Source: Halorhabdus rudnickae (GTDB lineage Archaea > Halobacteriota > Halobacteria > Halobacteriales > Haloarculaceae). Taken from it: 64,000 nt of DNA. The stretch spans positions 310,001-374,000 of the forward strand of contig NZ_CAAHFB010000001.1 of the NCBI RefSeq assembly GCF_900880625.1, read 5' to 3'. Both the position numbers and the translations under genes were made by a program. Shown piece after piece: positions 1-64,000 of this stretch (position 1 is the stretch's first letter; each line of letters opens with the position of its first letter). Under the pieces are notes generated by a model. It saw nothing but the letters and a program-made list of their open reading frames with translations. It was not told where the DNA came from and did not search any database.

Positions 1-847
1 CCTCCATCTCCGACGGGTCCATCATCGCTCCGTCGGTTCCGCCGAAGACGAGCAATCCTGCCCCAAGCAGGAAGGCCGCACCCACGGCACCGACTGCTCC
101 GAGCGCCCATGTTTCGACAGTCGCGTAGGCGACCCAGATACTGTACGCGAGGAAAGCGAACAGTACTGCGACCCCGACTCTGAGTTCCTCGACGGAGAAC
201 GCGATCGTGTCGTCTTCGTTGTCCGTCTCTCTGCTGGAAGCTGTCTGTCCTTCCCGCTCGCTCGGTGGATCTCCATCGGATCTCGTCGCGTCAATGACGT
301 TCCAGAGTTCGTTCACGACGAACAGGCTGAGCGGAACGAGACCGAGAAGGAGGAACCCAGTCTGCGTGCTGGAGAACATGATGACTCGACCGATCTGGGG
401 GATGATCAGCAGGTAGCCACCGATCGACACTACCTTGCCGACCAGCCGACTCGGCTCGACCAGATCCGGATCAGGATTCTCGTTGTTGTCCCCGGCGGTC
501 CGGAAGGCGACGCTACCGTCGCGGTCGACGATATCGACGACACGATGCGTGGTTGGTGACGACTCGCCGCCACGTCGGAAAGTGATGACATCCCCGACCT
601 GCACGTCTGCAGCCGGAACGCTCCCGACGACGATCACGTCTCCCGGTCCGATCGTCGGTGACATGCTTCCCGAGAGGACGACGTAACTCTGGTTGCCGCC
701 GACCAGTTGCGGGAACGCGTATACAACGAACGGCAGTACGACGACGACAAGGACGACGACCGCGAGGACGCTCGCGATCCGACGCCACGGGATGCGTCGG
801 TACAGTGGGGTCGCTTCACTGTCCGCCAGTTCCGCGTCCTCGGTCAT
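1..847 (-). CDS. SipW-type (ER-type) signal peptidase I, partial at window edge
   Basis: Membrane signal peptidase that should remove the signal peptides of the neighbouring TasA-like proteins. About 282 residues are visible and no stop codon is reached, so the C-terminus is outside the window. Visible features: an N-terminal membrane segment (about residues 25-45), the catalytic serine motif SGSMSPTIGPGD, and a THRVVDI motif with histidine where bacterial type I peptidases have lysine, which is typical of ER/SipW-type enzymes. Further membrane segments follow. The ATG overlaps the stop of the upstream substrate gene (ATGA), so the two are translationally coupled. Specificity for the neighbours is inferred from this context. 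Confidence 0.88.
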   Translation of the reverse strand, partial: MTEDAELADSEATPLYRRIPWRRIASVLAVVVLVVVVLPFVVYAFPQLVGGNQSYVVLSGSMSPTIGPGDVIVVGSVPAADVQVGDVITFRRGGESSPTTHRVVDIVDRDGSVAFRTAGDNNENPDPDLVEPSRLVGKVVSIGGYLLIIPQIGRVIMFSSTQTGFLLLGLVPLSLFVVNELWNVIDATRSDGDPPSEREGQTASSRETDNEDDTIAFSVEELRVGVAVLFAFLAYSIWVAYATVETWALGAVGAVGAAFLLGAGLLVFGGTDGAMMDPSEME

Positions 848-1842
848 GACGAACACCCCTTGTCATCCAACGTCGCCTCTCCGTCCTCGATCTCGTATTT
901 CAAACCGCAGGTCCCCGGACAGGGCGTCGAGGTCGACCGAGGCGGAGTGGTCCCCGGGAACGTCGATCCGTCATGGGCGTAGGTCCGTCCGCCGGTCGTC
1001 GTCCGAAAGATCGAGCCCGTCGGATCCTCGAAGACACGTAGTTCAGTCCCGTACTTGAGCAGGACCGTTTCGAGTGACGATGGAGCATCGATCAAGTGTA
1101 ATGTATCGCCGTCGACCTCGAAATCGAGCCCATCCGATCGGAGGGTCTCTCCCTCCGCCGCACAGAAAGACACCCAGCTGATATCTCTGCCGGGCCCTTC
1201 CGATTCCCCACAAGAGCCGCCAGTCGAGACGAACGGACTCGATCGTCCGTCGTTGCTCCGACACTGTTGGCCGACGAACTCGAGAGCGAAGCCGGATGCG
1301 ATCTCGCCGCTGAAGGTCTCCGCTAGCGTCCAAGACAGTTCTAGGCAAAGTCGATCGTCTGTACCCAGACAGGACCGTCCAGTCGTTCTCGGATCACCGT
1401 CGATCGCGAGCCCGCCAGCGAGAGCCGCCGCGAACTCATCGAAAGTGTCCCCGGAAGCGACGACGGTCTGTGGCTCTCCACTGTCACAGTCCACGTACGA
1501 CAGCGTCACAGCGAGTGCAGACGCGAGGGCGTCGTCGAGACAGGACGTTGTCCCCCAGACGTATGCGGGATTACTCGTCGCCGGCAGCGAAAGGGAGAGG
1601 CGCTCGCTACCGTTCCGGTCGTCCGCCGAGAGATCGATGTCGATCATTGCCGAGCCCCTCGAGTGCGTCCCGCTTTCCGTCTCGATCTGAAGGTCGAGAA
1701 CCCCCGCAGCAAGAGTGTTCGAGGGGGTCAGTTGGTCGTCATTGAGAAGGGCACTGCTACCGAGACCGAGCGTGACGCCGCTCGCACCAACAGTCCCGAT
1801 ACCGGCTAGTATTTGCCGGCGACTCACTTGACGGTCATCCAT
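844..1842 (-). CDS. SipW-type signal peptide protein, probable small TasA-like surface subunit
   Basis: Exported protein of about 332 residues beginning MDDRQVSRRQILAGIG, a SipW-type signal peptide with a basic start and a short hydrophobic core. The mature region opens with a degenerate form of the TasA/camelysin pattern (SNTLAAGVLDLQI), and a GQQCRSNDG motif matches the QCRHN motif of both large neighbours. I chose ATG 1842 over the upstream in-frame GTG at 1857 because a purine-rich GGGTGGGA lies just before it. The gene overlaps the signal peptidase gene by 4 bases. Likely a structural subunit or partner of the vWA proteins. Fibre formation is inference from TasA relatives. Confidence 0.72.
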   Translation of the reverse strand: MDDRQVSRRQILAGIGTVGASGVTLGLGSSALLNDDQLTPSNTLAAGVLDLQIETESGTHSRGSAMIDIDLSADDRNGSERLSLSLPATSNPAYVWGTTSCLDDALASALAVTLSYVDCDSGEPQTVVASGDTFDEFAAALAGGLAIDGDPRTTGRSCLGTDDRLCLELSWTLAETFSGEIASGFALEFVGQQCRSNDGRSSPFVSTGGSCGESEGPGRDISWVSFCAAEGETLRSDGLDFEVDGDTLHLIDAPSSLETVLLKYGTELRVFEDPTGSIFRTTTGGRTYAHDGSTFPGTTPPRSTSTPCPGTCGLKYEIEDGEATLDDKGCSS

Positions 1843-1914
1843 CCGTCCCACCCCCACAGGTGTGACAGGTCTCCTGCCTGCCCCCCACCTGTTTGGTATT
1901 ATCTACCATGGAAA

Positions 1915-1930
1915 AGCAGGTATATAGTTC
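1915..1930 (-). promoter_or_regulatory. Candidate TATA box for the SipW substrate/peptidase pair
   Basis: The minus strand reads AACTATATACC about 80 bases upstream of ATG 1842, inside the 392-base gap between this gene and the vWA gene. The gap otherwise holds no convincing ORF. The element would give the substrate-peptidase pair its own promoter rather than read-through from the vWA genes. TATA resemblance only. Confidence 0.35.
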
Positions 1931-2234
1931 TATGATCTCCCTCGATATTTGCTGGGTTTTCGTAGGCATCCGTTCTCCTGTTGACGCTGACAGCCCGGTT
2001 AGCTGAACGATCGGGTGCAACTGTTGGCCGCTACGATCCCGGACAGTCGGCGCTCTATCGTGGGTCGATACGTCGCTCGTGGCAGGGAAACCGTCCTCGC
2101 TCGACCGTCGGTTCGTGGCAGTTATCACGGGTCTTTACCGTCGTGATCGGCGTTCGTGGGTATCGCTCGGTCATCACAACCTCCGGACTGTGGGGCGACC
2201 ATCGAAACCCGTTCGGTGCGTCCCGAGAGTAGCG

Positions 2235-3944
2235 TCATGTGGTACTCAGCCCGGACCCGTCGTTGTGCCGGCACTGTTCGGTGTAGAACCCGAGATCGAA
2301 GCTCACGGAGTCACTCTGGACCTCGTTGCCGACGTCGCTCGGCAGCCACCACCCGAACCCGACGTAGTGATTGACCCCAGGTTGGAAACACTCGCGATTC
2401 TCGCTGTCGCCGGGACCGGAGAGCTCGTCGAAGTCCGTTTCGGGATCGGCATCGAGTGGGATACCGTTCCCCGATGACAGCGCGTCCAGGTCATCCCCGA
2501 GCGTGCCACGGCGAAACACCTCCTCCGGCATGGCGACCGCTTCGAGGATGGCGTTCTGGAGATCCGAGACCATCTCAGAATCGTCCGCACTGAAGTAGTC
2601 GGCCGGATCCCCGGAGATCTCGTCCCGGAGGTACGTCGAGAGGAGCGCCACGCCAGGTTCACCCTCACGGCCCGTGGGATCCTTATCGGCATCGATACCG
2701 ACCGTCAGGATGTTGTGATTGTCCCGGATTGCGCCGGCGACGGCCGCCGTCTCGTCCATCTCGCTTTGGTCGACGGTCGAGTTCGGATTCGCGCCCGTGT
2801 ACCCGCTGCCGGCCGAGTAGCCGCCCGCCTCGTAGGTCCGGTTCTCGTAGTTCGGCCCACCGTCTGTGAACAGGACAATGAACGTTTCCGCTCCTGTCCG
2901 ACCGTTTGCGTCGAGTTCTGCAGCCGCGATATCAAGGGCGGCGGGCATCGGCGTATCGCCGTTTGCCGTCAGCCCCGAGAACGTGACGGGGCCATCCGCC
3001 AGCGCGGTGAAGTCTTCGATCGACCCGCCACCGAAGCTCAGCCCGCCCACACGGGCGTCGGCACTGGTTTCGAGATCGCTCGCGAGGCCGTTGGCGGCGT
3101 CCTCAAGGTCACTCACCTCCGATCCCGACAGCGAACCAGACGTGTCGACCGCCACCATCACGTCGATTGCACCGATCGACGAGTCGACAACGTTGTTGCC
3201 GTTGGTGTCGTACCACCAGACAGTCTGGATGTTCTCGGCGAGTTCGGCCATCTCGGCGGTATCGTCGACGTCCGTCTCCGGTTCGGTCAGCCCGTTCTCC
3301 GACTCCGTGACGTTCCCTGCCTGCAACCACACGTAACCGGCGTTGTCACAGAGGTGGAAACTCAACGTGAGTTCGCCGAAGTCACCCGGCTTGACGTCCT
3401 CGAGGTTGATGAGCGGCTGGACTGGATCATCCGCTCTTTCGTTGTACGTGTCCCCGTTCGTCGTCCGGAGGCCCTCGATAGGGTCTAACTGGGTATCGAC
3501 GTCGGCCCCGTCCCGACAGGGCGCGTACTCGAAGTTGAGTTCCCCCTCGCTCTCAAGACGCATCTCTTGGACGCCGTCGCCGTTCGGGTCCGGGAACGAC
3601 TCGATAGCCGTGTTGTCCATGTACTGTGACAGGTCGTCCTCGTGGACCCAAACGACCGGATCCTCGGGATCCGGGAGTCCGACGTATGCCTCGGCGTCCT
3701 CGGTCGGTTCAGTGCGGCTGATCCCGGAATCGAGTCCCGCGTCGGCCTCGCCGTCCTGAAAGGAGTAGTGTTCCTCCCAGTCGACTTTCAGGTCCAGGCT
3801 CCCGGCGGTCAGCGTGTTGTCTTTGAACGATTCAGTGTCGTTGAAGTACGCTGTCGTACCGAACCCGGCGCCTGTACCCGCGAGGCCGATGGTCCCCAAC
3901 CCCGCGAGCACTTTCCGCCGGGACAGTTCGTATCGTTCCGTCAT
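2235..3944 (-). CDS. TasA-like surface protein with inserted von Willebrand A domain (paralogue 1)
   Basis: Secreted protein of 569 residues. The SipW-type signal (SRRKVLAGLGTIGLAG) leads into the TasA hallmark TTAYFNDTE...NTLTAGSLDLKV. A first TasA-like half ends near FHLCDNAGYVWL. A vWA domain follows with the metal-binding MIDAS motif VDTSGSLSG (about residues 265-275) and a later FTDGGPN. The TasA-like fold resumes near the C-terminus with SFDLGFYTEQCRHN. The vWA domain therefore appears inserted into the TasA-like domain. vWA domains usually mediate metal-dependent adhesion. No C-terminal sorting motif is visible. The paralogue lies immediately upstream. Confidence 0.8.
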   Translation of the reverse strand: MTERYELSRRKVLAGLGTIGLAGTGAGFGTTAYFNDTESFKDNTLTAGSLDLKVDWEEHYSFQDGEADAGLDSGISRTEPTEDAEAYVGLPDPEDPVVWVHEDDLSQYMDNTAIESFPDPNGDGVQEMRLESEGELNFEYAPCRDGADVDTQLDPIEGLRTTNGDTYNERADDPVQPLINLEDVKPGDFGELTLSFHLCDNAGYVWLQAGNVTESENGLTEPETDVDDTAEMAELAENIQTVWWYDTNGNNVVDSSIGAIDVMVAVDTSGSLSGSEVSDLEDAANGLASDLETSADARVGGLSFGGGSIEDFTALADGPVTFSGLTANGDTPMPAALDIAAAELDANGRTGAETFIVLFTDGGPNYENRTYEAGGYSAGSGYTGANPNSTVDQSEMDETAAVAGAIRDNHNILTVGIDADKDPTGREGEPGVALLSTYLRDEISGDPADYFSADDSEMVSDLQNAILEAVAMPEEVFRRGTLGDDLDALSSGNGIPLDADPETDFDELSGPGDSENRECFQPGVNHYVGFGWWLPSDVGNEVQSDSVSFDLGFYTEQCRHNDGSGLSTT

Positions 3945-4083
3945 TGTGTGTCCCCCACCTTAGGGAGAACTCGCCGGCGGAGTCGAACCGCCGAGTAATG
4001 ATCGCCCCCGAGACGATCACCCACTCCCGTGCGAGTCAGTCCGTGATTCGATCGACTATTGTGTCGTCGTCTCAGTCGGGCGT

Positions 4084-5976
4084 TTAGCTCGGCGTGTCGG
4101 TCGCTGTTTCAGTTGCCGTGTCGGTCGCTGTTTCCGTTGCCGTGTCGGTCGCTGTTTCCGTTGCCGTGTCGGTCGCCGTCTCAGAGCTCATGCCACCGCC
4201 GGTGTTGTGCCGGCACTGTTCGGTGTAGAACCCGAGGTCGAAGCTCACGGAGTCCGTCTGGATTTCGTTGGCGTGATCGACTGGCAGCCACCACGCGAGT
4301 CCGACGGCGTTCGTCGTGCTGGGGACGAAACAGTCCCTCGCATCCGCGTCGTGGTCGCTCGGATCCTCGTCGTTCAGTCCGTCACCCGGGACCTCATCGA
4401 ACGCATTGGTGCGGTTGCCGTCCAACGGGATACCGTCGCTCCCCATACCGAGTTCGTTCAGCAGTTCGCGCAAAGATCCCTGGAAGAACGGCTTCTCGCC
4501 GGAGATCGACTTCGCGATCTGGCTGAAGATGTCGAACAGCTCGCTCTGGGCGCCGATGAAAGATTGCCCGTCGCTCGTGGCCATGTAATCGAGCAGCGCG
4601 GCGTTGGTCGACCCGAGAGAGACGTCGCCGAACCCGACGGTGTACATCGTGACGTCGTGGACGCTCTCTTTCAGGAGTTCGGCGTTGTCCGCAGGGTTGG
4701 CCGCTCCGAACGCGTTATTGAAATCGGTCGACGAGCTGTCGGTGTTGTCGTCGTGACTGGGGTCAGAGAGGTTTTGATTCTCGTAGCCCTCATTCGGCGA
4801 GCCGTCCGTGAGGAGCACGACGATCGGCTGGGCACTGCTACGATGGTTCCCGCTGGCGGAATATGTCGGAGTAATGTCGTGCCCGTCGAGTTCCTCGTGA
4901 GCGATGTCGATGGCTTGCTCGATGTTCGTCCCGCCGCCCGAAGACAGGTTGTTCACGGCGTCTCGCGCGTCCTGTTTGGTACCCGTCAGCGGCTGATCCA
5001 TTGACGCCTGGTCGGCGAACGAAACGACGGAGATCTGGGCGTTGGATCCGACTGTATCGATCAAGTTGATCGCCGCGCTTTGAGCGGCTGAGAGTCCGCC
5101 GCCGCTCATCGAACCCGAGCGATCCAAGACGAGCACGATGTCGGCCTCGCTAGCCTCGCCGCTCGGCTCATAGACGTTGTCACCGTCCTCGTCGTACCAC
5201 AGCATCGTCTGGATCTCGTCGACGAGTTCGACGTCGTTACCGGTCGAGTTCGACGTGTTCGGTCCACCCTCTTCGTCCGGGTCGTTTGCCTCGGGTTCGG
5301 TATGTCCGTTTTCGGCCGCCTCGATCAGATCACCAGTGAGCCAGACGTACCCGGGGTTGTCACACAGATGGAAGCTAAGCGTGAGTTCCCCGAAGTCGCC
5401 GGGCTTGAGGTCCCCCAGGCTCACGAGCGGTTTTGGTTCCGCGTCTTCGTCTTCTTCCAGTGGCCAGTTCGCGACCGTATCTCTGTTGAGCGAACGCAGC
5501 TCCCGACCGCCGTCGGGGTCGAGGTCCTCCGGCGTCTGGGCGAAGTCCTCACAGGGAACGTAGTTGAGGTCTTCAGCCTCAGTCGTGTCGCCGTAGAGCA
5601 CTTCATCTTGAATCGCGTTGTTGTCGTCGTCCGGGTACGCCTCGATCGACGTCCTCTCCATGAACGACCCAAGATCCTCAGTCGCGACCCACACAGACGG
5701 ACTCTCCGGGTTGGGAAGGCCGACGTAGTCTGTTTCCTCGTCTTCCGATGGTTCGTCGTACCACACGTCGACGCCGTCGGCGTCCATGCCGTCGTAGTAG
5801 TGCTCCTCCCAGTCAACCGTCAGGTCGAGTGAACCCGCGGTCAGCGTGTTGTTCTCGTAGGTCTCTTCGTCACTGAAGTACGCTGTCGTACCGAACCCGG
5901 CGCCTGCACCCGCGAGGCCGATGGTCCCCAACCCCGCGAGCACTTTCCGCCGGGACAGTTCGTATCGTTCTGACAT
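4084..5976 (-). CDS. TasA-like surface protein with inserted von Willebrand A domain and Thr-rich tail (paralogue 2)
   Basis: Secreted protein of 630 residues with the same plan as its neighbour: SipW-type signal, TTAYFSDEE...NTLTAGSLDLTV, a first half ending FHLCDNPGYVWL, a vWA domain with a canonical MIDAS LDRSGSMSGGG and LLTDGSPN, then SFDLGFYTEQCRHN. It adds a C-terminal tail of ETATDTAT repeats, probably an extended and possibly O-glycosylated stalk. I start at the ATG giving MSERYELSRRK; the longer reading frame to 6039 adds 21 residues that do not fit a signal peptide. The upstream gap to 6298 holds the divergent promoters. Adhesion or matrix function is inferred from domain content. 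Confidence 0.8.
   Translation of the reverse strand: MSERYELSRRKVLAGLGTIGLAGAGAGFGTTAYFSDEETYENNTLTAGSLDLTVDWEEHYYDGMDADGVDVWYDEPSEDEETDYVGLPNPESPSVWVATEDLGSFMERTSIEAYPDDDNNAIQDEVLYGDTTEAEDLNYVPCEDFAQTPEDLDPDGGRELRSLNRDTVANWPLEEDEDAEPKPLVSLGDLKPGDFGELTLSFHLCDNPGYVWLTGDLIEAAENGHTEPEANDPDEEGGPNTSNSTGNDVELVDEIQTMLWYDEDGDNVYEPSGEASEADIVLVLDRSGSMSGGGLSAAQSAAINLIDTVGSNAQISVVSFADQASMDQPLTGTKQDARDAVNNLSSGGGTNIEQAIDIAHEELDGHDITPTYSASGNHRSSAQPIVVLLTDGSPNEGYENQNLSDPSHDDNTDSSSTDFNNAFGAANPADNAELLKESVHDVTMYTVGFGDVSLGSTNAALLDYMATSDGQSFIGAQSELFDIFSQIAKSISGEKPFFQGSLRELLNELGMGSDGIPLDGNRTNAFDEVPGDGLNDEDPSDHDADARDCFVPSTTNAVGLAWWLPVDHANEIQTDSVSFDLGFYTEQCRHNTGGGMSSETATDTATETATDTATETATDTATETATDTPS
4094..4183. repeat. 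24-bp tandem repeat coding Thr-rich tail
   Basis: Three consecutive 24-base units (starting at 4094, 4118 and 4142) are identical except for one base, and a partial, diverged fourth begins at 4166. On the minus strand they encode ETATDTAT units. The near identity at DNA level points to recent slippage expansion. Confidence 0.9.
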
Positions 5977-6297
5977 AGTTTTCCTGTTCGTCCCGCCCAC
6001 CCCAGGACGGAGCGAACGTAACACAACCCATGTTCTCATCCCTCATAGCTAATCGCCGGATCGTCCGGACAGAATCGAACGTTTGAGGGCCTTAACGACC
6101 CGTTTGTATCGCCAGTCCCGTCTCACACTCGGCCTCAATGACCGATTGAACAACGGGAGAACAGTTTCGACCCGCAGGCGTCTCCTACTAATGAAATGTC
6201 ATCCAAACTATCAGGGGTTTTAATACACTAGACTATCCCTCTTTGCGTTGAGCCTCACTCGAGTGGAGGTGGAGTGAGTCACTGGGAGTGGGACACC

Positions 6298-6837
6298 ATG
6301 TTAGCGCTGACAACAAGACAGGCAAGTATCGATCCGGGGGACGTTCACGATGTCCTCCGAAACGACCGTCGTCGCCGGGTGATTGAGTACCTCAAGCAGC
6401 ATATCGATCCGGTGCCGTTGCGAACACTGGCCGAGCGGATCGCGTCCCGAGAGACTGGGTCCTCACCGCCCCCGACGAATATCAGACAGAGTGTCTACAA
6501 CTCGCTGCACCAGACGCACCTGCCGAAACTGGACGGGCTCGGAATCGTCCAGTACGATAGGGACCGCAAGCACGTTCGCCTGCGCGAACGGGCACGTGAA
6601 ATCGAACCGTACATGAACGTCGTGACCAGCTTGGGCATCTCTTGGAGTACTTACTATCGGACGGTGGGGGTCGTCGGTCTCTTCGCGATCGTCGGAGCTG
6701 AGACGGGACTTCCCCCTTTTGCGCTCGGGGAGACGCTTGTGTTCGCGACAGTGTTGTTGTTCGTCTTGGCTTTCTCGACGGGCTATCAACTCTGGTCGCG
6801 ACGCTGGCTTTACGCGTGTGCGGTACTGGATCGGTGA
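6298..6837 (+). CDS. Membrane-anchored winged-helix protein (DUF7344-like)
   Basis: About 179 residues. The N-terminal half is a winged-helix domain of the haloarchaeal DUF7344 type ([18 protein letters not shown], then TLAERIA and [19 protein letters not shown]). Two hydrophobic segments near the C-terminus ([15 protein letters not shown] and [14 protein letters not shown]) suggest the regulator is tethered to the membrane. It is divergent from the vWA/SipW cluster and is its most likely local regulator. I prefer ATG 6298, preceded by GGGAGTGG, but an in-frame GTG at 6274 with GGAGGT upstream is also possible. DNA target and signal are unknown. Confidence 0.7.
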
Positions 6838-7006
6838 CGAACTGGCCATCGGACGGTGCACGTCGATGACTCATCGTTTTCCGAACCGGCCCGGCGGTTA
6901 CATTTCGTCTCTGTTTTTGGCGTCCCGCGGAGATGTGGGGGGTCGATCGTCCAATCGAGGCGTCCGTGTCGAAAGGCTTAGGCGGATCGGTCAACCAGAA
7001 CCAAGT

Positions 7007-7165
7007 ATGAGTAGTAACGACGGCGGCGGGCTCATGTCGAGTGCCGGTCTCGTCCGGTACTTCGACGCCGAGGACAGCAACGCGATCCGATTCGATCCCA
7101 AAACGGTCGTTGCATTCGGTGCACTCTTTGGCGTTCTCGTTCTCGTGTTGAACATCGTCGTGTGA
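7007..7165 (+). CDS. secG: Preprotein translocase subunit Sec61beta/SecG
   Basis: Small subunit (52 residues) of the SecYEG/Sec61 protein-export channel. It shows the typical haloarchaeal pattern: a Gly/Ser-rich start, [20 protein letters not shown], then one C-terminal membrane helix ([19 protein letters not shown]). Family length is normal. An A/T-containing GAAAGGCTTAGGC lies about 25-35 bases before the start and probably acts as a promoter, giving a leaderless or short-leader mRNA. It sits just upstream of the DUF7532/FAU-1 pair in the same direction. Confidence 0.93.
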
Positions 7166-7211
7166 GTGGACGACCGCGACGTTTTCAAAGGCCGCCCGAG
7201 TAGCGGTCTCC

Positions 7212-7589
7212 ATGTACTTCGATCCGCGAACTCAAGACGCGCTTCGCGAGGTCGGCCTCTCGACGACCGAGATTCGGACCGCTTCGGAACTGGTCGTCGA
7301 GGCGACCCGGGAGGAGGCCTCGGCTCTCGAATCGTTCTTCGAAGGGATTGAAACAGTCTTTTCTGACATGGACCAGGCCCACTCGGACGAAGCGTTTCCC
7401 GAGCACACACTCGAGTACGTCGACCTCTATACCCACGCTGCCGACCTGCGTGGATACGTTCGGTTCGATGGGTGGGGCGTTCCCGCCGAAGGCGGGCGGG
7501 TCCTCGAAGATGGGACACTCGTCGAGCTGTCGCTCGGCCCGACGGTCGACGACCGGGTACGGTTCGCACACGACAGGGACGCGCTATGA
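7212..7589 (+). CDS. Conserved haloarchaeal protein (DUF7532-like)
   Basis: Acidic soluble protein of 125 residues with no signal peptide or membrane segment. I recall this as the haloarchaeal DUF7532 family, which has no known biochemical role. Its stop overlaps the start of the FAU-1-type gene (ATGA at 7586-7589), so it is almost certainly co-translated with it and may assist the same RNA-related process. That link is inferred from coupling only. Confidence 0.75.
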   Translation: MYFDPRTQDALREVGLSTTEIRTASELVVEATREEASALESFFEGIETVFSDMDQAHSDEAFPEHTLEYVDLYTHAADLRGYVRFDGWGVPAEGGRVLEDGTLVELSLGPTVDDRVRFAHDRDAL

Positions 7590-8989
7590 CCGGCTCGGAA
7601 ACCGACGCGTCGATCTCTGTCCGGTGTCGGGGAATCTACGCCACCGCGCTGACGCGGCTGCTAAATGGGGACAGCAGCTTCCAGGTCGTCCAGGCCTCCC
7701 CACCCATCGAACGGCGGTTCGACACCGGGTTCTCGTCATCACCTGCCGCTGTCTCGATCGTTCCCGACGACGATCGCCTCGGGGTCGGGATCGTCGGTGA
7801 TCCGGACGCCGTCGAAACGGTTCGCGAACGACTCGACGTGGGCAGGGACACACTCCAGTGGGTCGACTCGGCGCCCCGGGGCGCGGTCTTCGACGGCATC
7901 GTCACCGAGACACTGGGAAGTGGGGCGATCGTCGATCTCGGCGATAGCGAGGGGTTTCTCCCCTACGGCGCGACCGATGCCCACGTCGAAACCGACGACC
8001 GACTTCGGGTCCAGGTGACCTCTCCGGTCTCGCCCTGGGGAGACGACCGTGCCGAACTGGGTACGACACTGTCTGTCGAGGGTGAACTCGCGACGCTCGT
8101 TCGGGAGCGATCGACGGGCAGCGCCGCTGGACCCGACTTGCTCGATGTCCTCTCAGTCGACGTCCCGGACGGCTGGCGTGTCTCCTGGGGCCGCGACGCC
8201 GAGGACGTCGGCTTTGACGTGCTGGAAGCAGCCATCGAACAGAAGATCGAACGCGCCGAACGACTCGATGTGGCTCTGGCGAACGCCGACGAGAGAACCG
8301 ACACCGGCGTGGTTTACGAGGGCGATGGAACAGCCTGGGTGTTGTTCGGTCGCGAATCTCGGTTTGCACTCGACGAGCACCGCCGGGAAGTGACGGCGAC
8401 GATGCCCGGCCATCACCGTATCAAAGCTGGCGACGAACGGGCCAGTGCTGCGGTCGACTTCGTCGAGGATCTCGCGCCCGACCTGGACGGGGAGTTCCCC
8501 TTCGACGTGGTGACCCGCCAATTTGGCCCTACAGTGGGCGATCGGATTGCGATCGCCCACGGGAAACCAGACGGCCGAACGATCAGTCTGGGTCGCGGCG
8601 AGGTGGTCGAACGCGATGCCGACGAGACCGTCCGGGTCGAACGCGAGATGTCCCCCGGCGGAACCTACGACGCGCTTGGAGTCGAACGGCAGGCTGGCGA
8701 CGTGGCCGCCACGAAATTCACCGAGGGCAAGTGGTGGTATCCGACAGTCTACCGGAGTGCAGACGGGGAGACACGCGGCACGTACGTCAACGTCTGTACG
8801 CCGATAGAGGTGTTTCCCCACGAGGTGCGCTACGTCGACCTACACGTCGACGTGGTCAAGCACGCCGACGGCCGTGTCGAGCGCGTCGACGACGACGAAC
8901 TCGATGCGGCCGTCGAAGCGGGCCACGTTTCCGAAACTCTCGCTGAGAAAGGCCGCGAGGTGGCCAGCGCGGTCGAGAACGCGCTCTGA
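7586..8989 (+). CDS. FAU-1-type RNA-binding protein / probable ribonuclease (RNase E/G-like, DUF402)
   Basis: 467 residues. The first half contains an S1-like region (GAVFDGIVTETLGSGAIVDLGDSEGFLPY) preceded by a segment resembling RNase E/G. The C-terminal part is a DUF402 domain (YDALGVERQAGDVAATKF, KWWYPTVYRSADG, YVNVCTPIEVFPHEVRYVDLHVDV). This arrangement matches archaeal FAU-1, described as an AU-rich RNA-binding protein with a proposed role in 5S rRNA processing. The start ATG overlaps the stop of the upstream gene. The nested inverted repeat follows directly after the stop and may terminate this transcript. Confidence 0.88.
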   Translation: MTGSETDASISVRCRGIYATALTRLLNGDSSFQVVQASPPIERRFDTGFSSSPAAVSIVPDDDRLGVGIVGDPDAVETVRERLDVGRDTLQWVDSAPRGAVFDGIVTETLGSGAIVDLGDSEGFLPYGATDAHVETDDRLRVQVTSPVSPWGDDRAELGTTLSVEGELATLVRERSTGSAAGPDLLDVLSVDVPDGWRVSWGRDAEDVGFDVLEAAIEQKIERAERLDVALANADERTDTGVVYEGDGTAWVLFGRESRFALDEHRREVTATMPGHHRIKAGDERASAAVDFVEDLAPDLDGEFPFDVVTRQFGPTVGDRIAIAHGKPDGRTISLGRGEVVERDADETVRVEREMSPGGTYDALGVERQAGDVAATKFTEGKWWYPTVYRSADGETRGTYVNVCTPIEVFPHEVRYVDLHVDVVKHADGRVERVDDDELDAAVEAGHVSETLAEKGREVASAVENAL

Positions 8990-9070
8990 TAGTGATTACT
9001 GTAGCGATTTACCGCGACGACCGCACAACTGCGTGCGGTCGATGTGGAACAGACCGACAGTAATCACTAT
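8989..9070. repeat. Nested inverted repeat between convergent genes
   Basis: A perfect 14-bp inverted repeat (ATAGTGATTACTGT at 8989-9002 and its complement at 9057-9070) encloses a second perfect 9-bp hairpin (CGACCGCAC 9018-9026, loop 9027-9032, GTGCGGTCG 9033-9041). It begins at the last base of the FAU-1 stop codon and lies before the convergent AIM24-like gene. It could be a bidirectional terminator or a very small mobile repeat. Confidence 0.9.
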
Positions 9071-9110
9071 GAGTCACCCGACGCCGGCGGGGACGGATCG
9101 GCCAGCTACG

Positions 9111-9620
9111 TCAGAAGTCGATGCTCAATCCGCTGTCGTTGTCACCGCTACCGTTGCTCAGGAGGTTCGGGATCAACCACGAGAGGAGGGCATCAGTACT
9201 GCGAGTCTGCAACCAGACCGCGCCCTCGCCCTGGAACTCACAGACCAGCCCCTCGCCGCCGAAGAACGTGCGGCCGCCGCCGAACTTCGTGTCGATGTCA
9301 ATCGCCGCCTCGGCAGCGAGGAACGATCCGGACTGGACGAGCAAACGCTCGTTCTGGAGGTCTTTGTCCACTTCATCGCCCGGTAGCGGCGGGGTGATCG
9401 TAATGTGGCCCGGTCGCTCAGCACTGAAGGTGTTCATGAAGAACGACTCCCTGCCGAAGGCCGTGCGCTTCAGCGAGTCGACGATCCCGCCCTGTGTGCC
9501 TGTCTCGATCGCGATGCCGTCGGTGTGACTGCCCATCGCGCCCGCCTGGATCTCTTCGCTCTGGCCAAGTTCGACGGTCAACAGCGCCGAAGAGGGTCGG
9601 TGTTCAATCTCGTGCTCTAT
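9111..9620 (-). pseudogene. AIM24-family (TIGR00266) gene, internally deleted and without a normal start
   Basis: Codons run from about 9620 (SIEHEIEHRPSSALLTVELG) to GLSIDF at 9111, about 170 residues against roughly 220 usual. The family has two similar halves. Here DTKFGGGRTFFGGEG from the end of the first half runs straight into LVCEFQGEGAVWLQTRS of the second half, so about 60 middle residues are missing, as if two similar motifs had recombined. The expected start (MEHEIEHRP) reads ATA instead of ATG, and no ATG, GTG or TTG lies upstream before an in-frame stop. A TTG at 9581 is the only alternative. Probably inactive. AIM24 function itself is poorly known. Confidence 0.7.
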
Positions 9621-9724
9621 GGACCCGGTGTCGACCCCCTCTAAGTTGAAACTAGGTTTTCCAGGAATTCGAGCGGGGATCGTTCCAATCGGTCAGACAC
9701 TGGTTTCGGCCCGGTCCGATGCCG

Positions 9725-9907
9725 TCAGAACTCGAAGGTGACGAAAAAGCGGTGATCGTTGGGACAGGCGGTTGCCCGGACCTTGACGCGCTCGGCATCG
9801 GGTTTTTCCCGTCGTTCAGTGGTGACCGACTTGACCGTTGCACTCTGTGGGAGCCCCATCTTCGCCCCGGCGCTGCACTCGGGACAGGCGAGCGTTTCGA
9901 TCCCCAT
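9725..9907 (-). CDS. Small zinc-ribbon-like protein
   Basis: 60 residues beginning MGIETLACPECSAGAKMGLP and ending RATACPNDHRFFVTFEF. A CxxC pair plus a later Cys/His (CPNDH) suggests a single zinc ribbon, a class very common among haloarchaeal small proteins. It is divergent from the brp gene. A much longer ORF on the same frame extends upstream into brp but is an overlap artefact. Role unknown; RNA, DNA or protein binding are all possible. Confidence 0.65.
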   Translation of the reverse strand: MGIETLACPECSAGAKMGLPQSATVKSVTTERREKPDAERVKVRATACPNDHRFFVTFEF

Positions 9908-9965
9908 CGTCACTGGCTTCGGCCGCCATCGGTTAAAACTCCTGCCCAGGGGCAGTTTCTCGGTG

Positions 9966-9980
9966 CCCCATATATTGGGT
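9966..9980. promoter_or_regulatory. TATA region of brp, overlapping a Bat-UAS-like sequence
   Basis: CATATATTGGG lies about 40 bases before the brp ATG at 10017 and is the likely TATA box. Read on the minus strand, 9966-9980 is ACCCAATATATGGGG, sharing 11 of 15 positions with the stronger motif before bop. Because it overlaps the TATA box and is inverted, a Bat site here is only suggestive. Confidence 0.4.
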
Positions 9981-10016
9981 ACCCGATTGACCGTATTGTC
10001 GCCAGAAAGTACGCGT

Positions 10017-11093
10017 ATGGAACAGACTGCGTACGGTAGACTCGGAACCGAGATCGGGTTCCGGGCCGGCGGAAACCGTCCTGTGACTGTTTCGCGGGTC
10101 GCGTTGTTCGTCGTGGCCGCGGCGTTCGCCCTCGCCGCCGCGGTCGGTGTTCGCCTCGGGTTGGAGGCACAGGCTGCCATCTATCTCTTCGGGATGGTCG
10201 CGCTGAACCTCCCACACGGCGGGTACGAACACTTCGACAACATTCGCCAGCGCGGACTCGATTTCCAGTGGCGGTACGTGGCCGCTTACCTCGCACTGAT
10301 CGCCGGTTTCATCGCGCTGTTCGTCCTCGCGCCGGTCGCCGGCCTCGCGCTCGCGATCACAGTCGCCGTCCTCAAGGGTGGCTACGGCGGCCTGGGCGTG
10401 ATGGACGCCGTGACGGGCAGTGGCCACCTCCGGACGGACCGCCAGCGACACCTCGCTTCGCTGGTCCGTGGTGGCACGGTCATGGCGGTCCCGATCGCCT
10501 TCTGGCCGGGCACCTTCGAGACGTTCAGCACCTACATGGTCGCCATCTTCCAGCCGGGGGGACTCGAGCGTATCACGTCGTACTTCAGTGTTACACGCCC
10601 ACTGATCGGCGTCGGGTTCGCCGCGCTCGTGGCCGTTCACCTCGGCGTGGGATACGCTCGCCGGGATGGAAGCGGGTCCTGGTTGGTCGACGCCGCCGAG
10701 ACGCTGCTGTTGGTCGTATACTTCGCGGTGGTCCCGGTGGTCGTCGCCGTTGGCCTGTACTTCCCGCTGTGGTACTCGATGCGACAGGTCGGCCGGGAGA
10801 TCGCCGTCGAGAACGACGTCCCCGAGAACGGCGGGATCCTCTCGGGGTACCTCGATAGCGACGACCCCCGCGTCGTGGCAATGACGGCCTGGGGCGTGTT
10901 GATAGCCGGCGCGGTTGCGACGGCGACAGTCGTGGGAGCGATCTATCTGGCGGCCACGCGTCCGCTCGGGGGCGCGCCGTTGCTCGCCGGTGGCGTGGCG
11001 TTCTGGAGCGTCGCGATCAGCATCATCGCCTTGCCACACGTCGTCGTCGGGTCCTTTTTGGACCGGGAACGTGGCATCTGGTACGTCCCATGA
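10017..11093 (+). CDS. brp: Brp/Blh beta-carotene 15,15'-dioxygenase
   Basis: Integral membrane enzyme that cleaves beta-carotene into two retinals, the chromophore for bacteriorhodopsin. 358 residues with many hydrophobic helices and the family histidine motifs LPHGGYEHFD near residue 65 and LPHVVVGSFLDRERGIWY at the C-terminus, where the histidines bind the catalytic iron. I start at ATG 10017 (MEQTAYGRLG), about 40 bases after a TATA box; upstream in-frame codons overlap the small zinc-ribbon gene. The stop overlaps the next start by 4 bases (ATGA), coupling it to the CrtI-family gene. Confidence 0.92.
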   Translation: MEQTAYGRLGTEIGFRAGGNRPVTVSRVALFVVAAAFALAAAVGVRLGLEAQAAIYLFGMVALNLPHGGYEHFDNIRQRGLDFQWRYVAAYLALIAGFIALFVLAPVAGLALAITVAVLKGGYGGLGVMDAVTGSGHLRTDRQRHLASLVRGGTVMAVPIAFWPGTFETFSTYMVAIFQPGGLERITSYFSVTRPLIGVGFAALVAVHLGVGYARRDGSGSWLVDAAETLLLVVYFAVVPVVVAVGLYFPLWYSMRQVGREIAVENDVPENGGILSGYLDSDDPRVVAMTAWGVLIAGAVATATVVGAIYLAATRPLGGAPLLAGGVAFWSVAISIIALPHVVVGSFLDRERGIWYVP

Positions 11094-12670
11094 CCCGATT
11101 CGACGGTAAGCCGCTGGCCGGCCAGTCGATCGACGTGATCGGCGGCGGGTTCGGTGGCCTGACGACGGCCGCCTATCTGGCCGATGCGGGCGCTGACGTG
11201 ACCGTCCTCGAACGGCAGGGTCGACTGGGCGGTGCTGCTAATCTCATCGAATCCGAAGGATTCCGATTCGATACCGGCCCGTCGTGGTACCTGATGCCCG
11301 ATGTCTTCGAACGGTTCTTCGCTCACTTCGACCGCACGCCGGATGCGTACTACACGCTCCGGCAACTTGATCCACAGTACCGGGTGTTCTACCGCGACAG
11401 CGAGCCAGTGCCGGGCGCTGGCAAACCCTATGGCGATGATCTCGCTCCGTGTGATTGGGTGACGATCACGCCCGACCGAGATCGAACCAAGCGGACCTTC
11501 GATGCCTACGAGCGCAGCGGCGGCGAGGCCTTCGATGCGTACCTTGCAGAAGCCCAGCACACCTACGACGTCGGGATGGAACACTTCGTTTACGCGGATC
11601 GGTCGCGCTTTCGGGACTTGCTCGATCTCGACGTGATCCGACTGGGGCCGGGATTGAAAATGCTCGGCTCGATGCAGGACCACGTCTCCGACTACGTCGA
11701 GAACCCGAAACTCCAGCAGCTGTTGCAGTACACGCTCGTGTTCCTGGGTGGCGCCCCCCAAAACACCCCCGCGCTGTACAATCTGATGGCTCACGTCGAC
11801 TTCAACCTCGGCGTCTACTATCCCGAGGGTGGGATGTACAGCGTCGTCGAGGGTCTGGTCGACCTCGGCGAGGAACTCGGGGTCACCTACCGAACGAATA
11901 CTGAAGTGACGGATATTCAGGAAACGACGACGGGGCTGGCGATACAGACCGACGCCGGGCGGCGGCGGGTCGACCGCGTCGTCTCGAACGCACCCCCTGC
12001 GTACGTCGAGCGCGAGTTGCTCTCACCGGCCAAACGTGACCACGACCTCGACCACTGGGAGAACCAGACGTATGCACCCTCTGCACTGCTGTTGTATCTC
12101 GGCGTCGAGGGCGACGTGGGACCGCTCGAACACCACTCGCTTGTCTTCCCCGAGGACTGGGACCCGCATTTCGAGGCCATCTTCGACGAGCCGGCGTGGC
12201 CGGACGATCCCGCCTACTACCTGGCCGTGCCGTCCCTGACAGACGATTCAGCCGCCCCCGACGGCCATCACGCCGTCGTCGCGCTGCTGCCGATCGCGCC
12301 GGGTCTGCCGGACACGCCACAACGCCGTCGGGAGTACCGGGACCTGATCCTCGAGGATCTGGCCGAGAACGTCGGCGTGGATCTTCGGGACCGGATCGTC
12401 TTCGAGGAGTCGATGTGTGTCGATGACTTCGCGGAACGGCTCAACTATCCCAAAGGAACGGCGCTGGGACTGGCACATACGCTCTTCCAGACGGGGCCGA
12501 TGCGGCCCTCCCACCGTGCCCGAAAGACGGACGGGTTGTACTACGTCGGCGGGTTTTCCTCGCCGGGCATCGGCGTTCCGATGGCGTTCATCAGCGGCGA
12601 GCACGCGGCGGACGCTGTCGTCGAAGACACCAGGGAGACCGGTTCGCTGGCGTCCGTTCTCGGGACCTGA
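11090..12670 (+). CDS. CrtI-family carotenoid (phytoene-type) desaturase
   Basis: FAD-dependent carotenoid oxidoreductase of 526 residues. The N-terminal dinucleotide fold reads IDVIGGGFGGLTTAAYLADAG with ERQGRLGGAA following. The C-terminal family signature YYVGGFSSPGIGVPMAFISG is intact, and the length is normal. Haloarchaea carry several paralogues (phytoene desaturation, 3,4-desaturation for bacterioruberin), and sequence alone does not tell me which reaction this one performs. Coupling to brp and nearness to crtY favour a step on the route to beta-carotene and retinal. Confidence 0.85.
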   Translation: MTRFDGKPLAGQSIDVIGGGFGGLTTAAYLADAGADVTVLERQGRLGGAANLIESEGFRFDTGPSWYLMPDVFERFFAHFDRTPDAYYTLRQLDPQYRVFYRDSEPVPGAGKPYGDDLAPCDWVTITPDRDRTKRTFDAYERSGGEAFDAYLAEAQHTYDVGMEHFVYADRSRFRDLLDLDVIRLGPGLKMLGSMQDHVSDYVENPKLQQLLQYTLVFLGGAPQNTPALYNLMAHVDFNLGVYYPEGGMYSVVEGLVDLGEELGVTYRTNTEVTDIQETTTGLAIQTDAGRRRVDRVVSNAPPAYVERELLSPAKRDHDLDHWENQTYAPSALLLYLGVEGDVGPLEHHSLVFPEDWDPHFEAIFDEPAWPDDPAYYLAVPSLTDDSAAPDGHHAVVALLPIAPGLPDTPQRRREYRDLILEDLAENVGVDLRDRIVFEESMCVDDFAERLNYPKGTALGLAHTLFQTGPMRPSHRARKTDGLYYVGGFSSPGIGVPMAFISGEHAADAVVEDTRETGSLASVLGT

Positions 12671-12685
12671 TTCCTGGGCACCCCC

Positions 12686-12695
12686 GACTTTTAGG
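12686..12695 (+). promoter_or_regulatory. TATA box of the Bat-like gene
   Basis: GACTTTTAGG lies 26-35 bases before ATG 12721, the spacing of a leaderless haloarchaeal promoter. The Bat-like gene therefore has its own promoter despite the short 50-base gap from the desaturase gene. Confidence 0.5.
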
Positions 12696-12720
12696 GCGGT
12701 CGTGCCCGTAGCCGAACGTC

Positions 12721-14724
12721 ATGAGCGAGCGAGCGGGCTCGCGGGTCGTCCTCCGAGTTGGCGAGAACCCGGCTGACGAGCCGTTCCCCGAAGAGGCGCT
12801 GTGCGAGGTTGCGGAGAACGTCGTCGTCGAGACCGAACGGGACTTCACGGCGGCGCTGGATCGGATCGAGTCCGGCGACGTCGACTGTGTGGTCGCCGAT
12901 CACGGATCCGGGTTCGACGGGATTTCTTTGCTCGAGAGCGTCCGCCGGACTCGCCCCGCCTTCCCGGTCATTGTACTCCCCGAAACGGTCGATGGCGATG
13001 TGAGTCGCCGGGCCGTCCGGGCCGACGCGACCGCCTTCGTTCCCCAGTCGGTCGAGAACTTCTCGGCGGCCGTCCGCGAGGAGTTGGTGGACGTGGTCCC
13101 AGTTCGCCAGGGGGATCGGGTGCGAATGCCGATCCACGACCGGACGGCGACCGAGGAACAGCGACTCAAGGAACGTGCCCTCGACGAGGCGCCGGTCGGC
13201 ATCACGATCGCCGACGCGACCGAGCCCGACGATCCGCTGATCTACGTCAACGACTCCTTCGAGGAAGTGACCGGCTACGAAAAAGAGGAGGCGATCGGCG
13301 TCAACTGTCGGTTCCTACAGGGCGAGGACACCGACGCTGAAACGGTCGCCGAGGTCCGTGAGGCTGTCGACAACGAGCAATCGGTGGCTGTCGAGTTACT
13401 GAACTACCGACCCGACGGGTCGACCTTCTGGAACAATCTGGCGATATCACCCATCCGCGACGACGAAGGCGCGGTGACGAACTACGTCGCATTCCAGCAG
13501 GACATTACCGAACGCAAGGAGGCCGAGGCCGCCATCAGAGAGGAACGCAAGCGTCTCGAACGCGTCCTTGATCGGGTCGAAGGCCTCGTCAGTGACCTCA
13601 CTGAGGTCCTTGTCCGGGCCGACGATCGGCCGGAAATTCATCGGCTGGCAGTCGATCGCTTCAACTCGGGGACGGAGTTCGACCAGGCCTGGATCGGCGA
13701 GTACGATCCAACTTCTAAGACGGTCACGATCGCAGAGTACATCGACTGCAGCCGCGATCCGATGACGATCGACATAGACGACGATCTGCCAGAGACGTCT
13801 GCACTCGCCCGGGCGATCGAAACAGGCAAGATACAGACCCTCTCGGCTGGCTCGGTCCCAGGGTCGTGGACCGACGAAACCGAGTACGCTGGTGGGGGCG
13901 TCGCGATCCCCTTGACGTATCGACGGACGACCTACGGTGTCCTGGCGGTCTTCGATACCGATGCCGACGCGTTCGACGAGACCGAACAGACGATCCTCGG
14001 GGCGCTTGGCCGGGTCATCGGATCGGCTATCAACGATGTCCTCAGCAAGCGGACCGTCACGGCAGACGTTACGATCGCCATTGAAGTGGAACTGTCGGAC
14101 TCGTCGCTGTTCCTGCTCGATCTGGCCGGCCGAGCCACGGAGGAGTTAGATTATCGCGGAATCCACGTCGGGGACGACGGGGCTGTTCGATTCCTGCTAG
14201 CCGTCGATACGGCCGACGAGGCGATCCTGCTTTCGGCACCCGACCGCTACGACGCCGTGACCGATGTCTCAGTGCTGTCGAACACTGACGGCGAACGCGT
14301 CCTCGAGTTAGTCGCACAGGGCGCGCCATTCGTCGATGCGCTTGCGACGTACGGCGCAGCGATCGAATCGGTTTCGATCGGCCAGTCGGGCGTGCAGTTG
14401 CGATTCCGGGTCGGGACCGAACAGAACGGCCGGGCCATCGTCGAGGAACTCGAAGCGATCTACGAAAGCGTCGAACTGCTCGCCTATCACGAAACGGAGA
14501 ACGAGGCGACGTCACCGCAGGCCTTCAGAGCCGCCGTCGAATCCGACCTGACCGATCGGCAACTCACGGCGCTCCGGACAGCATACGCCAGTGGTTTCTT
14601 CGAGTGGCCACGCGAGAGCGATGGCGATGATCTCGCCGACGCAATGGATGTCGTCCCCTCGACGTACTACCAGCATCTCCGCTCGGCCGAAAAGAAACTC
14701 GTCAGCGCCTTCTTCGAATCCTGA
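12721..14724 (+). CDS. bat: Bat-like transcription regulator: receiver-like, LOV/PAS, GAF and HTH_10 domains
   Basis: Regulator of 667 residues resembling bacterio-opsin activator Bat. Order: a receiver-like domain (about 10-120, with VVADHGSGFDG), a PAS domain (about 150-265), a GAF domain (about 285-450) and a C-terminal Bat-type helix-turn-helix (DLTDRQLTALRTAYASGFFE, then MDVVPSTYYQHLRSAEKKL). The PAS domain carries the LOV signature GVNCRFLQGEDTD with the flavin-adduct cysteine at about residue 196, plus NYRPDGSTFWNN and VAFQQDITE. It should therefore bind FMN and sense blue light. It lies between the desaturase and crtY, and bop is nearby. Control of these genes is inferred from Bat in Halobacterium. 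Confidence 0.87.
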   Translation: MSERAGSRVVLRVGENPADEPFPEEALCEVAENVVVETERDFTAALDRIESGDVDCVVADHGSGFDGISLLESVRRTRPAFPVIVLPETVDGDVSRRAVRADATAFVPQSVENFSAAVREELVDVVPVRQGDRVRMPIHDRTATEEQRLKERALDEAPVGITIADATEPDDPLIYVNDSFEEVTGYEKEEAIGVNCRFLQGEDTDAETVAEVREAVDNEQSVAVELLNYRPDGSTFWNNLAISPIRDDEGAVTNYVAFQQDITERKEAEAAIREERKRLERVLDRVEGLVSDLTEVLVRADDRPEIHRLAVDRFNSGTEFDQAWIGEYDPTSKTVTIAEYIDCSRDPMTIDIDDDLPETSALARAIETGKIQTLSAGSVPGSWTDETEYAGGGVAIPLTYRRTTYGVLAVFDTDADAFDETEQTILGALGRVIGSAINDVLSKRTVTADVTIAIEVELSDSSLFLLDLAGRATEELDYRGIHVGDDGAVRFLLAVDTADEAILLSAPDRYDAVTDVSVLSNTDGERVLELVAQGAPFVDALATYGAAIESVSIGQSGVQLRFRVGTEQNGRAIVEELEAIYESVELLAYHETENEATSPQAFRAAVESDLTDRQLTALRTAYASGFFEWPRESDGDDLADAMDVVPSTYYQHLRSAEKKLVSAFFES

Positions 14725-14914
14725 GTGGAAGTCCAGCCACCCGAGAACCGCTAGGCGCTCGACATTCCCCAACAGAATAGGTACGGCTTTGAGTCGGCTC
14801 CCCCTCCTACTATCAAAGAATGATCGACGGGACCGGAGCGGATCGGCAGCGACAACTGCGTAAGTGTCAGGGGGACGCCATCAGTCGCGATGGTCCCTCC
14901 CGTCTCTGAGGAGA
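14725..14914. other. 190-base gap between bat and crtY
   Basis: No credible ORF. On the minus strand 14768-14782 reads ACCTATTCTGTTGGG, matching all seven fixed positions of the Bat upstream consensus ACCnnACTnnTTnGG as I recall it. It is inverted relative to crtY and 133 bases from its start. About eight chance matches to those seven bases are expected in a window of this size, so this is weak. Confidence 0.35.
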
Positions 14915-15679
14915 ATGATAGAACCCATCAGCTATCTCGCCTTCGTACTCGCGTTCGTGGCCGCTCCGGTTCTCGTGGTAGCTGGGGCACTGCTCGTGAC
15001 CAAGCGATGGCACCGAGCACAGTTGTTCGGAGCGGGATTGTTGGTCGCCGTCGCGCTAACTTACACGCTGCCGTGGGACGACTATCTGATCCGGAGCGGC
15101 GTCTGGGAATACGGATCGACGCTCGTCGGCCGCGTGGGCGTCGTCCCCTACGAGGAGTTGCTGTTCGTCGCCGCCCAGACGGTCCTGACGGGCTTGTGGA
15201 CCACGCTCGTCGTTCGCCCGGACGGGTGCGGCCCGTCGGTCACCCGCCGACAGCGACTCGGTGGCGTCGCCGCGGGCCTGCTGGTGGGCGTCGCCGGGCT
15301 CGCATTGCTGTCGATCCCCTCGTCGCTGTACTTGGGGGCGATTCTCGCGTGGTCGGCCCCCGTCTTCGCCCTCCAGTGGGGCTTTGGCTGGCCGGTGCTC
15401 GTCCGCGCTCGCCGCTCTGTCGTCTTCGCGCTCGCGGTCCCGACGGCGTATCTCTGGGCCGTCGACAGACTGGCGATCGGGATCGGCCTGTGGACCTTCT
15501 CGGCCGAGCGCACGACAGGCATTGCACTTCTAGGATTGCCGATCGAGGAGGCGCTGTTTTTCCTCGTGACGAACGCCTTCCTCGTTCAGGGGCTGGTCCT
15601 GCTCGGGTGGGTCGTCGAACGCGACGTGTTGCCTTCCGTCGCCGACGCGATCCGGGACCTTCCGAGTCTGGTGGATTGA
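14915..15679 (+). CDS. crtY: Lycopene beta-cyclase (CrtYcd-type, membrane)
   Basis: Converts lycopene to beta-carotene, the substrate of Brp/Blh. 254 residues, almost entirely hydrophobic helices. It has two homologous halves, each with the PxEE signature (VPYEELLFV and LPIEEALFFLVTN), as in fused archaeal heterodimer-type cyclases. I start at ATG 14915 (MIEPISYLAF) because GAGGAGA lies immediately upstream and the longer frame adds a non-conserved basic stretch. Its neighbours brp, the CrtI-family gene and bat support the assignment. Confidence 0.92.
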   Translation: MIEPISYLAFVLAFVAAPVLVVAGALLVTKRWHRAQLFGAGLLVAVALTYTLPWDDYLIRSGVWEYGSTLVGRVGVVPYEELLFVAAQTVLTGLWTTLVVRPDGCGPSVTRRQRLGGVAAGLLVGVAGLALLSIPSSLYLGAILAWSAPVFALQWGFGWPVLVRARRSVVFALAVPTAYLWAVDRLAIGIGLWTFSAERTTGIALLGLPIEEALFFLVTNAFLVQGLVLLGWVVERDVLPSVADAIRDLPSLVD

Positions 15680-15708
15680 TCGACAATCGACCCAACCGGG
15701 CAGGGCAG

Positions 15709-15822
15709 TCAGTCGTCTCCGGGGACGGCGTCTCCGGGCGGTTCCTGTACGTAGGCACGACGAGCGGTGAGGACGTACGCGGTCGTCGCGACGGCGATGA
15801 ACCCCGCAGCCAGGACGGACCT
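15709..15822 (-). pseudogene. 3' end of an MFS transporter gene, stranded by the island
   Basis: The minus strand encodes about 35 residues that look like the last membrane helix and tail of a transporter: VLAAGFIAVATTAYVLTARR followed by AYVQEPPGDAVPGDD and a stop at 15709. Upstream the frame runs into a TAA at about 15848. The matching N-terminal part lies at 16943-17670 on the same strand, beyond the Fic island, which suggests one gene split in two. Confidence 0.6.
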
Positions 15823-15986
15823 TCTCGAAGCTGGGGCGTCAGACCCTTACCGACGACTGTGCATTAGTCTTGTTTTCATTTCTGCTGTAGCAATCAAACC
15901 GTGTTCGGCAGTCGGTTGTCAAATGCCAATAGTTGACGGCCCATTCGGCCTACTATAGTGTGGTAGGACGTGGAGAGGACGGGTGA

Positions 15987-15996
15987 TTTAAATAAA
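15987..15996 (+). promoter_or_regulatory. TATA box of the Fic/Doc gene
   Basis: TTTAAATAAA lies 33-42 bases before ATG 16029, a strong TATA-like element at promoter distance. Confidence 0.55.
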
Positions 15997-16028
15997 CCCT
16001 CGAAAATCATAGAATACTCAGTGACTCG

Positions 16029-16424
16029 ATGACCACAGATGACGATCTTCCAACTGTCGAGGAAATCTATACTATTCATGATGAAATCATCCACATATAT
16101 GACCTGAAACACCCCGGCGTCCGTGATCGATTTGCCGACGAAAAGCTAGCACAATTAATCGAAGAAGCACGGGAATACGACGACGACTTTCAAAGGGCAG
16201 CAGTAATCTTGCGGAAACTCCCCTCGCTTCATGTGTTTGAGGATGGAAACAAGCGGACGGCTTTCCTTGTTGTCGTTGAATACCTTGATAGACGAAATCT
16301 TGAACCCGCGAAAAGTGGGGACATAGTTGAGCGTGTTATGAAGTGCCGGAAGCGATATTCTGTGGAAGAAATAGCGCGGTGGTTAGAGGATGGATCCATT
16401 GATGAAGATAAGCTCCGGCAATGA
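16029..16424 (+). CDS. Fic/Doc family protein, probable toxin
   Basis: 131 residues, close to the length of Doc (death-on-curing) toxins. The active-site motif HVFEDGNKRTAF starts at His68 and resembles the Doc form HxFxDxNKR more than the AMP-transferring Fic form HPFxxGNGR. Doc phosphorylates EF-Tu; Fic enzymes usually AMPylate. Which reaction applies here is not decided by the motif. No Phd-like antitoxin precedes it. A 37-codon ORF downstream is the only candidate partner. Low GC and its place in a disrupted gene point to horizontal acquisition. Confidence 0.85.
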   Translation: MTTDDDLPTVEEIYTIHDEIIHIYDLKHPGVRDRFADEKLAQLIEEAREYDDDFQRAAVILRKLPSLHVFEDGNKRTAFLVVVEYLDRRNLEPAKSGDIVERVMKCRKRYSVEEIARWLEDGSIDEDKLRQ

Positions 16425-16520
16425 AAAATACACTAGTGATTTCATTCGGTACATTTTCGGTAGGAATAGAGTACATAGATTGAAGTACATCCGTCTACAT
16501 AATCCCACTAAGGACGAATA

Positions 16521-16555
16521 TCCCAATAGGGGAGAGTATCACCCACTTATTGGGA
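16521..16555. repeat. 8-bp inverted repeat before the small island ORF
   Basis: TCCCAATA (16521-16528) and TATTGGGA (16548-16555) form a perfect inverted repeat ending 10 bases before ATG 16566. The position suits an operator or an mRNA hairpin controlling the small ORF. Confidence 0.5.
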
Positions 16556-16565
16556 GGAAGAACAT

Positions 16566-16679
16566 ATGAACGAAAAAGAAGCACAAAAAAGGGCCGATGG
16601 TGGACCGAAGGCTGCCTATCGAAAGCGGGTGCGTGACCTGATTTCGAAGCACAAAGACACTCTTGATCTTCTTGAATAG
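16566..16679 (+). CDS. 37-residue basic ORF, possible partner of Fic/Doc
   Basis: ATG 16566 to TAG 16679 encodes a short, charged peptide starting MNEKEAQKRADGG and ending HKDTLDLLE. It is rich in Lys and Arg, unusual in this acidic proteome. GGGAGGAAG lies about 5-10 bases upstream as a possible ribosome binding site. It is 141 bases downstream of the Fic gene. I do not recognise the family. An antitoxin role is only a guess from position. Confidence 0.4.
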   Translation: MNEKEAQKRADGGPKAAYRKRVRDLISKHKDTLDLLE

Positions 16680-16942
16680 CTGTTTCACCCCCATTTAACC
16701 GCCCTCTTGTTGCTGTGTAGTATTAACAGCCTATGACGGCTATTACCGGAGATCGGTAAACTGCCCTTACGCGACAACGGTTATTGCTCATGCGTGAGTC
16801 TGTTTTCTGTCAAATTCCACGGGTATGTGGGATGTTTCAAAATCTATTAGAAGACAGATATTGGTAACGCCGATATTACGCTGTCTTGCGATTCGCCACA
16901 ATCCGCTATGGGGAAAATAAAGATAATTTGAATACTGGGGTA
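16680..16942. other. 263-base noncoding end of the island
   Basis: AT-rich, with no credible ORF. It ends where coding sequence of the broken MFS gene begins. No terminal repeat or insertion-sequence end recognised. Confidence 0.5.
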
Positions 16943-17670
16943 TCAATGACTGCCATCTTCCCGAAGCGGAACGCGAAGCGAAAGCCGACCAACGCCCGGA
17001 GCGTCGGCAGGTTCAACAGCGACCGGAAGGCGTCAATGCCGCCCGTCTCTTCGGGCGCCGTCTGTCCCCCAGGATCGTCACGCAGGAACAGGGCGACGAG
17101 CAGGAACGAGCCGAGCGTGATCGCGGTCAACACCAGGTACGGCACGGTGAACCCGTAGGCGTACAGGAGATAGCCGCCCACGAGGTCGCCGAGCAGCGAG
17201 GAGAACGACGCGACCTGGTTGTACGAACCTAGCCAGAGACCCTGCTCTGCATCGGGACTGATCTCTCCGACGATCGTCGCACCGGTGATCCAGAGGACGC
17301 TGGCTCCAAGCCTCTGGATCATCCGGAACAGGATGACGTGGACCGCGCTGTCTGCGACGATGAATCCGACGAAGACGGCGACATTGATCAGGAAGCCGGT
17401 CAGCAGATACCGCTTCGCGTTGCCGGTATCGACGTATCTCCCGAACGGGAGGACGACCAGCAACTGGACGACCGCAAAGGCCGTCCCGAAAAGCCCTTCG
17501 ACGAACCCGGTCGTCTCGAAGAGATCGACGTACAGCGCCAGGGCGATCAGGATCGTCGAGTACGCCTGACTCCGGGCGAAGGCCGTGCCCGCAAGCGCGA
17601 GGAACTCTCTATCCCCGAGCAATTCGATCGATCGAAACCGTGTCACAGGAGCCAGTTCCCGCAAGTCCAC
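16943..17670 (-). pseudogene. 5' part of an MFS transporter gene, truncated by the island
   Basis: About 242 residues of a major facilitator superfamily transporter: SIELLGDREFLALAGTAFAR, LLVVLPFGRYVDTGNAKRYL (the loop 2-3 motif), then helices up to the interdomain linker and FRFAFRFGKMAV. After that the frame enters island DNA and stops at 16906 with unrelated residues. MFS proteins need about 12 helices; only about 6-7 remain. The GTG start at 17670 is uncertain. The stranded last helix is at 15709-15822. About 150 codons of the second half seem lost. Confidence 0.78.
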
Positions 17671-17738
17671 GCGGGAGGAAAATCTCTCGACTCTTACTCA
17701 CTGGCGAAGTGGTGGGAAAAAGTAGTCGGGCGTCCTCG

Positions 17739-18515
17739 TCAGTCAGCCGGTTGTGCCGACGTGCTGCCGGTCGAGACAGCGCCGTCGTCGAGGACGCTGT
17801 GGCTCCGCAGCAGGATGACCCCGAAGATCACCTTCGCGGTCACGTCGAGCACGGCGAAGCCGGCGGTCTCTGGGCCGATCCCGATGACGCCGAGGCCTTC
17901 GGTGCCGACGATCCACCAGACCGGGTACACCAGCCAGAGGACGGCGATCATGTTCCGGAGAAGCTCGAACGTACTCCTGGTGTCGGGCGACAACTCCGCC
18001 GCTCTCGCCGTCAGCGTCGAGAACAGGACATACAGCAACACCAACAGGAAGCCGGTGGAGACGCCCCACCAGAGGATACGGACGCCCCCGACGCCCATCC
18101 CGGCTGCACCGCTGAACGTCAGGGTCGCGACCGCGCCGGTGAGGATCATCAACACGTCGAGTCCGACGAGCGTCCCGGTCGTGTTGCGGTCAGCGCCCGC
18201 GAGTAGCGCGATGTCGTACAGCAACAGCGGCGTCGTCAGGATCCAGTCGGTGTATCGCGGCCAGTAAATCTCCTCGGGAACACCGTTGAGTTCCGTCCCG
18301 AGGATGTTCTCGACGACTTCGATCGGGAGCTTCCCGAAACCCGTTGCCATCGCCAGGTAGTTGACGAAGGCGATCGCCGCGATGAACGTCGTCACGACGT
18401 AGAACTTCTTTCGCCGGGAATCCCGTACGTTCCATCCTGTCGCGATGAAGTACAGCATTCCCAGGAACATTCCTGCCGTGCCTGCCCACAGCGATATCGT
18501 GGTTAGGTTTGCCAT
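17739..18515 (-). CDS. bop: Bacteriorhodopsin, light-driven proton pump
   Basis: Seven-helix retinal protein of 258 residues. Helix C reads [22 protein letters not shown], giving Arg87, Asp90 and Asp101, which match Arg82, Asp85 (acceptor) and Asp96 (donor) of bacteriorhodopsin. The release glutamates are present in GTEG and PET (Glu194/Glu204 equivalents). Helix [16 protein letters not shown] places the retinal lysine at 228. This residue set marks an outward proton pump rather than a chloride pump or sensor. Its neighbours supply retinal (brp, crtY) and control (bat). A Bat-type upstream sequence precedes it. Confidence 0.95.
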
Positions 18516-18542
18516 GCTACAGGTTAGGACTTGGCTCGGAAC

Positions 18543-18573
18543 TCGGGTAACGGTCGTACCAAATCTATTCGGT
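18543..18573 (-). promoter_or_regulatory. Candidate Bat-type upstream activating sequence and TATA of bop
   Basis: On the minus strand 18573-18559 reads ACCGAATAGATTTGG, matching every fixed position of the Halobacterium bop UAS consensus ACCnnactnnTTnGG (as I recall it). It sits 44-58 bases before the bop ATG, just upstream of a weak TATA-like GTTACC near -30. That is the published arrangement of the bop promoter. Confidence 0.55.
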
Positions 18574-18647
18574 AATACATGCCGCTATCCGTCGAGTGAG
18601 AGACGTACCGACAGGGTTTCACCGATCCGGGCCGTGGAGTATCTCGA

Positions 18648-21629
18648 ATGAGCAAGGACGTCATCGAGGTCCGCGGGGCCGAACAGCACAACCTCAAGGA
18701 CGTCGATTGTGAGATCCCACGCGAGGAACTGACGGTCGTCACCGGCCTCTCGGGGTCGGGCAAATCCTCGCTCGCCTTCGAGACGATCTACGCCGAGGGC
18801 CAGCGACGGTACATCGAATCGCTGTCGGCCTACGCGCGGAACTTTCTCGGACAGATGGACAAACCACAGGTCGAGTCGGTCGAAGGACTCTCGCCTGCGA
18901 TCTCGATCGACCAGAAAAACGCCGCCAACAACCCTCGTTCGACGGTCGGGACGGTCACGGAACTGCACGACTATCTCCGGCTCCTCTACGCTCGCGTCGG
19001 GACGCCACACTGTCCGGAGTGTGGCCGCGAGGTCGGCGAACAGAGCGCCGAGAACATGGTTTCGCGGATCCTCGAACTCCCGGCGGATACGAAACTGAAG
19101 ATCGCCGCGCCGATCGTCCGCGATCAGAAGGGGGCCTTCGAGGACCGTTTCGACGAACTCGTCGGCGAGGGCTACAGCCGCGTCGAGGTCGACGGCGAGG
19201 CGTACGATCTGACGCTCGATCGCCCCGATCTCGACGAGAACTACGATCACACGATCGACGTGATCGTCGACCGGGTGCAGGTCGCCCCGGACGCTCGCTC
19301 GCGGGTCACCGACTCCGTCGAGACCGCTCTCGAAGAGGCCCACGGCGTGCTCAAGGTCATCGTCCCCGATCCCCCCGAAGGAGCGGAGTTAGGCGGTGCA
19401 ACGGCCCGCTCGACCGGAGATCTGGCCGACGGGGCAGACGGCGACGACGGCGACGGAGACAGCGACGAGGATCGGCTCGTCGTCGAGTTCTCCGAGGATC
19501 TGGCCTGCACGCACTGCGGGATCGACATCAGCGAGATCGAGACCCGGAGCTTCTCCTTTAACTCCCCGCACGGCGCCTGTCCGGAATGTGAGGGACTGGG
19601 CGAAACCAAAGAGGTCAGCGAGGATCTGGTGATCACCGATCCCGCCAAGCCGCTGAAGCACGTCTTCGAACCCTGGAGTTACAACCGGACGTACTACTCC
19701 CGGCAACTCGACAACGTCGCCGAACACTTCGGCGTCGACCTAGAGACGCCCTTCGAGGACCTGGATCCGGAGATCCAGCGCCAGTTCCTCTATGGTACCG
19801 ACGATCGGGTTCACTTCCAGTGGCAGACCAAGAACGGCACCCGCGAGAAGACCGAGCGCTTCGAGGGCGTCATCCCGAACCTCGAACGCCGCCACGTGGA
19901 GACGGACTCCGACCGCGCCCGCGAGCACATCGAGGAGTTCATGGCCACGACCACGTGCCCGAACTGCGAGGGCACCCGGTTGAAGGCCGAATCGCGGGCC
20001 GTCCTCGTCGAAGGCACATCCATCACCGACGTCAACGAGATGTCGATCGGCGACGCCCTGGACCTCTTCGAGGGCATGGAAGACGGGATGAGCGAACGGG
20101 ACGCCACTATTGCCACGGAGATATTGAAGGAGATCCGCGCCAGGCTCGGGTTCATGCAGGAGGTCGGCCTGGAGTATCTGACGCTCGACCGTGAGGCCGC
20201 GACGCTGTCGGGCGGCGAGAGCCAGCGGATCCGGTTGGCGACTCAGATCGGATCGGGGCTCGTTGGCGTCCTCTACGTTCTGGACGAACCTTCGATCGGC
20301 CTCCACCAGCGGGACAACGATCGCCTGCTGAACACCCTGGCGGAGCTCAGAGACCTCGGTAATACGTTGCTCGTGGTCGAGCACGACACCGAGACGATGC
20401 GCCGGGCGGACAACATCGTCGACATGGGTCCCGGCCCGGGCAAGCGCGGCGGCGAGATCGTCGTCAACGGCCCCGTCGAGGACGTCCTCGACAGCGACGA
20501 ATCGGTCACCGGCGAGTACCTGGCGGGCGAACGGACGATTCCGGTTCCAGACGAACGCCGGGACCCCGCAGGCACGCTGACGATCCGGGGTGCTCGCCAG
20601 CACAACCTGGCGGACCTCGAGGTGGACATCCCGCTGGGGACGTTCACCGCCATCACCGGCGTCTCGGGGTCCGGGAAGTCGACGCTGATGCACGACGTCC
20701 TCTATAAGGGCCTGGTGCGCGAGATGAACGACAACCGGAGCGTCAACCCGGGCGAACACGACGCCATCGAGGGGATCGACGAGATCGAGACGGTTCGGCT
20801 GATCGATCAGTCGCCGATCGGTCGGACGCCCCGATCCAATCCCGCAACCTACACGGACGTCTTCGATCACATCCGGGAGCTGTTCGCCGAGACCAAACTG
20901 TCGAAACAGCGGGGCTACGAGAAGGGCCGGTTCTCGTTCAACGTCAAGGGCGGTCGGTGTGAGGCCTGCGGCGGGCAAGGCACCGTCACTATCGACATGA
21001 ACTTCCTCAGCGACGTCGAGGTGCCCTGTGAGGAGTGTGGCGGTGACCGGTACAACGCCGAGACTCTGGATGTCACGTACAAAGACCGAACGATCGCGGA
21101 CGTCCTCGAGATGACCGTCGCGGAGGCCCGCGAGTTTTTCGAGGGCCATCCAGGAATCCGCCGACGGCTGGAGCTTCTGGAGGACGTCGGCCTCGGCTAC
21201 ATGAAACTCGGTCAGCCGTCGACGACGCTCTCGGGCGGGGAGGCCCAGCGCGTGAAACTCGCCGAGGAACTCGGCAAGAAGGACTCCGGCGAGACGCTGT
21301 ATCTCCTCGACGAGCCGACGACCGGGCTCCACCCCGAGGACGAACGCAAGTTGATCGACGTGCTGCACCGGCTCACCGACGATGGAAACACGGTCGTCGT
21401 CATCGAGCACGAACTCGATCTCGTGAAGAACGCCGATCGGATCATCGACCTCGGGCCGGAGGGCGGCGAAAACGGTGGGACGATCGTCGCTGCCGGGACA
21501 CCGGAAGCAGTCGCCCGGACGGACGAATCCTACACCGGCCAGTACCTGCGTGACCTCTTGCCGGAGATCGAGATGGAGGGACCGCGAGCCGATCGCGAAC
21601 TCGCCGCCCCGCCCGCGGCCGACGACTGA
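18648..21629 (+). CDS. uvrA: Excinuclease ABC subunit A
   Basis: DNA-damage recognition ATPase of nucleotide excision repair, working with UvrB and UvrC in the cytoplasm. 993 residues. Two ABC modules are visible: Walker [13 protein letters not shown] and [11 protein letters not shown], signature motifs [16 protein letters not shown] and [16 protein letters not shown]. The zinc modules CPECG...CTHCG...CPECEGLG and CEACGGQG...[10 protein letters not shown] are complete. A short acidic insert ([14 protein letters not shown]) near residue 265 is a haloarchaeal adaptation. It is divergent from bop with a 132-base shared gap. Confidence 0.97.
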
Positions 21630-21672
21630 CGCGGATCGACAGGCCGAAACTCCTTCAGGGCGTCAGCCGACG

Positions 21673-22065
21673 ATGATGGTCGATCAGCGAACGCACGAGC
21701 AGCTATCGGAGACGCTTGTCGGAGAGCCGGTCGAGATCGGTGCGGAGACTGCCGTCGTGGAATTGGAGACGACCGCAGAGATGGCCGTCGACGAGACCGG
21801 ACTCGTCCACGGTGGGTTCGTCTATGGCGCGGCCGACTACGCCGCGATGCTCGCCGTGAACGAACCGACTGTCGTCCTGACTGGCTCGGACGTCACGTAC
21901 CCGAACCCGACGCGGGCCGGCGAGACGGTCCGAGCGACGGCGACTGTCACCGAGCGCGACCCACGGCCGAGTGTCGACGTGACTGTCGAAGTGGCCGGGA
22001 CGGGTGATGTCGTCTTCTCGGGCACGTTCGATTGTGCCGTGCCGTCCGAACACGTTCTGTCCTGA
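21673..22065 (+). CDS. PaaI/hotdog-fold thioesterase family protein
   Basis: 130 residues, the length of single-hotdog thioesterases. The pattern GLVHGGFVYGAADYAAMLAVN matches the HGG active-site helix of PaaI/4HBT enzymes, and VTYPNPTRAGETVRATATV is the following strand region. Substrate is unknown but likely an acyl-CoA. Two adjacent ATGs (21673 and 21676) are possible starts. It lies 43 bases after uvrA in the same direction. Confidence 0.8.
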   Translation: MMVDQRTHEQLSETLVGEPVEIGAETAVVELETTAEMAVDETGLVHGGFVYGAADYAAMLAVNEPTVVLTGSDVTYPNPTRAGETVRATATVTERDPRPSVDVTVEVAGTGDVVFSGTFDCAVPSEHVLS

Positions 22066-22375
22066 GTTGTCCATCAGCCTGCTCAGCGGGACATCGCATC
22101 TGTGTTGGACGATTCCTACCGAGCACCGTCGGGACCTTCATTGTCGCTCCGACCGAGGCCCCGGCATGGCCACCGCACTCGTCGCGCTCGACGAGCACGC
22201 CGTCCTGGCTCGCGATGATGGCGTTCCTCGGTCGCTAGAGGCCCCCTGAGTGGGCGACTCCGGAGGTCGACGGTTTCTGGAACCTGTCGCGTTTCCGGGC
22301 GTCTTCATCGGTCCGGCTATCACATCGGAGAACTGATCCCCATCACTCAAATGAAGCCGGCCCCTTCTTTAGGTA
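22066..22375. other. 310-base gap before the hybrid sensor kinase
   Basis: No convincing gene. A 27-codon ORF at 22165-22248 (MATALVALDEHAVLARDDG) has coding-like composition but no recognisable family and could be a relic. A TATA-like TTCTTTAGG lies just before the kinase ATG at 22376, too close for a normal leaderless promoter. Confidence 0.4.
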
Positions 22376-25300
22376 ATGGCACACGTCGAGAAGGACTCTG
22401 GAGCGAAACGGGTCCTCTACGTGAACGACGACGAAGCCTTTGCCGATCTCGTCGGGACGAAACTCCCGCGAATCGACCCCACGATCGAAATCACGACGGT
22501 GCGTGATGCCGAGGCGGCGATCGAGGCAGTCTCCACGACGGCGATCGATTGTGTGGTCACATCCTACGCGCTTCCGGAGGGGACCGGGATCGATCTTCTC
22601 GAAGCGATCCAGGCGCGTCACGCCGACGTGCCGACGATCCTCTTTACCGGACGAGGGAGCGAGGAGATCGCCAGCCGGGCGATCCAGGCGAACGTCTCCG
22701 ATTACATCCCGATCCGATCGAACGCGGAAAGTTTCGAGTTGCTTGCCCGTCGTATCGACACGCTGGTCGGGGCCAAACGGGAACGAGCGATGGCCGAGCG
22801 CGTGACCGATCGCTTCGAGCGGACGCTCGAACGGGCGACCGACGCGATCTACGCTGTCGACACCGAGTGGCGCATCGAGTACATGAACGAGAAGATGGCC
22901 GCCCGGATCGATCGCGACCGCGAGGCAGTCATCGGCGAGAATCTCTGGGAAGCGTTCCCGTCGATCGTCGGGACGGAACTCGAAGCGAAGTATCGAACCG
23001 CGATGGAAACCGGCCAACAGGTCTCGTTCGAACAGTACGTCAGCTCTCCTTTCGAGTACTGGGTCGAAGTGCGCGCGTTTCCGGACGAGGACGGTCTGAC
23101 CATCTTCTCTCAGGAAATCACCGAACAACGGGAACGCCAGCAGGAACTGCAGCGCAACGAGACCATCCTCCGGAACGTGCAGGATTCGGTCATCGTGCTC
23201 GACGCGGACCGGACCGTAGCGTTCGCCAACGCCGCCGCGACAGCGTCGATGAGCGCCTCAGTCGGGCGCCCGCTCGAGGGAGGCTCTCTCGACGTACTCG
23301 TCGAGGAACTCCTCCCGGAGCCGGATGCGGAACGGTTCAGCCGGACCGTCGAGGACGCGTTTCGAGCCATCGAGGACAGCAACGGCGATGTTGAGGGTGA
23401 TGACGTCGAACTACAGATCGAACTCGAGGCCGCGTCCGGGACGGGGACGTTCGACGTTCGATTGACGCCCTTTCGTAGCGGGGAGGACTCGCAGGTTCTC
23501 GTCGTGGCACGGGACATTACCGATCGAACGGACCGGCAGCGAGAGCGACAGCGACTCGCCGAGGAGTACGATGCTCTCCTGAGTAACTCCGGCGACGCGA
23601 TTTTCCTGATCGACGTGGATACGGCAGATTCGGACGAATTCCGCTTTTCCCGACTCTCGCCCGGCTACGAGACCCAGACCGGCCTCACGACGGCGGAGGT
23701 ACAGGGCAAGACGCCCCAGGCTATTTTCGGCGAGGAGCGGGGGGCAGAACTCGATGCAAACTATCGACGCTGTCTGGAAGCGGGAGAGCCGATCTCCTAC
23801 CGTGAGGAACTCTCAGTGGCCGAAGACGCGCGTTTCTGGCAGACGAGTCTGGCTCCGATCGTTGTCGACGGCGAGGTGATCCGGATTCTCGGGATCGCCC
23901 GGAACATAACCGAGCAGGTCGTGCGGGAACGCGAACTCGAGGAGACCCGACAGCGATTGGAGTCACTCATCGACGCCGCGCCGCTGACGATCATGGAGGT
24001 CGATCCTGACGGCAACGTTCGCCGCTGGAACCAGGGTGCCGAAGAGATGTTCGGCTGGTCGCGCGAGGAGGTCCTCGGCGAGTTCAATCCGATGGTTCCG
24101 GCGGACAAACGCGAGGAGTTCGCCGATCTCCGACAGCGAGTCCTCGCGGGCGAACAGATCCGGGGCAGAGAGATCAGACGGGAAACGAAGTGCGGGGATC
24201 GGCTGGACCTCCTGCTGTCGGTGACGTCGATCGTCGATTCCGACGGGGAACCGACGAGCATCCTCGCCGTTCTCGAAGACATCAGCCAACAGAAGCAGCT
24301 GGAGCGTCGCCTTCGGGCACTCCAGGAAACCGCCCAGCAACTCAGTGGCGCACAGTCGGTCGAAGAGATCGGCGACCTCGCAGTCGAGGCGGCGGTCGAC
24401 GTTCTCGATCTTGAAATTACTGGCGTTTGGGAGTACAACGAACGGACGAACACCCTCGATCCGATCGTCCAAACCGACGGAGCGGATGAGATTTTCGGCG
24501 CACAGCCGCAGTTCGAGGCTGGAGAGGGCCTCGCCTGGGACGCCTTCGAGTCCGGCGAGTTACGCTGGTACGACGACATCCAATCGACCGACGAGGTGTA
24601 CAACCCGGACACGGATATCAGAAGCGAGATTCTGATTCCGCTCGGCGAGTACGGTCTCATCTCGACGGGTTCGACGTCACCGCACGTATTCTCTGACGCC
24701 GACGTCGATCTGTTTCGGATCCTCGGAGCAACGGTCGAAGCGGCGCTGGCACGGGCCAGCCGGGAGGCGGAGTTGACCCGACAGAACGAGCGCCTCGATC
24801 AGTTCGCCAGCGTCGTCGCCCACGACCTCCGGAACCCGCTCACCGTTGCCATGGGCTTTCTGGAAGTCGCGGCAGAGTCGGGCGACCCGGCGCACTTCGA
24901 GAAGGTCGAGTCGGCTCACGACCGGATCGAGCGTCTCATCGACGACCTCCTCACGCTGGCGCGTGGCGAGAGCACCATCGAGGACGCCGAACAGATCGAC
25001 CTCGAACCCCTCTCGACTGAAGCGTGGGGCTACGTCGACACCGACGCGGCGACGCTGCGTGTCGCCGAGGACGTGCCGACCGTGGCTGGTGACGCGGGCC
25101 GATTGACCCAGCTTTTTGAGAATCTCTTCCGGAACGCCGTGGAACATGGTTCCACGACCCCTCGCTCGTCTTCGACTCGCGACGACGCCGTGGAACACGG
25201 TGGCACTGACGTCCAGATCGCTGTCGGGTCACTCCCCGATCGTGCGGGGTTCTACGTGGAAGACGACGGCGAGGGGATCCCACCGGAGCGTCGAGAAACG

Positions 25301-25450
25301 GTCTTCGATCACGGCGTCACGACCAACGAGGGTGGGACCGGATTCGGTCTCTCGATCGTCGAGGACATCGCGCTGGCCCACGGCTGGACGGTATCGGTGA
25401 CGGAGGGGACTGAAGGCGGCGCACGCTTCGAGTTCGAGACCGAACCATAG
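22376..25450 (+). CDS. Hybrid sensor histidine kinase: pseudo-receiver, several PAS domains, GAF, HisKA, HATPase
   Basis: 1024 residues, no membrane segments. Order: receiver-like domain (about 9-125), PAS domains (about 145-245, 260-385, 395-520 and 525-645), GAF (about 655-805), dimerisation helix with phosphoacceptor His816 in SVVAHDLRNPLTV, and ATPase (NLFRNAVEHG, DDGEGIPPERRETVF, GTGFGLSIVEDIALAHG). In the receiver the conserved acidic pair is kept (NDDE), but the phosphoacceptor Asp is Ser63 (CVVTSYALPEG), so it probably acts as a phosphorylation-independent module. Signal and partner unknown; no response regulator is adjacent. Confidence 0.88.
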   Translation: MAHVEKDSGAKRVLYVNDDEAFADLVGTKLPRIDPTIEITTVRDAEAAIEAVSTTAIDCVVTSYALPEGTGIDLLEAIQARHADVPTILFTGRGSEEIASRAIQANVSDYIPIRSNAESFELLARRIDTLVGAKRERAMAERVTDRFERTLERATDAIYAVDTEWRIEYMNEKMAARIDRDREAVIGENLWEAFPSIVGTELEAKYRTAMETGQQVSFEQYVSSPFEYWVEVRAFPDEDGLTIFSQEITEQRERQQELQRNETILRNVQDSVIVLDADRTVAFANAAATASMSASVGRPLEGGSLDVLVEELLPEPDAERFSRTVEDAFRAIEDSNGDVEGDDVELQIELEAASGTGTFDVRLTPFRSGEDSQVLVVARDITDRTDRQRERQRLAEEYDALLSNSGDAIFLIDVDTADSDEFRFSRLSPGYETQTGLTTAEVQGKTPQAIFGEERGAELDANYRRCLEAGEPISYREELSVAEDARFWQTSLAPIVVDGEVIRILGIARNITEQVVRERELEETRQRLESLIDAAPLTIMEVDPDGNVRRWNQGAEEMFGWSREEVLGEFNPMVPADKREEFADLRQRVLAGEQIRGREIRRETKCGDRLDLLLSVTSIVDSDGEPTSILAVLEDISQQKQLERRLRALQETAQQLSGAQSVEEIGDLAVEAAVDVLDLEITGVWEYNERTNTLDPIVQTDGADEIFGAQPQFEAGEGLAWDAFESGELRWYDDIQSTDEVYNPDTDIRSEILIPLGEYGLISTGSTSPHVFSDADVDLFRILGATVEAALARASREAELTRQNERLDQFASVVAHDLRNPLTVAMGFLEVAAESGDPAHFEKVESAHDRIERLIDDLLTLARGESTIEDAEQIDLEPLSTEAWGYVDTDAATLRVAEDVPTVAGDAGRLTQLFENLFRNAVEHGSTTPRSSSTRDDAVEHGGTDVQIAVGSLPDRAGFYVEDDGEGIPPERRETVFDHGVTTNEGGTGFGLSIVEDIALAHGWTVSVTEGTEGGARFEFETEP

Positions 25451-25548
25451 TTCCGGAGCGTACGATCGGTGATCGGAGATCAGTGATCGGCAACCACGGC
25501 GTTCTCGATCGTGAAGACCTATAGTTCCCAGGCCATTGCCGGAGATAC

Positions 25549-26631
25549 ATGCGCGACGTGATCGTCGTCGGGGCGGGGCCTGCCGGCAGTCGCTACGCTC
25601 GCCGAGCCGCCCAAGCGGGTCTGGACGTTCTTGTCTTCGAACAGGGGACGATCGGCGAACCGCTGGCTTGCTCGGGCCACGTCAGCACGGACGTACTCGG
25701 GTATGTCCCCGAAGACGACCGTGAGAGGCTCCTCCAGAACGAGATCCGCGGTGCACGCTTTCACCTCGGCGGGCCGGACAGCCGGGCCTATCCCTTCTAC
25801 AAGGACGAAGTCGTCTCCCAGGTCATCGACCGCGTCAGTCTCGATCAGGTGCTCGCGGAGGCGGCGCGCGACGCAGGGGCCACTGTCCGGGATGGTCACA
25901 CTGTCACCGCCGTCGACGAGCGTGACGATCACGTCGAGGTGACGGTCACGGGAAGCGCCGGCACCGAGACCTATCGAGCACGGATGGTCGCCGGTTGCGA
26001 CGGCCCGCAGTCGCGCGTCCGGGACGCAGTGGGGCTTGCGGAGCCGGATGAACTCCTGCACGGCGTGCTCGGATTCGAGACGGATCCCGACGACGGGGAC
26101 TTCGTCGACGTCCACCTGAACGTCCCGCGGTTTTTCGCCTGGCGCATCCCGCGCGGGTCGGCCGGCGTCGAGTACGGGCTCGCGACGCCGCCGGGTGAGT
26201 CCGTCGGCGAACGGTTCGACGCACTCACCGACGAGTACGGCGTCGAGATCGACCGCCGGTGTTCGGGACTCATCCCGATCGGGCCAGCCGACTCGGTCAC
26301 GAGTGAGCGAGTGTTCCTGATCGGCGACGCCGCCGCCCAGACCAAGCCCTTCACCGGCGGGGGCATTCGCTACGGCATGACGGCGGCCGATCACGCAGCG
26401 CGGACGATCGACCCCGCCGATCCCAGCACGCTCTCGGCATACGAGGACGCCTGGCGGGAGGAACTCGGCCGGGAAATCCGGCTGGGCGCGTGGGTCAGAC
26501 GTGGATATTCGTTACCCGAGCCGATCCAGCGCGCCGGTCTCCGGATATTCTCCGGGAAGATCGGCGTCCACATGGATGAGCCGTCATCGCTGTTCTCGAG
26601 GGAGCAATTGCGGGCGCTGTTCTCGCGGTGA
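25549..26631 (+). CDS. Geranylgeranyl reductase family FAD-dependent oxidoreductase
   Basis: 360 residues. The N-terminal FAD fold reads DVIVVGAGPAGSRYARRAA with FEQGTIGEPLACSGHVS, followed by the GCDGPQSRVRDAVGL motif and FLIGDAAAQTKPFTGGGIRYG, all typical of the geranylgeranyl reductase group that saturates isoprenoid chains of archaeal lipids or related compounds. Which substrate this paralogue uses is unclear. Haloarchaea have several. A TATA-like CCTATAGTT lies about 30 bases before the ATG. Confidence 0.85.
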   Translation: MRDVIVVGAGPAGSRYARRAAQAGLDVLVFEQGTIGEPLACSGHVSTDVLGYVPEDDRERLLQNEIRGARFHLGGPDSRAYPFYKDEVVSQVIDRVSLDQVLAEAARDAGATVRDGHTVTAVDERDDHVEVTVTGSAGTETYRARMVAGCDGPQSRVRDAVGLAEPDELLHGVLGFETDPDDGDFVDVHLNVPRFFAWRIPRGSAGVEYGLATPPGESVGERFDALTDEYGVEIDRRCSGLIPIGPADSVTSERVFLIGDAAAQTKPFTGGGIRYGMTAADHAARTIDPADPSTLSAYEDAWREELGREIRLGAWVRRGYSLPEPIQRAGLRIFSGKIGVHMDEPSSLFSREQLRALFSR

Positions 26632-26647
26632 CGCCCGCCACGGACTG

Positions 26648-27661
26648 TTACTGGAACGCAGGCATGCGGGCCGACCGATCGGAGCCGTCGATGAACGGAG
26701 CGGCCGCCGCCGTCGCGTCGACGCGGTCGCCGATCGTCCACTCGTCGTCGAATGGGGTCTCCACGACGGCAAAGCCGATTGCCGTCCCATCGCTCGGACT
26801 CTCGACGGCGCGTGTCACGTGACCGATGTGCCGGTCGTTCGCGTATACAGCCGCATCTGCCTCGGGGACTTCTGTCGCGGTGAACCCGCACAGACGACGG
26901 TCGGACGGTTCGGGAGCCGCGTCGTCTGGGAAGGCGTTCGCGACGCCGACAACCGCGGGTTCGGCGTCCCGTAATTCCGTCTCGAACAGCGGTGTCCCGG
27001 CCTCGAGTGTCAGGCGCTCCCAGGTTTCGTACCCGAACGGGGTGGCGTTGAGTCCACGGTTGACCATCGCGTCGAAGACTGCTTCGGCGTCCTCACTGGT
27101 CGTGACGACCAGATATCCCTCTTCACCGGCGAGACCGTCCTCCCGGATCACGGTAACGCCGATGTCTCGAATCGCCCCGCGGGCAATCGCCAGTGGCGTC
27201 TCCGGGGTCGTCGCCGAGCAGACGCTGGCGATCTTTTCGGTCGCTTTCGGGCCGTAGACGCCGAAGACAGTCATCTCTCTGGTCGTTTTTTCGACCGTGT
27301 ACCCGTTCCCGCTCCACAGTTCGGCCACCGCCTCGACGCGGTCCGACGGGACGAATCCTAGAAGCCGATCACCGACATCGAAGACGTACGCATCGGCAGT
27401 GATTGTCCCGTCTCCCAGAACAAAGCCGTAGGTCCCGCTGTCCTCGGCCGGGAGCGCGTTCGTCAGCGACGCTTCGACGGCGTCTCGACGGCTAGGCCCC
27501 TCGACACTCACGATCCCGACACCGTGTTCGATGACGCCGGCTACGTTCCGGATCGCGTCGTAGGTGCGGTCGGGGCGTCCGTAGTGGGCGACGACGCGAC
27601 GGTCACCTCTGACGGTCAGCAGTCCCCCGTACCGCTCGTGGACCGCGGGGATACTCGTCAT
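26648..27661 (-). CDS. GcvT/YgfZ-like folate-binding aminomethyltransferase family protein
   Basis: 337 residues, slightly shorter than glycine-cleavage T-protein. Typical patterns are GVGIVSVEGPSRRDAVEASL, MTVFGVYGPKATEKIASV, RGAIRDIGVTVIREDGLAGEEGYLV and a C-terminal barrel (LCGFTATEV, GHVTRAVESPSDGTAIGFAVV). Standing apart from gcvH/gcvP, it could be a folate-dependent repair factor (YgfZ-like) or a demethylase rather than the true T-protein. It is convergent with the reductase gene at 25549. Confidence 0.75.
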   Translation of the reverse strand: MTSIPAVHERYGGLLTVRGDRRVVAHYGRPDRTYDAIRNVAGVIEHGVGIVSVEGPSRRDAVEASLTNALPAEDSGTYGFVLGDGTITADAYVFDVGDRLLGFVPSDRVEAVAELWSGNGYTVEKTTREMTVFGVYGPKATEKIASVCSATTPETPLAIARGAIRDIGVTVIREDGLAGEEGYLVVTTSEDAEAVFDAMVNRGLNATPFGYETWERLTLEAGTPLFETELRDAEPAVVGVANAFPDDAAPEPSDRRLCGFTATEVPEADAAVYANDRHIGHVTRAVESPSDGTAIGFAVVETPFDDEWTIGDRVDATAAAAPFIDGSDRSARMPAFQ

Positions 27662-27754
27662 GCCTCGGACTCACGCCGATGGCGAGATAAATGCAGCGGG
27701 TCAATCGGTGCCGGGACGGCCTGTCGGTCGGTCTCTTTCGCCACAGATGGGGGG

Positions 27755-28690
27755 TTACAGTTTCGAGCGAACGGACTCGACATCCCCGGGATCGACCGCC
27801 GGGATCGGCCCGGGGAGCGTCCGCGCGACGGTCGCGGCGGCGACACCGTTGTACAGTGCGGTGTCGGCACCCTCCTCTTCGAGGAGTGTTTGGACGAACG
27901 CTCCGACGAACGCGTCGTGTTGGCCGGCGGTGTCGACGGTCTCGGTCTCGATGCTCTCACATTCGTGCAGGACACTATCGTGAATGACCAGCGCGCCGTG
28001 TTCACCGCGGGTCATCGCAAGCATCTCGAAGTCCCACTGTGACGCGACGCCGTGGGCGACCTGGTGGGGATCACCCGTTCGGCCGAAGACCGTCTGTAAC
28101 TGGTCTTCGTTGCCGATCAACACGTCGGTCGCCTCGAAGACTTCGGTGAGAGATTCCCGGGCTTGCTCGGCGTCCCAGAGCCGCGGTCGGTAATCCAGGT
28201 CGAAGACCGTCAGTCCACCATCAGTCCCTCCCGCTCCGAGGACTGCCACCAGTGTGTCGATCGTGGTCGGGGCGAGAGCGGCGGTACTTCCGGAGACGAA
28301 GACACCGTCGGCCGCCTGGACGCGCTCCATTGGAAGGTCTCCCGGCGTCATCGAGGCCGCCGCCGCGTCGACGCGATCCTGGATGACGATCGGCTCCCGG
28401 GGCGCAACGCCGCGCTGGGTGAACTCCAGTCCGACCCGACCGTCTTCGGCCCAGGTGACGTCGGGGTCGACGCCGTACTCGCGGAGTTCGGCGACGACTC
28501 GCTTTCCGAGTTGTGTGGCCGGCAATCTGGACGCCCAGACGCTGTCCGCACCTAGACACGCTGCGGTGACCGCGACGTTGCTTTCGGTCCCGGCTGCTGC
28601 CAGTTCGACCGCGCCTGTGTCGACGAACTGCTGACTGTCCGGCGGCGACACACGCAACGGCGTTTCCCCCACGGTGACGAGTGAACTCAT
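27755..28690 (-). CDS. PfkB/ribokinase family sugar kinase
   Basis: 311 residues. The start SLVTVGETPLRVSPP and a glycine-rich GTESNVAVTAACLGADSVWAS match PfkB signature 1. The C-terminal signature reads VDTAGQHDAFVGAF where bacterial enzymes have DTxGAGDxF; the catalytic Asp is kept. I recall this GQHD form from haloarchaeal 2-keto-3-deoxygluconate kinase-like enzymes, so a role in sugar-acid breakdown is possible but unproven. Its ATG is preceded by TTAAACC-type TATA sequences at about 28700-28725. Confidence 0.8.
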   Translation of the reverse strand: MSSLVTVGETPLRVSPPDSQQFVDTGAVELAAAGTESNVAVTAACLGADSVWASRLPATQLGKRVVAELREYGVDPDVTWAEDGRVGLEFTQRGVAPREPIVIQDRVDAAAASMTPGDLPMERVQAADGVFVSGSTAALAPTTIDTLVAVLGAGGTDGGLTVFDLDYRPRLWDAEQARESLTEVFEATDVLIGNEDQLQTVFGRTGDPHQVAHGVASQWDFEMLAMTRGEHGALVIHDSVLHECESIETETVDTAGQHDAFVGAFVQTLLEEEGADTALYNGVAAATVARTLPGPIPAVDPGDVESVRSKL

Positions 28691-28906
28691 ACCAACCCGG
28701 TTTAACGCCCCGAGGTTTAATCTTCCCGATCGATTCGAATGCCGCGAGGGCCACGTCCGCTGGCGGCGACTGATCCCGGATCCCGCATCGAGCGGCGCGA
28801 AAGCACGTAGACGGTTCGGTTGCGGAGAGGCGTCTCACTGGTCGATCGCCGTCGTGGGACCGACGCCACACGAAGGCTTTTTTCGTCGGCCCACGAGCGG
28901 GCGACT

Positions 28907-29065
28907 ATGCGGACAGCACTCTCCGGGGCTGTGGTTTCCGTTCTCGGACTCTGTGGATACGTCGTCGGTGTGTTCCTGGCCTATCCCGGCCGGGCGTTCT
29001 CAGTGACCGCACTGATGATCGGGTTGACGCTCGTCGTCATCGGACGCGGGGAGGGACTGACGTGA
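28907..29065 (+). CDS. Small two-helix membrane protein coupled to corA
   Basis: 52 residues, essentially two hydrophobic helices (SGAVVSVLGLCGYVVGVFLA and VTALMIGLTLVVIG). The stop codon overlaps the GTG start of corA (GTGA at 29062-29065), so it is translationally coupled. No known family. It might be an accessory subunit of the magnesium channel, but this rests on gene order alone. Confidence 0.7.
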   Translation: MRTALSGAVVSVLGLCGYVVGVFLAYPGRAFSVTALMIGLTLVVIGRGEGLT

Positions 29066-30039
29066 TCGACGCGCTCGTCTACGACGGGGCGGGCGTCGAG
29101 TCCTACGACGACCTCGGGGCGGCACGGGCCGCTGCGGGGACGACCTGGGTGCACGTCGGCGAGGCGACCTCTGGAGAGATCGACGCCGTCGCCGATACGT
29201 TTGACCTTCACCCCCTGGCGATCGACGATGTCCGTAACAACGTTCGTGCGAAGGCAGAGGAGTTCAGTGCGTATACTTTCGCGCTGGTGAAGACCGCCCG
29301 ACTCACGCGCGGCGAGACCACTTTCGAGGAGGAGATCGACGACGAACCGGTCGGGGTCTTCGTCGGCGAGGACTGGCTCGTGACTGTCGCCACCGGCAGC
29401 GCCGAGTCGATCGCCCGGGTACAGGAGGCCGTCCGTCGCGGGGACGAGCGCCTGCTAGAGCGTGGCCCCGACTTCACTGCCTACCGCGTCCTCGACGTGA
29501 TCGTCGACGACTACTTCGAGGTCCTCGACCGTCTCGAGAGACAGATCGAGGCGATCGAGGACGAGGTCGTCGACTCCCCGGACGCCGACCTTCTTGGGGA
29601 GATCAACAGCGTCCGTCGGGAGTTGCTGTCCTTCCGGAAGGTCGTCTGGCCGGTCAGAGAGGCTCTCGCGGTACTTTCCCGCGGGGACCTCAAGCACGTC
29701 CGCGAAGGGACGGAGAAGTACTACCGGGACGTCTACGATCATCTGGTGCAACTGGTCGATCTGCTCGAAACGTACCGTGACCTGGTGGTCGGGACGCGGG
29801 ACATCTACCTCAACGCTCTCTCACAGTCGACCAACGAGGTGATGAAGGTCCTGACCGTCGTCGCGACGATCTTCATCCCTCTGACCTTCGTCGTCGGGGT
29901 CTACGGCATGAACTTCGCCGACAGCGCCTACAACATGCCCGAGTTGACCTGGGAGTTCGGGTATCCCGCGGTTCTACTCGGCATGGCCGGCGTCGCAGTC
30001 GTGATGGTGTTTTACTTCCGGCGACAATCCTACATTTGA
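29062..30039 (+). CDS. corA: CorA-family magnesium/divalent cation channel
   Basis: 325 residues. An acidic N-terminal cytoplasmic domain with long helices is followed by two C-terminal membrane segments and the family signature YGMNF. The following loop (ADSAYNMPELTWEFGYP) corresponds to the selectivity loop. It mediates Mg2+ uptake as a pentamer. GTG start, overlapping the small membrane protein stop by four bases. The C-terminus RRQSYI is typical. Confidence 0.94.
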   Translation: MIDALVYDGAGVESYDDLGAARAAAGTTWVHVGEATSGEIDAVADTFDLHPLAIDDVRNNVRAKAEEFSAYTFALVKTARLTRGETTFEEEIDDEPVGVFVGEDWLVTVATGSAESIARVQEAVRRGDERLLERGPDFTAYRVLDVIVDDYFEVLDRLERQIEAIEDEVVDSPDADLLGEINSVRRELLSFRKVVWPVREALAVLSRGDLKHVREGTEKYYRDVYDHLVQLVDLLETYRDLVVGTRDIYLNALSQSTNEVMKVLTVVATIFIPLTFVVGVYGMNFADSAYNMPELTWEFGYPAVLLGMAGVAVVMVFYFRRQSYI

Positions 30040-30062
30040 GTCGGAACTCCGAACGATTCGTC

Positions 30063-31304
30063 TCAGACGCCGAGGATCAGCGGCCCGAGCAACACGCCCA
30101 TCAGCGAGACGCGCCGCGCGCCGAGTCTGGCCGGAAGCAGCCCGAATAGCGTGCTGATTGCGAAGACGACGACGCCGACAGGGCCGGCGAAAAGCCCGGA
30201 GAGTATCCCGAGGACAGCGAGCACACCGACTGACAGTCGGACGTGATCGAGTTGTCGGACGGCTCCGAGATACCAGTCACCGACCACCACGACGAGGACG
30301 AACCCGACCGCCGCGGCGAGAAGGACGGCTGCGACCAGCAATGGCCAGGCGAGGGGCGCACCTGATCGATCGAGTGCGACGAGGACGCCAGTCCGCGGGT
30401 TGCCCAACGCCACCAGCGCACAGAGCGCAAACAGCGTGTTCGACGTATTGACGCCGCTCGTGGTCACGACGAATCCCCGGCTGCCGTACTTCGACGGGGT
30501 GCTGACCAGCGCCAGTGTCGCCGCGATGGCACTGGAGACCCCCGGCAGATAGCCGACGATTGCCCCCGAAATTGTACCCAGCAGCGCAAGACCACCGACC
30601 GACTTCCGGGTTGTCCCCACGGCGGGGTCGTCCTGGCTCGGGACGCCCGAGCCGCCCATCGCGTCGATCAAGACGGGCGCACCGAACAGCCCACCGAACA
30701 GTGGTGCGAGCATGCTTCCGGACGGCAGGACGCCGTCGGCGGGCACGTCGAGCGTCACGATTCCGAGGGCGGCGCTGGCGACAAACGACAGGAGCGCGGC
30801 TCGACGGGCGTCATTCGTCGGCTCGGTCGCGATCACCGCCGCCGCGATGACTGTCAACACCACCGGCAGGTGAGCGGCGAGAACGGGATAGACTTCGAGC
30901 ATGACGAGCGTCACCGGGATCGCGAGCGGGAGCGCGAAGACGACGGCCAGGCCGCTGCCGAGCGCGGAGAGTCGGAGGGCCTCTCGACCGCGGCCGCCGA
31001 GAACGAGGCGGTGGCTGGGAAGCGCGGAGGCGGCCATCGCGGCGTCGGGGACGCCCAGCGCCAGTGCGGGCACGAAATCCAGAAACGTGTGAACGACGCC
31101 GGCAGCGAGCATCGCCGCGCCGACCAGTCGCGGCGGGGCGGGCACGCTCGGGGCGAGTGCCGCAAGGAGCAACGCGAAGTTGTTGGCGTGTAGCCCCGGC
31201 GTCAGGCCGCTGATCGTCCCCAGACAGATCCCGGATAGGATAGCTGTAACAGCGAGGAGGGTCGTTTCTGGGGCGAACGCTAGTCTGACGCCAAACACGA
31301 GCAC
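30063..31304 (-). CDS. TctA-like (DUF112) membrane permease
   Basis: About 413 residues of hydrophobic helices. The motif GTISGLTPGLHANNFALLL and a second-half copy GAIVGYLPGVSSAIAATLA are the repeated PG-containing loops of the tripartite tricarboxylate transporter TctA family. No TctB or TctC neighbours are present, so it may work alone. The ORF extends to ATG 31382, but a TATA-like TTAATGAAA at about 31360 and the family start pattern favour a GTG at 31304 or 31298. The promoter region is shared with the divergent gene at 31392. Confidence 0.75.
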   Translation of the reverse strand: MLVFGVRLAFAPETTLLAVTAILSGICLGTISGLTPGLHANNFALLLAALAPSVPAPPRLVGAAMLAAGVVHTFLDFVPALALGVPDAAMAASALPSHRLVLGGRGREALRLSALGSGLAVVFALPLAIPVTLVMLEVYPVLAAHLPVVLTVIAAAVIATEPTNDARRAALLSFVASAALGIVTLDVPADGVLPSGSMLAPLFGGLFGAPVLIDAMGGSGVPSQDDPAVGTTRKSVGGLALLGTISGAIVGYLPGVSSAIAATLALVSTPSKYGSRGFVVTTSGVNTSNTLFALCALVALGNPRTGVLVALDRSGAPLAWPLLVAAVLLAAAVGFVLVVVVGDWYLGAVRQLDHVRLSVGVLAVLGILSGLFAGPVGVVVFAISTLFGLLPARLGARRVSLMGVLLGPLILGV

Positions 31305-31391
31305 GGGGGCGTTGGCTTCGCTGTCTGGGATAAAGTCGCGGACCAGCGCTATGGAAAATTTCATTAACATAGAGGAAAACAACCTTCACAT

Positions 31392-31955
31392 ATGGATCGA
31401 GATAAGTGGATGGCAATCGGGCTGGGCGCGGTTGGGATACTGACGTTCGGCATCGGCTACGCACTCGTTCTCGATGCTAGAGTCAGCTATCTACCGGGAG
31501 TCGCTCTGACGCTCGGGGGCGGAGTCGTGATGGGGGTCGCGTGGGCGCTCCGATTTCGGGGGCAGGTCGGGACCATCTCACGCCGCCGGGTACTGGCAAT
31601 CGTCGGAACGTTCGCCGGTGTGGGCGTGGGATCGGTAGCGATCACGCCGGTGGTGGGAGATGGTGATCTCGCCAACCTGGCGTTTCTGGTGTTTTTCATC
31701 CCGGCAATCGTCTACTGGATTACCAACACACGGGCCGAGGCTGGGCTCGACCGGACAGACCACCGGACGCAGCTCCTGGCGTACAAGGCCGCATTCTGGG
31801 TACTCGTGGTGATCGTTGTGTTAACTGGCGTGTTGCTGTGGGCACGAACGCTGGGAGTGTATACGCTCTCGGCGGAACCGATCTTGGCACTCGTTACTGG
31901 CATCGGCCTGTTCGGCTGGTATGGCGCGTTCCACTATTTGCAGACCCACAATTGA
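31392..31955 (+). CDS. Polytopic membrane protein preceding an Xre regulator
   Basis: 187 residues with about six hydrophobic segments. It fits the common prokaryotic pair of a DUF2178-like membrane protein followed by a very small Cro/CI-type regulator. The regulator begins 12 bases after this stop. A TATA-like TTTCATTA lies about 30 bases before the ATG. Function unknown. Confidence 0.72.
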   Translation: MDRDKWMAIGLGAVGILTFGIGYALVLDARVSYLPGVALTLGGGVVMGVAWALRFRGQVGTISRRRVLAIVGTFAGVGVGSVAITPVVGDGDLANLAFLVFFIPAIVYWITNTRAEAGLDRTDHRTQLLAYKAAFWVLVVIVVLTGVLLWARTLGVYTLSAEPILALVTGIGLFGWYGAFHYLQTHN

Positions 31956-31967
31956 CTGACCGGACGC

Positions 31968-32168
31968 ATGAACAACGATATCGAACTACGACGGGTCAAA
32001 CGTGACCTCACTCAAGAAGACCTGGCAGAGGCCCTCGATGTCACGCGCCAGACTATCGGGGCCATCGAGCAGGGCCGGTACGACCCTCGGCTCGAACTCG
32101 CTTTCGACCTCGCGGACTTTTTCGATACGACCGTCGACGAGTTGTTCTGGCGCGAAGGGACCGACTGA
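31968..32168 (+). CDS. Small Xre/Cro-type helix-turn-helix regulator
   Basis: 66 residues, all one HTH_3 domain: [56 protein letters not shown]. This compact form (YgzD/Rv2718-like) binds DNA as a dimer. It lies in an operon with the membrane protein upstream and probably controls that operon. Confidence 0.9.
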
Positions 32169-32247
32169 GTGTTTTCCCGCGGCTCCGATCGAACTGCTGT
32201 CACGCAAAAGCGACTCGTTAAGTTACTCCGTGGTAAAACGGTACGCA

Positions 32248-33153
32248 ATGACGGAAACCGATCTCGAAGACCTGCGTCGTGGTACCGATCTCGTCAAGCG
32301 TGGCTTCGCGAAGATGCAGAAAGGCGGCGTCATCATGGATGTCGTTAGCCCGGAACAAGCCCGCATCGCCGAGGACGCGGGCGCGGTCGCCGTCATGGCC
32401 CTGGAGGCCGTCCCGGCGGATATCCGCAAGCGCGGCGGCGTCGCCCGGATGGCCGATCCCGCCGACGTCGAGGAGATCATCGACGAAGTGTCGATCCCGG
32501 TGATGGGCAAGTCCCGGATCGGCCACACGAAAGAGGCCCAGATTCTCGAAGCGATCGGCGTCGACATGGTCGACGAGAGTGAGGTGTTGACCCCCGCCGA
32601 CGACGCGTACCACATCGACAAGCGGGAGTTCACGACACCGTTCGTCTGTGGGGCCCGCAACCTCGGCGAGGCGCTGCGCCGGATCGACGAGGGGGCGGCG
32701 ATGATCCGCACGAAGGGCGAGGCCGGCACAGGTGACGTCAACCAGGCCGTCCACCACCAGCGGACGATCAAGGGCGCGATCCGGCGACTCGAAGGCATGA
32801 GCCACGAGGAACGCGAGGCCTGGGCGCGCGAGCACGAGGCCCCCGCCGATCTGGTCCACGAGACCGCCGAAATGGGGCGATTGCCGGTCGTGAACTTCGC
32901 GGCCGGTGGAATCGCAACACCCGCAGACGCTGCGTTGATGATGCACCACGAGTGTGACGGTATCTTCGTCGGCTCGGGTATCTTCGGTGCCGAGGACCCA
33001 CAGGCCATGGGTGAGGCTATCGTCGAGGCCGTGAATAACTGGGACGACCCCGAGACACTTGCATCGATTGCCAGCAACATTGGCTCGGGCATGAAAGGCG
33101 ACGCCAACGTCGACCTGCCCGAAGAGGAACAACTGCAAGGCAGGGGCGTCTGA
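32248..33153 (+). CDS. pdxS: Pyridoxal 5'-phosphate synthase subunit PdxS
   Basis: Lyase subunit that builds PLP from ribose 5-phosphate, glyceraldehyde 3-phosphate and ammonia supplied by PdxT. 301 residues. It starts [26 protein letters not shown] and contains [19 protein letters not shown] and the phosphate loop [17 protein letters not shown]...FVGSGIF. pdxT is not adjacent. A TATA-like CGTTAAGTTA lies about 30 bases before ATG 32248; longer upstream reading is not conserved. Confidence 0.96.
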
Positions 33154-33275
33154 GGAGCGTTCCGTCGAATACACTGGTCTATTTTCGACCGGTTTTCGAC
33201 CAATTCAGCGGCTTACGGGTATTTTGCGTAGTAATGATATCGAGGCGCAACCAGCGAACAACCTGTCGGCAGCGG

Positions 33276-34967
33276 TCAGTCCTTGCTTTGCTCGTAATTC
33301 TCGACGAGTAAAGCGATGATGCCGAACGTGCCACAGAGCATGATGGGCAACACGAGGAACGTAGTACTTGTCGCGGTAACGTAGGTTCCGATCGACCGAA
33401 GTGGGCCCATGGCCAGCATTTCGGGGAACATTGTGGGGAAGGAACTGAAGCCAATGCTACCCAGGTCCAGTTCCTTTTGGACCCACGGGTCGGCGACCAG
33501 CAGCGTCACACTCGCCAGGAAACTGACCAACATGAAGTACGTGATCACGGGTGTCAGCGAACGCGTGAACGCATCACCTGGCGATTGGATGTCTGGACTT
33601 CGCCAGGCCCGGAGAAAGCCCATCCCTGCGATCACGAGCATGACGACCACCAGTGGAATAGTGACATTCGCCATATCGGCGACGTTCACGAACGAAAGTG
33701 TATGCACTTGGACGAACGCACCGATAGATGTAATCAGTCGATTGACAACGCTTAGTTCGACATCGGACGTATCGAGGAAGAGAAAACTGGAAAGGAACAC
33801 GAGAACGAGTCCGGTCACGAATGCGACGATGCCATACAGAAGGCCGACACGGCGCTGATTTGGCGAATAATATGCCGCACTGAGGCCGCCAATTGCACCG
33901 AACACAAGGGGATACACAAGGCCTGCAAAGACGATGCCATTGATCAGCGAAAAGTCCACGCCAATTTGAGACGACGGGGCAAGCAGTGCGACGACGAGCA
34001 TGATTGGGAGATAGCCAAGGATGACTGTCATCCCTGTGAGTGCACCATCGACGAGTGGGATATCTCGACCACTAATCCCGAAGTCCACGACGAGCTTTGA
34101 TACCTGATATAACAGGAACGGTGCGATCAGATATAGAATCCCAAGTGAGGCCTCGGGCGGATTGGCAGTCTCGAAGTCCGAAAAGATGAACGGCGTCACG
34201 TGATCTGGCGTGGCGAAGTGGAGGTCAATCGTCGCCAACGCTCCGAGCCGTATCGTCGACACGTCGCCGACCGAAGGGAACAGCACACCGACAAGCCATC
34301 CGAGGACAAACATAAAGAGCGCTGCCATCACGCCGCCGACAACGCCCGGAACTACTGGCAGTCGGTCAACAATCGCGCCGGCATCGAATCCTCCGCCTTG
34401 TCGAGGTTCGGGTTGGCTTTTCGGAGGTTGACCGCCTTGTGGTGGTTGTTCGCTTTGTGGTGGTTGTTCGCTTTGTGGTGGTTGTCCGCCCTGTGGTTGC
34501 TGACTTTGTTGTGATGGGTGTTCACTTTCCGACTCAGTATCCTGTGGCGTGTCACGCGAGGGAGCGTCATCAACCGGACTTGGATGTCCTGGCTGGGCAC
34601 CCTGCTGTTCACCCCTTGGAGACGCTTGTACTTCTGACTCATTAGACCAGTCCCAGTCACCGTCCTCCTCGGACGTTTGATCCGACTGTCCCATGTTTCC
34701 CGTTGGTTTGGTGTCCCTAGTGCCGGTGGTCGCTTGGTCTGGCTCACTCGACGCTGGCTCGCTGGACGCTGAATCAGTCGCCTCTGGTGTCGTTCGGTCC
34801 GGTGATGGTTGGTCATCCTCCGTTCGAGGTTGTTCATCTTCAGGTCCGTTATCGTCTGAGATCGTCTCTGTGGACCCCGTCGCGATCTCGGATTCGAGGT
34901 CGACACCACATTCCGGACAGGTTTCGGATCCGTCCGGAATCTCCGCGCCACACAGGTGACAGTACAT
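33276..34967 (-). CDS. Zinc-ribbon protein with Gln/Pro-rich linker and multi-pass membrane domain
   Basis: About 563 residues. The N-terminal zinc ribbon reads YCHLCGAEIPDGSETCPECGVDLE. A long polar, low-complexity linker (about residues 25-185) includes SEQPPQ/GGQPPK repeats and many Asp, Ser, Gln. Then come about eight membrane helices (for example GVVGGVMAALFMFVLGWLVGVLF and IPLVVVMLVIAGMGFL). I do not recognise the membrane family; some haloarchaeal YIP1-like proteins have the same plan. In-frame ATGs at 34994, 34985 and 34967 all precede the ribbon; I chose the last. GC is lower than in its neighbours, hinting at a different origin. Confidence 0.7.
   Translation of the reverse strand: MYCHLCGAEIPDGSETCPECGVDLESEIATGSTETISDDNGPEDEQPRTEDDQPSPDRTTPEATDSASSEPASSEPDQATTGTRDTKPTGNMGQSDQTSEEDGDWDWSNESEVQASPRGEQQGAQPGHPSPVDDAPSRDTPQDTESESEHPSQQSQQPQGGQPPQSEQPPQSEQPPQGGQPPKSQPEPRQGGGFDAGAIVDRLPVVPGVVGGVMAALFMFVLGWLVGVLFPSVGDVSTIRLGALATIDLHFATPDHVTPFIFSDFETANPPEASLGILYLIAPFLLYQVSKLVVDFGISGRDIPLVDGALTGMTVILGYLPIMLVVALLAPSSQIGVDFSLINGIVFAGLVYPLVFGAIGGLSAAYYSPNQRRVGLLYGIVAFVTGLVLVFLSSFLFLDTSDVELSVVNRLITSIGAFVQVHTLSFVNVADMANVTIPLVVVMLVIAGMGFLRAWRSPDIQSPGDAFTRSLTPVITYFMLVSFLASVTLLVADPWVQKELDLGSIGFSSFPTMFPEMLAMGPLRSIGTYVTATSTTFLVLPIMLCGTFGIIALLVENYEQSKD
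34439..34492. repeat. 18-bp tandem repeat in the Gln/Pro linker
   Basis: Three consecutive 18-base units (34439, 34457, 34475), the first two identical and the third differing at a few bases. They encode the PPQ-type repeats of the minus-strand linker. Confidence 0.85.
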
Positions 34968-35092
34968 ATAGGTGAAAAGTTCCATCGTAGTCAAAAAACT
35001 AGGTGATTTGGAGTGTTAGCTCGATACTGTTTCGGTCTGTTTGGGCCCCGGCGAGGGCAACCATCAAGGCCACACGTCTACCACAGGTCAGC

Positions 35093-36298
35093 ATGACCAG
35101 TGTCGGCTCCACGTTCGCGCAACTCCGAGAGTTTTTATCTCAACTCTCGACAGTCGAGTGGCGCGTGGCGGCCAGTGCGAGCGTGGTCACCCTCGCGCTC
35201 CTCGTGGGGGTGGTGATCGTCCCGTTCGTCGTTCGACAGCTTCGTCGGACCGTGAATCGACGACTGCTCGGCGGATGGCTCACGAACGCCGTCGACGTCG
35301 TCGAGGAGTCCCTTCCGACGACACTCGGCCGACTCACTGTTCGGACCATGCAGCTCGCAGTGGTGATCGCGGAGGTACTTGCTCTGCTAATCATCTGGGA
35401 TCTTCTCACTCCGATCGAGTCACTGATCGAGTCGAGCGGGCTGTCGATGGAACTCGTCGTGCAGTTGCTGCTCACCGCGATACTGGCGGGCGTGGTTTAC
35501 GTCGTCGCCGACCAGTACAAACAGGCCATCGGACGGATTGGGAGCCAGGCGTCCTGGATGAGCGATCACCAACAGGAGATCGTCGTCCGGGTCGGCCAGA
35601 TTGTCATCCTGCTGTTCGGTGGGCTGCTCGCGCTGGGTCTCTGGGGCGTCGAACTTCAGGGACTGCTCGTCGGGGCAGGCTTCCTCGGGATCGTCGTCGG
35701 GCTCGCCGCCCGCCAGACGCTCGGCTCGCTGATCGCCGGCTTCGTGTTGATGTTCTCCCGACCGTTCACGATCGGCGACTGGGTCGAGATCGGCGGCAAA
35801 GAGGGTGTCGTCACCGACATCACGATCATCAACACCCGCCTGGAGAACTTCGACGGCGAGGTGGTCGTCATCCCCAACGACAAGGTCAGCAACGAGGCGA
35901 TCGTCAACCGCAGCAAGCGCGGCGTCCTTCGGCTCAAGGTCGACGTGGGTATCGACTACGAGAGCGATCCCGAACGCGCCAAATCCGTCGCCCTGGAAGC
36001 GATCAAGCAGGTGGATTCGGTCGCCGACGGGCCACCGCCCCAGATCGTGCCGAAAAACTTCGGCGATTCGGCGGTCGTTCTGGAGCTGCGTTTCTGGATC
36101 GATCACCCGACGCCGCCGCGGAAGTGGAACGCCGTCTCCGGTGTCGTCACCGGGGTCAAAGAAGCCTTCGAGCGTGAGGGGATCAAGATCCCATTCCCCC
36201 AGCGGGAACTCTCCGGGCGGGCCGAAACCGGCGGCTTCCAGGTCGGGGAATCGACCGGCAAAACTGTCACACCGCGGGCGGACGATCCGGACGACTGA
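35093..36298 (+). CDS. MscS-family mechanosensitive channel
   Basis: 401 residues. Four N-terminal hydrophobic segments precede the pore helix and beta domain: LLVGAGFLGIVVGLAARQTLGSLIAGFVLMFSRPF, IGDWVEIGGKEGVV, INTRLENFDGEVVVIPNDKV. These are the MscS hallmark regions. The channel releases small solutes on osmotic down-shock, important for a halophile. ATG 35093 chosen; the longer frame upstream has no family similarity. Divergent from the zinc-ribbon membrane gene. Confidence 0.92.
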   Translation: MTSVGSTFAQLREFLSQLSTVEWRVAASASVVTLALLVGVVIVPFVVRQLRRTVNRRLLGGWLTNAVDVVEESLPTTLGRLTVRTMQLAVVIAEVLALLIIWDLLTPIESLIESSGLSMELVVQLLLTAILAGVVYVVADQYKQAIGRIGSQASWMSDHQQEIVVRVGQIVILLFGGLLALGLWGVELQGLLVGAGFLGIVVGLAARQTLGSLIAGFVLMFSRPFTIGDWVEIGGKEGVVTDITIINTRLENFDGEVVVIPNDKVSNEAIVNRSKRGVLRLKVDVGIDYESDPERAKSVALEAIKQVDSVADGPPPQIVPKNFGDSAVVLELRFWIDHPTPPRKWNAVSGVVTGVKEAFEREGIKIPFPQRELSGRAETGGFQVGESTGKTVTPRADDPDD

Positions 36299-36382
36299 CC
36301 CGGAGCGACTGCTCTCTGTGTCGGGTGGTGCCTTCTGGAGAGTTCTCGTCCAATAGGATGCGCCCCGTCGAGGCCCCTTCGG

Positions 36383-37258
36383 TCAGTAAAGCGTTGCGCC
36401 GTCGCCGATCCGCGTCTGGTAGGTCCGGGCATCGACGTTCGCTCCGTCGAAGGCGTCGAGCATGGCCGAAGCGACCGCTCGCTGGTCGCTCGATCGACAG
36501 ACTGCCAGGACGGCCGGACCGGCGCCGCTGATCGTGACCCCGGTCGCCCCGGCGTCGAGCGCCTGCTCGCGGACCGAATCGTATCCATCGATCAGCTTCG
36601 CCCGGGCCGGTGTGACGACGCTGTCTTCCATCCCTCGTCCCACGAGTTCGGGATCGTCGCGGTGCATCCCGCTGGTGAGGGTCGCTGCGTTGCCGACGGT
36701 CTCGACGAGTTGGTCGACAGACGTCTCGGTGGGCACGACCCGGCGGGCGTCACGGGTCGAGACGACGATCTCCGGGAGACAGGCGACCAGCGAAACCGAG
36801 GCGTCAATCTGCGTGATGCCGTCCGGCGTCGCGATCGTGAAGCCACCGAGAATCGCCGGGGCGACGTTGTCGTCGTGTGCATCTCCGGAGACGACGGCCT
36901 CGCCCTCGGCGGCGATCGGAACGAGTTCCTTCCGTGAGAGCCCGCGATCGTAGAGTTCGTTCAGCGCGACTGCGGCGGCAGCGGCACTGGAAGCGGACGA
37001 TCCCAGGCCCGACGCCGGTCGGATGCCCTTGTCGATCTCGATCCGGGCGGGCGCGTCGAGCGCGTCGACGACGGCACCCACAGTATTCTTTTCGGGATCT
37101 TCCGGGATGTACTGGCTGCCGGCACCGGTCACCTCGATGGTTGTCTGCTCGGCACGCTCGACGCGAACGACGTCAGCGGGTCGCTCGAATGCGATCCCGA
37201 AAACGTCGAAGCCACTTCCGAGATTCGCGCTCGTCGCCGGTGCCCGCGCCGTCAGCAT
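36383..37258 (-). CDS. thrB: Homoserine kinase
   Basis: GHMP-family kinase making O-phosphohomoserine in threonine synthesis. 291 residues. It starts MLTARAPATSANLGSGFDVFG. The ATP-binding loop is RPASGLGSSASSAAAAAVAL and the C-terminal motif is TISGAGPAVLAVC. Start at ATG 37258 because the family begins there; the ORF runs 21 codons further. No other thr genes are adjacent. Confidence 0.95.
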   Translation of the reverse strand: MLTARAPATSANLGSGFDVFGIAFERPADVVRVERAEQTTIEVTGAGSQYIPEDPEKNTVGAVVDALDAPARIEIDKGIRPASGLGSSASSAAAAAVALNELYDRGLSRKELVPIAAEGEAVVSGDAHDDNVAPAILGGFTIATPDGITQIDASVSLVACLPEIVVSTRDARRVVPTETSVDQLVETVGNAATLTSGMHRDDPELVGRGMEDSVVTPARAKLIDGYDSVREQALDAGATGVTISGAGPAVLAVCRSSDQRAVASAMLDAFDGANVDARTYQTRIGDGATLY

Positions 37259-37362
37259 ATCCCGGCTTTCCCCGACTGCGGGCAAAAAGGTAGCGAATGC
37301 GGGCCTCACGAATACCCCCAAACATAAGCCCCCGTCACGCGAACCGCCGTACGAACCCTCCC

Positions 37363-39540
37363 ATGCCCGTCTCCTCTATCGGTCTCCTGCTGACCGGCGG
37401 GAGTCTCGCCGGCGGTGTAGTCTGTGCCTGGCTGGCCGCTTTCGCCTGGCATCGGCGGGATGTCCCGGCTGCCAAGCCATTCGGCGGGTTCATGATCGCC
37501 GCTGGCATCTGGTCGGTCGCCTATGCCGGCGCCCTGCTGGCCGAGGACGCCGGAACAATCGGTGCGTTGCTGGCGACGGCCGACCTCGCGGCCGCGGGCA
37601 TACCGCCGCTGTGGGTCATATTTACGCTCGCGTATACCGGTCTGGACAAGTACCGTCGACCGGCGGTCTACGCTGCTCTCTGGGTGGTTCCAGCCGCTTA
37701 CGCCGGATTGATCGTGACGGCTCCGTTTCACGACTTCGTCGATCTCGCCGTCGAGTTCCGGACTGTCGCCGAGGTAACGGCACCGATACTCGTCCGGGGA
37801 ACCCCCTACTGGGCGAGTGCCACTGTTGCATACCTGCTCGTGTTCGTCGGCTATGCCGTCCTCGTTCGCTTCCTCCTGTCGGCCCGTCCGATGTACCGGC
37901 GCCAGACGGCGGCAGTCATCGGCGGGAGCCTCTTTCCGATGGTCGGCAACGCGGTCTTCGTGGTCGGGATCGGCTACCGAACGGGACTGGATCCGACGCC
38001 GCTCATGTTCGCCGTCGGTGGCGCGATCGCAGGGTGGGCACTGTTCCACTACGATTTCCTGTCGGTCGCTCCGCTGGCCAGTGACTTGCTGCTCGACGAA
38101 CTCCCCGACCCCGTGATCGTCCTCGATACCGACGACAGGATCGTCGATCACAACGACGCGGCCATAGAGGCGTTCGCCGACGGACGGTTGACTGGGCGAG
38201 AGATCGAGACCGTCGCGCCTACCTTGCTCGATCGCGTCGCGACTGGCGAAGCAGTCGGGATGTCGGACCCCAACGATCCCGACGATCGAGCGCTGTTCGA
38301 CCCCCGGACGACCGAGATCACTGGGCCGCGCGGCGAGGAGCGCGGCCGACTGATCGTCCTCCGGGACGTGACGATCCAGCAACGTCGCATGGATCGGATC
38401 GAGGCGCTTCAGGCAACCACCGAACGGCTCATCGAAGCCCAGATCGACGACGAAGTGGCCGAGGTGGCGGTCTCGTTCGTCCAGCGCATTCTCGGCCAAG
38501 AGGTCGCGGTCGTCTTTCTGGCCGAGGACGGGCGACTCCGACCAGCCGCAGTTTCCTCGGCAGTCGAAGACGCCTGTGACGGCCACCCACCGGACCTGAC
38601 GGTCGAGGCGGCTCCGTTGTTCGAACAGTACGACACGGGTGAGACGGGTGTCCTGACGGGATCTGACTGGGAGTGGCACCCCTTCGAGACGGCTCGCCTG
38701 GAGAGTGTACTCGTGTTACCGCTTGGCGATCACGGAATGCTCTGTATGGCGTCTGAGGCGGGGACGGAGTACCCGCCCGAGGACCGACAGTTTGGGACGA
38801 TCCTGGCCGGGGCGACAGAGACGGCCCTGGACCGGGTCGCCCGCGAACAGCAACTCCGGGAAAACCGTCGTGTCGTCCGCCAACGGACCGAGCAACTCGA
38901 ATTCCTCAACGGCGTGCTCAGACACAATCTTCGCAACGGGGTCCAAGTCATCGACAGCAACGCCCAGCTGCTGGCCGCGAACCTCGACGGGGACGACAAG
39001 GAACGAGTCGACCGTATCAGGGAGCGATCGTCGGAACTGTCGGAACTCACCGGGAAGATCCGTTCGATCACCGAGACACTCACGTCTGATAGCGATCGGG
39101 TCTGGCCGGTCGAACTGGGGCCGACGCTGTCGGCCGCAATCGAGCGCGTCGAGGGGGAACACGACCTCGCTGTAGAAGCCGATGTTGACAACACCCAAGC
39201 CGTACTGGCCAACGATTTGCTTGCCGATGTCTTCGAGGCCGTCGTCAGGAACGCGGCTGGCCACGCCGACAACGGGTCGGTCTCCCTCGAGATCGCGGTC
39301 CAGCCGATGGGGGAGTGGCTGCAGGTGCGGATCGCCGACGAAGGGCCGGGAGTCCCGGATCACATCAAGGAGTCGTTGTTCGAACGCGACATCGGTGTCA
39401 GCCAGACTGCCCACGGGTTCGGGTTGTACTTCGTTGCAGTGATGATGGATCTCTACGGTGGCGACGTCTGGTTCGAGGATAACGACCCGACTGGTGCGAT
39501 CGCTGTTCTGGAGTTTCAGCGACCGATCGACGAGCAGTGA
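37363..39540 (+). CDS. Membrane sensor histidine kinase with N-terminal 7TM domain, PAS and GAF
   Basis: 725 residues. The first ~230 form seven hydrophobic helices of the histidine-kinase N-terminal 7TM type (GGFMIAAGIWSVAYAGALLA, IPPLWVIFTLAYTG). A PAS domain follows (about 240-350), then a GAF-like domain (about 360-500) and a kinase core with His521 in VLRHNLRNGVQVID and an ATPase (FEAVVRNAAGHADNG, DEGPGVPDHIKESLFERD, GFGLYFVAVMMDLYGG). No response regulator is adjacent, so its output is unknown. The first-ATG frame is 22 codons longer and not family-like. Confidence 0.88.
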   Translation: MPVSSIGLLLTGGSLAGGVVCAWLAAFAWHRRDVPAAKPFGGFMIAAGIWSVAYAGALLAEDAGTIGALLATADLAAAGIPPLWVIFTLAYTGLDKYRRPAVYAALWVVPAAYAGLIVTAPFHDFVDLAVEFRTVAEVTAPILVRGTPYWASATVAYLLVFVGYAVLVRFLLSARPMYRRQTAAVIGGSLFPMVGNAVFVVGIGYRTGLDPTPLMFAVGGAIAGWALFHYDFLSVAPLASDLLLDELPDPVIVLDTDDRIVDHNDAAIEAFADGRLTGREIETVAPTLLDRVATGEAVGMSDPNDPDDRALFDPRTTEITGPRGEERGRLIVLRDVTIQQRRMDRIEALQATTERLIEAQIDDEVAEVAVSFVQRILGQEVAVVFLAEDGRLRPAAVSSAVEDACDGHPPDLTVEAAPLFEQYDTGETGVLTGSDWEWHPFETARLESVLVLPLGDHGMLCMASEAGTEYPPEDRQFGTILAGATETALDRVAREQQLRENRRVVRQRTEQLEFLNGVLRHNLRNGVQVIDSNAQLLAANLDGDDKERVDRIRERSSELSELTGKIRSITETLTSDSDRVWPVELGPTLSAAIERVEGEHDLAVEADVDNTQAVLANDLLADVFEAVVRNAAGHADNGSVSLEIAVQPMGEWLQVRIADEGPGVPDHIKESLFERDIGVSQTAHGFGLYFVAVMMDLYGGDVWFEDNDPTGAIAVLEFQRPIDEQ

Positions 39541-39622
39541 CTCTCTTCAGACCCTCGAAGACGACTGGCCGTGCCCGATCGTAACGAAAAGGCCTATTCG
39601 CGAACCCGTCGAATCCGATCCC

Positions 39623-40948
39623 ATGATTGGTGTCGTCGGGGGCGGGATCGCCGGATTGGCTGCGGCCCACCGCCTCCAGCAACAGGGTTACGACGTGACA
39701 GTGTTCGAGGCGAGCACGGACCTCGGCGGACTGGCGGCGACGTACGCAACCGCCGGTGATCCCGTCGAGAAGTTCTACCATCATCTCTCGAAATCCGAGG
39801 AGACGATCGTCGAATGGATCGAGGAACTCGGCTTGAGTGACGATCTGGAGTGGCGCTACGGCAGCGACGCCTACTACGTCGACGGCGTCGTCCACCCGAT
39901 GGACAAACCCTGGGAGATCCTCGCCTATCCGCACCTCTCACTGTACGATAAGTTCCGTCTGGGGATGCTCGTGCTGGACATCGACGTACGCGGCGGGATC
40001 CCTTCTTTCGACACTTACGAACGACTGGCGGACTTCGAGGACGTTCCGGTCAAGGAGTTCATCCTCGATCACACCTCGCGGGGTTGTTTCGAGCGCTTTT
40101 TCAAACCGCTGCTGGAGGCGAAGTTCGGCGACCGCTGGGAGGACGTCAGTGCCGCCTGGCTGTTGGGCCGCGTGAAGTTCCGTGGCGAACGGGACATCCT
40201 CAAAGGCGAACTGCTGGGCTATCTCGAAGGGGGGTTTGGCAGGCTCATCGACGCGATGCTTGCCTCTGTCGGCCGAGAAAACGTCGTTACGGGCGCCCGC
40301 GTGACCGACCTCGGGATCGAGGCCGACGAGGTCGAATCGCTCACTGTCGAGACAGCCGGCGGGGCTGATAGCGAGACCCAGACCCACGATGTCGATGCGG
40401 TGGTCGTCGCAACGATGCCGGACGTCCTGGAACACCTGACGGGCTATGAGTGTGCGATCGACTTCCAGGGAACGATCTGTTCGGTCATCAGCATAGAGGA
40501 GTCGCTGACGGACACCTACTGGCTGAACATCGCCGATGAGGCGCCCTTCGGCGCGCTGATCGAACACACCAATTACATCCCGCCCGAGCGATACAGCGGT
40601 GAACACCTGCTGTACGCCGTCAAGTACGTTCAGGACCTCGACGACGACCTCTGGCAGCAGGACGACGCGGGCGTCGAGGAGACGTGGCTCGAGGGGATCG
40701 AGGATCTGTTCCCCGATTTCGATCGGGAAGACATCAACTGGATCGAGACGGCACGCAACCCCAAGACCGCGCCCATCTACGAGCGCGGTTACCTCGACAT
40801 GGTCGTGCCCTACGATCTTGGCGATGACGTGGCCGAGGGTGTCTACTACGCGGGCATGGCCTCCCAAGCCCAGTACCCGGAACGCTCGCTGAACGGAGCG
40901 ATCGTCGCTGGCGAAACGTGTGCCGGGTTGATCGGCGAGTCACAGTGA
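39623..40948 (+). CDS. FAD-dependent amine-oxidase-like oxidoreductase (protoporphyrinogen oxidase/desaturase superfamily)
   Basis: 441 residues. The N-terminal motif is MIGVVGGGIAGLAAAHRLQQ with FEASTDLGGLAATY. The C-terminal FAD region is GVYYAGMASQAQYPERSLNGAI. The family often sits in surface-glycan loci as a UDP-sugar or polyisoprenoid-linked oxidoreductase, but nothing here confirms that. It lies 82 bases after the 7TM kinase. Confidence 0.78.
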   Translation: MIGVVGGGIAGLAAAHRLQQQGYDVTVFEASTDLGGLAATYATAGDPVEKFYHHLSKSEETIVEWIEELGLSDDLEWRYGSDAYYVDGVVHPMDKPWEILAYPHLSLYDKFRLGMLVLDIDVRGGIPSFDTYERLADFEDVPVKEFILDHTSRGCFERFFKPLLEAKFGDRWEDVSAAWLLGRVKFRGERDILKGELLGYLEGGFGRLIDAMLASVGRENVVTGARVTDLGIEADEVESLTVETAGGADSETQTHDVDAVVVATMPDVLEHLTGYECAIDFQGTICSVISIEESLTDTYWLNIADEAPFGALIEHTNYIPPERYSGEHLLYAVKYVQDLDDDLWQQDDAGVEETWLEGIEDLFPDFDREDINWIETARNPKTAPIYERGYLDMVVPYDLGDDVAEGVYYAGMASQAQYPERSLNGAIVAGETCAGLIGESQ

Positions 40949-40997
40949 TCGAGGAACGGGACAAACGCTTTTGCTTGCTGTCACCGTCTGAGAATCC

Positions 40998-41348
40998 ATG
41001 CCCGGGATCGTGTTTTTCGGGTCCGAGCAGTACGAATCGATCGCGTCGTTTTACGTCGAGGCCGTCGACGCGACAGTCTGGCTCGAACAGTCGGCGTGTG
41101 CGATTCTCCGGTACGATTCCTTTCTGTTCGGCTTTTGTGACCGCGAGACGGCCGAGACTGAGGGCGTGTTGACGTTCGTCACCGACACCCGGGACGGTGT
41201 CGACGCGTACTACGAGCGACTCGCCGATCGCGCTCGTGGCTCACCGAGAGAGAACGACGAGTACGACATTTACCAGTTCTTTGCCGAGGACCCCGAGGGA
41301 CGAACGATGGAGTTCCAGACGTTTCTCCACGACACGGATCCAGTCTGA
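40998..41348 (+). CDS. VOC-superfamily (glyoxalase/bleomycin-resistance fold) protein
   Basis: 116 residues with the beta-alpha-beta-beta-beta pattern: FFGSEQYESIASFYVEAVDA, ILRYDSFLFGFCD, LTFVTDTRDGVDAYYERLADRA, YDIYQFFAEDPEGRTMEFQTF. The last segment has the metal-site glutamate typical of VOC proteins (DPEGRTMEFQ). Substrate unknown. It is 49 bases after the FAD oxidoreductase and may be co-transcribed. Confidence 0.78.
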   Translation: MPGIVFFGSEQYESIASFYVEAVDATVWLEQSACAILRYDSFLFGFCDRETAETEGVLTFVTDTRDGVDAYYERLADRARGSPRENDEYDIYQFFAEDPEGRTMEFQTFLHDTDPV

Positions 41349-41399
41349 CGACGTGGTCGATGACGCCAGTGGCTTCTCCGGAACGGTGTTTCCAGTCGC

Positions 41400-42008
41400 T
41401 CAGGACTCGATCTCGGCGTCCTCGACGGCCTCGGGATCGACGCCGGGGGCGTTATCGACGGCCACTTCCTCAGGTTCCTCCCCGCCGCCGATCACAACCT
41501 CGCCATCGCCGGTCTCGACATAAACGTCGTCGGCAAAGCCACCGATCGCGTGGGGGTGTTCGGGATCGTCGAGTTTCTCCGGCGTTGACGGTGCCTCAGG
41601 CAGTCCGCTTTCAGGTGCGAACTCGCCCAACGGATCGTCGATGGTGATGCCGTGAGCGTCGAAGAAGTCGGCGTAGCGATCGTAGTGGGCCTCGACCTCG
41701 TCGACGGGAAACTCCATCATCTCGGTCCAACCGTGGTTGTAGAAGTCGAAGTTGGCCTGCGCGTGGGTTATCTCTCGTGCTTCGGCCTCGGGATACCCCG
41801 CTTGGAGGGCAGCGACGTAGGTGTCCATCGTTGCGTCGAACAGCTCTTCTAGCCGATCACGGCGCTCCTCGCGGCGCTCCTCGTCGGCCCAGTCCAGGAA
41901 GAAGTCGGTATGAATATCGACCAGCCGGTCGGCGACCATATCGCCGACGATCGGCGCGGTCAAGCTTTGTTTGGCCGCCCAGTGTTTGACGCTCTGTTTG
42001 ATCTTCAT
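41400..42008 (-). CDS. Haloarchaeal conserved protein (DUF6149-like)
   Basis: 202 residues, soluble and very acidic. The conserved part runs from MKIKQSVKHWAAKQSLTAPI to about residue 130; the C-terminus is a low-complexity acidic tail. I recall this as DUF6149, restricted to haloarchaea, with no assigned function. It is divergent from the FAD oxidoreductase at 42160. Confidence 0.72.
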   Translation of the reverse strand: MKIKQSVKHWAAKQSLTAPIVGDMVADRLVDIHTDFFLDWADEERREERRDRLEELFDATMDTYVAALQAGYPEAEAREITHAQANFDFYNHGWTEMMEFPVDEVEAHYDRYADFFDAHGITIDDPLGEFAPESGLPEAPSTPEKLDDPEHPHAIGGFADDVYVETGDGEVVIGGGEEPEEVAVDNAPGVDPEAVEDAEIES

Positions 42009-42159
42009 ATAGGTTCGCGTTATGGTTCGAACCCCATCAACGCAGGGAAGTCGGCAGCATCCGGGATCGAGCGATAGTCAAACAGTCGAGTTCCCGGTTT
42101 GGGTGGTCCGATTTCGCCGATAGCAATCCACATTAGGCCCCGGTACGAATGGCGTCAGT

Positions 42160-43404
42160 ATGACCACGTCGCACGTGATCCTCGGCGACGGGATCGCGGG
42201 CAGTTCCGCCGCGGAGACGATCCGCGAGGCAGATCCCGACGCTGAGGTGACCGTCATCACCGAGGAGGGCGAACCCCTCTACAACCGGATCCTGATCAAG
42301 GAGTTCGCCAAGGGAAAACTCCCCGAGGACCCAATCGCGATCCACGAAGAGGAGTGGTACGATGAACGCGACATCGCCCTCGAACTCAACACCCACGTCA
42401 CGAGCGTCGACACCGACGCGAAGGTCGTCGAGGCCCATGACGGCTCGACCTATGAGTACGACAACCTGCTCGTGGCGACCGGTGGGACGCCGATCGAACT
42501 CCCCGTCGAAAACAGCGACGCCGACGGGATCCATCACTTCTGGACCTTCGAGGACGCTCGGCGGATCCGTCAACACGCCGCGGAAGCCGAGACGGGCGTG
42601 ATCGTCGGCGCGGGCCTGCTCGGAATCGACCTCGCGGCGATTTGTGGCGCCCAGGGCGTCGACGCTGACTACCTGATGCGGGGCAACCGGTGGTGGCGCT
42701 ACGCGCTGACGCTCGACGGCGCGGAGATCATCCACCAGGCACTCCGGGATCTGGGGGTAGAACTGGTCTTCGAGAGCGGACTCGACCACTTCGAAGTCGA
42801 CGACGACGACCACGTCAGCGGCGCGATCGACTCGAACGGCGAGTTCCACGATGCGGAGTTCGCCGCAGTCGCCGTCGGTCTGGACTACAATACGGAGTTC
42901 CTCCAGGGCACGCCGGTCGAACTCGAGGAGGGCATCGTCGTCGACGAGCACATGCAGACGAACGTCGAGGGTGTCTACGCGGCTGGCGACCTGACCCGCT
43001 ATTACGACGTCATCCTCGACGAACCGGCACAGAACGGCTCGTGGGGGAGCGCCAAAGAGCAAGGCGCCATCGCCGGGGCGAACATGGTCGCCGACGAACC
43101 CGTCGAGACGTTCCGGTACGTCTCCACCTACTCGATCACGCACTTTGACTTCCCGTTTCTCTCCTTTGGCCATCCGACGCTTGGCGACGAATCGGCCGAG
43201 CGCAAGTACACCGACGACGAGTGGCGGCGACTCACCTTCAAGGACGGCCACCTCGTCGGCGGCGTCCTGATTGGAGATCTCTCCCAGCAGAGTGCGTTCA
43301 AACGGATTATCCGCGAGGAACGACCCGTCGCCGATCAGAAGGAGGCCCTGCTGGAACCAGAAGTTGATCTCGAATCACTTGCCGCACCGGCCGCCGAACA
43401 GTAG
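42160..43404 (+). CDS. NAD(P)/FAD-dependent oxidoreductase (NirB/NADH-rubredoxin reductase-like)
   Basis: 414 residues. Two dinucleotide folds are visible (HVILGDGIAGSSAAETIREA and TGVIVGAGLLGIDLAAICG), joined by LLVATGGTPIELPV and followed by VYAAGDLTRYYD, the FAD motif. This is the pyridine-nucleotide disulfide reductase class II fold without the redox cysteine pair, as in rubredoxin or nitrite reductase flavin subunits. Electron acceptor unknown. A TATA-like ACATTAGGCC lies about 28 bases upstream. Confidence 0.87.
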   Translation: MTTSHVILGDGIAGSSAAETIREADPDAEVTVITEEGEPLYNRILIKEFAKGKLPEDPIAIHEEEWYDERDIALELNTHVTSVDTDAKVVEAHDGSTYEYDNLLVATGGTPIELPVENSDADGIHHFWTFEDARRIRQHAAEAETGVIVGAGLLGIDLAAICGAQGVDADYLMRGNRWWRYALTLDGAEIIHQALRDLGVELVFESGLDHFEVDDDDHVSGAIDSNGEFHDAEFAAVAVGLDYNTEFLQGTPVELEEGIVVDEHMQTNVEGVYAAGDLTRYYDVILDEPAQNGSWGSAKEQGAIAGANMVADEPVETFRYVSTYSITHFDFPFLSFGHPTLGDESAERKYTDDEWRRLTFKDGHLVGGVLIGDLSQQSAFKRIIREERPVADQKEALLEPEVDLESLAAPAAEQ

Positions 43405-43467
43405 CGAACTGACCATCTTTCGCCACGGACCGACACGGTTTTGCGCGCCAGTCCGCTCGGTGCTGGT

Positions 43468-43884
43468 ATGCACGGCGATTCGGACGGCGAGATGACCCTC
43501 GCTTTCGATCTCGATGCACTGCGACAGTTGGCTCACCCCGACGCAGTGTTCACTGACGCCCGCCAGTGGAGCGAGTACGTCGGCATCGTCTCCGAGGAAC
43601 CGACGTACGTCGTCACCAACTTCGCGCGGAAACACCGCGTCCGACAGGACTTCTTCTCCGGGCCTCGCGGTCGCATTGAGAGCCTCGAAAACGTCATGGA
43701 TCAGTTCGAGACGCCGCGGTACGTCTACGTCGGCACCGACGACGATGCGGCGACACTGGCTGAAGAGGCCGGCTGGGAGTTTCTCGATGTCGCAGACGCG
43801 GCCGAGGCCGCCGAGTGGGAACTCGGCGATCCTGAACCACCGGCCCAGGCCGAGCAGGAAGAGACTCGTGAAGACTGGCCGTGA
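43468..43884 (+). CDS. Haloarchaeal conserved protein (DUF7124-like)
   Basis: 138 residues, acidic, soluble. The core reads MTLAFDLDALRQLAHPDAVFTDARQWSEYVGIV, then RHVRQ-type basic residues and RYVYVGTDDDAATLAEEAGWEF. I recall it as DUF7124 with no assigned function. ATG 43468 chosen because the preceding codons are not conserved in style. The C-terminal tail is low-complexity. Confidence 0.65.
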   Translation: MHGDSDGEMTLAFDLDALRQLAHPDAVFTDARQWSEYVGIVSEEPTYVVTNFARKHRVRQDFFSGPRGRIESLENVMDQFETPRYVYVGTDDDAATLAEEAGWEFLDVADAAEAAEWELGDPEPPAQAEQEETREDWP

Positions 43885-44030
43885 CCTGTAGAAGGGGAGC
43901 CAGGACTGGCCAACGCCGAAATGCCTCGACCAAAAGCGTCAGCGCGAAAGACGCTCGCTCCCAAAGAGCCCAAGCGGAAATATCCTCGCTCATCGGGGTG
44001 TTTAACCGCCCGCGGGCGGAATCTCTGGTG

Positions 44031-44561
44031 ATGAGTACCCCTCGCGTCCCCGGGTCGGGTGATCGGATCGAACTCCCCTGTGGCGAGTCGATCGGTCTCT
44101 CGGAACTGGACATGGGCATGCGTGAGTTCGACTGTGGTTGTGAGTCGACCCACGCGATCGTCATGGACGTCCATCCGCCGGCCCGCTTCCTGCCCGAGTT
44201 TCTGGTCGACGTGCTCCGCGAGACCGTCGAGACGACCGACGAGGCCGAGCAACTCGGTACCGCTCACCTCATGGGTATCGTCTTAGAAGAGTTTCCCGAC
44301 GCCGTCGTCGCCGAAGATGTCGAAGATGACGGCGACATCGGCTGTGGACTGGTCTGGGTCACGGACTTCGACGCACGCCGACTGCACGAGATCATCATCG
44401 AACTCGTCGTCGATTTGATGGAACACGCAGTTAGCCATGCCGACGACGACGAAGCAATCGCGAATTTCGAATCCGAGATGCGAGAGTTCGACGTCGGCAA
44501 GTTCGTCGAGGTTTACCGGAGCGAACGCGACTTCGAGGGCGAACACGATACAGCTGTCTGA
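44031..44561 (+). CDS. Haloarchaeal conserved protein (DUF5815-like)
   Basis: 176 residues, strongly acidic, no membrane helix. An N-terminal CGESIGLSELDMGMREFDCGCESTHAIVMDVHPP with three cysteines could bind a metal. The remainder is helical. I recall it as DUF5815, haloarchaea only. GTTTAACCGCC lies about 30 bases upstream and fits a leaderless promoter. Confidence 0.7.
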   Translation: MSTPRVPGSGDRIELPCGESIGLSELDMGMREFDCGCESTHAIVMDVHPPARFLPEFLVDVLRETVETTDEAEQLGTAHLMGIVLEEFPDAVVAEDVEDDGDIGCGLVWVTDFDARRLHEIIIELVVDLMEHAVSHADDDEAIANFESEMREFDVGKFVEVYRSERDFEGEHDTAV

Positions 44562-44698
44562 CCGGTCCGTGTGACGGTTTCTCGATCCATCTCGTTTGTA
44601 TGACGTGCGATCCCGTCGTAGTCTATCGAAACCGTTCGATGGGGCGTCAGACTGCCGTCTGACGGTGATTAATGGTGTTCGGGAACGTTTGTCAGACT

Positions 44699-44926
44699 AT
44701 GTTACGTCACGGCGAGTTCGACCGGATCCGCGCCGTGCTTCGAGAGGCGGAGGCCGAGGGGCCGCTGACTGCCAGGGAAATTCTCGACGTACTGGAAGCC
44801 CACGGCGAGTCCTTCGATAGTGCCCACCAGGTTGCGACCGTACTGGGGCGACACGCCGAGACGGGCGAAGTCGAAGTGATTCGCGAGACGCCCTACCGGT
44901 ATCGGTTCGACGACTGTGGACAGTGA
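44699..44926 (+). CDS. Small winged-helix-like protein
   Basis: 75 residues. The order helix (FDRIRAVLREAEAEG), helix-turn-helix (LTAREILDVLEAHGESFDSAHQVATVLGRHA) and short wing (GEVEVIRETPYRYRF) suggests a compact DNA-binding domain. Start ATG 44699 gives MLRHGEFDRIR; an in-frame ATG lies 27 bases upstream. GTGATTAATGG about 30 bases upstream may be the TATA box. Target unknown. Confidence 0.65.
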   Translation: MLRHGEFDRIRAVLREAEAEGPLTAREILDVLEAHGESFDSAHQVATVLGRHAETGEVEVIRETPYRYRFDDCGQ

Positions 44927-45132
44927 CCACGGCCGCGAGAAGATGTCGTTCGAACTCCCACCGCTTGTGGCTATCGAACGGTGTTTGTTTAGATCCCGAC
45001 TCAGTAGTTGTGATGCAGACGAAGTGATTCAACGAAACGGCGCTGTCGTTGTCGCTCGTCACGATGCGGACAGCTGACTACCTTCGATACGATTTTCGAA
45101 ATTCACTTGCGAGTTTCGTAACCTTTCGCCGG

Positions 45133-45140
45133 GTTTATTA
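45133..45140 (+). promoter_or_regulatory. TATA box of carB
   Basis: GTTTATTA lies 25-32 bases before ATG 45165, at the spacing of a leaderless or near-leaderless promoter. The rest of the 238-base gap from 44927 holds no gene that I can see. Confidence 0.6.
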
Positions 45141-45164
45141 CGACGAACGAACTCCAGACGCACA

Positions 45165-48100
45165 ATGACAGACGAAAAAGACCGCACGATCCTATTGATC
45201 GGCAGTGGGCCGATCAAGATCGGGCAGGCGGCCGAGTTCGACTATTCCGGGGCCCAGGCTTGTCGCGCACTCCAGGAGGAAGGTGCGCGCGTGGTCCTGG
45301 TGAACTCGAACCCGGCGACGATCATGACAGATCCGGAGATGGCCGACGAGGTCTATCTCGAACCTATCAACACCGAGGCCATCGCCGAGATCATCCGCAA
45401 GGAGGAGCCCGACGGCGTCATCGCCGGTCTTGGGGGCCAGACCGGGTTGAACGTCACCGCGGAACTCGCCGAAGAGGGTGTCCTGGAAGAACACGACGTG
45501 GAGGTCATGGGTACTCCCCTCGATACGATCTACGCGACTGAAGACCGGGACAAGTTCCGCCAGCGGATGCACAAGATCGGCCAGCCGGTTCCGCGCTCGG
45601 AAACCATCGAGAGCGTCGAGGCGGTCGAAGACGCCGTCGAGTCGGTCGGCGGCCTCCCTGTCATCATGCGGACGACCTACACGCTCGGCGGACAGGGGTC
45701 GGGCGTCATCGGCGAGATGGACGAACTGAAAGAGGCCACGCGGAAGGGGCTGAACCTCTCGCGGGACGACCGTGTGATGATCACGGAGTCCATCGACGGT
45801 TGGATCGAACTGGAGTACGAGGTGATGCGCGACGCCGACGACTCCTGTATCATCATCTGTAACATGGAAAACCTGGATCCGATGGGGATCCACACCGGCG
45901 AGTCCGTCGTCGTCACCCCCAGCCAGGTCATCCCCGACGAGGGCCACCAGGAGATGCGTGACGCCGCCCTCGAAGTCATCCGCGAACTGGAGATCCACGG
46001 CGGCTGTAACATCCAGTTCGCCTGGCGCGACGACGGGACCCCCGGCGGGGAGTACCGCGTCGTCGAGGTCAACCCCCGCGTCTCCCGGTCGTCAGCGCTG
46101 GCCTCGAAAGCGACTGGCTACCCGATCGCCCGCGTAACCGCGAAGGTCGCAATGGGCAAGCGCCTCCACGAGATCGAAAACGAGATCACGGGGGAGACGA
46201 CCGCTGCCTTCGAACCAGCGATCGACTACGTCGTCACGAAGGTACCCCGCTGGCCGATCGATAAGTTCCGCGACGTCGACTTCGATCTCGGGCCGGCGAT
46301 GAAGTCCACCGGCGAGGCGATGTCGATCGGACGGACCTTCGAGGAGTCGTTGCTCAAGGCGCTCCGGTCCAGCGAGTACGATCCCGCTGTCAACTGGGCG
46401 GACGTAGACGACGAAGAACTCGCGGACGGCTACCTCGGGACCCCGACGCCGGACCGCCCCTACGCGATGTTCGAGGCCTTCGAGCGCGGCTATTCCGTCG
46501 AGGAGGTCTCGGAACTGACAGAGATCCGCGAGTGGTACGTCCAGCGGTACAAACGGATCGCGGACGCGGCCGAGGCTGCAAGCGCGGGCGACCTCGAGGT
46601 GGCGGCCGAGGCTGGTTTCACGAACCACGAGGTCGCGACGCTCGCCAGCGGCGGTGCGTTCGACGACACTCACGCGTCCTGGCTACCGGATCGGCTACTC
46701 GACGAACGCGGCGTCGTCAGCGGGGACGGAGAAGCGACGCCCCAGACCGACGGCGGGACCGACGCCGTCACCGTCGACGACGTCGAGAGTGCCGCGCCCG
46801 CCCGGTCGTTCAAGCAGGTCGACACCTGCGCGGGCGAGTTCGAGGCCTCGACGCCGTATTACTACTCCGCACGGGAGCCTCTCTCGGGACTAGAGCGCAA
46901 CGAAGTCCAGGTCGATCCGGACGTCGAGAGCGTCGTGGTCGTCGGGGGCGGCCCGATCCGGATCGGGCAGGGTGTCGAGTTCGACTACTGTTCGGTCCAC
47001 GCCGTTCGGGCCCTCGAGGAGATCGGCATCGACGCCCACGTCGTCAACAACAACCCCGAGACAGTCTCGACGGACTACGACACCTCGGACGGCCTGTTCT
47101 TCGAACCGATCACCGCCGAGGAAGTCGCGGACGTCGTCGAGGAGACCGGGGCCGACGGGGTAATGGTCCAGTTCGGCGGCCAGACGTCCGTCGACATCGG
47201 CCATCCCCTCGAGAAGGAACTCGAGCGCCGTGGACTGGACTGTGAGATCCTCGGCACCTCGGTCGACGCGATGGACTTGGCAGAGGACCGCGACCGCTTC
47301 AACCGCCTGATGGACGAACTCGGGATCGATCAGGCCGAGGGTGGGACGGCGACCAGCGAGACTGAGGCCCTCGAACTGGCCCGCAACATCGGCTATCCTG
47401 TCCTCGTTCGGCCGTCCTACGTGCTCGGGGGTCGCGCGATGGATGTCGTCTACAACGATGAAGACCTCAAGACCTACATCGAGGAAGCTGTCCGGGTGAG
47501 CCCGGACAAGCCGATCCTCGTTGATGACTTCCTGGCGGATGCAGTGGAACTCGACGTCGATGCCGTCGCAGACGCCGCAGGCGAGGGTGGGGACGTCCTC
47601 ATCGGCGGCGTGATGGAGCACGTCGAGACCGCCGGCGTCCACTCCGGTGACTCGGCGTGTATGATCCCGCCGCGTAGCCAGGAGATCAAAGACGTGATGC
47701 CGCGTATTCGTGAAGTGGCCGAGGAAGTCGCGCGCGAACTCGACGCTGAGGGACTGCTCAACGTCCAACTCGCGGTCCGGGACGGGACAGTCTACGTCCT
47801 GGAGGCCAACCCGCGGTCCTCGCGGACAGTCCCGTTCATTTCGAAGACGACCGGCGTTCCGATCGCGAAGCTCGCGGCGAAGGTGATGGCCGGCGCGAGC
47901 CTCGACGATCTCGATGTCGCGGAACAACAGCCCGAGCAAGTGTCTATCAAGGAGGTCGTCCTGCCGTTCGATCGCTTGCCGGGCTCAGACCCGCGGCTCG
48001 GCCCGGAGATGAAGTCGACGGGTGAGGTCATGGGGACTGCCGGGAGCTTCGGCAAGGCCTACCAGAAGGCCCAGCAAGCGGTCGGAAAGGCGATCCCGCT

Positions 48101-48404
48101 CTCGGGCACGGCGATCGTCGATCTGCCAGTCCTCGGTTTCGAGGAGCACTTCGAGACGCTGGATCTCGACGACTTCGACGAGGAGTCCGAGATCGAGGCG
48201 GCCCTGCGCGATGGCGAGATCGACCTCGTGGTCTCGCGGGACCGTGACGTCCTCGAAATCTGCGTCGAGGAGACGATCACGTACTTCTCGACGATCGAGA
48301 GCGCAGAGGCCGCCCTTGAGGCCATCGAGTCGGCGGACGAGCCGTTGAACGTCCAGGACATTGCCAGCCGACCCAAGACCGCCCGGAAGTGGGGCGACGA
48401 CTGA
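45165..48404 (+). CDS. carB: Carbamoyl-phosphate synthase large subunit
   Basis: Makes carbamoyl phosphate for arginine and pyrimidine synthesis, using ammonia from the CarA subunit. 1079 residues, normal length. The two ATP-grasp halves are both complete: GSGPIKIGQAAEFDYSGAQA and GGGPIRIGQGVEFDYCSVHA begin the halves, with VVEVNPRVSRSSALASKATG and VLEANPRSSRTVPFISKTTG as metal-binding motifs. The C-terminal MGS-like allosteric domain is shortened. A haloarchaeal low-complexity insert (GDGEATPQTDGGTD) lies at the junction near residue 525. carA is not in the window. Confidence 0.97.
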   Translation: MTDEKDRTILLIGSGPIKIGQAAEFDYSGAQACRALQEEGARVVLVNSNPATIMTDPEMADEVYLEPINTEAIAEIIRKEEPDGVIAGLGGQTGLNVTAELAEEGVLEEHDVEVMGTPLDTIYATEDRDKFRQRMHKIGQPVPRSETIESVEAVEDAVESVGGLPVIMRTTYTLGGQGSGVIGEMDELKEATRKGLNLSRDDRVMITESIDGWIELEYEVMRDADDSCIIICNMENLDPMGIHTGESVVVTPSQVIPDEGHQEMRDAALEVIRELEIHGGCNIQFAWRDDGTPGGEYRVVEVNPRVSRSSALASKATGYPIARVTAKVAMGKRLHEIENEITGETTAAFEPAIDYVVTKVPRWPIDKFRDVDFDLGPAMKSTGEAMSIGRTFEESLLKALRSSEYDPAVNWADVDDEELADGYLGTPTPDRPYAMFEAFERGYSVEEVSELTEIREWYVQRYKRIADAAEAASAGDLEVAAEAGFTNHEVATLASGGAFDDTHASWLPDRLLDERGVVSGDGEATPQTDGGTDAVTVDDVESAAPARSFKQVDTCAGEFEASTPYYYSAREPLSGLERNEVQVDPDVESVVVVGGGPIRIGQGVEFDYCSVHAVRALEEIGIDAHVVNNNPETVSTDYDTSDGLFFEPITAEEVADVVEETGADGVMVQFGGQTSVDIGHPLEKELERRGLDCEILGTSVDAMDLAEDRDRFNRLMDELGIDQAEGGTATSETEALELARNIGYPVLVRPSYVLGGRAMDVVYNDEDLKTYIEEAVRVSPDKPILVDDFLADAVELDVDAVADAAGEGGDVLIGGVMEHVETAGVHSGDSACMIPPRSQEIKDVMPRIREVAEEVARELDAEGLLNVQLAVRDGTVYVLEANPRSSRTVPFISKTTGVPIAKLAAKVMAGASLDDLDVAEQQPEQVSIKEVVLPFDRLPGSDPRLGPEMKSTGEVMGTAGSFGKAYQKAQQAVGKAIPLSGTAIVDLPVLGFEEHFETLDLDDFDEESEIEAALRDGEIDLVVSRDRDVLEICVEETITYFSTIESAEAALEAIESADEPLNVQDIASRPKTARKWGDD

Positions 48405-48417
48405 GGCGAGCAGATCC

Positions 48418-48945
48418 ATGGATCGAACCGAACGTGCGCTGGCATCGTTCCTAGACGGCGACGAGGAACTCGTCGAGACCTGGACAGTCGATACGATCAA
48501 TCGCGGATTCGAACTGTCGCCACCAGGAATGGGGGACAGCGAGACGCTCGGTCTGACCGATCGACGACTCCTCTGGCTGGACGACGAACTCGAGACGGTC
48601 GATCTCGAGGTGATACGGCATGTTGACCACGAATCCGTTCGACCGCATTCGACGCCGCTGTTGCTCACAGTCGGGGCACTTGCGCTGGTTCTGGGCGCGC
48701 TGGCAACGCCAGCGCTGTGGTTGTTGGCGTCACTGTCCACGGTCGAGACCCTCGCGCCGCTGGCCGTCGGCGTCGGCCTGTTCGTCGTCACATCGGTCCT
48801 CTCACACGTTCGCGATGGCGACGTCGATGACGACGAGCACTTTCACTACCTTGAACTTCGGACGGAACGGACGACAGTGCAGATATACGCTGACCTGGAA
48901 ATCGTCGACGCGATCGGCGAGCGGATCGAATCGAAGCTATCCTGA
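48418..48945 (+). CDS. Membrane protein with PH-like domain
   Basis: 175 residues. The N-terminal part (DEELVETWTVDTINRG, ETLGLTDRRLLWLDD) and the C-terminal part (FHYLELRTERTTVQIYADLEIVDAIGERI) resemble a bacterial PH-like domain interrupted by two membrane helices (PLLLTVGALALVLGAL and LAPLAVGVGLFVVTSVLS). It begins 14 bases after carB and is probably co-transcribed. Function unknown. Confidence 0.7.
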   Translation: MDRTERALASFLDGDEELVETWTVDTINRGFELSPPGMGDSETLGLTDRRLLWLDDELETVDLEVIRHVDHESVRPHSTPLLLTVGALALVLGALATPALWLLASLSTVETLAPLAVGVGLFVVTSVLSHVRDGDVDDDEHFHYLELRTERTTVQIYADLEIVDAIGERIESKLS

Positions 48946-49023
48946 CTGATGAGGGAACCATCAGTTTCGCGTCGGTGATAGCGCAATCGGCAAACACTTT
49001 CACCCTTCGCACGTAGGCCGGGT

Positions 49024-49920
49024 ATGAGCGACGTGGACCTCTCTGCGGAAAAGTACGAGAAACACCGGCAAGCGGGCGAGATCCTCGCGGAGGTACGGGA
49101 CGAAGCGGCCGAACGCGTCGAGGTCGGGGCGAGTCATCTCGAAATTGCCGAGTGGGCCGAAGATCGCATCCGTGAACTCGGCGGGGAGCCGGCGTTTCCC
49201 GTCAACATTAGCGTCGACGAGGAAGCCGCCCACGCGACGCCGGGGATCGACGACGAGACGACCTTCGGCGAGGAGATGATCAACCTCGACATCGGCGTCA
49301 GCGTCGACGGCTGGTTGGCTGATACGGCCGTAACGATCGACCTTTCCGGACAGGACGAACTCGCCGAAGCCTCTGCTGAGGCGCTCGATGCGGCACTCGA
49401 GCTCGTCGAGGCCGGGGTCGAAACCGGCGAGATCGGTCGCGTCGTCGAAGAGACGATCGAAGGCTACGGCTTCAATCCAGTCGTCAACCTCACAGGGCAC
49501 GGTCTAGACCAGTACGAGCAACACACCGATCCGAACATTCCAAACCGGGCCGTCAGTCAAAGCGTTGTCCTAGAGGCGGGGGACGTCGTCGCCATTGAGC
49601 CGTTCGCCACGGACGGAAGCGGCAAGGTCAGGGAGGGCAGCGACGAGGAAATCTTCGCCCTCGATCGGGAGACGTCCGTCCGTGATCGCGGGGCACGACA
49701 GGCCTTAGAGCAGATCGTCGAGGAGTTCAAGACCCTCCCGTTCGCGACGCGCTGGCTGGACGTGCGTCGTCCGAGTATGGCACTCAAGCGCCTGAAGCGC
49801 GCGGATGCCATCCACGGCTATCCCGTTCTCAAAGAGGAAGCGGAGAACTACGTCAGCCAGAAGGAACACACCGTCATCGTGACCGAGGACGGGTGTGAAG
49901 TGACGACCCGGAGTCGGTAG
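49024..49920 (+). CDS. map: Methionine aminopeptidase (type II)
   Basis: Removes the initiator methionine from new proteins. 298 residues with metal ligands in INLDIGVSVDGWLADTAVTI, NLTGHGLDQYEQHTDPNIPN, VVAIEPFATDG and KEHTVIVTEDG, all at expected spacing. The insert after VREG is the type II feature. Two metal ions are coordinated by the aspartates, histidine and glutamates. A cluster of ~60-bp repeats starts directly after the stop. Confidence 0.96.
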   Translation: MSDVDLSAEKYEKHRQAGEILAEVRDEAAERVEVGASHLEIAEWAEDRIRELGGEPAFPVNISVDEEAAHATPGIDDETTFGEEMINLDIGVSVDGWLADTAVTIDLSGQDELAEASAEALDAALELVEAGVETGEIGRVVEETIEGYGFNPVVNLTGHGLDQYEQHTDPNIPNRAVSQSVVLEAGDVVAIEPFATDGSGKVREGSDEEIFALDRETSVRDRGARQALEQIVEEFKTLPFATRWLDVRRPSMALKRLKRADAIHGYPVLKEEAENYVSQKEHTVIVTEDGCEVTTRSR

Positions 49921-50150
49921 CAGCGAGGTTGAGTGACGCGAGGCCGAACGTAGTGAGGCCTCGAAAGAAGCGAGCGGGGAGCGGAGTGACTCGCGAGCAG
50001 CGAGACCGAGTGGAGCGAGGTCTCGAAAAGGCGAGCGGCGACGGGAGGAGCCGTGAGCAGCGAAACCGAACGTAGTGGGGCCTCGGAAAAGCGAACGGCG
50101 AGCGATGAGCGGAACGAACCGCGGGCAGCGGGATCGATTGACGAGAATCT
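49921..50150. repeat. Cluster of ~60-bp GAGCGA-type repeats with internal hairpins
   Basis: Three to four diverged units. For example, GAGCAGCGAGACCGAG at 49995 recurs as GAGCAGCGAAACCGAA at 50055, a 60-base period. Each unit holds an inverted repeat such as GAGGCC/GGCCTC (49940-49962) or CGAGAC/GTCTCG (50001-50025), followed by an A-rich stretch and GCGAGCGG. A related unit lies after gatA. The cluster separates the convergent map and zinc-ribbon genes. Confidence 0.8.
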
Positions 50151-50156
50151 TCGCAA

Positions 50157-50357
50157 TCACGCGTCGTTCATGCGCCGCTCCGTTCGCCGGCCACAGTTGA
50201 GACATTCGCTCACACGATAGGGTTCCCGCGAGTAGGCAGCGTTGTCCGTCTCGTCGCTTTCGGTCACCAGCGTGACCGAAACGCCGTGTGGACGCTCAGT
50301 CCCACATGACGGACAATACTCCGATAGCTGGTCGGTCAGTCCTGACATGCTCGTCAT
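50157..50357 (-). CDS. Small zinc beta-ribbon protein (DUF7835-like)
   Basis: 66 residues with two CxxC knuckles, EYCPSCGTERPHGV and SECLNCGRRTERRM, separated by about 35 residues: a classic zinc ribbon. I recall this as DUF7835, a haloarchaeal putative zinc beta-ribbon family. Start could be the first ATG (50357) or the fourth codon (50348). Role unknown. Confidence 0.8.
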   Translation of the reverse strand: MTSMSGLTDQLSEYCPSCGTERPHGVSVTLVTESDETDNAAYSREPYRVSECLNCGRRTERRMNDA

Positions 50358-50566
50358 CTACTTCGGGAGAACGGACGATCAGGCTATAAAAAGTGAGGTC
50401 CGTTTCGTTCGTTTATCGCAGTAAGTCAGTACGATATGGACTGATACCGGTAGAAGGACCTCTATTTCGTTTATCGGAGGTGTTCAGTCCGTTTCTGCGG
50501 GGAAACCGAATCGAACGGCCGAAAGATTCAAATATGGTGATTGATTCCAGACGTTCGGAACGGAAT

Positions 50567-50575
50567 ACATTAACC
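50567..50575 (+). promoter_or_regulatory. TATA box of the HIT gene
   Basis: ACATTAACC lies 22-30 bases before ATG 50597, supporting that start over the longer reading frame and a leaderless transcript. Confidence 0.5.
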
Positions 50576-50596
50576 GCCGCGGCGGCGTGTGCGAAC

Positions 50597-51136
50597 ATGG
50601 ACCAGATCTTCGCGCCGTGGCGCATCGAGTGGGTCGAGCGACCGGACAAGAACCCCAATATCGAGGACTGTGTCTTCTGTGAACTCCCCCGGGAGGACAA
50701 CGACCGCGAGAACCGGGTTGTCGCCCGCAGCGACCATGCTTACGTCCTGCTGAACAACTACCCGTACAACCCGGGCCACACGATGGTCATCCCCCACGCC
50801 CACGGTGGCGAATACGAGGCACTCGACGACGCAGCGCTGTTGGATCACGCCAGACTCAAACAGCGGACGATCGACGCCATGGACGCTGCATTCGATCCCG
50901 ACGGCTACAACGTCGGCCTGAATCTTGGTGGAACCGCGGCCGGCGGGTCGATCGACGATCACCTCCACACGCACGTCGTCCCGCGGTGGGCCGGGGACAA
51001 CAACTTCATGGCCGTCATCTCGGAGACGAAAGTTATCGTCGAGGCGCTGGAAGAGTCCTACGACCGTCTACACGAGGCCTTTGCCGATCAGGAGGGGACG
51101 ACAGTCAACGACGAGGACGATGCCGTCCAGCTATAA
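50597..51136 (+). CDS. HIT-family nucleotide hydrolase/transferase
   Basis: 179 residues. The catalytic histidine triad is DDHLHTHVVPRWAGD near residue 125, preceded by CVFCELP and the strand YVLLNNYPYNPGHTMVIPHAH. The GxNxG-like GYNVGLNLGGTAAG is complete. The closest relatives act on nucleoside phosphates such as AP4A or ADP-glucose. The exact substrate is open. Start at ATG 50597, which fits the TATA spacing. Confidence 0.92.
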   Translation: MDQIFAPWRIEWVERPDKNPNIEDCVFCELPREDNDRENRVVARSDHAYVLLNNYPYNPGHTMVIPHAHGGEYEALDDAALLDHARLKQRTIDAMDAAFDPDGYNVGLNLGGTAAGGSIDDHLHTHVVPRWAGDNNFMAVISETKVIVEALEESYDRLHEAFADQEGTTVNDEDDAVQL

Positions 51137-51167
51137 CGATAATCGACGACGAAGACGATGCCGTCCA
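51109..51167. repeat. Short direct duplication at the 3' end of the HIT gene
   Basis: The 21 bases at 51109-51129 recur at 51147-51167 with one mismatch, a 38-base offset. The first copy is coding (last codons of HIT); the second is past the stop. It looks like a small tandem duplication. Confidence 0.75.
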
Positions 51168-51224
51168 CGATAGCGAGAGTTGATAACGGAGACGAAAGGG
51201 AAACACCGGGTCGAGGCCGGCTGT

Positions 51225-52508
51225 TCAGTCTTCGAGAATAGCTGACGCGGTTTTGCGCCCATCGGCGATCCGCCCGATCAGTCCCGCGCGTGATGTGAAG
51301 GCCGAACAGATTTCGATCCCATCGGGCAGCGAGAGGTCGTCCAGTGCCTTCCAGGAGCGGTCGTACGCCGGCATCCCGGGACGGAGCACGTTCACGGAGA
51401 GGACCTCGGCTTGGGCACCGGTGATCGTCTCGAATTCCGTGGCGGCCCGACGCCCGATGACGCTTGGATCAGCATCAAGAAATGCGGGATCGCCGCCACC
51501 GACGTAGGAGGTGTAGACGCCGTCCCGGCCGAGCATGCTGGCGTTCCAGGTGCTGCCGTCCGTCCGAAACCCATCGTCGATGACGTGAAAGCCGTGGCCG
51601 GTTCCGTCAAAGTCAGAGTGGAGGTGGACGACGCCAAGCGGATTGTACGAGAACTGTTCGACGACTGCGGCGGCTTCGTCGTCGACGCCCGCGAGCAGCG
51701 CGGCCGTGGTCGGCGCCGGGGTCGTGAACACGACCGTCTCGACGGCGACCGTCTCGCGATCGGTCTCGACCAGGAATCCCTCGCCGTCCTGCCGGACGTC
51801 AGTGACCGGCGTCCCCGGGTGGATCGACTCGGCGTGAGCCTCGTACATCGCTTCCGGGAGTCGCCCGAGGCCGTCCTCGAAGGAGATGATCGGTGGCGTC
51901 TCGACACCCTCAAGCAACTTCTTCAGCATGAAGACCAGCAGGCTCCCCTCGACGCCGAAACGATCCAGCGCCTTCCCGAGCGAGTATTCGACGTACATGT
52001 CGTCGGCATCGGTGCCGTAGAGGCCGCTGTAGAGCGGTCCCGCGAAGCGGGTTGCGACTTCTTCGCCGAACTTTCGCGTGAGGAACGCTTCGACGCTCTC
52101 GTCGGGCTTTGCCCCGCCGGTGAACGGCTCCAGCAGGACGCGGGCCTTGCCGCGCCAGGAGAGGAGATCGGTCGTAATCGCGTCCCGGACGGACAACGGC
52201 ATCGGCCGGAGATCGCCGTCGTAGTAGCCGTACAGCGACTGGTCGTCGTCCCCGTAGATCAGCTCGTCCTCGAGATCGAGCGTCTCGACCAGAGACTCGA
52301 CCGGTTTCGAGAGGCGCAAACGCTGGGGGCCGTGTTCCACCACGTGACCGTCGACCGTCGTCGAGCGGACGATCCCACCGGGTTCGCTCGATGCCTCGAA
52401 TGTCTCGACATCGGCGCCCTGCGTCGCGAGGAAATGCGTCGCCGAGAGGCCGGACATCCCCGCACCGACGACGGCGACAGTCACTGTATCACCCCGGTGG
52501 GATTCCAT
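51225..52508 (-). CDS. Protoporphyrinogen oxidase-like flavoprotein (HemY type)
   Basis: 427 residues. The FAD motif is VAVVGAGMSGLSATHFLATQ with FEASSEPGGIVRS. Later come GPLYSGLYGTDADDMYVEYSLGKA and the C-terminal GIEICSAFTSRAGLIGRIADGRKTA. This resembles oxygen-dependent protoporphyrinogen/coproporphyrinogen oxidases that oxidise the porphyrin ring in haem synthesis. No hem genes are adjacent, so another oxidase role cannot be ruled out. Divergent from the CDF gene. Confidence 0.8.
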   Translation of the reverse strand: MESHRGDTVTVAVVGAGMSGLSATHFLATQGADVETFEASSEPGGIVRSTTVDGHVVEHGPQRLRLSKPVESLVETLDLEDELIYGDDDQSLYGYYDGDLRPMPLSVRDAITTDLLSWRGKARVLLEPFTGGAKPDESVEAFLTRKFGEEVATRFAGPLYSGLYGTDADDMYVEYSLGKALDRFGVEGSLLVFMLKKLLEGVETPPIISFEDGLGRLPEAMYEAHAESIHPGTPVTDVRQDGEGFLVETDRETVAVETVVFTTPAPTTAALLAGVDDEAAAVVEQFSYNPLGVVHLHSDFDGTGHGFHVIDDGFRTDGSTWNASMLGRDGVYTSYVGGGDPAFLDADPSVIGRRAATEFETITGAQAEVLSVNVLRPGMPAYDRSWKALDDLSLPDGIEICSAFTSRAGLIGRIADGRKTASAILED

Positions 52509-52663
52509 CTCGAACGAACCGGTACACGCTGGAGGAAGTGCATAGGGGAACTTCGCAGTCGTCGTATTAAGTCCCGTTGGAACGGATCGACCGTGACACG
52601 ACTGGGGGGAGCGATCCGTCTGAACACGAAATCACTTTACCGACCGCTACCAACCACGTTCCG

Positions 52664-53620
52664 ATGACACGACGGGGGACGCTCCGGCGCGTTGGTCTGT
52701 TGTTGTTCGGAGCGAACCTGCTTCTGTTCGTTCTGAAAGGTGCCGTCGCCCTCGAAACGGGGAGTTTCGCTGTCGAGTCCGAAGCGATCAACAGTCTCGC
52801 GGACTCGGTGTACTCGCTGGTGATCGTCGCGGGGCTGTACCTCACCACCCAGCCACCGGACTTCGAACATCCACACGGCCACGAACGCATCGAACCGTTC
52901 GTGTCGCTGTTCGTTGCGGTCGGTATCTTCGCCGCCGGCGCGCTCGTTATCTATCAGTCGGGAACTGCCCTGCTTTCGGGCACAGTCGATCCGGTCGAGA
53001 GCCCGACCGCCATCGCGGTGCTGCTCTTCTCCGTCGTGGGGAAACTCGCGTTGTACCGCTACTGTCTCCGAGTCGGCCAGGAGTGGCAGTCCCCGGCGCT
53101 CGTCGCGACGGCCTTGGACAACCGTAACGACGTGCTGACGGCCGGTGCCGCGCTGACTGGCGTTTTTGGCGCGTCACTGGGGTTTCCGCTGCTCGATCCT
53201 CTGGCGGCGATGGTCGTGGCTGTCGGTATCCTCCACACGGGTGTCGAAGTTGTCCGAGATAACGTCAACTATCTCGTGGGGGCGGCACCGCCCGAGGAGC
53301 TACGGGCCGAGATCGTCCAGCGGGCACTCGAGCATCCCGAAGTGAAGGGTGCCCACGAAGTGATCGCCCACTACGTCGGCCCGGAGATCGACGTCAGCCT
53401 CCACGTCGAAGTCGAGGGCGACCGGACGCTCCGTGAGGCCCACGACATCGAGACGGCAGTCGTCCGAGCCGTCGAGGATCTCGAAACAGTCGACGACGCG
53501 TTCGTCCACGTCGATCCCAGGGAACTCGGGGAGTGGAAACCCGACGAACTCGTCGATCGCTACGCCGCGACGGGCGACGCTGCCGGCTCCGACGACGAAA
53601 GTCCGACCGACGAGACGTGA
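52664..53620 (+). CDS. Cation diffusion facilitator (CDF) family transporter
   Basis: 318 residues. About five or six membrane helices precede a cytoplasmic C-terminal domain (HPEVKGAHEVIAHYVGPEIDVSLHVEVEGDRTL). The helix motifs SEAINSLADSVYSLVI and ALDNRNDVLTAGAAL correspond to the metal sites of helices 2 and 5, but with Asn/Asp where zinc exporters have His, so iron or manganese is as likely as zinc. HPHGHERIE is the loop motif. ATG 52664 has ACTTTACCG about 30 bases upstream; the longer TTG frame is not family-like. Confidence 0.88.
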   Translation: MTRRGTLRRVGLLLFGANLLLFVLKGAVALETGSFAVESEAINSLADSVYSLVIVAGLYLTTQPPDFEHPHGHERIEPFVSLFVAVGIFAAGALVIYQSGTALLSGTVDPVESPTAIAVLLFSVVGKLALYRYCLRVGQEWQSPALVATALDNRNDVLTAGAALTGVFGASLGFPLLDPLAAMVVAVGILHTGVEVVRDNVNYLVGAAPPEELRAEIVQRALEHPEVKGAHEVIAHYVGPEIDVSLHVEVEGDRTLREAHDIETAVVRAVEDLETVDDAFVHVDPRELGEWKPDELVDRYAATGDAAGSDDESPTDET

Positions 53621-53699
53621 GCGATCTTTCTTCCCTGGCATTTGATTTATTTTCTCTTTCAATCCCCCGTTTCGATTTCCTACCGATGACAATCGGCCA

Positions 53700-53712
53700 A
53701 AAGTATATTAAT
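53700..53712 (+). promoter_or_regulatory. TATA box of the SDR gene
   Basis: AAAGTATATTAAT lies 30-42 bases before ATG 53742, in an AT-rich stretch that stands out from its surroundings. GGTGG about 12 bases before the ATG may serve as a ribosome binding site on a short leader. Confidence 0.6.
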
Positions 53713-53741
53713 AATCCTCCAAAATGGTGGATTGAAGTATC

Positions 53742-54509
53742 ATGGCTTTACTCGAAAACCAGGTCGCGGTCGTCACGGGCGGATCGAGCGGCATCGGTCG
53801 GAACATCTGTGAAACCTTCGCCTCAGAAGGTGCGGCGATCGTCAACGCCGACATTCGAGAGGAACCACGGGAGGGTGGAGCGCCAACTCACGAACTACTC
53901 GAAGAGGAGTACGATGTCGACGCGACGTTCGTCGAGTGTGACGTCTCCGAAAAGGCAGATCTGGAGGCGGCCGCTGCCGCGGCCGAAGAGCTCGGCGGTC
54001 TGGACGTATGGGTAAACAATGCTGGCATCTTCCGCGGCGAAGAGTTCACGGAGGTCACTGAAGACGAATTCGATCAGCTGATGGACATCAACGTCAAGGG
54101 CGCGTACTTCGGTGCCCAAGTCGCCATCGAGCGGATGGTCGAGTCCGGCGGCGGGAGTCTGATCAACCTTTCCAGCGTGGCTGGACTGGAAGGGTCCGGG
54201 GATTTCGTCACGTACTGCTCGTCGAAGGGTGCCGTCAGGCTGATGACCTACTCGCTTGCGGACAAATACGGGCCAGAAGGCGTTCGCGTCAATGCTATCC
54301 ACCCTGGTGTGATCGACACCGAGATGGTGTCCGACGACGTGCCGATCATCGGCGGCGAGAGCGAGGAGGCGTTCCGCCAGCAGGTGCCGCTGCGACGCTT
54401 CGGAAAACCGCAAGACATCGGAAGCGCAGCGCTGTTCCTCGCCAGCGACATGAGCAGTTACGTCAACGGCGAGTCGCTGGCCGTCGACGGCGGGCAGACG
54501 AACACCTGA
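53742..54509 (+). CDS. Short-chain dehydrogenase/reductase (SDR, classical)
   Basis: 255 residues, typical classical SDR. Cofactor motif VVTGGSSGIGRNICETFA, NNAG motif WVNNAGIFRG, catalytic LINLSSVAG serine, and YCSSKGAVRL supplying Tyr and Lys. Asp after the second strand (VNADIREE) favours NAD(H). The C-terminal SYVNGESLAVDGGQTNT is the usual glucose-dehydrogenase-like end. Substrate unknown; sugars or 3-oxoacyl compounds are possible. Confidence 0.9.
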   Translation: MALLENQVAVVTGGSSGIGRNICETFASEGAAIVNADIREEPREGGAPTHELLEEEYDVDATFVECDVSEKADLEAAAAAAEELGGLDVWVNNAGIFRGEEFTEVTEDEFDQLMDINVKGAYFGAQVAIERMVESGGGSLINLSSVAGLEGSGDFVTYCSSKGAVRLMTYSLADKYGPEGVRVNAIHPGVIDTEMVSDDVPIIGGESEEAFRQQVPLRRFGKPQDIGSAALFLASDMSSYVNGESLAVDGGQTNT

Positions 54510-54592
54510 GGAGTCTGACGCCGAAGAACGTCAGCCACACACTATCGGATCGAATCGGCGCGTTTTTTAGGCCCCACTTGGCACGGGCACAC

Positions 54593-55975
54593 ATGGATAC
54601 GCCCATCGAGTTCGGCACTGACGGATGGCGAGCTACCCTCGACACTTTTAGCTCGCCGCGGGTCAAGATGGTCGCACAGGCCGTCGCAGACTACCTGCGC
54701 GAAGAGGCAGGCCGTGCCGGCGATACCATCGCCGTCGGCTACGACGCTCGCGAGTCCTCACCCGGCTTCGCCGAGGACATCGCAGAGGTGTTGGCGGCCA
54801 ACGGCTTCGATGTCCTGGTCCCCAAGCGGGACTGTCCGACGCCGGTGATCGCCTGGACGATTGTCGATCGGGATCTCGCCGGTGCGCTGATGCTTACTGC
54901 CAGTCACAACCCCCCGGAGTACAATGGCGTGAAGTTCATCCCCGAGGACGGCTCGCCGGCACTCCCAGCGGTGACTGAAGCGCTCGAAGATCGACTCCGG
55001 GAGCCCGACCAATTGCCGGAGGACGAACACGGCGAGATCAGGGAAGAAGACCTCTTCGAACCGTACTACGACCACGCGCTGGACCTGCTCAATCCGGACC
55101 TCGGAGATCTGACGGTCGTCTATGACGGCATGCACGGCAGCGGCCGGGGCGTGACCGACGACCTCCTAGAGCGGGCGGGTGCGACCGTCTACCGACGGCG
55201 CTGTGAGCGGGATCCGGCGTTCGGGGGGACGCCGCCGGAACCCTCCGCGGAGAACCTCGAAGGACTCGTCGCTGCCGTCGAAGAACGCGATGCCGACCTG
55301 GGCGTAGCTAACGACGGTGACGCCGACCGGATCGCCGTTGTGACGCCCGAACGTGGTTTTCTCGACGAGAACCTCTTTTTCGCTGCGATCTACGACTATC
55401 TACTGGAATCGGATTCTGGAACGGCAGTCCGGACCGTTTCGACGACGTTCCTGATCGACCGTATCGCCGAGGCTCACGGCGAGACCGTCCACGAAGTCCC
55501 GGTCGGGTTCAAGTGGATCGCCCAGGGCATGGCTGAGCACGACGCTCTGATGGGCGGCGAGGAGAGCGGGGGCTTCTCCATCCGCGGACACGTCCGCGAG
55601 AAGGACGGAGTCCTGATGGCGCTGGTCGCGGCGGTCGCAACGGCCCAGCGACCACTCGACGACCGGATAGACACGTTACTCGCCGATTTCGGCGAAATCC
55701 ACCAGGACCGTCGCAATCTGGACTGTCCCGATTCGGAGAAAGGCCGCGTCATCGGAGCGATCGGCGATCGGTTACCCGAATCGGTTGCGGGCGTCGATGT
55801 CGAGGGCGTCAACGACGCCGACGGGTTCAAGATATTGTTGGCCGACGGGTCCTGGTTGCTCGTCAGACCGAGCGGAACCGAGCCAAAACTGCGGATCTAC
55901 GCGGAAGCCGAGAGCAAACGGCGGACCGAAGCGCTACTTGAGGCCGGCGTCGATATCGTCGAGCCGATCATTTGA
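54593..55975 (+). CDS. Phosphoglucomutase/phosphomannomutase family enzyme
   Basis: 460 residues. All four domains' motifs are present: phosphoserine loop TASHNPPEYNGVKF, metal loop ANDGDADRIAVV, sugar loop GGEESGGFSIRG and phosphate loop RPSGTEPKLRIYAE. It interconverts hexose 1- and 6-phosphates for glycan synthesis. Which hexose cannot be read from the motifs. Start at ATG 54593 (MDTPIEFGTDGWRATL), where the family begins. Confidence 0.93.
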   Translation: MDTPIEFGTDGWRATLDTFSSPRVKMVAQAVADYLREEAGRAGDTIAVGYDARESSPGFAEDIAEVLAANGFDVLVPKRDCPTPVIAWTIVDRDLAGALMLTASHNPPEYNGVKFIPEDGSPALPAVTEALEDRLREPDQLPEDEHGEIREEDLFEPYYDHALDLLNPDLGDLTVVYDGMHGSGRGVTDDLLERAGATVYRRRCERDPAFGGTPPEPSAENLEGLVAAVEERDADLGVANDGDADRIAVVTPERGFLDENLFFAAIYDYLLESDSGTAVRTVSTTFLIDRIAEAHGETVHEVPVGFKWIAQGMAEHDALMGGEESGGFSIRGHVREKDGVLMALVAAVATAQRPLDDRIDTLLADFGEIHQDRRNLDCPDSEKGRVIGAIGDRLPESVAGVDVEGVNDADGFKILLADGSWLLVRPSGTEPKLRIYAEAESKRRTEALLEAGVDIVEPII

Positions 55976-56055
55976 GTGAGCCGGCCGGCACTGATCGCAC
56001 GGAGCAATCACCCCTGACAGGTCGGACGCTCAGTCAGAGATGTCGGATCGGGCGC

Positions 56056-56505
56056 TCAGTCGGCTCCGGCCGAAAGGTGTTCGCAGTGTTGTGCCTCCGC
56101 GTCGTAACAGTCTGGGCACTCCTCCCGACGCTCGACGTAACGGGTCAGTCGTGTGGCTACGTCGTCGCTCAGGGCGTGTTCGAGACGACAGGCTTCGTCG
56201 TGAAACCCCTCCGTCACGTCCAGTCCTTCGACCAGGAACCGTTCTATCAGACAGTGTTTGGCGAGTAGGTCGACGGCGCGTTCCTCGCCGTCGTCGGTGA
56301 GTGAGGCGCCACGTCGTTTCTCGTATTCGAGTAGGTTCTGGTCCTCCAGACGGGAGAGCATCTGAGTGACACTGGGTGGTGAGACGCCAAGTCGATCTGC
56401 AATGTCTCCTGTCCGGGCGGGGTCGCCGTCGCGCGAGAGGAGGTGGATTTCCTTGAGATACATCTCCACGCTCTCGCTGACCGGGGAGTCGCTGTGGTGG
56501 CTCAC
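56056..56505 (-). CDS. DtxR/MntR-type metal-dependent transcription regulator
   Basis: 149 residues. The N-terminal winged helix (YLKEIHLLSRDGDPARTGDIADRLGVSPPSVTQMLSRLEDQNLL) and dimerisation domain (AVDLLAKHCLIERFLVEGLD, DEACRLEHALSDDVATRL) are those of DtxR/SirR regulators; His and Glu in EACRLEHALS are metal ligands. The C-terminal CPDCYDAEAQHCEH adds more possible ligands. It probably controls iron or manganese genes. GTG start. No transporter of obvious target type is adjacent. Confidence 0.9.
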   Translation of the reverse strand: MSHHSDSPVSESVEMYLKEIHLLSRDGDPARTGDIADRLGVSPPSVTQMLSRLEDQNLLEYEKRRGASLTDDGEERAVDLLAKHCLIERFLVEGLDVTEGFHDEACRLEHALSDDVATRLTRYVERREECPDCYDAEAQHCEHLSAGAD

Positions 56506-56571
56506 TGTGCCCTTCGATTGGCGTGTCGACGTAAAATACTCCGGGGTCGGCCCCGGAGTCTGCTCGCTCGA

Positions 56572-56956
56572 TCAGTGCCCACCGCCGACCCGTGCCATTC
56601 TACCCGTTTCCAACCCGAGTGCCAGACCGACGTTGACGGCCGTCAGCCAGGTCCCAACAACAAACAGTCCTAGTGCGAGGCGGCGATTAGCCGAAACTGG
56701 CAGCGTCGGACTGATCCCGAGGGTCGCCGCCAGCGCCGTCAGCCCGCCGGCAGCACCCGACCAGCGTGCCGTCGCCCAGGCGTCGGCTCGCCCCGTTTGT
56801 GGGACCAGATCGTCTATCGAGGAACCCCATTCCGAGCGTCCAGAACAGGGCGGTCACACCGACGAACAGCGGATCAGCGACCAGCCACACGTATGTCCCG
56901 CCGCCGACTGTCACGCCGAGAGACAACCAAAGAGCCCACTGGAGCGGACGATCCAT
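56572..56956 (-). pseudogene. Frameshifted four-helix membrane protein gene
   Basis: From ATG 56956 one frame gives MDRPLQWALWLSLGVTVGGG, YVWLVADPLFVGV and ALFWTLGMGFL. Around 56822 membrane-protein coding continues in another frame: DDLVPQTGRADAWATARWSG, GLTALAATLGISPTLPVSAN, LGLFVVGTWLTAVNVGLALG, stopping at 56572. The span is 385 bases, three times 128 plus one, as expected for one extra base near GGTTCCTCGATAGACGATC. Four helices result if joined. Either a recent pseudogene or a sequencing error. Family unknown. Confidence 0.65.
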
Positions 56957-57075
56957 ACTCCTTGCTGGTGGACCCACCCAATAGTGGCTGTGGTCGAACG
57001 AGTTGTCGTGGTAGATCGGGTTGGTTAGATAGTACCCGACAGTCGTCGAGGGCTCGCTACCACAACGGAGCCGAG

Positions 57076-57255
57076 TCAGGCCCGCGTGGGGGCTTCGATC
57101 GGCTGTGGACGTACGGTCACTCGCCAGGAGTGACCACACGTTCCGTCCCTACACTCGTACTGTTTCATTCCGTCACTGGTGCCAGCGTGCTCCCCCGTCG
57201 CCCCACACTTCGGGCAGTAAGCCGCTGACCGGCCGGTTATGCTTGTATTCCCCAC
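57076..57255 (-). CDS. Small zinc-ribbon protein, GTG start
   Basis: 59 residues: AYCPKCGATGEHAGTSDGMK, QYECRDGTCGHSWRVTVRPQ. The CxxC...CxxxxC spacing is a zinc ribbon similar to those of transcription-factor-like proteins. No ATG is available, but a GTG at 57255 lies about 30 bases after GTTAATGAGA on the minus strand, the spacing of a leaderless promoter. The rest of the 57256-57493 gap holds this promoter and the metE promoter. Confidence 0.55.
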   Translation of the reverse strand: MGNTSITGRSAAYCPKCGATGEHAGTSDGMKQYECRDGTCGHSWRVTVRPQPIEAPTRA

Positions 57256-57447
57256 GGTTACCGATCACATAGAACAGATATCTCATTAACGTTTTGGTTC
57301 GTTGCCGTTTCCGTTTCGTTGCGTCCGCTACGCCAATAGCCCGCGGGACAAATCCCCTTGAATGGCCAAAACCGACAGTCGGTGGCGGCATATACCATCT
57401 ACCGGAAGTGCCTCCGGCTACCGGCTTGGAGATTACCCACGGGCATT

Positions 57448-57470
57448 TATTCGAATAGGAAATATTAAGC
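57448..57470 (+). promoter_or_regulatory. metE promoter with overlapping palindrome
   Basis: GAAATATTAAG (57459-57469) lies 25-35 bases before ATG 57494 as the TATA box. Immediately upstream 57448-57457 is the perfect palindrome TATTCGAATA, where TFB would bind. That position suits a repressor operator. A second short dyad, ACCGACAGTCGGT, is at 57371-57383. Confidence 0.45.
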
Positions 57471-57493
57471 CCCGTCATTACCTAGCCCTGCCA

Positions 57494-58486
57494 ATGCCAG
57501 AGGTAGTAGCGACCACGCCAGGACTGTACCCCCTGCCGAACTGGGCGAAAGACGACCTCGCGGACCTGAAAGGACACCAGCGAAGCGACCTCATTCGGGG
57601 CGACGAGAGCGGTGAGATCACCGCCGCGTACGATCGCGCTCGTGAGGACGTCCTCCAGACCCAGCAGTCGGCCGGGCTAGATCGGATCGTCGAGGGACAA
57701 CTCAGGTGGGACGACATGCTGGCTCACCCGCTGGCCGTCCACGACAACGTCGAGACGCGCGGGATCGTCCGCTATTACGACAACAACAATTTCTACCGTG
57801 AACCCGTTATTGAGGGCGAGCTAACGCCGGACGGTGACGTGGCGAGCGAACTCGACGCGGCCACCGAGGCGGTCGGGGACGGACTACAGGCCGTCCTGCC
57901 GGGACCGTATTCGCTCGCGGATCTCGCGACCGACGAACACTACGGCGACGACGCCGCACTGCTCGATGGTGTCGCCGACTTTCTCGCCGGCGAGGTCGAG
58001 ACGTTTCCCGATGTCGAGACGCTGTACCTGCTCGAGCCGTCGCTGGTGACCGAGCCGCCGGAAGACGGGACAGACGAGCGCGCCAGCGAGGCGATCGACG
58101 CTGTCGCGACTGCGATCGACGCCGACGTAGTCGTCCACACGTACTGGGGTGCTCTGGAGGAGAAGGTCCACGCCCATTTGCTCGACGCAAATATCGACGC
58201 TGTGGGCTACGACCTGGTGAGCGACCACGAACAGACGCTCTACAACGTCAACGAATACGGGACCAAAGACGAGGTCGCGCTCGGACTCGTCGACGGTCAG
58301 AACACGCTGGTGGAGACGCCGGCAGAGATCCGCGAGCGTATCGAGTGGTTCCTCGCGGAGACGGCCAACGACTTCGAGACGGTGTATGCAACGCCCAACA
58401 CCGAGTTGTTCTACCTGCCAGTGAACAAGTTCGAAGCCAAGATCGAATCGCTTGCCGAGGCCGCAAACGAGGAGGTGACAGCATGA
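57494..58486 (+). CDS. MetE-like protein, first gene of a two-gene methionine synthase operon
   Basis: 330 residues of the cobalamin-independent methionine synthase (UROD/MetE barrel) superfamily. PGLYPLPNWAKDDLADLKGHQ starts the barrel, followed by GPYSLADLATDEHYGDD and LYLLEPSLV. It lacks the full set of zinc-binding Cys/His residues seen in the next gene, so it may be a partner or a methyl-donor-binding subunit. The stop overlaps the next start (ATGA at 58483-58486). Start ATG 57494 fits the TATA box. Confidence 0.8.
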   Translation: MPEVVATTPGLYPLPNWAKDDLADLKGHQRSDLIRGDESGEITAAYDRAREDVLQTQQSAGLDRIVEGQLRWDDMLAHPLAVHDNVETRGIVRYYDNNNFYREPVIEGELTPDGDVASELDAATEAVGDGLQAVLPGPYSLADLATDEHYGDDAALLDGVADFLAGEVETFPDVETLYLLEPSLVTEPPEDGTDERASEAIDAVATAIDADVVVHTYWGALEEKVHAHLLDANIDAVGYDLVSDHEQTLYNVNEYGTKDEVALGLVDGQNTLVETPAEIRERIEWFLAETANDFETVYATPNTELFYLPVNKFEAKIESLAEAANEEVTA

Positions 58487-59535
58487 GCGACACGCGCGAG
58501 CAGTTCCGCCCGGACGACCACGGCAACGACCACTTCTTGTTGACGACCGTTGTCGGCTCCTCTCCAAAGCCCAAGTGGCACGACCGCGCCCGTGAACTCT
58601 TCGAGGACGAGACGGCCGACTTCGACGAAGAAGAGTGGGAAGAATCGAAGGACGACGCCGCCCGCCTCATCACCGATGAACACGAGCGTGCGGGACTGGA
58701 CGTCGTCACCGACGGCGAGATGCGCCGCAACGAGATGGTCGAATTCTTCGCCAAGCGCATCGACGGCTACGAGTTCAACGGCCGTGTGAAGGTCTGGGGG
58801 CACAACTACTTCGATAAGCCGAGCGTCGTCGACGAGGTCGACTACGGCGAGTCCTGGCTCGTCGACGAGTACGAGTTCACGAGCGATGTCGCCGAGACGC
58901 CCGTTAAAGTCCCCATCACGGGGCCATATACACTTGCGTCATGGAGTTTCAACGAAGTCTACGACTCTGAGGAGGAGCTGACGTACGCGCTGGCCGACCT
59001 CGTCAACGAGGAGATCGAGGCCCTCGTCGATGCCGGTGCGCGGTACATCCAGATCGACGAGCCGGCGCTGGCGACGACGCCAGACGACCACGCGATTGTC
59101 GGCGAAGCACTCGAACGCATTGCCGAGGACGTACCCGAGGACGTCCGACTCGGACTGCACGTCTGTTACGGCGACTACTCGCGGATCTATCCCGAGATCC
59201 TGGAGTTCCCCGTCGAGGAGTTCGACCTCGAACTCGCCAACGGCGACTTCGAGCAGATCGACGTGTTCAAAGAGCCCGAATTCACGAAAGATCTCGCGCT
59301 GGGCGTCGTCGACGTCCACGACGCCGAGGTCGAGTCCGTCGAACAGATCAAGGAGAACATCAAGAAAGGACTCGAAGTCGTCCCGCCCGAACGGCTGACC
59401 GTCTCGCCGGACTGCGGCGTCAAGCTGCTCCCCCGCGAGGTCGCCTACGAGAAGATGGCCAACCTCGTCGAGGCCGCCCGCGAGGTTGAGGCCGAACTCG
59501 ACGCGGGAACGATCGAGGTGCCGGCTCGCGAGTAA
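58483..59535 (+). CDS. Methionine synthase, archaeal MetE C-terminal type
   Basis: 350 residues. It makes methionine by transferring a methyl group to homocysteine. TTVVGSSPKP, VTDGEMRRNEMVEFF, VPITGPYTL and IQIDEPAL are family motifs. The zinc ligands appear in LHVCYGDYS (His, Cys) and SPDCGVKLL (Cys). It is a short single-barrel enzyme, unlike bacterial MetE of about 750 residues. Archaeal forms use methylated corrinoid proteins or methyl-folates as donor. Coupled to the preceding barrel protein. Confidence 0.88.
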   Translation: MSDTREQFRPDDHGNDHFLLTTVVGSSPKPKWHDRARELFEDETADFDEEEWEESKDDAARLITDEHERAGLDVVTDGEMRRNEMVEFFAKRIDGYEFNGRVKVWGHNYFDKPSVVDEVDYGESWLVDEYEFTSDVAETPVKVPITGPYTLASWSFNEVYDSEEELTYALADLVNEEIEALVDAGARYIQIDEPALATTPDDHAIVGEALERIAEDVPEDVRLGLHVCYGDYSRIYPEILEFPVEEFDLELANGDFEQIDVFKEPEFTKDLALGVVDVHDAEVESVEQIKENIKKGLEVVPPERLTVSPDCGVKLLPREVAYEKMANLVEAAREVEAELDAGTIEVPARE

Positions 59536-59550
59536 CGGTTCGGATCCTTA

Positions 59551-60021
59551 CTATTCGTCAACTGATTCGATCGCCTGTTTCCCGATTTCGACGACGTCAC
59601 TCGGCAGTCTGTCACTCGCCTGCGCTAGATCGGCCGGAGAGAACCATTCCCACGCCTCCGGTGGCGCCTCGCCGTCGCCGGGAGCGATCTCCCGACTCTC
59701 GACCTGGCCGTAGAAGATGAAGTCGACGTGCTGGTGACCCACCTCGCCGTCGTGGACGTTGATGTCTTCGAGAAGAAAGTGCTGTGGCTGTGGGATGCTC
59801 TCGGCGGTCGCCGAGGCGAGGTCTCCCCGGGGAGCAACGAGGTCCGGTTCGAGACCGAGTTCCTCACGCACTTCCCGTTTGGCGGCCACGTGTGGTAGCT
59901 CGTCGCGGTCGATGTGCCCGCCTGGCGGCAGCCACATCTCAAGTTTGTCGTGTTCGTGCAGTACCGTCTCGCCGTCGTGGACGACGTAGACTGTCGCGAC
60001 GGAGTGACGCGTCGTCTCCAT
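59551..60021 (-). CDS. Nudix hydrolase
   Basis: 156 residues. The Nudix box GHIDRDELPHVAAKREVREE continues to LGL and fits GX5EX7REUXEEXGU fully. It follows LPPG. These enzymes hydrolyse nucleoside diphosphates linked to other groups; substrate unknown. I prefer ATG 60021 (METTRHSVATVYVVHDG), although an in-frame ATG exists at 60051. It is convergent with the methionine synthase gene. Confidence 0.88.
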   Translation of the reverse strand: METTRHSVATVYVVHDGETVLHEHDKLEMWLPPGGHIDRDELPHVAAKREVREELGLEPDLVAPRGDLASATAESIPQPQHFLLEDINVHDGEVGHQHVDFIFYGQVESREIAPGDGEAPPEAWEWFSPADLAQASDRLPSDVVEIGKQAIESVDE

Positions 60022-60096
60022 GGGTGCCTTCGGGAATGCGGGAGAGTTCAACCTGCCGATCGGGCCAGCAACAGAGAAATCGAATTCGGCGGCGAA

Positions 60097-61068
60097 TCAG
60101 GCCGTTCTGATGCCTTCCTTGGCTTCCAGCAACTCGTGATAGCGGTTGCGGATTGTGACCTCGGAGATGTTCGCCACTTCGCTGACCTCGTTCTGGGTGA
60201 CTTTCTCGTTGGCCAGTAGCGAGGCGGCGTAGACGGCCGCGGCGGCCAGGCCGACGGGACTCTTCCCCGAGTGGACGCCCTCCTGTTTGGCGTTCTCCAG
60301 CAGGTCGCGGGCGTGGCGTTCGGCTTCTTCGCTGAGGTCGAGGTCCGAGGCGAAGCGAGGGACGTAACTGGCGGGATCTGCAGGCTTCACTTCCAGGCCA
60401 AGTTCACGGACGACGTAGCGATACGTCCGGGCAGTCTCGTCCTTTTCGACGCGGGACACGTTGTTGATTTCGTCGAGACTCCGCGGGTTGCCAGCCTGTC
60501 GGGCGGCCGCATAGAGGGAGGCCGTCGAGACGCCTTCGATGGAGCGACCGGGCAGGAGGTCTTCGTCGAGGGCGCGGCGATAGATGACGCTCGCGGTCTC
60601 GCGGACGTTTTCGGGGAGGCCAAGGGCGGAGGCCATGCGGTCGATTTCGCCGAGGGCCTGTTTGAGATTGCGTTCTTTGGAGTCACGCGTGCGGAAGCGT
60701 TCGTTCCAGGTACGCAATCGTTGCATTTTCTCGCGCTGTCGCGAGGACAGCGAGTTGCCGTAGGCGTCTTTGTCCTGCCAGCCGATATTGGTCGAGAGCC
60801 CCTTGTCGTGCATCATGTTGGTAGTGGGGGCACCGACGCGGCTCTTCTGGTCTTTCTCTTTGGCGTCGAAAGCGCGCCACTCCGGGCCGGGGTCGATTTC
60901 GTCTTCTTCGACGACCAGGCCACACTCGCTACAGACCGTCTCGCCCCGCTCGGAGTCCGATTGCAATGTTCCGCCACACTCCGGACAGACGTGGGTCTCG
61001 GTCTGTTCGTTCTCGCTGGTCTCTTGCTGAGTCGCTCGTTCGTGACTTCTGAGGGTCGTATCTGACAT
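60097..61068 (-). CDS. tfb: Transcription initiation factor TFIIB
   Basis: 323 residues. The N-terminal zinc ribbon is VCPECGGTLQSD...TVCSECGLVVEEDEID, then the B-finger/linker (GPEWRAFDAKEKDQKSRVG) and two cyclin-fold repeats (RETASVIYRRALDEDLLPGR and HARDLLENAKQEGVHSGKSP). It recruits RNA polymerase to TBP-bound promoters. Haloarchaea carry many TFB paralogues, so its regulon may be specialised. Start ATG 61068. The divergent gap to gatC contains a hairpin and a palindrome. Confidence 0.96.
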   Translation of the reverse strand: MSDTTLRSHERATQQETSENEQTETHVCPECGGTLQSDSERGETVCSECGLVVEEDEIDPGPEWRAFDAKEKDQKSRVGAPTTNMMHDKGLSTNIGWQDKDAYGNSLSSRQREKMQRLRTWNERFRTRDSKERNLKQALGEIDRMASALGLPENVRETASVIYRRALDEDLLPGRSIEGVSTASLYAAARQAGNPRSLDEINNVSRVEKDETARTYRYVVRELGLEVKPADPASYVPRFASDLDLSEEAERHARDLLENAKQEGVHSGKSPVGLAAAAVYAASLLANEKVTQNEVSEVANISEVTIRNRYHELLEAKEGIRTA

Positions 61069-61118
61069 TTGTCGAGTACGTAACGGGCAGGATGCCCGAA
61101 GAACGGTTTCGCTCAACC

Positions 61119-61148
61119 TTCTGTTGTCACCAACAGAATTTAAATTCT
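61119..61148. promoter_or_regulatory. Hairpin plus AT palindrome between divergent tfb and gatC
   Basis: A perfect 8-bp inverted repeat with a 4-base loop (TTCTGTTG 61119-61126, CAACAGAA 61131-61138) overlaps a perfect 14-bp palindrome AGAATTTAAATTCT (61135-61148). The TTTAAAT core can act as a TATA box in either direction, for tfb (about 70 bases away) and gatC (about 95 bases). The hairpin would be a good operator. Confidence 0.6.
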
Positions 61149-61240
61149 TTGGTCGGCCAAAACCGGCATCCATCTCCGGATTTCCGATGGGTTACCGGGC
61201 TTTCGAAACCCTTAGTGGCAGTGGTACCCAGCGGATGGAC

Positions 61241-61519
61241 ATGAGCGAATCGGTCGTCGATCCCGATGAGGTCGAACACGTCGCGGACCTCGCACGGGTG
61301 AACTTGAACGACGAGGAACGTGAGCGCTTCAGCGAGCAGTTCGCTGATATTCTCTCGTACTTCGAGACGCTCGATGCGGTTCCCGAAGTCGAGCCGGAGG
61401 CTGAACTGACCAACGTCATGCGTCCGGACGAGGTTGAAGCGAGCCTCGATCAGGACGCGGCCCTCGAGAACGCACCCGAGAGCGAGGACGGCTTCTTCAA
61501 GGGTCCACGCGTCTCATGA
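61241..61519 (+). CDS. gatC: Asp/Glu-tRNA amidotransferase subunit C
   Basis: 92 residues. GatC stabilises GatA within the GatCAB complex that converts misacylated Asp-tRNA(Asn) or Glu-tRNA(Gln) to Asn/Gln-tRNA. Typical patterns are EVEHVADLARVNLNDEERERF, FADILSYFETLDAV and VMRPDEVE. Starts at ATG 61241 or 61235. Its stop overlaps the gatA start (ATGA). Confidence 0.92.
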   Translation: MSESVVDPDEVEHVADLARVNLNDEERERFSEQFADILSYFETLDAVPEVEPEAELTNVMRPDEVEASLDQDAALENAPESEDGFFKGPRVS

Positions 61520-62820
61520 GTCACAACGTCTACATCACCGAAGAGACGATCGAGGGCAGGGATGAGGGCCCGCTGGCGGGCCGGACGGTCGCCGTCAAGG
61601 ACAACATCTCGACGGACGGCGTGCGCACGACTGCCGGCTCGGCCATGCTCGCCGAGTACGTCCCACCGTACGACGCAACGGTCGTCAAACGCCTGAAGGA
61701 AGCCGGTGGGACGATCCCGGGCAAGACCAACATGGACGAGTTCGGGATGGGAACGACGACGGAGACCTCGCACTTCGGGCCGACCGAGAACCCCGCCGCC
61801 GAGGGGCACGTTCCCGGTGGCTCTTCGGGTGGCTCGGCAGCCGCCGTCGCCGCTGGCGAAGCCGACCTCGCACTCGGCAGCGATACGGGTGGCTCAGTCC
61901 GGTGTCCGGCCGCATTCTGTGGCGTCGTTGGGATCAAACCAACCTACGGACTCGTCTCCCGGTACGGCCTGATCGCCTACGCCAACTCTTTAGAGCAGAT
62001 CGGCCCGATTGCACCGACGGTCGAAGAAGCCGCGGAGCTTCTCGAAGTCATCGCGGCCCCCGACGATCGAGATGCGACGACGCGTGAGGCCCACGCGGAG
62101 GTCGGCGGTTCGGAACCCGAGGACATGCGCGAATACGCTTTCGCCGACGCCGCGGACGGCAACATCGAGGGTCTGGAGATCGGGATTCCCACCGAACTGC
62201 TCGACGGTGCGGACGAAGAAGTGGTCGAAACATTCTGGGATGCCATCGACGAACTGGAAGCGGCGGGTGCGAGTCATCACGAGGTCGACCTCCCGTCGGT
62301 CGAACACGCCGTCGAGGCCTACTACGTCATCGCGATGAGCGAGGCCTCCTCGAACCTCGCGCGGTTCGACGGCGTGCGCTACGGCCCGACGCCGGAATAC
62401 GAGGGTAACTGGAACGAGGAGTACGCAGCTATCCGCGAGGAAGGGTTCGGTGAGGAGGTCAAACGCCGGATCCTGCTGGGCACCTATGCCCTCTCGGCCG
62501 GATACCACGACAAATACTACAAGAAAGCCCAAGACGCCCGGGCGTGGGTCAAGCAAGACTTCGATTCGGCCCTTTCGGAGGCGGACGTATTGGCATCGCC
62601 GACGATGCCAGTCCCACCGATGGAGCGCGGCGAGAGCTTGGACGATCCCCTCACGATGTACCTCGCCGACGCAAACACGACGCCGGTCAACCTCGCGAAC
62701 CTGCCCGCCATCTCGGTGCCTGCGGGAGAAACGAGCGCTGGGCTGCCAGTTGGCCTCCAGTTGATCGGTCCCGCCTTCGGCGAGCGGACGATCATCCGGG
62801 CAGCCAGCACGCTGTCGTAG
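61516..62820 (+). CDS. gatA: Asp/Glu-tRNA amidotransferase subunit A
   Basis: Amidase that releases ammonia from glutamine for tRNA-dependent amidation. 434 residues. The Ser-Ser-Lys triad is visible: Lys in TVAVKDNISTDG and serines in VPGGSSGGSAAAVAAGEAD and LGSDTGGSVRCPAAF. The sequence ends GERTIIRAASTLS, and a diverged second copy of this 3' end lies at 62946-62986, so the true ancestral end may have moved. gatB is not in the window. Confidence 0.95.
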   Translation: MSHNVYITEETIEGRDEGPLAGRTVAVKDNISTDGVRTTAGSAMLAEYVPPYDATVVKRLKEAGGTIPGKTNMDEFGMGTTTETSHFGPTENPAAEGHVPGGSSGGSAAAVAAGEADLALGSDTGGSVRCPAAFCGVVGIKPTYGLVSRYGLIAYANSLEQIGPIAPTVEEAAELLEVIAAPDDRDATTREAHAEVGGSEPEDMREYAFADAADGNIEGLEIGIPTELLDGADEEVVETFWDAIDELEAAGASHHEVDLPSVEHAVEAYYVIAMSEASSNLARFDGVRYGPTPEYEGNWNEEYAAIREEGFGEEVKRRILLGTYALSAGYHDKYYKKAQDARAWVKQDFDSALSEADVLASPTMPVPPMERGESLDDPLTMYLADANTTPVNLANLPAISVPAGETSAGLPVGLQLIGPAFGERTIIRAASTLS

Positions 62821-62980
62821 TACTTCGAGTGAGCGGAGCGAGACGTGACAGACCGAGCGTCTCAGAAACGCGAACGGGTGGTTTTTCGTCCAGGTTTTTG
62901 CGTGAGTGGTCCGCTACGGGGACCCGAACGGAAAAAGGTGGTCGCGCGAGCGGACGATCATTCGGGTGGCCAGCGCGCTG
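62780..62980. repeat. Duplicated gatA 3' end flanking a GAGCGA-type repeat unit
   Basis: The 35 bases at 62780-62814 recur at 62946-62980 with 31 identities. The second copy would read RERTIIRVASALD plus stop. The 131 bases between contain GCGAGAC...GTCTCAGAAACGCGAACGG, structurally the same as the repeat units after map. This resembles insertion of a repeat element with duplication of its target. Confidence 0.7.
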
Positions 62981-63000
62981 GACTGATCGAACGCCGACTG

Positions 63001-64000
63001 TCAGGAACGGTTCCTCGGTACGTCCGCCGGTTCCGCGTCGAGTACGCCCTGATAGACGTCCGTCAGTCGGTCGACGGCGTGATCGATGCTGATCGTCTCC
63101 CGACGTTCGAGACATCGCCCGCTAAGTTCCGCTCGGTCGTCAAGCGCCCGACGAATCGCATCGCGGAAAGCTTCGCCGTCTCCCTGCGGATAGGAGTAGC
63201 CGTTGACGCCGTCCTCGATGGTTTCGGCGAGCGCCCCGCTGTCGACGCCCGCAACGGGCGTCCCGCAGGCGTTGGCCTCCAGGGCGACCAGGCCCTGCGT
63301 CTCGACGGGGCTGGGGAACGCGAAGACATCAAGCGCCGAGTAAAAGGCCGGGAGTTCCTCGCGGGGGAGAAACCCGAGAAAGCGGACGTCGAGATCGGCT
63401 GCTTCAGCCCGCGCCTCGACGTCCGGCCGCGCCGGTCCGTCGCCCCCGAAGACGACCGTCACGTCCATGTCCTCGGTCGCGGCGACGATATCGGGCAGAC
63501 ACTTCTCGTAACCGTGCCGACCGGTGTATCCGATGATCGGGCGATCCGTCGGCAAGTCGTACCGCTGCAGGAAATCCCCGGGATCGACCGGCTGGAAACG
63601 CTCGGTATCGATTCCGTTGGGAACGACTTCGACTGTCGCCTCGATCCCGATACGATCGCGGACGTGCTCGCGCGTCCGCTCACTCGGGACGACGACCACG
63701 TCCGCACGGTCGAAGAACCAGTGCTCGTACCGCCTGGCGGTCCGTCGGATCGTCCGCTCGACGTGCTCGCCAAGCGAGACGTAGGCGGCGTACTCGCTGG
63801 TCGGCGTGTGATACGAGGCGACCAGTGGCAGGTCACGCGACCGGGCGAGTCGCATCGCGCTCATCCCGAGTCCAAAGGGCGTATGCGCGTGGACGAGATC
63901 CGGGTCGCCGACGCCGTCGGGAACCTTCGGTACGCCGACGCGGAACCCCTCGTAAAACGGGAACGGAACGCTCCTGACCGGATACTCCCGCTCGTCGGGA
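63001..64000 (-). CDS. GT4-family glycosyltransferase, partial at window edge
   Basis: 333 codons visible; the N-terminus lies beyond the right edge (frame open from 63999). The GT-B fold C-terminal half is complete: VVPNGIDTERFQPVDPG, RPIIGYTGRHGYEKCLPDIV, DLDVRFLGFLPREELPAFYS, then the donor-binding EX7E-type FPSPVETQGLVALEANACG. DLVHAHTPFG is the N-terminal domain motif. It probably transfers a sugar to a lipid or glycan. A GatA-derived repeat region precedes its stop. Confidence 0.9.
   Translation of the reverse strand, partial: PDEREYPVRSVPFPFYEGFRVGVPKVPDGVGDPDLVHAHTPFGLGMSAMRLARSRDLPLVASYHTPTSEYAAYVSLGEHVERTIRRTARRYEHWFFDRADVVVVPSERTREHVRDRIGIEATVEVVPNGIDTERFQPVDPGDFLQRYDLPTDRPIIGYTGRHGYEKCLPDIVAATEDMDVTVVFGGDGPARPDVEARAEAADLDVRFLGFLPREELPAFYSALDVFAFPSPVETQGLVALEANACGTPVAGVDSGALAETIEDGVNGYSYPQGDGEAFRDAIRRALDDRAELSGRCLERRETISIDHAVDRLTDVYQGVLDAEPADVPRNRS

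Follow-up and report, generated by a model that had tools for sequence, protein, structure and literature searches.

On balance, we think it probable that one end of the window (the whole 64,000-nt stretch analyzed, C1:310001-374000 of a 3.36-Mb genome) encodes a SipW-dependent surface-protein array built on a single TasA-like jelly-roll shell, whose subunits would form fibers that display adhesive domains and whose RNA would be cut at a tRNA-like element between the genes. By computation we found the gene set, the shell, the point at which a vWA domain is inserted into it, the MIDAS motif of that domain and a conserved linkage to SipW; fiber formation, adhesion and RNA cleavage are steps that we infer.

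The cluster lies on the minus strand and, from 5' to 3', consists of P0002 (4084..5976, 630 aa), a gap of ~140 nt, P0001 (2235..3944, 569 aa), a gap of ~390 nt, P0003 (844..1842, 332 aa) and P0004 (1..847), a SipW-type signal peptidase of the Ser/His, archaeal/ER type whose start is overlapped by P0003. P0002, the first gene of the array, and P0001 both encode a SipW-signal, TasA-like shell with an inserted vWA domain and are 41% identical along their length, while P0003 combines a short shell-like N-terminal domain with a Cys-containing C-terminal region. The C-terminal part of P0004 continues past the window; the full ORF (~352 aa) extends 211-212 nt over the edge, to L006:11789. A small Ser/Thr-rich ORF (L006:11347-11796, minus strand) immediately to the left of the window has a SipW-like start, GTYGFLTDSES, overlaps the SipW stop and has no family in Pfam.

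The first-pass annotation had placed three SipW-signal substrates and a SipW-type peptidase in one minus-strand cluster at 1-6039. All of these genes are present, and P0001 and P0002 pass TIGR04088 (cognate_SipW) with 23.6 and 26 bits (cut-off 19). P0003, however, has no Pfam or NCBIfam match and is tied to the shell solely through the profile built here (aligned at 4-72 and 113-200). The upper boundary also needs adjustment: P0002 likely begins at MSERYELSRR (5976), and 6039 is the start only of a longer mechanical ORF. P0001 and P0002 pass the cut-off of Pfam Peptidase_M73 (PF12389) in its N-terminal part only (positions 4-49 of 196; 25.7 bits for P0002), and neither matches that profile at full length. 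Pfam VWA (cut-off 23.8) is matched weakly by P0001 (26.4 bits) and strongly by P0002 (64.7 bits, with 67 bits for VWA_2), and the MIDAS residues read from P0001 and P0002 are intact (DTSGS/T/D and DRSGS/T/D). P0004 passes TIGR02228 (sigpep_I_arch) with 100 bits (cut-off 51.85), contains the catalytic motifs SGSMSPT (Ser) and TTHRVV (His), and scores 93 bits against the Bacillus SipW equivalog model, under the cut-off of 190.

That the two large proteins are each one fold with an inserted vWA domain, as first proposed from the flanking patterns, is well supported. The start pattern AYF.D.E....NTLTAGSLDL and the end pattern NEVQSDSVSFDLGFYTEQCRHN do flank a complete MIDAS-bearing vWA domain in both P0001 and P0002. 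Because both patterns also recur in relatives that consist of the shell without vWA, their position on either side of the domain is not a matter of chance. These shell-only relatives (~270-300 aa), found in similar arrays of Halosimplex, Haloglomus, Halobacterium, Halorubrum, Haloarchaeobius and others, align with P0001 and P0002 at both ends: through the signal and AxFxDxESF...AGxLDL, VKPGD...DNPGYV and GELxxxI before the vWA site, and through W.xP..VGNeIQsDs..F.l.F..eQ.R.N past it.

Structure prediction led to the same picture. In an AlphaFold2 model of P0001 (pLDDT 80.4, pTM 0.77), the shell has seven strands (52-61, 179-182, 189-198, 203-215, 240-245, 525-533 and 546-557), and the vWA domain (~260-471) interrupts their order between strands 5 and 6; a second, smaller insertion (~62-178) lies between strands 1 and 2. 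The model of a vWA-free relative (pLDDT 67.9) has seven strands in the order seen in P0001. Judging from this strand order, the pTM and the shell-only model, the two halves of the shell are predicted to pack as one sandwich. In P0002, the vWA domain (residues 277-477) falls between shell positions 182 and 240, and across a catalog of some 35 loci it mostly lies between shell positions 160-200 and 200-245.

Compared by eye, other paralogs carry unrelated inserts at the vWA site. One of them (L042:830-2581) is DUF4394/DUF6923-like, below Pfam cut-offs, and for most of the non-vWA inserts Pfam recognized no family. Thus the scaffold seems to accept interchangeable inserts, and with other inserts at the same site in relatives, vWA-mediated adhesion would be just one use of it. 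In a separate observation, also made by eye, the loop insert of one shell protein (L050:6288-8300) contains an apparent second signal-like stretch and a long unnamed domain.

The pairing with a peptidase extends beyond the window, since a SipW homolog adjoins 15 of the 18 named haloarchaeal relatives; the remaining three loci are L037 (a 3-kb contig), L038 and L046 (where the array extends towards the limit of the DNA retrieved). P0003 homologs are close to SipW in several relatives. Arrays differ in gene number and inserts, and many contain shell-only genes alongside vWA genes. The array of this species includes no vWA-free shell gene, and P0001 and P0002 are the only strong matches to the shell profile in its genome. 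Of 242 sampled Halobacteria, 82 (from 38 of 73 genera) have shell proteins (E<=1e-20), yet none were found in five other genomes of the genus to which the window belongs, and so the locus is patchy.

Searches with the vWA-containing P0001 model were swamped by vWA folds, and we therefore examined the shell with a shell-only model. Against the PDB, the best Foldseek match of the vWA-free shell was the TasA fiber (8aur; probability 0.97), with a modest E of 7.5e-3; the remaining matches listed had probabilities of 0.57 or less, and TM-scores for the shell model were likewise modest (0.37-0.42). Likeness to TasA in sequence is weak beyond the N-terminus. An hhalign alignment to TasA (sequence checked against 8aur/5of1) was weak, with the KPGD motif aligned. 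When P0001, the shell profile or a TasA-like protein encoded in this genome was used to search PDB sequences, nothing useful came up; the marginal match was 'Pilin' 9p0a (E 0.095). The shell profile does align with the N-terminal region of a full-length camelysin/TasA-like protein located beside another SipW gene in this genome. Because the full-length family profile is not matched, we regard the shell proteins as a divergent relative of the TasA/camelysin family; they probably work like TasA. The two results that the first-pass annotation had named as counting against its view, predicted structures with no TasA-like jelly roll around the vWA domain and orthologs with no peptidase beside them, were not obtained, although the fold match to TasA is a modest one; the self-assembling, metal-dependent adhesive matrix that it went on to suggest is a possible role. 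The second SipW locus (L007:8903-11033; G000:C1 about 653.9-656.0 kb) encodes this 178-aa camelysin/TasA-like protein (PF12389, 43.7 bits) together with a SipW-type peptidase of 180 aa and a protein of 332 aa that weakly matches toastrack (DUF4097).

In some members of the array family the loop between strands 5 and 6 holds a vWA domain with an intact metal site; in others it holds another insert or none. We propose the following sequence of events. The proteins would be exported, possibly by Tat given the SRR in the signal, and trimmed by SipW, and the new N-terminus could then enter a neighboring subunit by donor-strand exchange to yield fibers on which the displayed inserts would serve in metal-dependent adhesion. 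In the account given in PMC9674648, assembly of TasA uses an N-terminal donor strand, and TapA is proposed as the source of the first one. Comparison with tapA-sipW-tasA suggests that P0003 may have the role of starting or anchoring the fiber. The N-terminal segment of P0001 that would serve as the donor is conserved and is disordered in the monomer model, which fits TasA-like donor-strand assembly.

Two other readings of the proteins have to be weighed. The vWA proteins might be minor tip adhesins on a shaft made of other, vWA-free shell proteins. With Foldseek, the best PDB matches of the whole P0001 model are vWA pilus tip adhesins (SpaC, PitA, RrgA and Mfa5), and the shell-only genes that stand beside vWA genes in many arrays could supply such a shaft. 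In this genome, however, there is no strong shell match other than P0001 and P0002, and the distant TasA-like protein at C1:653.9 kb would be left as the source of a shaft; we consider this arrangement rather unlikely. SpaC, RrgA, PitA and GBS104 resemble the proteins here in combining a MIDAS vWA domain with beta-sandwich domains on a surface polymer, but they are sortase-linked proteins of Gram-positive bacteria, whereas P0001 and P0002 use SipW and have no LPXTG-type sorting signal (P0001 ends in GSGLSTT and P0002 in Thr-rich repeats). The second reading, which we judge unlikely, is that the proteins do not polymerize but act as modular binding proteins, secreted or associated with the envelope, and have the SipW export route and a TasA-like fold in common. 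That fold and SipW processing are by themselves no proof of fibers, and the inserts are large and varied. On the other hand, the fold match is to the fiber form of TasA, no C-terminal anchor is evident in the P0001 and P0002 sequences, and the putative donor-strand segment shows the conservation and disorder noted above.

Between P0002 and P0001 lies a tRNA-like element (3969..4036, minus strand) that was absent from the first-pass annotation of the cluster. It reads ACTCGC, a middle hairpin, CGGCGG-TTCGACT-CCGCCG and GCGAGT, and is followed directly on its 3' side by a small hairpin, TCTCCC-taaggt-GGGGGA (3951..3968, minus strand), with the start codon 6 nt further on. R1, a model of the element, matches the window at 4036-3962 (38.2 bits, E 3e-5), its single match in this genome. 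The copies upstream of genes have a common design: an ACCCAC-like 5' strand, a linker of 8 nt upwards that sometimes contains a hairpin, CGGCGG-TTCGACT-CCGCCG, a GTGGGT-like 3' strand and, adjoining the start codon, a C-rich/G-rich hairpin, with the element mostly 22-36 nt before start codons. The two stacked helices total 12 bp, the T-loop is TTCGANT, and a small GG loop is often present. Twelve base pairs is the combined length of the acceptor and T stems of a tRNA, and the loop of the element follows the tRNA T-loop pattern.

Compensatory changes were found at 8 of 11 pairs among 72 distinct R1 matches (0 of 500 shuffles), an alignment that leans to the model, and these 72 sequences contained 45 doubly changed cells compared with a mean of 11 after shuffling. 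In 15 hand-picked sequences to which the model had not been fitted, double-sided changes were seen at 5 of 11 pairs. The covarying pairs include G-U steps. RNAalifold run without a given structure returned the same helices and a 2-bp stem with a GG loop, reminiscent of a D-arm. Folded singly, the window element gave a significant result (z -2.5 to -2.8) and three other copies a weak one, and the case for an RNA therefore rests on covariation. A first RNA alignment (A4) had misplaced the 5' helix in copies with short linkers, and A5 was used instead.

In the fetched arrays, 63 of 69 strong R1 matches precede a shell gene and 57 of 69 lie between two shell genes. The element precedes 45 of 84 internal genes compared with 8 of 51 first or after-gap genes (Fisher p 1e-5), a count that includes some wrongly set gene starts and thus understates the elements before internal genes. 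Among 242 genomes, 66 had both R1 matches and shell proteins, 17 had R1 matches only, 16 had shell proteins only and 143 had neither (p 7e-28), figures that ignore kinship and come from a search with stricter filters, an E limit that misses the window's own element and a model built on such loci.

The element is neither necessary for the shell-array system nor exclusive to it. Arrays L056, L062-L064 and L067 are largely without it. In 20 regions chosen around R1 matches, 28 downstream ORFs match the shell profile; the other ORFs encode DUF1102-like exported proteins, one of which matches DUF1102 below the cut-off, or are a few unrelated genes, and because some unrelated genes also follow the element we do not regard it as exclusive. 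In three loci (L072, L073 and L083, with R1 matches near 3209-4054, 4001-4047 and 13542-19014), the element stands before tandem DUF1102-like exported proteins (MKRR...GSGAFTSVxAxR), some of which carry beta-helix domains. The element thus marks a second, DUF1102-like family of haloarchaeal surface-protein arrays. Around 4001-5251 of L081, L082 and L089, R1 matches lie upstream of apparently non-exported genes, such as a glycosyltransferase-like ORF in L081.

Cleavage of polycistronic RNA by tRNA-processing enzymes would be the simplest reading of the element. We propose it because of the tRNA-like shape, the position and the known t-element of the Haloferax 5S rRNA. According to PMC4326828, both RNase P and tRNase Z act on the t-elements of Haloferax, and tRNase Z cuts one that precedes 5S rRNA. 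Here, tRNase Z and/or RNase P would most likely recognize the element and split the polycistronic RNA; every subunit mRNA would thereby gain a 5' end of its own ~25-30 nt before the start codon, and hence its own stability and dose. Acceptor-like and T-arm helices with a T-loop, the features that define a t-element, are present, as judged by covariation and T-loop conservation. More broadly, we tentatively suggest that haloarchaea cut long TasA-like subunit mRNAs at intergenic tRNA mimics, with tRNA-processing enzymes setting the dose, and that one scaffold shows interchangeable inserts along a surface fiber.

The element could instead act on translation, controlling, together with the adjacent hairpin, access of ribosomes to the internal genes. 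The C-rich/G-rich hairpin does follow the element next to the start codon, and the hairpin at 3951-3968 covers a G-rich stretch that may be a ribosome-binding site; hiding such a site, however, does not require a complete tRNA-like shape that includes a 12-bp helix and a T-loop. As the whole explanation this seems improbable to us, but such control may add to cleavage, and the two readings are compatible.

Even less probable is a recombination or integration site (attP/attC-like) at which gene cassettes are added. A tRNA-like sequence of halovirus HF2 is an attP (PMC8707807), and it shares with the element its tRNA-like DNA, a haloarchaeal context and weak tRNA-finder scores; gene number and inserts also vary between arrays. 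The HF2 attP, however, is a single site beside an integrase gene, whereas the element is repeated between genes, and no integrase was found near the arrays examined, the nearest match over the cut-off in this genome being ~80 kb off. Covariation that includes G-U steps and a fixed distance to the downstream start codon fit an RNA better. A blast search of one element against phages returned short matches only, to Halorubrum viruses (E 0.06).

A genuine tRNA-Pro gene is very improbable: ARAGORN calls tRNA-Pro(CGG) between the two vWA genes, but RF00005 finds 42 tRNAs in this genome and none at the element (nor did an Rfam search of the window match it at E<=1), the equivalent spot in relatives is labeled Pro, Ala, Gly or Arg or receives no call, and many copies are without the middle arm. 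tRNA finders would label 3967-4040 (minus strand) of the window tRNA-Pro and its counterparts in relatives Ala, Gly or Arg, labels that are probably false when they fall in haloarchaeal surface-protein arrays. This serves as a warning that elements of this kind can be annotated as tRNA genes.

Our literature search, which covered few subscription papers, found no account of haloarchaeal SipW/TasA-like vWA arrays or of such elements between protein genes. TasA-like matrix proteins and t-elements are known kinds; what appears to be new is their combination. With it, TasA-like matrix proteins come to include a modular scaffold in haloarchaea, a possible explanation of how these cells make surface or biofilm material, and tRNA-shaped RNA elements between protein genes would seem to be in wide use.

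With TasA-SipW-TapA of Bacillus subtilis and camelysin (PF12389), the array shares a SipW-type signal with an AxFxD...AGxLDL start, the KPGD motif, and an NxxQxDs..F..Q end, and its predicted jelly-roll shell has the TasA fiber as its best, though modest, PDB match; like TasA-SipW-TapA, it has a SipW of its own next to the genes, with another secreted partner adjoining SipW. It differs in the vWA domain between strands 5 and 6 and the further insertion between strands 1 and 2, in its long arrays of paralogs, in a signal that contains SRR and in a family sequence match confined to the N-terminus. The bundling pili of the archaeon Pyrobaculum (AbpA) have been reported to be TasA-like (cited in PMC9674648) and, likened by description alone, offer another TasA-like fiber protein in an archaeon; the passages on AbpA in that account mention no vWA insertion. 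Like the element here, the t-element that precedes the 5S rRNA of Haloferax volcanii is a haloarchaeal tRNA-like RNA set immediately before the RNA that is to be freed, whereas the element described here, for which cleavage is our proposal, lies between protein genes in repeated arrays of many genera.

Follow-up and report, generated by a model that had tools for sequence, protein, structure and literature searches.

A Bat-type activator with a complete LOV domain at the bacteriorhodopsin locus of Halorhabdus rudnickae, a candidate blue-light sensor

How light reaches the bop genes of haloarchaea is a decades-old question, since bop of Halobacterium salinarum is light induced (PMC3184054) although Bat, its activator, is described there as having no photoactive cysteine (PMC4844311). 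An orthologue with a complete sensor at the same locus makes this question testable by a one-codon swap between sister proteins. It also bears on the published idea that LOV photoreceptors grew from cysteine-less redox sensors. The DNA analyzed here, referred to as the window, is a stretch of 64,000 nucleotides from Halorhabdus rudnickae (contig NZ_CAAHFB010000001.1, positions 310,001 to 374,000). A preliminary description had placed in it a Bat-like activator with a complete LOV motif beside the retinal genes and had predicted direct blue-light control of bacteriorhodopsin and carotenoid genes by this one protein, rather than redox sensing alone.

The LOV domain of the window Bat

The bat reading frame and its domains, taken from the open reading frame list and Pfam, are listed in Table 1. 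The Bat layout REC-PAS-GAF-BAT-HTH_10 is present, with the receiver slightly under the Pfam cutoff, and the Pfam PAS_9 match covers residues 158 to 264. The frame, its strand, and the three motifs quoted in the preliminary description are all found: GVNCRFLQGEDTD (residues 193 to 205), NYRPDGSTFWNN (residues 228 to 239), and FQQDITE (residues 258 to 264). The first of these includes GVNCRFLQ (residues 193 to 200), an instance of the LOV signature GXNCRFLQ with a cysteine, Cys196, at the adduct position. N195, Cys196, R197, F198, L199, Q200, R213, N228, N238, and Q259 are invariant in 11 of 11 members of the clade to which the protein belongs (the window clade). N228, N238, and Q259 are presumably core flavin contacts and R213 presumably holds the FMN phosphate, roles that we take over, like the AsLOV2 numbering, from AsLOV2. 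Two other pocket residues, Ala164 and Ala257, depart from the commonest residue of the compared set.

Table 1. Features of the bat locus, with positions counted from the first base of the window
Feature	Position	Strand	Basis or remark
brz, 60-aa zinc-ribbon co-regulator, divergent from brp	9725..9907	-	Pfam PF23454 (Zn_ribbon_Brz), E = 1.9e-22
Operator-like palindrome TGCCCCATATATTGGGTA between brz and brp	9964..9981		differs from the bop-type palindrome at two bases
brp, beta-carotene 15,15'-dioxygenase (retinal formation)	10017..11093	+	TIGR03753, 1.6e-62; PF15461, 1.3e-68
crtI-type phytoene desaturase	11090..12670	+	NF058655 (CrtID) above cutoff; 4-base overlap with brp
bat, REC(degenerate)-LOV-GAF-BAT-HTH_10 activator, 667 aa	12721..14724	+	open reading frame list, Pfam
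Degenerate receiver, residues 28-108	12802..13044	+	PF00072, 28.0 bits, under cutoff of 30.2
LOV domain, residues 150-264	13168..13512	+	Pfam, NCBIfam, and PDB matches; AlphaFold2 model; Foldseek
Codon of putative adduct-forming Cys196 (TGT)	13306-13308	+	motif position
GAF domain, residues 302-437	13624..14031	+	PF13185 (GAF_2), 9.6e-9
BAT domain, residues 449-604	14065..14532	+	PF15915, 7.3e-29
HTH_10 DNA-binding domain, residues 610-661	14548..14703	+	PF04967, 4e-20
Operator-like palindrome upstream of crtY	14766..14783		7/7 genus loci; p 0.028-0.043 against same-size windows of the locus
crtY-type lycopene cyclase	14864..15679 (start may be 14915)	+	TIGR03462, 5.3e-36, in two stretches; PF18916, 1.2e-7
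bop, bacteriorhodopsin-type proton pump	17739..18515	-	PF01036, 5.8e-63
Palindrome TACCGAATAGATTTGGTA, 18 bases	18557..18574		42 nt before bop, 73 nt before divergent uvrA

Searched against PDB sequences, residues 131 to 270 gave 157 matches at an E value of ≤0.001 (best, 6e-32), and the best 60 of these 157 were mostly phototropin, aureochrome, YtvA, other LOV proteins, and engineered LOV fusions; on sequence, this likeness to LOV domains is far beyond chance. The NCBIfam model of the YtvA blue-light photoreceptor matched Bat at 1.7e-46, under its whole-protein cutoff because the LOV part alone is common to both proteins. Bacterial YtvA, the best NCBIfam match, resembles the window protein in its LOV domain; it has a STAS effector and is not known to carry a DNA-binding domain. 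The full-length AlphaFold model of Bat is poor in the first half of the LOV domain, counted from the N terminus (block means of 48 to 63), and shows nothing on signal transfer. In view of this low confidence, a LOV-only AlphaFold2 model was built from 56 sequences; it reached a mean pLDDT of 92.9, and all 50 Foldseek hits among the matches listed were LOV structures. By its sequence, core pocket, and predicted fold, the PAS domain of Bat is a complete LOV domain, in agreement with the preliminary description, and we infer that it would bind FMN and form an adduct at Cys196. The presence of Cys196 rules out that the window Bat is itself a cysteine-less redox protein of the LOV* kind.

The LOV and HTH_10 domains are the best kept parts of Bat in the 11-member window clade (mean pairwise identities of 0.755 and 0.85), and REC, GAF, and BAT are less kept (0.55, 0.52, and 0.50). 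The motif NCRFLQ occurs only twice in the genome, which makes Bat one of two candidate LOV photoreceptors. The second occurrence lies about 28 kb past the window, in a GAF-containing multi-PAS kinase-like protein (L202, 544-3960).

Relatives with and without the cysteine

The comparison was built on whole genomes, a scan of a contig collection having returned a single locus, with a bacterial LOV. The query (P0001) matched 391 of 391 genomes examined of the class. Forty 20-kb regions around high-scoring matches were taken from near the top of the matches listed, with some near-duplicates skipped, and this set therefore leans to window-like proteins. A further 57 regions around retinal dioxygenase genes were hand-picked among the matches listed for genus spread, and three extra regions comprised that of genome G021 and two places with a His motif. 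A protein with both LOV and HTH_10 occurred in 15 of the 57 dioxygenase regions (11 with Cys, 3 with Pro, and 1, L170, without the motif columns) and was absent from the other 42. The resulting tree of 55 proteins omits L170 and L116 (its gene is divided between two frames, and its region also gave a false match).

At position 196, 42 of the 55 proteins have Cys, 10 have His, and 3 have Pro. Each of the 10 His genes has bop, brp, or both no farther than 5 kb away, and one locus (L043) has the order bop, brz, brp, bat as in Halobacterium; the label Halobacterium-type is used here in this sense, by gene order. Position 213, at which the arginine is expected to hold the FMN phosphate, is Arg in 38, Lys in 1, and Ala in 3 of the 42 Cys proteins and is neither Arg nor Lys in any of 14 Cys-less proteins (11 His, including L116, and 3 Pro). 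The rest of the pocket is kept: Asn195, Arg197, Gln200, Asn228, Asn238, and Gln259 are invariant in an alignment that combined the 11 window-clade and 10 His proteins with 9 others, and the His proteins thus probably retain flavin binding. Matches to the His motif were found in 14 of the 391 genomes: 10 are those of the His clade described below, 1 (G021) has the split Bat of L116, and the others are G041, G288, and G317. The regions from G041 and G317 (L174 and L175) gave no match to the gene models. The L116 region (1-4300) has a Halobacterium-type bop-brz-brp-bat cluster in which a His-type Bat is split into LOV and BAT/HTH frames, through either a broken gene or an assembly error.

With the Cys column masked, the 55-row tree united the 11 proteins of the window clade, all with Cys (support, 100/99), and the 10 proteins of the Halobacterium-type His clade (100/100), and joined the two as sisters (99/95). 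L070, with Cys and a weak Brz match (E = 5e-5), branches just outside both. Brz matches at an E value of ≤1e-3 were obtained in 10 of 10 window-clade regions (the window itself left out), as well as in L116 and L070; among the His regions Brz is intact in 9 of 10, the tenth (L049) having broken pieces only. None was found in the other 19 Bat-anchored or the 57 dioxygenase-anchored regions. On the basis of tree, gene order, and the presence of Brz in both clades, the window Bat is an orthologue of the Halobacterium-type bop activator, and the claim of a Bat-like activator beside retinal genes is upheld.

Both clades sit among Cys-bearing Bats, which indicates that Cys is probably ancestral, with one loss to His and another to Pro, two losses being the simplest history. 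The His and Pro groups were again nested within Cys lineages when only the sequence following the LOV domain was used and eight paralogues lacking LOV served as root, although two of these eight fall inside and long branches meet there. The Cys-less Bats of this family thus look derived, which is at odds with the view, suggested in PMC4682037, that Bat without the cysteine reflects a redox sensor of ancestral type. The loss of Cys (to His) together with the arginine in the Halobacterium-type clade fits a shift to redox-led sensing. The receiver may have changed with the LOV features: 10 of 11 window-clade Bats retain Asp60 (codon 12898-12900), the likely phosphoacceptor, but 10 of 10 His-clade Bats have Thr or Val there. 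Position 109 has no Lys, and divergence of the Bat receiver has already been reported (PMC5847659).

Gene order and candidate operators

Linkage of bat to brp, brz, and bop is found at the window locus. The start of brp was placed at the conserved aligned ATG, the frame itself opening at 9759, and 50 bases separate crtI from bat. Downstream of bat follow crtY, a Fic gene, a partial MFS gene, bop, and the divergent uvrA. The residues of the bop product were read from the sequence, and those that we regard as pump residues are presumed to have that meaning. The MFS frame (16906-17670, minus strand) covers only profile positions 3 to 224 of 347, adjoins the Fic gene (16029-16424) in a stretch of lower G+C content (0.544), and is shared by just one of the other six genus loci, L033; it looks like a remnant. 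In H. salinarum, Brz is a 60-aa zinc finger protein whose gene lies between brp and bop; its deletion strongly reduces bop mRNA, and it is needed for normal bop expression (PMC2253796, PMC3184054).

A degenerate form of the palindrome before bop, TACCNAATNNNTTNGGTA, is matched exactly at this position in 7 of 7 genus genomes. Genome-wide, exact matches occur at two places only, before bop and 118 nt before the phytoene synthase gene crtB, and the crtB site is found in 6 of the 7 genomes. With up to one mismatch, the seven genomes together gave 36 strand hits, compared with 6 for the reversed pattern. With two mismatches, there was no clear enrichment in the own genome (23, versus 19 for the reversed control), and the brp and crtY sites therefore rest on conservation. 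The consensus that we take to be the literature bop operator showed no enrichment in the window (7 occurrences, with 11 expected).

A matrix was trained on the seven genus bop sites, with P values of <0.05 counted against same-size windows of the locus; its result for bop within the genus is therefore circular. Outside the genus bop sites, it found sites in 8 of 8 bop promoters of the His clade, in the brz/brp gap of 8 of 11 window-clade loci, and, in the His clade, before brz in 4 of 9 and brp in 4 of 7 cases. It found none in the region upstream of bat itself in either clade (0 of 11 and 0 of 10). A common operator-like site, as judged from the letters, appears to precede bop, brp, and the phytoene synthase gene. 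With palindromes before bop, brz/brp-crtI-bat, crtY, and crtB, every dedicated step or presumed operon has a candidate site upstream. A review places activator sites of H. salinarum at bop, brp, and crtB1 (PMC1447603).

The palindrome also recurs away from the retinal genes. In the bop-uvrA gap (18516-18647), the bop palindrome faces the divergent uvrA as well, and in three loci of a sister genus without bop at that place (L038, L040, and L041), no site of the 20-kb region scores higher than a similar palindrome before uvrA (3 of 3 cases). Light and DNA repair may be linked in this way, or the site may serve the divergent gene on its other side (L227). Another recurrence, in five genus genomes, lies in a convergent gap by the gene for the release factor aRF1 (L200, 4520; L231, L237, L242, and L243, 1501), with a gene for a small CxxC zinc protein on the other side where seen; it may be a terminator hairpin or an unrecognized target.

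Light, redox, and other readings of Bat

We propose, with a probability of about 0.72, that Bat is a blue-light-sensing activator acting with Brz on the whole retinal-plus-opsin gene set. Its LOV domain would bind FMN, and blue light would produce a covalent Cys196-flavin adduct; the signal would pass via Gln259 and the helix that follows LOV, then through GAF/BAT, to HTH_10; and Bat with Brz would act at the palindromes of bop, brz/brp-crtI-bat, crtY, and crtB. Blue light would in this way govern every gene dedicated to bacteriorhodopsin and its retinal. The evidence counted for light sensing is the LOV sequence and fold, the invariant pocket, the coupling of Cys with Arg213, orthology, polarity, and palindrome placement. 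Light-driven activation, its sign, and binding of the palindrome by Bat are what we infer from the locus. Against the proposal, the light induction of bop in H. salinarum with a Cys-less Bat implies that light can act without an adduct and that the cysteine may matter less than assumed. As to the control of bop and carotenoid genes predicted in the preliminary description, the targets stand, each with its palindrome, but the notion of one protein does not, since brz had been overlooked. Nor does the phrase setting light against redox sensing alone hold as worded, because flavin LOV domains also signal by reduction (PMC4682037).

In an alternative that we consider rather unlikely, the LOV domain would be capable of flavin binding and adduct formation, yet in the cell would serve mainly as a redox or oxygen sensor, light being minor or accidental. 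Bat of H. salinarum mediates low-oxygen induction (PMC2253796), a Cys-less Bat LOV domain shifts its conformation upon chemical reduction (PMC4682037), and the His clade retains the flavin cage and signaling Gln, so that all may share redox sensing. However, Cys and Arg213 are invariant together in 11 of 11 window-clade proteins, and both are missing from two distinct groups of Cys-less proteins, a pattern indicative of selection for photochemistry wherever the cysteine is retained. It is improbable that Bat senses blue light on behalf of other main targets, such as stress or DNA repair genes, with the retinal cluster a mere neighbor: the palindrome facing uvrA, best site in the three sister-genus loci, would suit such a role, but the order with brz, brp, crtI, and bop repeats that of the known Bat locus and the palindrome recurs at the distant crtB. 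Least probable of all is that the window clade regained its cysteine from a Cys-less ancestor. Although LOV photoreceptors have been proposed to descend from redox flavoproteins without the cysteine (PMC4682037), the basal neighbor L070 and all other branches save the Pro group have Cys, an ancestral Cys needs two changes, and a regain would require Cys and Arg213 to have returned together; the 55-row trees and the tree of the post-LOV part both disfavor it.

If Bat is the blue-light-sensing activator proposed here, the textbook redox-type switch would seem to descend from a true light sensor. A broader history, to which we would give even odds, is that purple membrane control began as LOV photoreception, that the Bat of Halobacterium was secondarily blinded and now reads flavin redox state, that Cys-less Bats are derived, and that the bop/uvrA palindrome ties light to repair. 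If real, an archaeal activator that is driven by blue light, tolerates salt, and has a short palindromic operator would make a useful gene switch for haloarchaea.

Publications already describe LOV-HTH proteins of archaea and a Bat LOV domain with Pro in place of the Cys; the Cys-bearing Bat at the brz-brp-bop locus appears to be a new variant. In the open-license literature searched, we found no publication on such a Bat in this locus or on loss of the cysteine inside Bat. A 2014 survey (PMC4844311) lists archaeal LOV-HTH proteins, including a Bat-like layout that the window protein fits, but we found in it no link between the Cys-bearing form and either the brz-brp-crtI-bat-bop locus or its operators. 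Bat of H. salinarum shares with the window protein the REC-PAS-GAF-BAT-HTH_10 layout, brp-bat linkage, Brz, and bop as target; it differs in the reported lack of the LOV cysteine (PMC4844311), the Halobacterium-type orthologues compared here having His and no Arg213. BAT-LOV* (Yee et al. 2015, PMC4682037) likewise comes from a haloarchaeal Bat in which the LOV domain is accompanied by receiver, GAF, and HTH, and flavin binding has been shown for this Pro type. In contrast to the window protein, it has Pro at the Cys site and resembles the Pro group (L144, L145, and L168), a separate loss; its Trp172 lies 16 residues before Pro188, a spacing also seen in L144. ALovD-1 of Lake Diamante, an archaeal LOV domain with the adduct cysteine in a GXNCRFLQ-type motif, comes from a PAS histidine kinase rather than a transcription activator and photocycles in 3 M salt (PMC12202551).
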